18,077 bases of DNA from Sergeia podlipaevii (taxonomy: Eukaryota; Euglenozoa; Kinetoplastea; Trypanosomatida; Trypanosomatidae): contig JASANZ010001831.1 of assembly GCA_030849805.1 (NCBI GenBank), forward strand, positions 1 to 18,077, in the 5' to 3' direction. The position numbers were made by a program, and so were the translations under genes. Shown here one piece after another: positions 1 through 18,077 of this stretch (within the stretch, counting starts at the first letter, position 1; each line of letters begins with the position of its first letter). Below the pieces are notes generated by a model. That model ran no database searches, had not been told where the DNA came from, and saw only the letters and a list, made by a program, of their open reading frames with translations.

Positions 1-77
1 TAAAACAATCATAATAGCAATAATACGCATACACACGCATAGCGTGCCCCCGAATACACGCACTATACGGGAACTAA

Positions 78-111
<34 letters not shown>

Positions 112-834
112 CCAAAAACGAAAGAAACATGCATAGAGACGAAGAGGAAAAGAAAGCGCAACTAACCAGATTGTTTATACTGACGTTCGACGCATAACAC
201 ACAAAAATAAAGAGAAAGGAAAGAAAAGTGTCGGAACAAAAAAGGATATATACAAAGAGGGAGGGAGGGAGAGGAAAAGAAGGATAAAAATGAAAAATTA
301 TTTGAATCGAGATGGAGTAAGAATGAAAAAAAAACCCCTACCTCACTTTTTTTTTTTTCCTCTTCGTAACTCTTTGTTCCTCGACTTTGCCAATTCTATT
401 CTTTCCCCATTCTCCTTTACTCTTCTTCAAAAATCGGTCTATTGCTCCCCAAACAATAATAATAATAAATGATAAATAACAAACATAATAAATTCCGGTA
501 CAGGGCAACTACACACACACACATACAAAACAACAACAACAACACTTTTTTTTATTAAAAAAGTTCCATTTTCAATGAAAAAACAAAACAAAGAAATTCA
601 AAACGTTAGCGACATCTACGGTATATTCTTTAAAAAAAAAAATACACGTCATACACATATGTGTATCATACATACGCACATTCACATACAGGCACAAGCG
701 GAATATATATATATGTATGCAATAAAGTAAAAAAAAGCAATTTCTGTCCATGGGAAAGAGAAATGACTGCTGTATCTCCTACCACCAAGTTAAGAGAATC
801 ATCACCTTTCTGTCCTTTCTCAAGTACATACTTT
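1..834. other. Spacer downstream of the VAP-like gene (3' UTR and intergenic)
   Basis: This stretch follows the stop codon of the MSP-domain gene on the minus strand, so its right-hand part should be that gene's 3' UTR. It is A/T-rich, with a (CA)16 microsatellite at 79-110, purine-rich patches around 200-290, T-runs near 349-358 and 547-553, and an AT run near 704-715. Open frames here (for example a 60-codon plus-strand frame at 290-472) are dominated by homopolymer-encoded K, F and N and have no recognisable domain. I see no gene. Confidence 0.7.
79..110. repeat. (CA)16 dinucleotide microsatellite
   Basis: Sixteen uninterrupted CA units lie in the non-coding spacer. On the transcribed strand this reads as a GU tract in the 3' UTR or intergenic RNA. 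It is likely to vary in length between strains. Confidence 0.95.
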
Positions 835-2055
835 TCACAAATCCCCAGAGCGAGCGACTGTGTTACGCGTGGAGGGCAGCTTCAGAGGACCTCTGTCCTT
901 AACCGCCTTTCCCCCCGCCACACGACCGCTCCCACCACGCCGCATGTAGAGCACGCATATATACACCACAAACATGATGATGAGCAGTACATATACTTTC
1001 ACTCCCTTCTTCTTTCCTCCGTCGCTGCCAGAGGCGGAGGACGACGCACTGAAAGGCATCTTCATGACAACATCATCACCTTGTGGAGAGAAACCCGCCC
1101 TGCTCGAGTGGTCCATCGACCCATTGTCCAGTTTCCCGCCACCGTAGTTGGCAAAGCTCGAGTGTGGTGGGGTGGAGGAAGCACCCCCGCTGGCTGCATT
1201 GCTGCTTCCTCCAGAAGCGATATCTCTTCGGAGTACGTGGATTTCTTCCTTGAGCGCACGCATCTCGTCTTGAGGTCGTCGCGCGGCTTGCTGCGATGAC
1301 GGCGAGAGAGCGGACGTGGACGTCTGCACACTGTTCCGACGCTGCTCATCGGAAACGTCGAAGTTACTGCCTGGGGTGCCTGGGCTGCGTAGGTTGAGAG
1401 CTTCATGCATGCCAAGTGGTACAATGACCGCCTCCTTCGGTGGAACTATCCTCGAGGGATCGGGTGGCGCAGCGGCATCATCGCCGCCAGAAGAGGTTGG
1501 CACGACGTTCTCCATGTAAACTTTCAAGTTGGCAGTGGGTTGCTTTGACACGTGGGCCTGCTGAATAGCTCCAGAGGATATAAGAGTCCAGATGTTTTTC
1601 GACACCTCCGTAATCTTCGAGGACGACGATAAGGCAGATAGCACCTGCTGATACGCGAGAGGTTCGTTCACTACCAGTGCATGCTCAATGGCAAAGCGTT
1701 CTTGAAACTTGCGGGCCGCACTTGGGGTGGCCGTCTTGGCGGTGCGATGGGTGAAGGAGCTGCCGCCACCGGTGTTGCCTTCATTCCCGCCCGGCACGTA
1801 GAACCTGCGTAGACCAAATCGCAGCCTATCGCCCTTATACCCTACAGGGACGCCGCCGCTGGGGTCTGTGATCAACACCGCTCCATACCGAGGGATCACA
1901 TGAAACAACTGTGGAGCACTGGACTTCACTTTGAACACTACAATGCTATTGGGCTCTACTGTGTCAGTCACAGATGGGGTCCACGTGAGTGTTATAACGT
2001 TGTCACGTGGGACATCTGGAAAGTAAAGACTATTACAGCTCGGCACGAGCGGCAT
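835..2055 (-). CDS. MSP-domain, C-terminally membrane-anchored protein (VAP-like)
   Basis: A 406-residue protein from ATG at 2055 to TGA at 835. Residues about 10-185 resemble a major sperm protein (MSP) fold. The best evidence is VVFKVKSSAP at 39-48, followed by a hydrophobic, IPRYGAVL-type strand at 54-61, matching the VAP core that reads roughly AFKVKTTAP then RPNSG. The two lysines (K42, K44) are in the region that contacts FFAT peptides in VAPs. The domain is stretched by a Gly/Ser/Thr-rich insert at about 89-113. Next come a disordered Pro/Ser linker, a short charged coiled-coil stretch (about 261-279), a Ser/Gly-rich linker, and one hydrophobic segment at 352-370 flanked by KKK and RR. 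A basic 36-residue tail follows. The architecture (MSP, coiled coil, C-terminal transmembrane helix) is that of VAP proteins, which sit in the ER facing the cytosol and tether lipid-transfer and contact-site partners. The fold call rests on motif similarity only. An MSP-like protein without FFAT binding is the main alternative. Confidence 0.8.
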   Translation of the reverse strand: MPLVPSCNSLYFPDVPRDNVITLTWTPSVTDTVEPNSIVVFKVKSSAPQLFHVIPRYGAVLITDPSGGVPVGYKGDRLRFGLRRFYVPGGNEGNTGGGSSFTHRTAKTATPSAARKFQERFAIEHALVVNEPLAYQQVLSALSSSSKITEVSKNIWTLISSGAIQQAHVSKQPTANLKVYMENVVPTSSGGDDAAAPPDPSRIVPPKEAVIVPLGMHEALNLRSPGTPGSNFDVSDEQRRNSVQTSTSALSPSSQQAARRPQDEMRALKEEIHVLRRDIASGGSSNAASGGASSTPPHSSFANYGGGKLDNGSMDHSSRAGFSPQGDDVVMKMPFSASSSASGSDGGKKKGVKVYVLLIIMFVVYICVLYMRRGGSGRVAGGKAVKDRGPLKLPSTRNTVARSGDL

Positions 2056-2149
2056 GGCTCCAAAGTCCTATAATTCCTTTTTTTTTTCTTTCTTGATGTT
2101 AACGTTACTGTTTCTTTGCTGACTTTTTGATTTTTAAAAAGACGTGACA

Positions 2150-2182
2150 CTGCAGTAGCAATATTTTTCGAAAAAAAAAAAA
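2150..2182 (-). promoter_or_regulatory. Predicted spliced-leader acceptor for the VAP-like gene
   Basis: On the minus strand a T12 tract (2182-2171) is followed by the first AG at 2151-2150, 94 nt before the ATG. The implied leader (2149-2056) contains no upstream ATG. This is the usual trypanosomatid arrangement, but the position is predicted, not observed. Confidence 0.55.
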
Positions 2183-2580
2183 TCAACCCTGCTCTCTCCA
2201 CACAAACAAACAGTGCCTGCGTACCCTGACAGCAATTATTAAAAAAAAGCAGTAAAAAGATAAATATATAAAAATAAAATTAATGTCTACGACGATATCC
2301 TGTATCTTTTCTATCCTCTTCCTTTTGATCCTTCTTTTTTTTTTTTCTTCAATATATTCAACGCACTCCTTCTCTTATATATATGCCTCTATTGAAGATG
2401 GCTGCTTACTTCGAATGCAAAACGGGGAGGGGGGAATCGAATACGTTGAAAGTACAGCGAGATACTGTACACAGAAAGTAACAACAATAATAATAATAAT
2501 AAAATGAAGAAAGATAGAGTAATAATGGTAAGAACACGTAGAAAAGGAAAACAACAACAACGAAAACTCAAAACTCCTTT

Positions 2581-2596
2581 CTCTCTCTCTCTCTCT
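2581..2596. repeat. (CT)8 dinucleotide microsatellite
   Basis: Eight CT units in non-coding spacer. They read as GA on the transcribed strand, so the tract cannot itself serve as a pyrimidine tract for trans-splicing in the direction of transcription. Confidence 0.9.
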
Positions 2597-3446
2597 CACA
2601 AGATAACCACAACTATATGTATTTAACACTTGGATATTTGCGATCAAGAGAAAGTGAGAGACAAACACTACACACAAGCAAAAAAGGAATCTGCGATAAA
2701 GAAAAGAAAGGACAAGAAAATGCGGTTTATGCAGGTGCTTGTGTATGTGCAAAGAAACTAAAAAACAACTAAATAAATAAATAAATAAACGAGTACACAG
2801 TACACAGGTATTGGATAAACGAAAAAGGTTGCACACTTAAAGCCTAAAAGGGGCACCTTGTAATGGCATAGCAATGTGTATATATTTTTTTTTTTGAAGA
2901 AGAAGAAAAGGGAAAATGAAAATATATCAAAGATGAAATAGAGAAAGAAAAGAAAAAAGGATGAAGCGTAGGACACAATATACAATGTAAAAGAAAAAGA
3001 AAAAGCAGTACTTAAAAAAGGGGTATATATATATATAATGAAACACCATGAGAGAATTGAAGCATGCCATCAATGACCCCTCGCCCTTCCCCTCCTCCCC
3101 AAAAACATTTTGGTTTATTTTTGTAGTATGCGTTGAGTTGGGCTGAGCATCCGACTCCTTGCAAAAGAAAAAGAAGAAACAATTGTAGTAAGAAAGCGAC
3201 GCTGACGCTGACACAAGCAAACACCCGTACACTACACCAGCGACAAGTGGCGAGAAAAGAAAAAAAAAGGAATGCGCGCACACACACACACATAGTTAAT
3301 TAACAATAATAAATAAAGAAAGCAAGCAAACAAGCACAGCAGTAAAGGCAAAAAGTAAAAGCATTGAAGGAGAAAGGCCATTGTGATATCAATAATAAAT
3401 AAATATATAACAAGGATATATGGCTTACCTACATAATGCTGAGTCA

Positions 3447-4502
3447 CTAGACAACGGGCTTCATCCTTTGCTGCATGGCCAACTCCGCCGCTTCCCGCAC
3501 CTCATCAAACCACTCATGTTGTAGCGCTTGCAGCGCAGTCGGACGCTGCTCCGGTACGTACTTGAGCAAACTCGCAAGCAAGTCCACCCCCTTTGGGTCA
3601 AGCACGCTTACCATGCTGAACAAGTCCTTTGACTTCCAGAAGGGAAACACATTGTTGTAGTGTGGCAACATGGAAACGCCAGGCCAGGTCTGCTCGGTTG
3701 GTGTCCCTAATACCTGAAATATTGTAATGAGTTGAGAAAACTCGCCTTCCCCGCAGAAAAGTGGCTTGCGCATCGCAAGTTCACCAAAAACACATCCAAT
3801 GGACCATATGTCGACCGCTGGTGTGTAGTGCGTCTCGCCAAGTAGGATCTCCGGTGCGCGGTAGTAGAGCGTAGTCACTTCCTGTGTGTACTCTTGCTGG
3901 TGCAAGGTGAAGGTCCGGCTGAGTCCAAAGTCGGCAATCTTGGCGATGGTTTCATCTTGCGAGATGAGAATGTTGTTGGGCTTGATGTCGCGATGTACAA
4001 TGCGACGACTGTGGCACGCGTGTAGTCCAGTCAGAAGTTGATACATAAGGAGCTTCAACTTTCGCCCAATAATTGGGGTACAGCGCAGATCAAGCATTCG
4101 CTTCAGGTCTTTGTCCAGATATTCAAAGACCAGCAAGAGCTTCCCATCTTCAGGAATGACTTCAAGGAGGCGCACAATGTTTGGGTGTCGTAGCTCCTTC
4201 AACAGCGCAACTTCTCGAATCGACGTGGACGGTACCCCGCCATCCTTGTAGCTCCACGCAATGATCTTGATAGCAACCACAGCTCCAGTGTACTTGTCCT
4301 TGCATTTGTACACCTTTCCGTAAGAACCTTCGCCAATCTTCTCCAGCTTGCAGTAGCGCTGAACACCGCACTCTTCTTCCACGTCCGCACTACCCCCATC
4401 GTACGGGTGGATGGGACATGGCTGCAGCCCTCTGAGTGTATGCGTAAAGCTATCCCCAGCGCCAGCGCCGCTGTTGCCTCGAAATTGCATTTCCATCGCC
4501 AT
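3447..4502 (-). CDS. Cyclin-dependent kinase, cdc2-related CRK family, most like CRK2
   Basis: A 351-residue Ser/Thr kinase from ATG at 4502 to TAG at 3447. A 46-residue extension with a Gly-rich part precedes the kinase domain (about 48-333). All catalytic marks are present: Gly loop GEGSYG 57-62, with S60/Y61 at the CDK2 T14/Y15 inhibitory positions; lysine K79; cyclin-binding helix PSTSIRE 91-97; Phe gatekeeper F126; catalytic HRDIKPNN 170-177; DFG 191-193; activation-loop Thr T206 in YTQEVT; and APE 216-218. It should be an active, cyclin-dependent cell-cycle kinase in cytosol and nucleus. It has TLYYRAPE where CDK2 has TLWYRAPE. Length, the N-terminal extension and a near-PSTAIRE helix fit the trypanosomatid CRK2 type, linked to G1 progression in Trypanosoma brucei. 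That subtype call is an inference (about even odds), so no symbol is given. ATG codons also occur at M3 and M5, so the true start could shift by a few residues. Confidence 0.95.
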   Translation of the reverse strand: MAMEMQFRGNSGAGAGDSFTHTLRGLQPCPIHPYDGGSADVEEECGVQRYCKLEKIGEGSYGKVYKCKDKYTGAVVAIKIIAWSYKDGGVPSTSIREVALLKELRHPNIVRLLEVIPEDGKLLLVFEYLDKDLKRMLDLRCTPIIGRKLKLLMYQLLTGLHACHSRRIVHRDIKPNNILISQDETIAKIADFGLSRTFTLHQQEYTQEVTTLYYRAPEILLGETHYTPAVDIWSIGCVFGELAMRKPLFCGEGEFSQLITIFQVLGTPTEQTWPGVSMLPHYNNVFPFWKSKDLFSMVSVLDPKGVDLLASLLKYVPEQRPTALQALQHEWFDEVREAAELAMQQRMKPVV

Positions 4503-4542
4503 CTACCAAATTAAAGGACAAGAAGAGATAAATAAAATGCAA
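4503..4542 (-). promoter_or_regulatory. Candidate proximal spliced-leader acceptor abutting the kinase ATG
   Basis: Read on the minus strand, a T-rich pyrimidine tract (about 4535-4508) runs into the first AG at 4504-4503, immediately before the ATG at 4502. There is no other AG between 4542 and 4505. If used, the spliced leader would be joined directly to the start codon, giving no gene-encoded 5' UTR. It competes with a second candidate about 215 nt upstream. Confidence 0.45.
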
Positions 4543-4716
4543 CTCCACTCTCACCGCGTATGTATACGGTGTTTTTTTATCCCCCCCTCTCTCTCCACAA
4601 TTATTTTTTTTTTTTGCTGTTCTCTCCTTGTTTTTCCTTTCCTTTCTCTCTCCCCTCTCCCTCACACACACACCGAAAAGAATATATATGATTGAATTAG
4701 GAGTACTCTCACTTCA

Positions 4717-4786
4717 CTTACAAAAGAGATAGAACAGTGAGGAGAATGAAAAGGTGGAAGAAAGAAATGAAACGGAAAGACAAACG
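4717..4786 (-). promoter_or_regulatory. Candidate distal spliced-leader acceptor for the kinase gene
   Basis: On the minus strand a long pyrimidine-rich tract (about 4786-4722) ends in the first AG at 4718-4717, with no earlier AG inside it. Use of this site gives a leader of about 214 nt (4716-4503) with no ATG, consistent with a functional leader. Confidence 0.5.
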
Positions 4787-5450
4787 CACACACACACGTA
4801 CTGCAGGTATATATGTATTCAACAGCAAATGTAGGCTAGTCAGAAAAACAAAAAAAGGCAAAAAAAAAAGAAAAAAACGTCAAAAAATTGTTTTGGAGAA
4901 CGATATATTTTATTGAACTCCGGGACGCTGGTGACGAGGAACGTATACTTGAATAGCAAAGGGTGGAAACCAAAAGTGCGTATGTATATATGTGTGTATG
5001 TGTACACGCGCAAGCTCACTGTGACAGTCTTATGGGATCCACTGCTTGCCGCTCCTAACGTTTCTTTGTCTTTCTATTTTATGTTGAGCGCACCGTCTAT
5101 GTTCTTTTTTTTTTAAAAAAAAAAAGAAGAGGATGAAAGAAAAAAAATAAAATGTATCACAAATTAATTGCTTTCTGACTTCTATTCCAAACGTATGCAC
5201 GTATACGACGGTCTCTTTCTTTCTTTCTTTTCTATTAATATCTCTCCAACCCCACTATCTCTATTTCTAAAAAAAAAAAAAAATCAAAAAAATATCGCAG
5301 CAGCTATGACGTTTATAAAAAAGAAAACAGAAAAAAAAAAGAAAAAAAGATGGCGGTAATTACGAAGCGCGTACACTAAGTTGCCAATGGAAATGTCCAC
5401 GTCAAAATACTGTTGTCGTCGTTTCGATTTTCTTTTCTTTCGCCCCTCTG

Positions 5451-5470
5451 TCTCTCTCTCTCTCTCTCTC
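5451..5470. repeat. (TC)10 dinucleotide microsatellite
   Basis: Ten TC units in the non-coding spacer, within a T/C-rich patch on the plus strand. Confidence 0.9.
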
Positions 5471-5723
5471 TGTATGCCTCTTTTATTCAATAATTCAATA
5501 GTCACACGTAGAGAGGGATGTGATCAAAAAAAAAAAAAAGAAAAAAAAAAGCGCCACAAAAGTTTCTTTTTAAAGGAAAGAAGGAGAGGAGGCAAAAAAA
5601 GAAAAAGAAAACACACACACACACAGAAAAACTATATAATCGGTAAGTATTGTTGATGTGATGATACGCAAATAGACGTAGGGATGCTACTGGCAAAGTG
5701 GTACTGGTAAGAGTAGAGAAAAA

Positions 5724-5747
5724 AACAACAACAACAACAACAACAAC
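5724..5747. repeat. (AAC)8 trinucleotide microsatellite
   Basis: Eight AAC units in the non-coding spacer (GTT on the transcribed strand), preceded by an A-rich run. No coding frame through it is credible. Confidence 0.9.
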
Positions 5748-6764
5748 AAAAAGATACTGGCAAAGAAGAGAAAAAAGGAAGAAAAAAAAAAGAAAGAGAT
5801 TGATGTTTCCAATGCTCCTCTTTCCTATTGCCGTTGCCTTCTTCTTCCTTTTCGTTTTTTTTTCTCTCACCGTGTTGTGCTTATTTATTAAATCGCGCCT
5901 ATTCAATGAAGCAGAAAACTATATATATATATGATGACCGTTGTGGGGTACTTTTCTTCTGAGCCCACTGGTTTCTTCTTCTTCTTCTGGGTAAGTTTCT
6001 CTACTTTTTTTTAAATTTTTTTCGCTGATGTTAAAGCAGCTTGATAGCGCTGCTTTATGATAACCTTTCTGTGAGTGCTTGAAAAACAAAACAAGAAAAC
6101 AGAAGAAAAAAAAGAGGAAAGAAAGAATAAGAAAAAAAAAATGTCAACAAAAAGATGATAGAACGCAAGCACGCGTATTGAATGACCTGGAAGTACATTA
6201 TAAGTCAAGCAACAAAAGCAATAACAAAACGTTCCCTGTCCCCCTCCAAAAAAAAAAAGAAGAAGTCTAACGTGCAATGACCATTGTTGAGAGAAAAAAA
6301 ATAAGCAGCGTAGATAAGAAAATAAATAACAGTAACAGTAAAAGGTATTACGTCTTCACTGTACAATGAAAAACACATATATGAGTAAGGTGTTGCGCCG
6401 CTTTCTATCAAGGGTGAATAATAGTAGTGATAACAATCAAACATAATGAAAAGAAAAAAGAAAGGAAAGAAAAAAAATGTGGGCTGTATCAAACAGTGAG
6501 GATTTAGGTATGCAGAACTCCGACAACACCCATTCTCATTCGTCCCGCATGTATCTATATGGCATTGTAAGTTGATGCTGCCTTCTCCTTCATTATAATT
6601 GTAAAGCACGGCAACAGTACAACATATGCACTGAAAGAAAAAAAAAACGGAACAGCTTAAAAAAAGAAGCAAAACTCATAAGAACTCTGTCTTTCTTCCC
6701 AGTATTTTTTCCATTTTCCTCTCACATCCTTTTGCATTTTCTATATATATATACACAAAGACCA

Positions 6765-9700
6765 TTACTTCGCCTCAGCGGCAGCAGGCACAGTAGCGAG
6801 AGCAGCTTGCTTTCTGCTTGCCATCGCCAGCAACTCCGCCAACCAATTTGAAGTGTCACTCACTAGGTCCTGCGTAATGTTCTCGAGTGTGTGCTCAAGT
6901 ACGCGTTGAGTAAGCCCTGATCGCTGCACATCCACCGACAACGCCGCACGCGGGGTGTTTCCCCCTGAGAACATCGTCTTACCCGCGATTGTTGTAGCGG
7001 CAGCACCACCGGCTCCACCAGAAGAGAAGGAAGAAGAGGCGAAGGAACCGCTCTCTGTCTGCCCAGGTGGCGACACCGGAGACGATGATAGCATGTCAGC
7101 GAACAAGGGAGCTCCTGGTACGCTGCCGGCGACGGGTCGAGTAAACAAGTTCTCATGCAGGAGCGGCTGCGTGAAAGAGGCGTCTCCACCGTGTGCACCG
7201 GAGGAAAGTGGAGGGCTTCCTGCAGCGCCACCGCCGCCGCCGCCGCCACTACCACCGACCCCAAGACCACTCGTAACGATCCCTTTACGGGCTAGATCCG
7301 TGTAGTAGAGCAGCAAGTATCGAATATCACCCGGCGCGAGCCTGGTCGCGAGCAAGGCACGCACATCCACGCTCGCCAACGCTTCTCGCTCAATCGCTGC
7401 CGCGGTGGAAAAATCATCGCAGTACATCGCGCGACGTTCGCGGGTTTCGAGGAGCAACTTCGTTGCGAACGCAATAAAGTCGCTCGACACGCGCTCAGAG
7501 ACACACTCCACCGCGATGGCCCAGTCGGCAGGAAGGGGAAGAAGTGAGGCAACATCTGCCTCTTCTTTAATATTCAGAGGAGACTTTGACGCAGTCGTTC
7601 TATTATTCACTGGAGCTCCTCCACCAATCTTTCCATCGCCTTCCTTGACCTCTCCTTCGTCACCGATGGCATCGAAAGCAGCAGCAGCCTTACTGTTGGC
7701 TCGCTGTAGCGCGCGTGTAAGACCGAGATGCAAAACATGTTTCATGTGTGTGTACGTCACCGCAGTCACGTCGCCATCCACGCCAGGAACGCGCAATACC
7801 TCCCCTGCGGCTTCGCCTCCCATGACGTATTCGGTCGAGATGGCTGCCGCCTGGGCGTCTGTTATGTACTTCCCCTTACTGTAACACTTCTGCAGCGGCG
7901 TCTGAGTGAGACGCGATGGCGCAGCACAGACGGGCATGTGCGGGTCTGGCATTCGTTGCAGCGCCACTCGAGCCGCGTGGGTGCAGAAAACATTGAGAAG
8001 TGTCTCACTGAGCTCCTCAAGCAACACGGGCTCACAGGACGCTAGCAGTTCCGCACCTGTTGGAGGTGGGGGTGGAGAAACCAGCACGCCGCTGCTACCG
8101 CTCCCTGGCATTTGACTTGCCATTCGACGCAGCGAGGGTGAACCAGGGCCGGCCAACATGCTGCCGTCGCTTGCATCCTCTGCGTCTGCGTTCGCAGTGT
8201 CGCTTGGTACTGTGTCTTCCACTTTGGGAAGAGCACTCAGAAGATCGGCAAGCGACTCCAAATGTAGACCACCACCGCCCTTATCTTGACGGCCCTTTGC
8301 AACGGTGGGAGTAGCTTGATCTGACTGCGGGAGAGCATCTTCCCGCTGGCCTTGCTGCTGTTGCTCTTCATCATGGAGGCCCGATACAGCAGCAGTATCC
8401 ACATTGTTGTCCTTCACAACGTCATCAATTTCAAAAGGAATGTCAGCTTCGCCCACTGAGGCCCCTTCCGCGTCTCCTTCCTCGTCTTCGTCATCGTCAG
8501 TGCGGATTTCATCATCAATTGTGCCGGCGGCGGCCTCCATAGCGCTAGCCAAGGTCCTCTTCGGCGACAAGCAGACAGGGGCCTTCTCACATGGAGGCTG
8601 CAGTTCCTCTAACGTCATGAGCGCCGGCGGCGGAGATGGAGACGGGGATGTGGATGAAGACGAAGAGGTAGCAGCAGTAGCAGCATCAGTAGCAGCGGTA
8701 CCAGGTGAAGGTAAGCGGGGGTCCGCGGCAGCGACGACGGCATCGCAGAGAAGGCCTTGGAAAATGTCATTACACGCCTGTATGACAGGATCCGCGTTGA
8801 TAGCGGAAGGTGGCCACGACATCGAAGATGCACCAATGCCAGCCGCATCTGCAGTGGTGGCACTACCAATGATGACCGCCTCAGCTGCTGAGGAGTCGCC
8901 AGAGGTCAAGTGAAGTGACATGGTGGCCTCACCACCGTTGCTGCTATCAGTGCTGCTGCGATGGCTACTGTCGATGCTGCTCGCGCTCTTCTCCATAGCA
9001 GCAACTTCCATTCTTCTTTCTGCATCGGCCAGCTCTGCTGCCGTTGCCGCTGTATCTCTCTCAACATTGTCATCGCCCTTAGTGGCGGCAGCGGCGGCTT
9101 CGGTAATCATTCTCTCCAGCATTGTGTCGCACGCCTTGAACACCAAAGGTGGCGGAATACACTCCACGACGGTCTTAGATGCAAGTCCTCTGCTCTCCTC
9201 CTTCTCAACTTCTTCTTCTTCTTTGTGAGCAGATGCAGCTGTCGCAGCAGAGGAGGCAGCACGCTCTGTAAGCTCCTCGTAGGTGCAAGCTTCGTCCTCC
9301 ATGATCGCAAGGCCAGCCTCTGCGCAGTCTGCCTCCATCGTCAGCACGCGTCGTGCTTGCTCTTCGAGGGACTGTATCACAGCCCGCTTCATCTGCTCCA
9401 CACCTTGTGCTTCTTCCTGTTGTTGACGCTGTTCCTCCTCCTTCTTGCGAGTTGCTTCTTCTTTCTCTTCCGCTTCACAGCGAATAGCAGCGACCGCAGC
9501 TGCTTTGACGAATGTATCCATGATGCCTTCACTGGCATCGAAAATATCATTTACGCGCTGTTGTTGCTGCTGAAGTTGATAAGCAGCAGCCTCTCTCTCA
9601 AGTGACTCCTGCTGCCGCGCCGCTTCCTCTGCTGCTGTTGCTCTCTCACGTACTTTTCTTTCCTCCTCTTGTCTCTCTCGCTCTTGATCTTGCAACTCAT

Positions 9701-12700
9701 GCAGTTTCAACGCAGCCGTGACCCATTCCTGGGCCTCTTCGGCCTCCACCCGTGCAGCTCCCTCTACCTGTGCTCGAGCAGTCCTCTCTGCACATTCAAT
9801 TTCCGTGCGTGTGTCGTGCTCCTCGTACTCTGTGAGTGCTAACTGGCGTTCATACGCAGCTTTGACCTTTGCTGCCTCTGCTGTTATCTGAGCCACAACC
9901 TTTGCTCTCTCCTTCTCCCTTCTCATATGATCCGCAGCGCTCTCTTTGATAAGATCGTCAAGGATATGCTCGCTGAGGTGCAAGACAGGGGTAAGGAAGA
10001 ATGCGTTTTCCGGTGGAATTTCACGAGGGGTTCCTGACTTCACTACTGGCTGCTCGTCCTTCTTCTCTTTGACGTCTGAGGGCAACAAAATTTTGGAGGC
10101 CTCGGCCTTTTCCTTCTCAAGGCGCGCCTGCTGCTCCTCCTCACGCTCCCGTTTCGCTGCCGCTACTGCAGCCTCGCGTTCCGCAATCAGCGTCACATTT
10201 GCCGCAGCCGCGCTGTCTAACTCCACCAAGTCGCTCGCTTCAGCATTGACAAGGGTCTCTCGTGCCTCGGCTTCCGATTCAACAACTTTAATAAGAGCCG
10301 CATGAAGAGCCCTGCGAGTGGTCTCTGCTGCTGCTGCTGCTGCTGCTGCTTCTGCTTCTTCTTGCTCTCGCCGCTGGCGTTCCTGTTCTCTTAGACGCAC
10401 AGCTTCCGCTTCCGCCTGTCTTTTCTTTTGCTCTTGCTCGTACTGCTGGCGTTGTCGCTGCTGCTCCTGACGTTCTGTCACGAGCTGAGCGGCTGCATCA
10501 CAGATCACTGACCTCACCACATCGTCACTGACCCATTCAACGGCCTCCAATAACTGACGCTGAAGTTCCTCTTTCTTCTTCTTTGCTAGTGCCGCTGCCA
10601 CCATGAATGCGCTTTCGTCCTCTTGTTGCTGCCACTGGAGTGAGCTCCGTTCCTGCTCCTCCTCCTCCTCAGTGAGTTCTCGCTCGTCTTGCTGAGTATG
10701 CCAGAGACGCTGCTGCATCTCGTCTATATCCTTCAGCTTTTGCATTAGCGCTTGCTGTCGAGCTGCGGCTGCTGCTGCCACTGCCTTCTCTTCCTCTTCA
10801 GCCTTCCTCCGCTTCCTTTCACGATCTCTCGCGGCCACTTCCACAGCCTTGCGCTGGGCAACCTCCCGCAGCTGACGCATATCTCGCTGCTCTGCTTCAT
10901 GCTTCTCTTCAAGCGATCGTGCCTGTGCCTCCTGCTCCACAACCACCCTACGCTCCTCCCTGTGCTGCTGCTTCTGTTGTTCTTCACGTAGTCGTTGCAG
11001 CCTCGCCAATTCCTTCTCTCTTTCCGCCTCAGCAGTAGCAATGGCCTCTGCTTCAGCCCTTCTACGCTGTACTTCCTTCTCTGCTTCGGCGAGAGCGCGA
11101 GCCGCTTCAGCCGCACGCATCTTTCTCTCCGCCGCCTCCTGTTCCTCCTCACGAGCTCGGTGCTGCCTTTCCTCTGCCTCCTTCCTTTCCCTTTCATTTT
11201 GTTCTCGCTCCTGTGCCTCTTGCTGTGCTCTAAGAACAGCAGCAGCAGCAGCTCTCTCGGCTTCCCTTCTCTTTTGCTCTTGCGCTGCTGCTGCTGCTGC
11301 TGCCGCTTTCAAGACCATTTTTTCCTCCTCCTCCTCCTGCTGCTCTTGAAGGCGCTGCCGCATGGCTTCCATCTTCTTGACCTCACGCTCCGCTAGCGCT
11401 TCTAACGACGAAACCGACAGATCTTTCTTCTGCCGCTGCTGTGAAGGCTCTTGCCTGTTGCTGCATTCAGGTTCACGAAGACCCACAAGTGCGGCATCTT
11501 CTTTGGAGCCCACAGCAGCAGCAACAGCAGCAGTAGGGGCATGTCTTTCGACAATAACCCGGGGGGAGAGAGCAATGCGGACGCGGGCCTCCCTGAACTC
11601 CGCTAGCATCTTCAGCAGGCGTCGCTCCCACTTCCTCTGTAGTTCCCCACGCACGTGGGATTCAGCGAGAATAACCGCAAAGCATGTGGAGCGCAAAACG
11701 CGCGCCTGTTCATTTCTCCACGCTCTCACTCGTCCTTCTTCCTCCTCTTCTTCTTCCTCCTCTTGTCTTCTATTTTCTAGCTGACGATAATGATAATGTA
11801 GCTGCCCTTGTGGTATGAGCTGCCGCCGCCGCTGCTGCTGCTGCTGCTCCTGTACTAATGGTTGGTGTCGTCGGCGTCGTTCCGCACTGACGTCCGCTCC
11901 TGCGGCAGTATCGATTCCATCTTTTTCTTCTTCTTCTTCATCGCGATAACGGTGATGATGCTCGTGAGAAGATCCACGGCGAGGATGATAAATGTCGTCG
12001 TAATGACCACCGTTGCTGTAAGGGAGGCGGTCCTTGTGCTGCTTCGGCACTTCACCCTTCAAAGGTACATCAAGATGACTACTCGAGGGGACTGCATATC
12101 GAGGATCTTGCTCCGGCACAGGCATCCAACTTCCGGGACGAAGAGACCGATCGTTCCGCGTATGACCCGACGCAACCGCCGTTTCAGGAAACACTTCACG
12201 CGATGCCATCCTCTCCCATGTCTGCGGTGCCATCCGACTGCCCTTGCCAAGATGTGGACCGCCATTCATCGATGTGGCATGCTGAGGTTCATATGGCTGC
12301 TGCGACATGTGCACAGATGAAGATAAAGAGGAAAGAGAAGATAGCGGTCTTCTCGAGTTTGCATGAAGTGGGCAAGCCTTTGATGCCGCTTGCAGTGGTT
12401 GATGAGCTGCTGCCCGCGTCACACATGGAGAAGAGGAAGGTCGCTTATGTAGCACTGGGGCCGATGGGCAACGTGCGGAAACAGCGACAGTGGCTGCGGA
12501 GAGAGGGGTTTGTCTCGCTCTCTCTGCGGCTGTGCCGTAGCTCGTACTGTCGTGTGCTACCGTACCAGTGAGCTGTGGAGGAACAAGCGAGCAAGAAGAT
12601 GCAGGAGCGACACGTGGCGGCACGCCATACGTGGAATTTGAATTATGGTCCTCACGGAGTCGTCGAACGCCCTCCTCTTCAGGGCTCTCAAACTGCGCTT

Positions 12701-13133
12701 TACGTGGCGATGAGTGAGCTGCGCGAGCAATACGTGGTGGAGATGGCAACGGAGGTGGTGGACTACGCACTTCGCGAGGCAGCCCCACCTCGTGCGATGG
12801 GGCTGAACTAGGTGAGAGAGAGGTGGTGAGATGCTTTTCCCTTGCGTGTGGCTCTTCCTGGCGGTGTTGTTGTTGCTGCTGCTTCTCCTGCTCAGCCTTA
12901 AGTTCGCGCACACGCCGCCTCAGCGCTTGCCGCTCCTCGCTCTTGCCGCCGCCCTGGGCCTTGAGACGATGATACTCCATCACTAACTCACTAGTGCGCT
13001 GGATATCATAAAGCAGTGCATTACTACTCTTTGCTGACTCTCCAGTCCTCGCAGACGCTGATGCTAGTGTGGGTGCATGACCAAGTGGATCTCTATGTAG
13101 AACGCGATCGTATCCGCTTCCTGCGGGCAAGCA

Positions 13134-13170
<37 letters not shown>

Positions 13171-13400
13171 GGACAACTACGACTACGACTAGCGCAAGAA
13201 GGAGACATTTCGGCAGCAACAGCGGCGGCGGCGGCGATGGCGGCTCGAGGGAAGCTGCCTTCTCTTCTCGCAGCTCCTCCGTCCGAATATCGGAGATTAC
13301 CCACGGAGGGATTAGCATAATGCTGAGAGAGTGAGCTCCTCGTTGCTGGCGCATCAGTGGATGAATTCACGTGCGCATTTTGGCGTTGTTCAGTAAACAT
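6765..13400 (-). CDS. Giant coiled-coil scaffold protein of unknown function
   Basis: A 2211-residue protein from ATG at 13400 to TAA at 6765. I do not recognise the family. Layout: 1-560, disordered and low-complexity, with a Gln12 run at 78-89, Ser/Pro/His-rich stretches, a short helix-like segment near 130-180, and a Gln5 run near 520; about 550-562, a poly-Glu run; about 565-620, a less biased helical segment rich in Arg, Leu and Trp; about 660-1450, a very long E/Q/R/A/K-rich coiled coil with Ala8 runs; about 1450-1790, acidic and Ser/Thr/Ala-rich with only short ordered islands; about 1795-2040, a more normal composition; then a Gly-rich linker and a C-terminal helix. A degenerate 17-residue motif recurs eight times from 958 to 2188. 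There is no motor, nuclease, kinase or transmembrane segment. Such proteins in trypanosomatids are usually cytoskeletal (basal body, flagellum, attachment zone), which is inference. The frame stays open upstream only to a GTG at 13415, directly preceded by TGA, and the predicted splice site falls inside that GTG, so ATG 13400 is the start. Confidence 0.88.
6837..10529 (-). repeat. Eight copies of a degenerate 17-residue helical motif in the giant protein
   Basis: Copies, with residues numbered from ATG 13400: SDDVVRSVICDAAAQLV 958-974 (10479-10529); SEHILDDLIKESAADHM 1143-1159 (9924-9974); SEGIMDTFVKAAAVAAI 1290-1306 (9483-9533); CDTMLERMITEAAAAAT 1424-1440 (9081-9131); CNDIFQGLLCDAVVAAA 1543-1559 (8724-8774); SETLLNVFCTHAARVAL 1798-1814 (7959-8009); SERVSSDFIAFATKLLL 1968-1984 (7449-7499); LENITQDLVSDTSNWLA 2172-2188 (6837-6887). 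Shared positions: S/C at 1, D/E/N at 2, hydrophobic at 4, 8 and 9 (and usually 5), acidic at 11 in five of eight, A/S/T at 12 and 13 (Val at 13 once). Several are preceded by Pro and hydrophobics, as in PVLHL and PVIQA. The hydrophobic spacing is that of an amphipathic helix. The alignment was made by eye. Confidence 0.6.
10326..10349 (-). repeat. Ala8 run from a GCA repeat in the giant gene
   Basis: Eight consecutive GCA codons (TGC on the plus strand) encode Ala8 within the coiled-coil region. It is the same trinucleotide repeat that encodes glutamine elsewhere in the gene, read in another frame. Confidence 0.9.
11283..11306 (-). repeat. Ala8 run in the giant gene
   Basis: Eight Ala codons (six GCA flanked by GCG on each side) near the start of the long coiled coil. 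An uninterrupted Ala run inside E/Q/R-rich sequence is compatible with continuous helix. Confidence 0.9.
13134..13169 (-). repeat. Gln12 run from a CAG repeat in the giant gene
   Basis: Eleven CAG codons plus one CAA encode Gln12 at residues 78-89. The nearly pure repeat suggests recent or ongoing length change. It lies in the disordered N-terminal part, where a few glutamines more or less are unlikely to matter structurally. Confidence 0.95.
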
Positions 13401-13414
13401 TTGCTTTCGTGGCA

Positions 13415-13478
13415 CTCAACGTATTGTAAAAAAAGAAAAAGAAAAAGGCAGCAAAAAGGAAGAGAGGTAGAAAAAAAG
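13415..13478 (-). promoter_or_regulatory. Predicted spliced-leader acceptor for the giant gene
   Basis: On the minus strand about 51 bases (13478-13428) are pyrimidine except for three positions. The first AG after the tract is at 13416-13415, with none inside it. This is the clearest acceptor in the window. The mature mRNA would start at 13414, giving a 5' leader of only 14 nt before the ATG at 13400. It also removes the first base of the GTG that otherwise extends the frame, which decides the start codon. Confidence 0.7.
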
Positions 13479-13671
13479 TTTTTTCTTTTTTTTTTCTCTC
13501 TATACACTGTGCTTACGTTTTCTTCTTTAAAATAATATATATTGAATTACAAAACAAAACAAAAATTCACGGTCTATCCACTACCCTTCGCAGTTCTATA
13601 TATATATATGTGTTAGAGACTGGCCCCTTCTTCTTCAGAGCCACCTAAAATGCCTGAAGGTGATATTGCAC

Positions 13672-13693
13672 CACACACACACACACACACACA
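13672..13693. repeat. (CA)11 dinucleotide microsatellite
   Basis: About eleven CA units in the non-coding spacer, followed by an AT-rich run. Confidence 0.9.
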
Positions 13694-14097
13694 ATATGTA
13701 TATATATCAATCCTCCTCTTCTTTCTTCTTTCTATATATAGATTTTTTCGTCCAACGTCACAAAAAGAAAAAAAAAAAACACACACGGCACAAACAAACA
13801 AACAAACAAAAAAAAAGGAAGAAGGAGGAGAGATCAAGCGCAAGGGCAAGCAAGAAAAGAAAAAATCGCTACTTCACACCTTTCTTCGTTTTCAGGCTTC
13901 AAATAGCTACTTAAAAACAAAAAAAAGATGGCGAAGTATCTTTTCTTTATTCTTGCGCTTCTTCCTCTTTCTTTTTTTTTTTGGGGGGGGGCCAGGAGAA
14001 CTATTGCTGAACCTCACTTCCTACTCCACGTTCAATGAGTGTCTTTGTGAAAAGTACCTCTTACAAGGTAAAGATGAAGAAGTGAGAGGCACGCGTG

Positions 14098-14132
<35 letters not shown>
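14098..14132. repeat. Compound (CT)10-(AT)n microsatellite
   Basis: Ten CT units pass directly into about seven AT units in the non-coding spacer, probably part of the reductase 3' UTR or the following intergenic RNA. Confidence 0.9.
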
Positions 14133-14940
14133 AATAGAACTAAGTACCAAAAAAAAGGGTTAGCTGCTTCTGTATGAGTACTTCAAATAATCAAAAGGAA
14201 AAAAAAAATCATCGACATATACACATATATGTATATATTCAAAGAACAAAAAAAAAGTTTGGGAAAGAATGAGTGGAGAAAGAAAAAAATGTGAAAATTG
14301 AATAATAAAAAAAAGGATTAAAAAAAAACAATAGAAGAAAAAATGACTGCACGTTCTTCCTTCATTTCTCTTAGAGCTAAGAGGTCTTCCATAACACTCA
14401 GAGAAAAAAAAAAGCATAATCATAATAATCGCCTAATCAAGCAATTGCTGAATGACTCCGCGCTGGACTCTGACCAAGGTGATAACTTGCTCAACCTATT
14501 GTCTATTTGTTGTTCTTATTGCTTATTCTGCTGGCTTGCCTCCACTGTTTCCTAAAGTATATATATACTAACAATATGGCGGCATAGCAGCGAACATACA
14601 CATACAAACACACTACCCACACACACGCACACACATAGAAGCGGCATACCCAAGAGTATCTGCCGTCGTTGTTGCTATCAAGGCACTACCCAGTGTGTAC
14701 ATGCATGAATGTATGTGCATGTGTACGCATTTCATACCTTTCAACTCAATAGTGGCAAAAAAAAAAATGGGTAAGCCAAACCATAAAAAAATAACGGCTC
14801 CATAACATACCGTGAATGAGAAATTGATAAATAAATAAACAGATAGTAATAAAAATGATAAACGGAAACTGATGAGGACAAAAAAGAGTCTACGCACCGC
14901 TTGTACGTGCAATAGCTTCCCTTTCCTCTCTCACAAGCCT

Positions 14941-15963
14941 TCACGAGGAGCTCATCTGGACAATTCCTTTCTTGCCGCCGCGCACAAACACTTCATCCCA
15001 CACATCTGGCAGCTTCTCTAACGATGAAGCAATCACAGTGGGGTAATCAAATTTCATCTCGCTAAGCTCCTTCAGAACAAAGTCTAGCTGCACCTGCCGC
15101 TCCTCATAGGACATCTTGCTGAGGTAGGTGGGCAAGAACAACCCCTGCATGGTCACCTCCTTGTAGATGAGACTGGAGCCAGAAAAGAAGAGTCCAAAGC
15201 TGTTCTGGGCACCATACGTCACCACATGCCCACCAGGCGCCATTAGCTTCATGAAAGTGTCAAAGTAGCGGCCACCGACGCCGTTGAGGTAGAGCGCTGC
15301 GCCACCACACGAGTTCCCCATCGCCGCTGTCATAGCACGTGCTCCTTTACCATTGTACTCGAATACCTTCGAGCCATACTTGGCGTGTCGTGCCTTGGCA
15401 GCCTCGAACCGCTCGCCCGCTGCCGCTGCGGTAAAGACAGGTACGTTCTGACGTTGCGCCAGCGCTGCTACAGCGAGTGAGGTGACGCTACTCCCTCCAT
15501 TCTGAATTACCACTTTGCCAGGCTTCAGCCCTGCATAGCCTTGAAGAAGCTGTTGAGCCGCCAAGTAATTACTCGCATTTACCGCGAGTTTCTCCATCGA
15601 CTTGTCGATCTTGTGTACCGCGTTGGCGGGCACAACGACGTGCGTTGCCCACGTGCCGTTGATAGGGCTCACCCACACGAGATCCCCTTCCTTCATGTGT
15701 GAGGAGCCACCACCCCCGGCAGCGACTACGCTGCCCACACCCTCACAGCCACCAACGCGCGGGAAGGGCGACATGTTCACGAGTTTACGACCCAGCGCGG
15801 TGCCGTTGATGATTGCTGCGTCTGTGCGGTGTAGTGGGGCCGCATGCATCTTTACCACGACGGCTTCCTTACCAGGGGTGAGGTCTACATGGTTGAGGTG
15901 CAAGACATCCGCGATCGGGCCACTTCGCGCATATCGCCATCCACGGGAGGAAATCTTTGACAT
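14941..15963 (-). CDS. Zinc-free MDR oxidoreductase, 2-enoyl thioester reductase-like (MECR/Etr1 type), probably mitochondrial
   Basis: A 340-residue protein from ATG at 15963 to TGA at 14941. Its pattern follows MECR/Etr1, which reduce trans-2-enoyl-ACP with NADPH in the last step of mitochondrial type II fatty acid synthesis. Matches: AAPLHRTD 41-48 (MECR AAPINPSD), VGGCEGVGSVV 70-80, GTWATHVVV 103-111, VVIQNG 151-156, LYLNGVGG 224-231, GGHVVTYGAQ 244-253, and SLIYKEVTMQGLFL 264-277 (MECR LLIFKDLKLRGFWL). The structural-zinc cysteines of alcohol dehydrogenases are absent, as in MECR. The N-terminus is short and basic (K3, R7, R10, R13), compatible with a mitochondrial presequence. Oddities: the catalytic Tyr of MECR (in GNYG) has no counterpart in the corresponding INGTALGRK stretch, and the nucleotide-binding loop NGGSSVTSLAV lacks the usual glycine spacing. 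It may therefore be a diverged or non-canonical family member. The frame is open upstream to a GTG at 16077, but ATG 15963 is the first ATG. Confidence 0.85.
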   Translation of the reverse strand: MSKISSRGWRYARSGPIADVLHLNHVDLTPGKEAVVVKMHAAPLHRTDAAIINGTALGRKLVNMSPFPRVGGCEGVGSVVAAGGGGSSHMKEGDLVWVSPINGTWATHVVVPANAVHKIDKSMEKLAVNASNYLAAQQLLQGYAGLKPGKVVIQNGGSSVTSLAVAALAQRQNVPVFTAAAAGERFEAAKARHAKYGSKVFEYNGKGARAMTAAMGNSCGGAALYLNGVGGRYFDTFMKLMAPGGHVVTYGAQNSFGLFFSGSSLIYKEVTMQGLFLPTYLSKMSYEERQVQLDFVLKELSEMKFDYPTVIASSLEKLPDVWDEVFVRGGKKGIVQMSSS

Positions 15964-16159
15964 TTGTGTTCCCCCTTTTTTTCTTCTTTCGCCTGCTACC
16001 CGCGAATATACGTCAAAGCTCTTCGTATCACTGTGTGTGTGTTTGTGTGTCCGCCTCCACGAATTTGGACTATGCACTATTTTAAGCTATGATAACAAGA
16101 ATAATAGTAATAATAGTTTTATTATTACGAAAAAACAGAACTTCTTCCTCACGATACAA

Positions 16160-16182
16160 CTGAGATTACAAAAAAAAAGGAG
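16160..16182 (-). promoter_or_regulatory. Predicted spliced-leader acceptor for the reductase gene
   Basis: On the minus strand a T-run (about 16178-16170) leads to the first AG at 16161-16160, giving a leader of about 196 nt with no ATG. A second AG, at 16088-16087 behind a weaker T-rich tract, is an alternative that would give a leader of about 123 nt. Confidence 0.45.
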
Positions 16183-16660
16183 TGCGTAGAGAGCTATATC
16201 CACACACACACGCGCGAGTTGCTGCCACTGCCTAATATACTAGCTTTCCTATTTGCTACGGTCGTTGAATGCCAAAGAAGAAAAAATATATATATTTGGA
16301 TCAATATAATATCAAAGCTACTTTTAGAACCAACTCCCTTTTTGTGATAAGCAGTTCAAAAAAAGAAAAAACGCAAGCAAGTTTCCTTTAAAAAAAAGGT
16401 ACTAACAAATTTCCGCTAACTTTGGGGAGGGGGAGATAGTAATATGATGGCGTGGATGTTTTTAAAATAGAAAAAAAATGTGTACTTCTAAACTACAGGG
16501 CTTGCGCGTATTACGTATGATGTTTCTCCACTTGGAAACAAGCAAACAAACAAACAAAAAAAAAACTACGATAAGAAAAAGGGGAAAAGCGCTAGCCTTT
16601 CCTTATTGAACAACAACAAGAAAAAAAGAAAAGATACAACTTGTATAGACAAATTCGGTT

Positions 16661-16678
16661 ATATATATATATATATAT
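16661..16678. repeat. (AT)9 dinucleotide microsatellite
   Basis: Nine AT units in the non-coding spacer upstream of the reductase gene. Confidence 0.9.
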
Positions 16679-18037
16679 GTAGTGCTACGTATGAGCTAGC
16701 GAGTATTAAATATATGGGCAGCACGTTGCTACTATACTTTGCGAAGCAAGGAAGAGAGGCTAACAGACAGTTACTAATAGTATCTTCGCCCCCCCCCTCC
16801 CCTCTTCTAAAAAAAAAAAAATACTGAAAAGAATAAAAGATAAAGTTCTCAGGAAATAAAAGAAGTCTTGGCACAAAGAAAGAAAGAAAAAAACAACGTT
16901 TGCCGCACCTACGGAATAACCAAAGTACTATAAGTCTTTATATTAAAATATGTGGTCGGTGGAAAAAAAAAAGGAAAAAAAAAGGATACAATTGCTATAA
17001 CTACTATACAATGTACATATAATACAAACGCAGACACACACACACAGTAATGATGATAATGATCAAACATAAAAATATTCAAAAAAAAAAAAAGAAGAAA
17101 AGAAAGAAATAGAAGAGAATGCAGCATGTAAGAGGAAAAAAAGTAATAACATTTCAGTCCCAATCATACTCTAGACAGGCAGAAAAATATAAAATAAAAA
17201 AGAAAGGGCGGAGAAGGCACAGAAAAGCTACTTCTCAAGCTCCAAGATAGCTGTGTGTAAGATATTCAGCACCCATCCTGATCCATCCACTGAAAGCAGG
17301 CATATAGTGCAACATATCGACCTGACACCAACTGGTATCGATCCCCTCACATAGCTTCTCATCTTTTTTTTTTTTTTTGAAAAATCTTTGCTTTTTATAA
17401 ACCGTGTCAGTATTTTGTTATTCTCTCCTGGTGATATATACGCGTGTGTGTGTGTACGTGCGCGGTAAACAGAGTTACTACTCCTTGTGTTCACCAAAGG
17501 TCCTTCCCTACAAATACTATCATTTTATTAATAGAGAGAAAGAAGATCACCAACACACAGAGACAAAGACGTCCTTTTTAAAAATCCCTGTTTTTCACTT
17601 TTTTTTTTTTAAAAAAAAGACCCCATATAGTTCACCTACGATGTTCACTACACATTGCAATCACTCACGAACATCATTACTACCCCCAACAAATCTCACC
17701 TATCATATGTTTATCTTTCCTTCTTTATCTTCAGGCCTCTTTCATGCTTATGACTGCCTTCTACTTGATTTCGTCGCGCACACGCACACAAAAAAAGGTA
17801 ATAAAACGACAATCCAGAAGAAAAAAAAAAGACTTTGCCTCCTGCCTTGCCTAAAATAAAAACGTGACGTAAAACGTGTCTTCTATAAGTACGCTTGAGT
17901 GTGTGTAAGCAGTTTTGCTACATTCACAAAACCAAAAACATAAATTACCAAATCAACCCGATAAACGTTCCGCCAACAAACAAAACATCAGCAAAAAAAA
18001 AAAAGACCTCCCGTCCTAGCAACACACTACGTCACGT

Positions 18038-18077
18038 TTAGACGGCGCGCTTGCAGGAGTAGAGCAGGTTCTTCAGC
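18038..18077 (-). CDS. C-terminal end of an unidentified protein (partial, runs off the window)
   Basis: Reading in from the right edge on the minus strand, one frame gives twelve sense codons (LKNLLYSCKRAV) then TAA at 18040-18038. The codons are almost all C- or G-ending (CTG AAG AAC CTG CTC TAC TCC), the codon style of the neighbouring genes and quite unlike the A/T-rich spacer just to the left. A second frame also stays open to the edge but has a less typical codon pattern; the third hits a stop at once. This is most simply the 3' end of the next gene upstream in the same transcription unit. Too little is visible to name it. Confidence 0.6.
   Translation of the reverse strand, partial: LKNLLYSCKRAV

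Follow-up and report, generated by a model that had tools for sequence, protein, structure and literature searches.

The giant coiled-coil protein encoded in the window, the whole 18,077-nucleotide stretch of DNA analysed here, carries a real repeat of a short segment, of which copies 1 to 5 are strong, copy 6 is moderate, and copies 7 and 8 are weak. Our best reading, to which we give slightly less than even chances, is that the protein is a linear, many-sited scaffold of the AKAP or DDIP kind with putative binding sites for docking/dimerization (D/D) domains, and that it is probably cytoskeletal or flagellar. We infer both that the copies bind D/D domains and which ones they bind. Each copy would form a short amphipathic helix with its hydrophobic residues in tetrads (hhxx), which may span the groove formed by a dimeric four-helix D/D bundle from the RIIa/DPY-30 superfamily, in the same mode as AKAPs and D/D-interacting proteins (DDIPs). 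The disordered and coiled-coil spacers, with copy starts 119 to 255 residues apart, would then string up to eight D/D dimers on one molecule, and such an array would most likely be found in the flagellum or the cytoskeleton. Up to eight D/D-docking helices would exceed the number in any AKAP or DDIP that we know of or have met in the literature.

The giant protein and its repeat

The protein and the copies lie as follows, with the held-out score of each copy and the number of windows from the same genome that score as high.

6765..13415, minus strand: giant E/Q/R/A-rich coiled-coil protein, open frame of 2216 aa with an upstream GTG start
10479..10544, minus strand: copy 1, residues 958-979 (AKAP register 959-974), AVEWVSDDVVRSVICDAAAQLV; score 11.1; 0 of 45,169 windows
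9924..9989, minus strand: copy 2, residues 1143-1164, PVLHLSEHILDDLIKESAADHM; score 13.5; 0 of 45,169
9483..9548, minus strand: copy 3, residues 1290-1311, DIFDASEGIMDTFVKAAAVAAI; score 14.3; 0 of 45,169
9081..9146, minus strand: copy 4, residues 1424-1445, LVFKACDTMLERMITEAAAAAT; score 8.5; 0 of 45,169
8724..8789, minus strand: copy 5, residues 1543-1564, PVIQACNDIFQGLLCDAVVAAA; score 10.4; 0 of 45,169
7959..8024, minus strand: copy 6 (moderate), residues 1798-1819, LLEELSETLLNVFCTHAARVAL; score 5.2; 1 of 45,169
7449..7514, minus strand: copy 7 (weak), residues 1968-1989, AVECVSERVSSDFIAFATKLLL; score 3.2; 6 of 45,169
6837..6902, minus strand: copy 8 (weak; L for S/C), residues 2172-2193, VLEHTLENITQDLVSDTSNWLA; score 2.0; 13 of 45,169

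The initiator ATG is likely codon 6 (13400), which has a polypyrimidine-rich stretch ahead of it. Two 19-base spliced-leader fragments, of Trypanosoma and Leishmania, had no exact match, and a scan for bacterial promoters and terminators upstream of the frame, which is not relevant here, gave no match. The protein has no Pfam family match at E<=1.

An earlier note on this DNA had described eight 17-residue segments, and these are found where it placed them, starting at residues 963, 1148, 1295, 1429, 1548, 1803, 1973, and 2177; the spacings (185, 147, 134, 119, 255, 170, and 204) agree with its range of 119 to 255, as does the extent from 6837 to 10529. The residue pattern that it gave for the 17-mers holds in all eight for D/E/N at position 2, hydrophobic residues at 4 and 8, and small residues at 12 and 13 if V is allowed, but S/C at position 1 fails in copy 8 (L) and a hydrophobic residue at position 9 fails in copy 6 (C), each being present in the other seven. 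In its literal form the pattern matches six copies and no other site in the protein, and a slightly widened form matches exactly the eight copies. When the proposed shuffling check was run, in windows of 20 to 100 residues that preserve local composition, none of 3000 shuffles reached the observed count at any of four window sizes (means 0.04 to 0.05 for the literal pattern and 0.15 to 0.19 for the widened one).

Because the pattern was fitted after the fact, three further controls were added. In a leave-one-out profile run over about 1866 windows from the protein, seven of the eight copies come first and the copy at 1973 comes second. De novo motif discovery, which was given no positions, returned six of the eight (copies 1 to 5 and 8) together with sites at 613 and 1724 that we take as spurious, and its held-out sum was 59.6 versus 10.3 +/- 8.2 in 60 shuffles (maximum 31.0). 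Among 18 frames of at least 700 aa from the same genome, two had higher discovery scores than the giant protein (66.8 and 70.1) and the other 16 reached at most 30.5; the two are taken to contain unrelated internal repeats, which in one case look WD40-like by eye. The own-genome background came from twenty 10-kb stretches, in which 78 frames of at least 150 aa were called mechanically, some of these frames doubtless not being genes; among the resulting 45,169 windows, those matching the held-out score of a copy numbered zero for copies 1 to 5, one for copy 6, six for copy 7, and 13 for copy 8. The sequence common to the copies ends at the motif edges, and the flanks have nothing in common.

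These controls bear on the number of sites, and it is quite conceivable, if still doubtful, that copies 7 and 8 and perhaps 6 are chance matches or ordinary amphipathic helices and that five or six sites make up the true array, which would be compatible with every other reading considered here. The low held-out scores of copies 7 and 8 (3.2 and 2.0), the background windows that reach those of all three, and the absence of copies 6 and 7 from the de novo output speak for a shorter array, while copies 6, 7, and 8 still rank first or second in the protein when left out of the profile and fit the relaxed AKAP consensus described below, although that consensus was relaxed with them in view.

The copies had also been described as islands poor in Glu, Gln, and Arg. 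Relative to the coil of residues 560 to 1400 this is so (E/Q/R of 8/2/2% in the copies versus 20/10/12%), but in residues 1401 to 1780 the protein itself has 8/3/3% and the copies are not distinct in composition.

Helix pattern and the AKAP consensus

The proposed repeated amphipathic helix is supported; the hydrophobic period of the copies is 3.9 to 4.0, a tetrad rather than a heptad pattern, with a periodicity power at the copies of 54 at 4.0 and 7 at the heptad value of 3.5. A canonical coiled coil at the copies was rejected on these values and on heptad templates that place only one to three of their top eight peaks in copies. With a hydropathy template made from seven AKAP helices, the top five of 2200 windows all fall on copies.

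The earlier note knew of no named match. By residue class, and in a register four residues upstream, the copies agree with the anchoring-helix consensus published for AKAPs, given as LxxxAxxIVxxAIxxA in the available text of PMC3682517. With register and classes picked after the copies had been seen, the fit is five of eight for strict, eight of eight for relaxed, and two of eight for narrow (I/L/V/A/S) classes, and none of the three patterns matches elsewhere in the giant protein. At three window sizes, none of 3000 shuffles reached the count (means 0.13 to 0.14 strict and 0.31 to 0.33 relaxed), and the 78 own-genome frames (45,577 aa) gave 0.24 strict and 0.57 relaxed matches per 1000 aa, with at most two per frame. 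In held-out scoring the informative columns are AKAP positions 1, 5, 8, 12, 13, and 16, plus 2 and 6 and weakly 17, and position 9 carries no information. The copies have a small residue at position 5 (7/8) and at position 16 (8/8), D/E/N at position 6, and a bulky residue (V/L/F/M) at position 12.

The plain AKAP regular expression matched the whole protein 15 times, versus means of 7 to 9 and with 34 to 156 of 3000 shuffles reaching 15, an enrichment that is not clear because the poly-Ala coil matches it; widened with M/F/C/T, it was clearly enriched, with 31 matches versus means of 12.5 to 16 and with 0 to 3 of 3000 shuffles giving as many. The Pfam model RII_binding_1 (PF10522) matched none of the eight copies; the same model found Ht31 and missed D-AKAP2, and its lack of matches in the genome proves nothing, as it was equally silent in 14 control genomes. 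The three AKAP consensus patterns found no match in the RSP3 of this genome, a recognised D/D binder.

Turned around, the profile of the copies ranks Ht31 in the top 0.03%, AKAP-IS in the top 0.07%, and AKAP18 in the top 0.25% of own-genome windows, followed by D-AKAP2 (0.9%) and AKAP79 (1.8%); MAP2 and AKAP1 are not recognised (29% and 60% of windows reach their scores), and the best GCN4 leucine-zipper window, at 1.6%, is on a par with AKAP79. Its best site in the RSP3 of the genome is FDDAVEPILEVMVGKT, in the part of RSP3 that we take to be its R-binding helix. An AKAP residue profile without correction for local background ranks the alanine-rich coil above the copies, and the first window overlapping a copy comes 12th. 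The residue-level likeness of the copies to mammalian AKAPs is modest.

Possible other partners and internal packing

Of their top eight peaks, the reversed-AKAP template places six in copies, tetrad templates five to six, the AKAP template itself five, and hendecad templates four to five; since these perform about equally, helix direction and specificity are not separated, and the helix pattern is not peculiar to D/D grooves. In another reading, which we consider rather unlikely, the copies are short linear helix motifs repeated for a single partner outside the D/D superfamily, such as a different helical-bundle groove or an adaptor specific to kinetoplastids, and the multivalency would be real; the reality and sharp bounds of the repeat are consistent with it. 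It would make the fit to the AKAP consensus register a coincidence, none of the eight copies has a Pfam family match, a search of the genome for a vinculin-family protein (PF01044), the partner of talin-type vinculin-binding sites, was without a match but equally silent in the control genomes, and the motif profile finds in the PDB solely three designed armadillo chains, with E of 0.16 to 0.28.

Less probable still is that the copies are internal structural helices that pack together or with a second chain, so that the giant protein folds back on itself or self-assembles into a filament. Copies 1 to 3 do lie as hydrophobic islands between coiled-coil stretches, and a C-terminal model, unusable at a mean pLDDT of 36, puts copies 6 and 8 inside longer helices. 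The same unreliable model splits copy 7 over two helices, a low-confidence model gives copy 5 as a 23-residue helix (1542-1564) after about 60 residues without structure, the spacing is irregular (119 to 255), the flanks share no sequence, and heptad templates show no preference for the copies.

Repeated single helices in long cytoskeletal proteins are typical of centrin binders such as Sfi1. Calmodulin and centrin target helices are basic, whereas the 16-mers here have a net charge of -4 to 0 in all eight cases, and under the copies' profile 30% of own-genome windows score as high as the calmodulin peptide of a myosin light-chain kinase; we regard a calmodulin- or centrin-type function as very improbable.

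No orthologues were found with residues 1780-2216 at E<=0.001 (scoring the 7977 candidates that had the most words in common with the query), or with residues 1955-2048 (395 candidates) and 1110-1235 (245 candidates) at E<=10, an absence that means little in a protein database whose kinetoplastid content is unconfirmed. Residues 1120-1330 gave no PDB match at E<=1. PDB matches of the C-terminal region to antibody chains and one linker fusion were set aside as an artefact of a glycine-rich stretch, and four others (E 0.68 to 1.3) as chance; a search of own-genome proteins with the C terminus returned itself and three weak matches (E 0.008, 0.12, and 0.39) taken as chance.

Candidate partners in the same genome

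For a D/D-docking scaffold, partners exist, since RIIa/DPY-30 D/D domains are encoded in the same genome. RIIa and Dpy-30 models have matches at E<=1 in 12 separate places, 10 of them above the Pfam cut-off, and in a rescan of 10 frames from these places seven were above it; below the cut-off, the RIIa search also gave matches in three of the 14 control genomes, prokaryotes throughout, and weak D/D matches may thus be due to chance. The D/D domains found include those on C490, C59, C540, C443, C426, C55, and C425. The earlier note had a single partner in mind, whereas ten places above the cut-off offer several candidates. RSP3 is a separate gene on C545, and the paraflagellar-rod family PF05149, on which the assignment to the Euglenozoa is based, has four matches in the genome (best E 8.8e-98).

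In the available text of PMC11006142, the PKA regulatory subunits of trypanosomatids reportedly have neither a canonical D/D domain nor obvious AKAPs, with AKAP-like radial spoke proteins as an exception (PMC6027212). Given the reported lack of that domain, PKA is an unlikely partner, and strict membership of the giant protein among the AKAPs is unlikely as well. It is possible, though we would not expect it, that the protein is a kinetoplastid scaffold whose D/D-docking helices, up to eight in number, arrange several different RIIa/DPY-30 adaptors, independently of PKA, along a filament of the flagellum or cytoskeleton.

The five to eight AKAP-like helices of the giant protein, together with the D/D domains of the genome, supply named peptides and candidate partners, also named, whose binding could be assayed simply. 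If D/D docking is the function, the giant protein would be a candidate for the docking partners that kinetoplastid D/D proteins still lack, and D/D docking would be a multivalent structural system here, which would fit the proposal that D/D docking came before PKA anchoring (PMC12203939).

Comparison with known systems

In trypanosomes, according to the available text of PMC6140319, Arl13 is docked on the axoneme by a D/D domain, at sites whose number is likely limited and with a putative partner that is not named, and a protein designed like the giant could, by analogy, be that axonemal docking partner. In Leishmania, ARL13B needs the dynein docking complex for its proximal position, as described in the available part of PMC11971395, which points away from the giant protein as its anchor.

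Like the copies, the AKAP helix is a 16-residue amphipathic helix with hydrophobic or small residues at positions 1, 5, 8, 9, 12, 13, and 16 in the same register; the copies differ in having S/C at position 5 (L in copy 8), a bulky position 12, and D/E/N at position 6, and copies 7 and 8 depart from the AKAP pattern with S or T at position 9. More than two sites have been ascribed to AKAP11. In the available text of PMC10460453, SPHKAP has two sites, described as unlike most AKAPs, and AKAP11 also has two, compared with eight in the giant protein.

DDIPs, which occur predominantly in cilia and flagella, dock D/D bundles through helices without PKA, as is proposed for the copies, whose own D/D binding is putative; we know of no DDIP with eight sites. 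In the known systems the helix has four turns for DPY-30 partners and five for AKAPs. Axonemal scaffolds include RSP3/AKAP97 of the radial spokes and, in the central pair of Chlamydomonas, AKAP240, the identity of which is given as not known in the available text of PMC4901443; according to the same text, RSP3 engages RII-like and DPY-30 proteins through amphipathic helices. The giant protein differs from RSP3, which is a separate gene, in having no Pfam match, and resembles it in that the profile of its copies points to an RSP3 helix in the same genome.

A short amphipathic helix repeated along a giant protein

The giant coiled-coil protein of the window (2216 residues, rich in Glu, Gln, Arg and Ala) lies in one frame:

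6765-13415, minus strand, single long open frame holding all copies of the motif

The frame opens with GTG (13398-13415, minus strand), and its first ATG is codon 6 (13400), which would give 2211 residues. A polypyrimidine-rich stretch immediately ahead of this ATG would suit trans-splicing; two 19-mer spliced-leader fragments, from Trypanosoma and Leishmania, had no exact match in the organism's own genome (23.4 Mb, 576 contigs); the assembly may lack the leader array, or this organism may use a different leader. A perfect (TGC)12 array at 13135-13170 encodes a poly-glutamine run close to the N terminus.

An earlier note had claimed an eight-fold motif of 17 residues in this protein, and the repeat is real. 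In its literal form the pattern matches six of the eight copies and no other site in the protein, and in a slightly wider form exactly the eight; with four window sizes tried, none of 3000 local shuffles equaled one or the other count. Since the pattern was derived from the copies themselves, we ran additional, pattern-independent controls. Leave-one-out profiles with a local background ranked the held-out copy first of about 1866 windows in seven cases and second in one. Unsupervised discovery (eight sites, 22 residues) recovered six copies (1-5 and 8) together with two sites elsewhere. Its held-out sum was 59.6, whereas 60 shuffles averaged 10.3 and peaked at 31.0. Among 18 own-genome frames of at least 700 residues, 16 scored 30.5 or less, and two (66.8 and 70.1) we take to carry repeats of their own. 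Against 45,169 own-genome windows, drawn from 78 mechanical open frames rather than annotated genes, no window scored as high as held-out copies 1-5, while 1, 6, and 13 equaled copies 6, 7, and 8; by these counts five copies are secure, one is good and two are weak.

The copies behave as a short linear helix motif and neither as a larger domain nor as the product of recent duplication. Held-out information is concentrated at offsets -3 to +13 (+8.5 bits over -4 to 17) and sums negative in both flanks (-16.6 for 20 residues upstream, -19.4 for 20 downstream), and mean identity among copies is 39% for DNA and 21% for protein. Their hydrophobic period is 3.9 to 4.0 residues (hhxx tetrads), not 3.5, and tetrad templates place five to six of the top eight peaks on copies, bearing out the amphipathic helix that had been proposed.

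Resemblance to AKAP helices

A hydropathy template averaged from seven helices of A-kinase anchoring proteins (AKAPs), two verified in the PDB and five entered with the sequences we presume for them, placed its five best of 2200 windows on five different copies. It correlated with their mean profile at 0.84 four residues upstream of the original motif start (s-4) and at 0.67 in the original register. Five of its top eight separate peaks were copies, a count equaled by 3 of 300 permuted templates; heptad templates gave 1 to 3, hendecad 4 to 5, and the reversed AKAP template 6. Because of these peak counts across templates, the tetrad character is secure and the AKAP direction of the helices is not.

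Copies of the motif: start of the 17-mer (s), and residues in the s-4 register
Copy 1, 963, V-EWV-S-DD-VV-RS-VI-CD-A
Copy 2, 1148, V-LHL-S-EH-IL-DD-LI-KE-S
Copy 3, 1295, I-FDA-S-EG-IM-DT-FV-KA-A
Copy 4, 1429, V-FKA-C-DT-ML-ER-MI-TE-A
Copy 5, 1548, V-IQA-C-ND-IF-QG-LL-CD-A
Copy 6, 1803, L-EEL-S-ET-LL-NV-FC-TH-A
Copy 7, 1973, V-ECV-S-ER-VS-SD-FI-AF-A
Copy 8, 2177, L-EHT-L-EN-IT-QD-LV-SD-T

The published AKAP consensus, as excerpted from PMC3682517, is LxxxAxxIVxxAIxxA. At class level it matches copies 1-5, in a relaxed form loosened with the copies in view all eight, both with no other site in the protein, and in a narrow I/L/V/A/S form copies 1 and 2. Shuffles averaged 0.13 to 0.14, 0.31 to 0.33, and 0.02 to 0.03 matches, respectively, and 0, 0, and 0 to 2 of 3000 equaled the observed count. 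Own-genome frames carry 0.24, 0.57, and 0 matches per 1000 residues, so that about 0.5 class-level and 1.3 relaxed matches are expected in 2216 residues, where 5 and 8 are seen (by our own Poisson arithmetic, about 2 and 0.5 in 10,000); all these statistics are optimistic, as register and residue classes were picked post hoc with the copies already seen. The earlier note knew of no named domain that matches; Pfam returned no family for the giant protein at E<=1, and at s-4 copies 1-5 fit the consensus at class level.

At residue level, scored as the share of 45,649 own-genome windows reaching as high, the copies' profile recognizes Ht31 (0.03%), AKAP-IS (0.07%), and AKAP18 (0.25%) well, D-AKAP2 (0.9%) and AKAP79 (1.8%) moderately, and MAP2 (29%) and AKAP1 (60%) not at all; the best windows of the controls reached 1.6% (GCN4 zipper), 23% (apolipoprotein helix), and 30% (calmodulin target). 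With the reverse, AKAP-derived profile, the copies score highest at s-4 among 15 registers, and alanine-rich coil of the same protein outranks them.

In radial spoke protein 3 (RSP3), which the genome encodes, the two best sites of the copies' profile are FDDAVEPILEVMVGKT and VEPILEVMVGKTLEQA, in a region that we take to be its RII-type helix. The top sites of the copies' and AKAP profiles fall in different helices of the RSP3 frame (residues 196-215 and 334-349), perhaps its two docking helices, and the consensus patterns match RSP3 nowhere.

Candidate partners and genomic setting

Searches of the genome for docking/dimerization (D/D) domains, with RIIa (PF02197) and Dpy-30 (PF05186), gave matches in 12 separate places at E<=1, and 10 of these pass the family cut-off; below the cut-off, RIIa also had matches in three prokaryotes among the 14 control genomes. 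Seven of 10 rescanned D/D frames, some truncated at locus ends, pass the cut-off, one adjoining a weak EF-hand match and one a weak adenylate-kinase match. Two loci (L007 and L010, on contigs C197 and C261) have weak, unusual RIIa-like matches, one near the C terminus of a serine-rich 434-residue frame and one within a 3919-residue frame. The genome also encodes paraflagellar-rod proteins (PF05149, four matches, best E 8.8e-98), which together with RSP3 mark the organism as a flagellated euglenozoan, very probably of the kinetoplastids.

Trypanosomatid regulatory subunits of PKA are reported, in the accessible text of PMC11006142, to have neither a canonical D/D domain nor obvious AKAPs; therefore, the giant protein is unlikely to be an AKAP in the strict sense. 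According to the portion available of PMC12203939, D/D-interacting proteins are mainly ciliary and mostly predate PKA anchoring proteins, and one review, as excerpted, terms trypanosome RSP3, 4, and 6 AKAP-like (PMC6027212). Trypanosome Arl13 docks to the axoneme by a D/D domain, via a putative, unnamed partner (PMC6140319, in extract). In Leishmania, Arl13 requires the dynein docking complex for its proximal position (PMC11971395, in extract), which counts against the giant protein as the Arl13 anchor.

Other frames noted on the minus strand of the window:

835-2055, minus strand, 406-residue frame that matches the major-sperm-protein family weakly (PF00635, E 0.008, under the cut-off), hydrophobic stretch close to the C terminus; a candidate VAP-like tail-anchored protein
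3447-4502, minus strand, 351-residue protein kinase (PF00069, E 2.6e-71); looks CDK-related, judged by its PSTSIRE element
14941-16077, minus strand, zinc-type dehydrogenase/quinone reductase (PF08240 and PF00107)

A putative multivalent scaffold

Our best reading is that the giant protein is an extended scaffold with putative D/D-docking helices. Each helix copy would dock one D/D dimer, and coiled-coil and disordered spacers would separate the docking helices along its length. The main rival reading keeps this design and gives it a partner outside the D/D superfamily. In a low-confidence model built without an alignment, copy 5 forms a 23-residue helix (1542-1564), preceded by about 60 structureless residues and followed by a short helix (1571-1581), and copy 4 lies inside a long helix (1422-1478); the C-terminal model was unusable.

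Protein-database searches with segments of the protein as queries returned no orthologue, in a database that may not hold kinetoplastid proteins, and the literature searched, in the parts available and with no orthologue name to search by, contained no description of a kinetoplastid AKAP or D/D partner of this design, although the protein may already have been described. Multivalency is, on our best reading, the unusual feature of the protein: SPHKAP, with two sites, is described in the available part of PMC10460453 as unlike most AKAPs, whereas the giant protein has eight helix copies.
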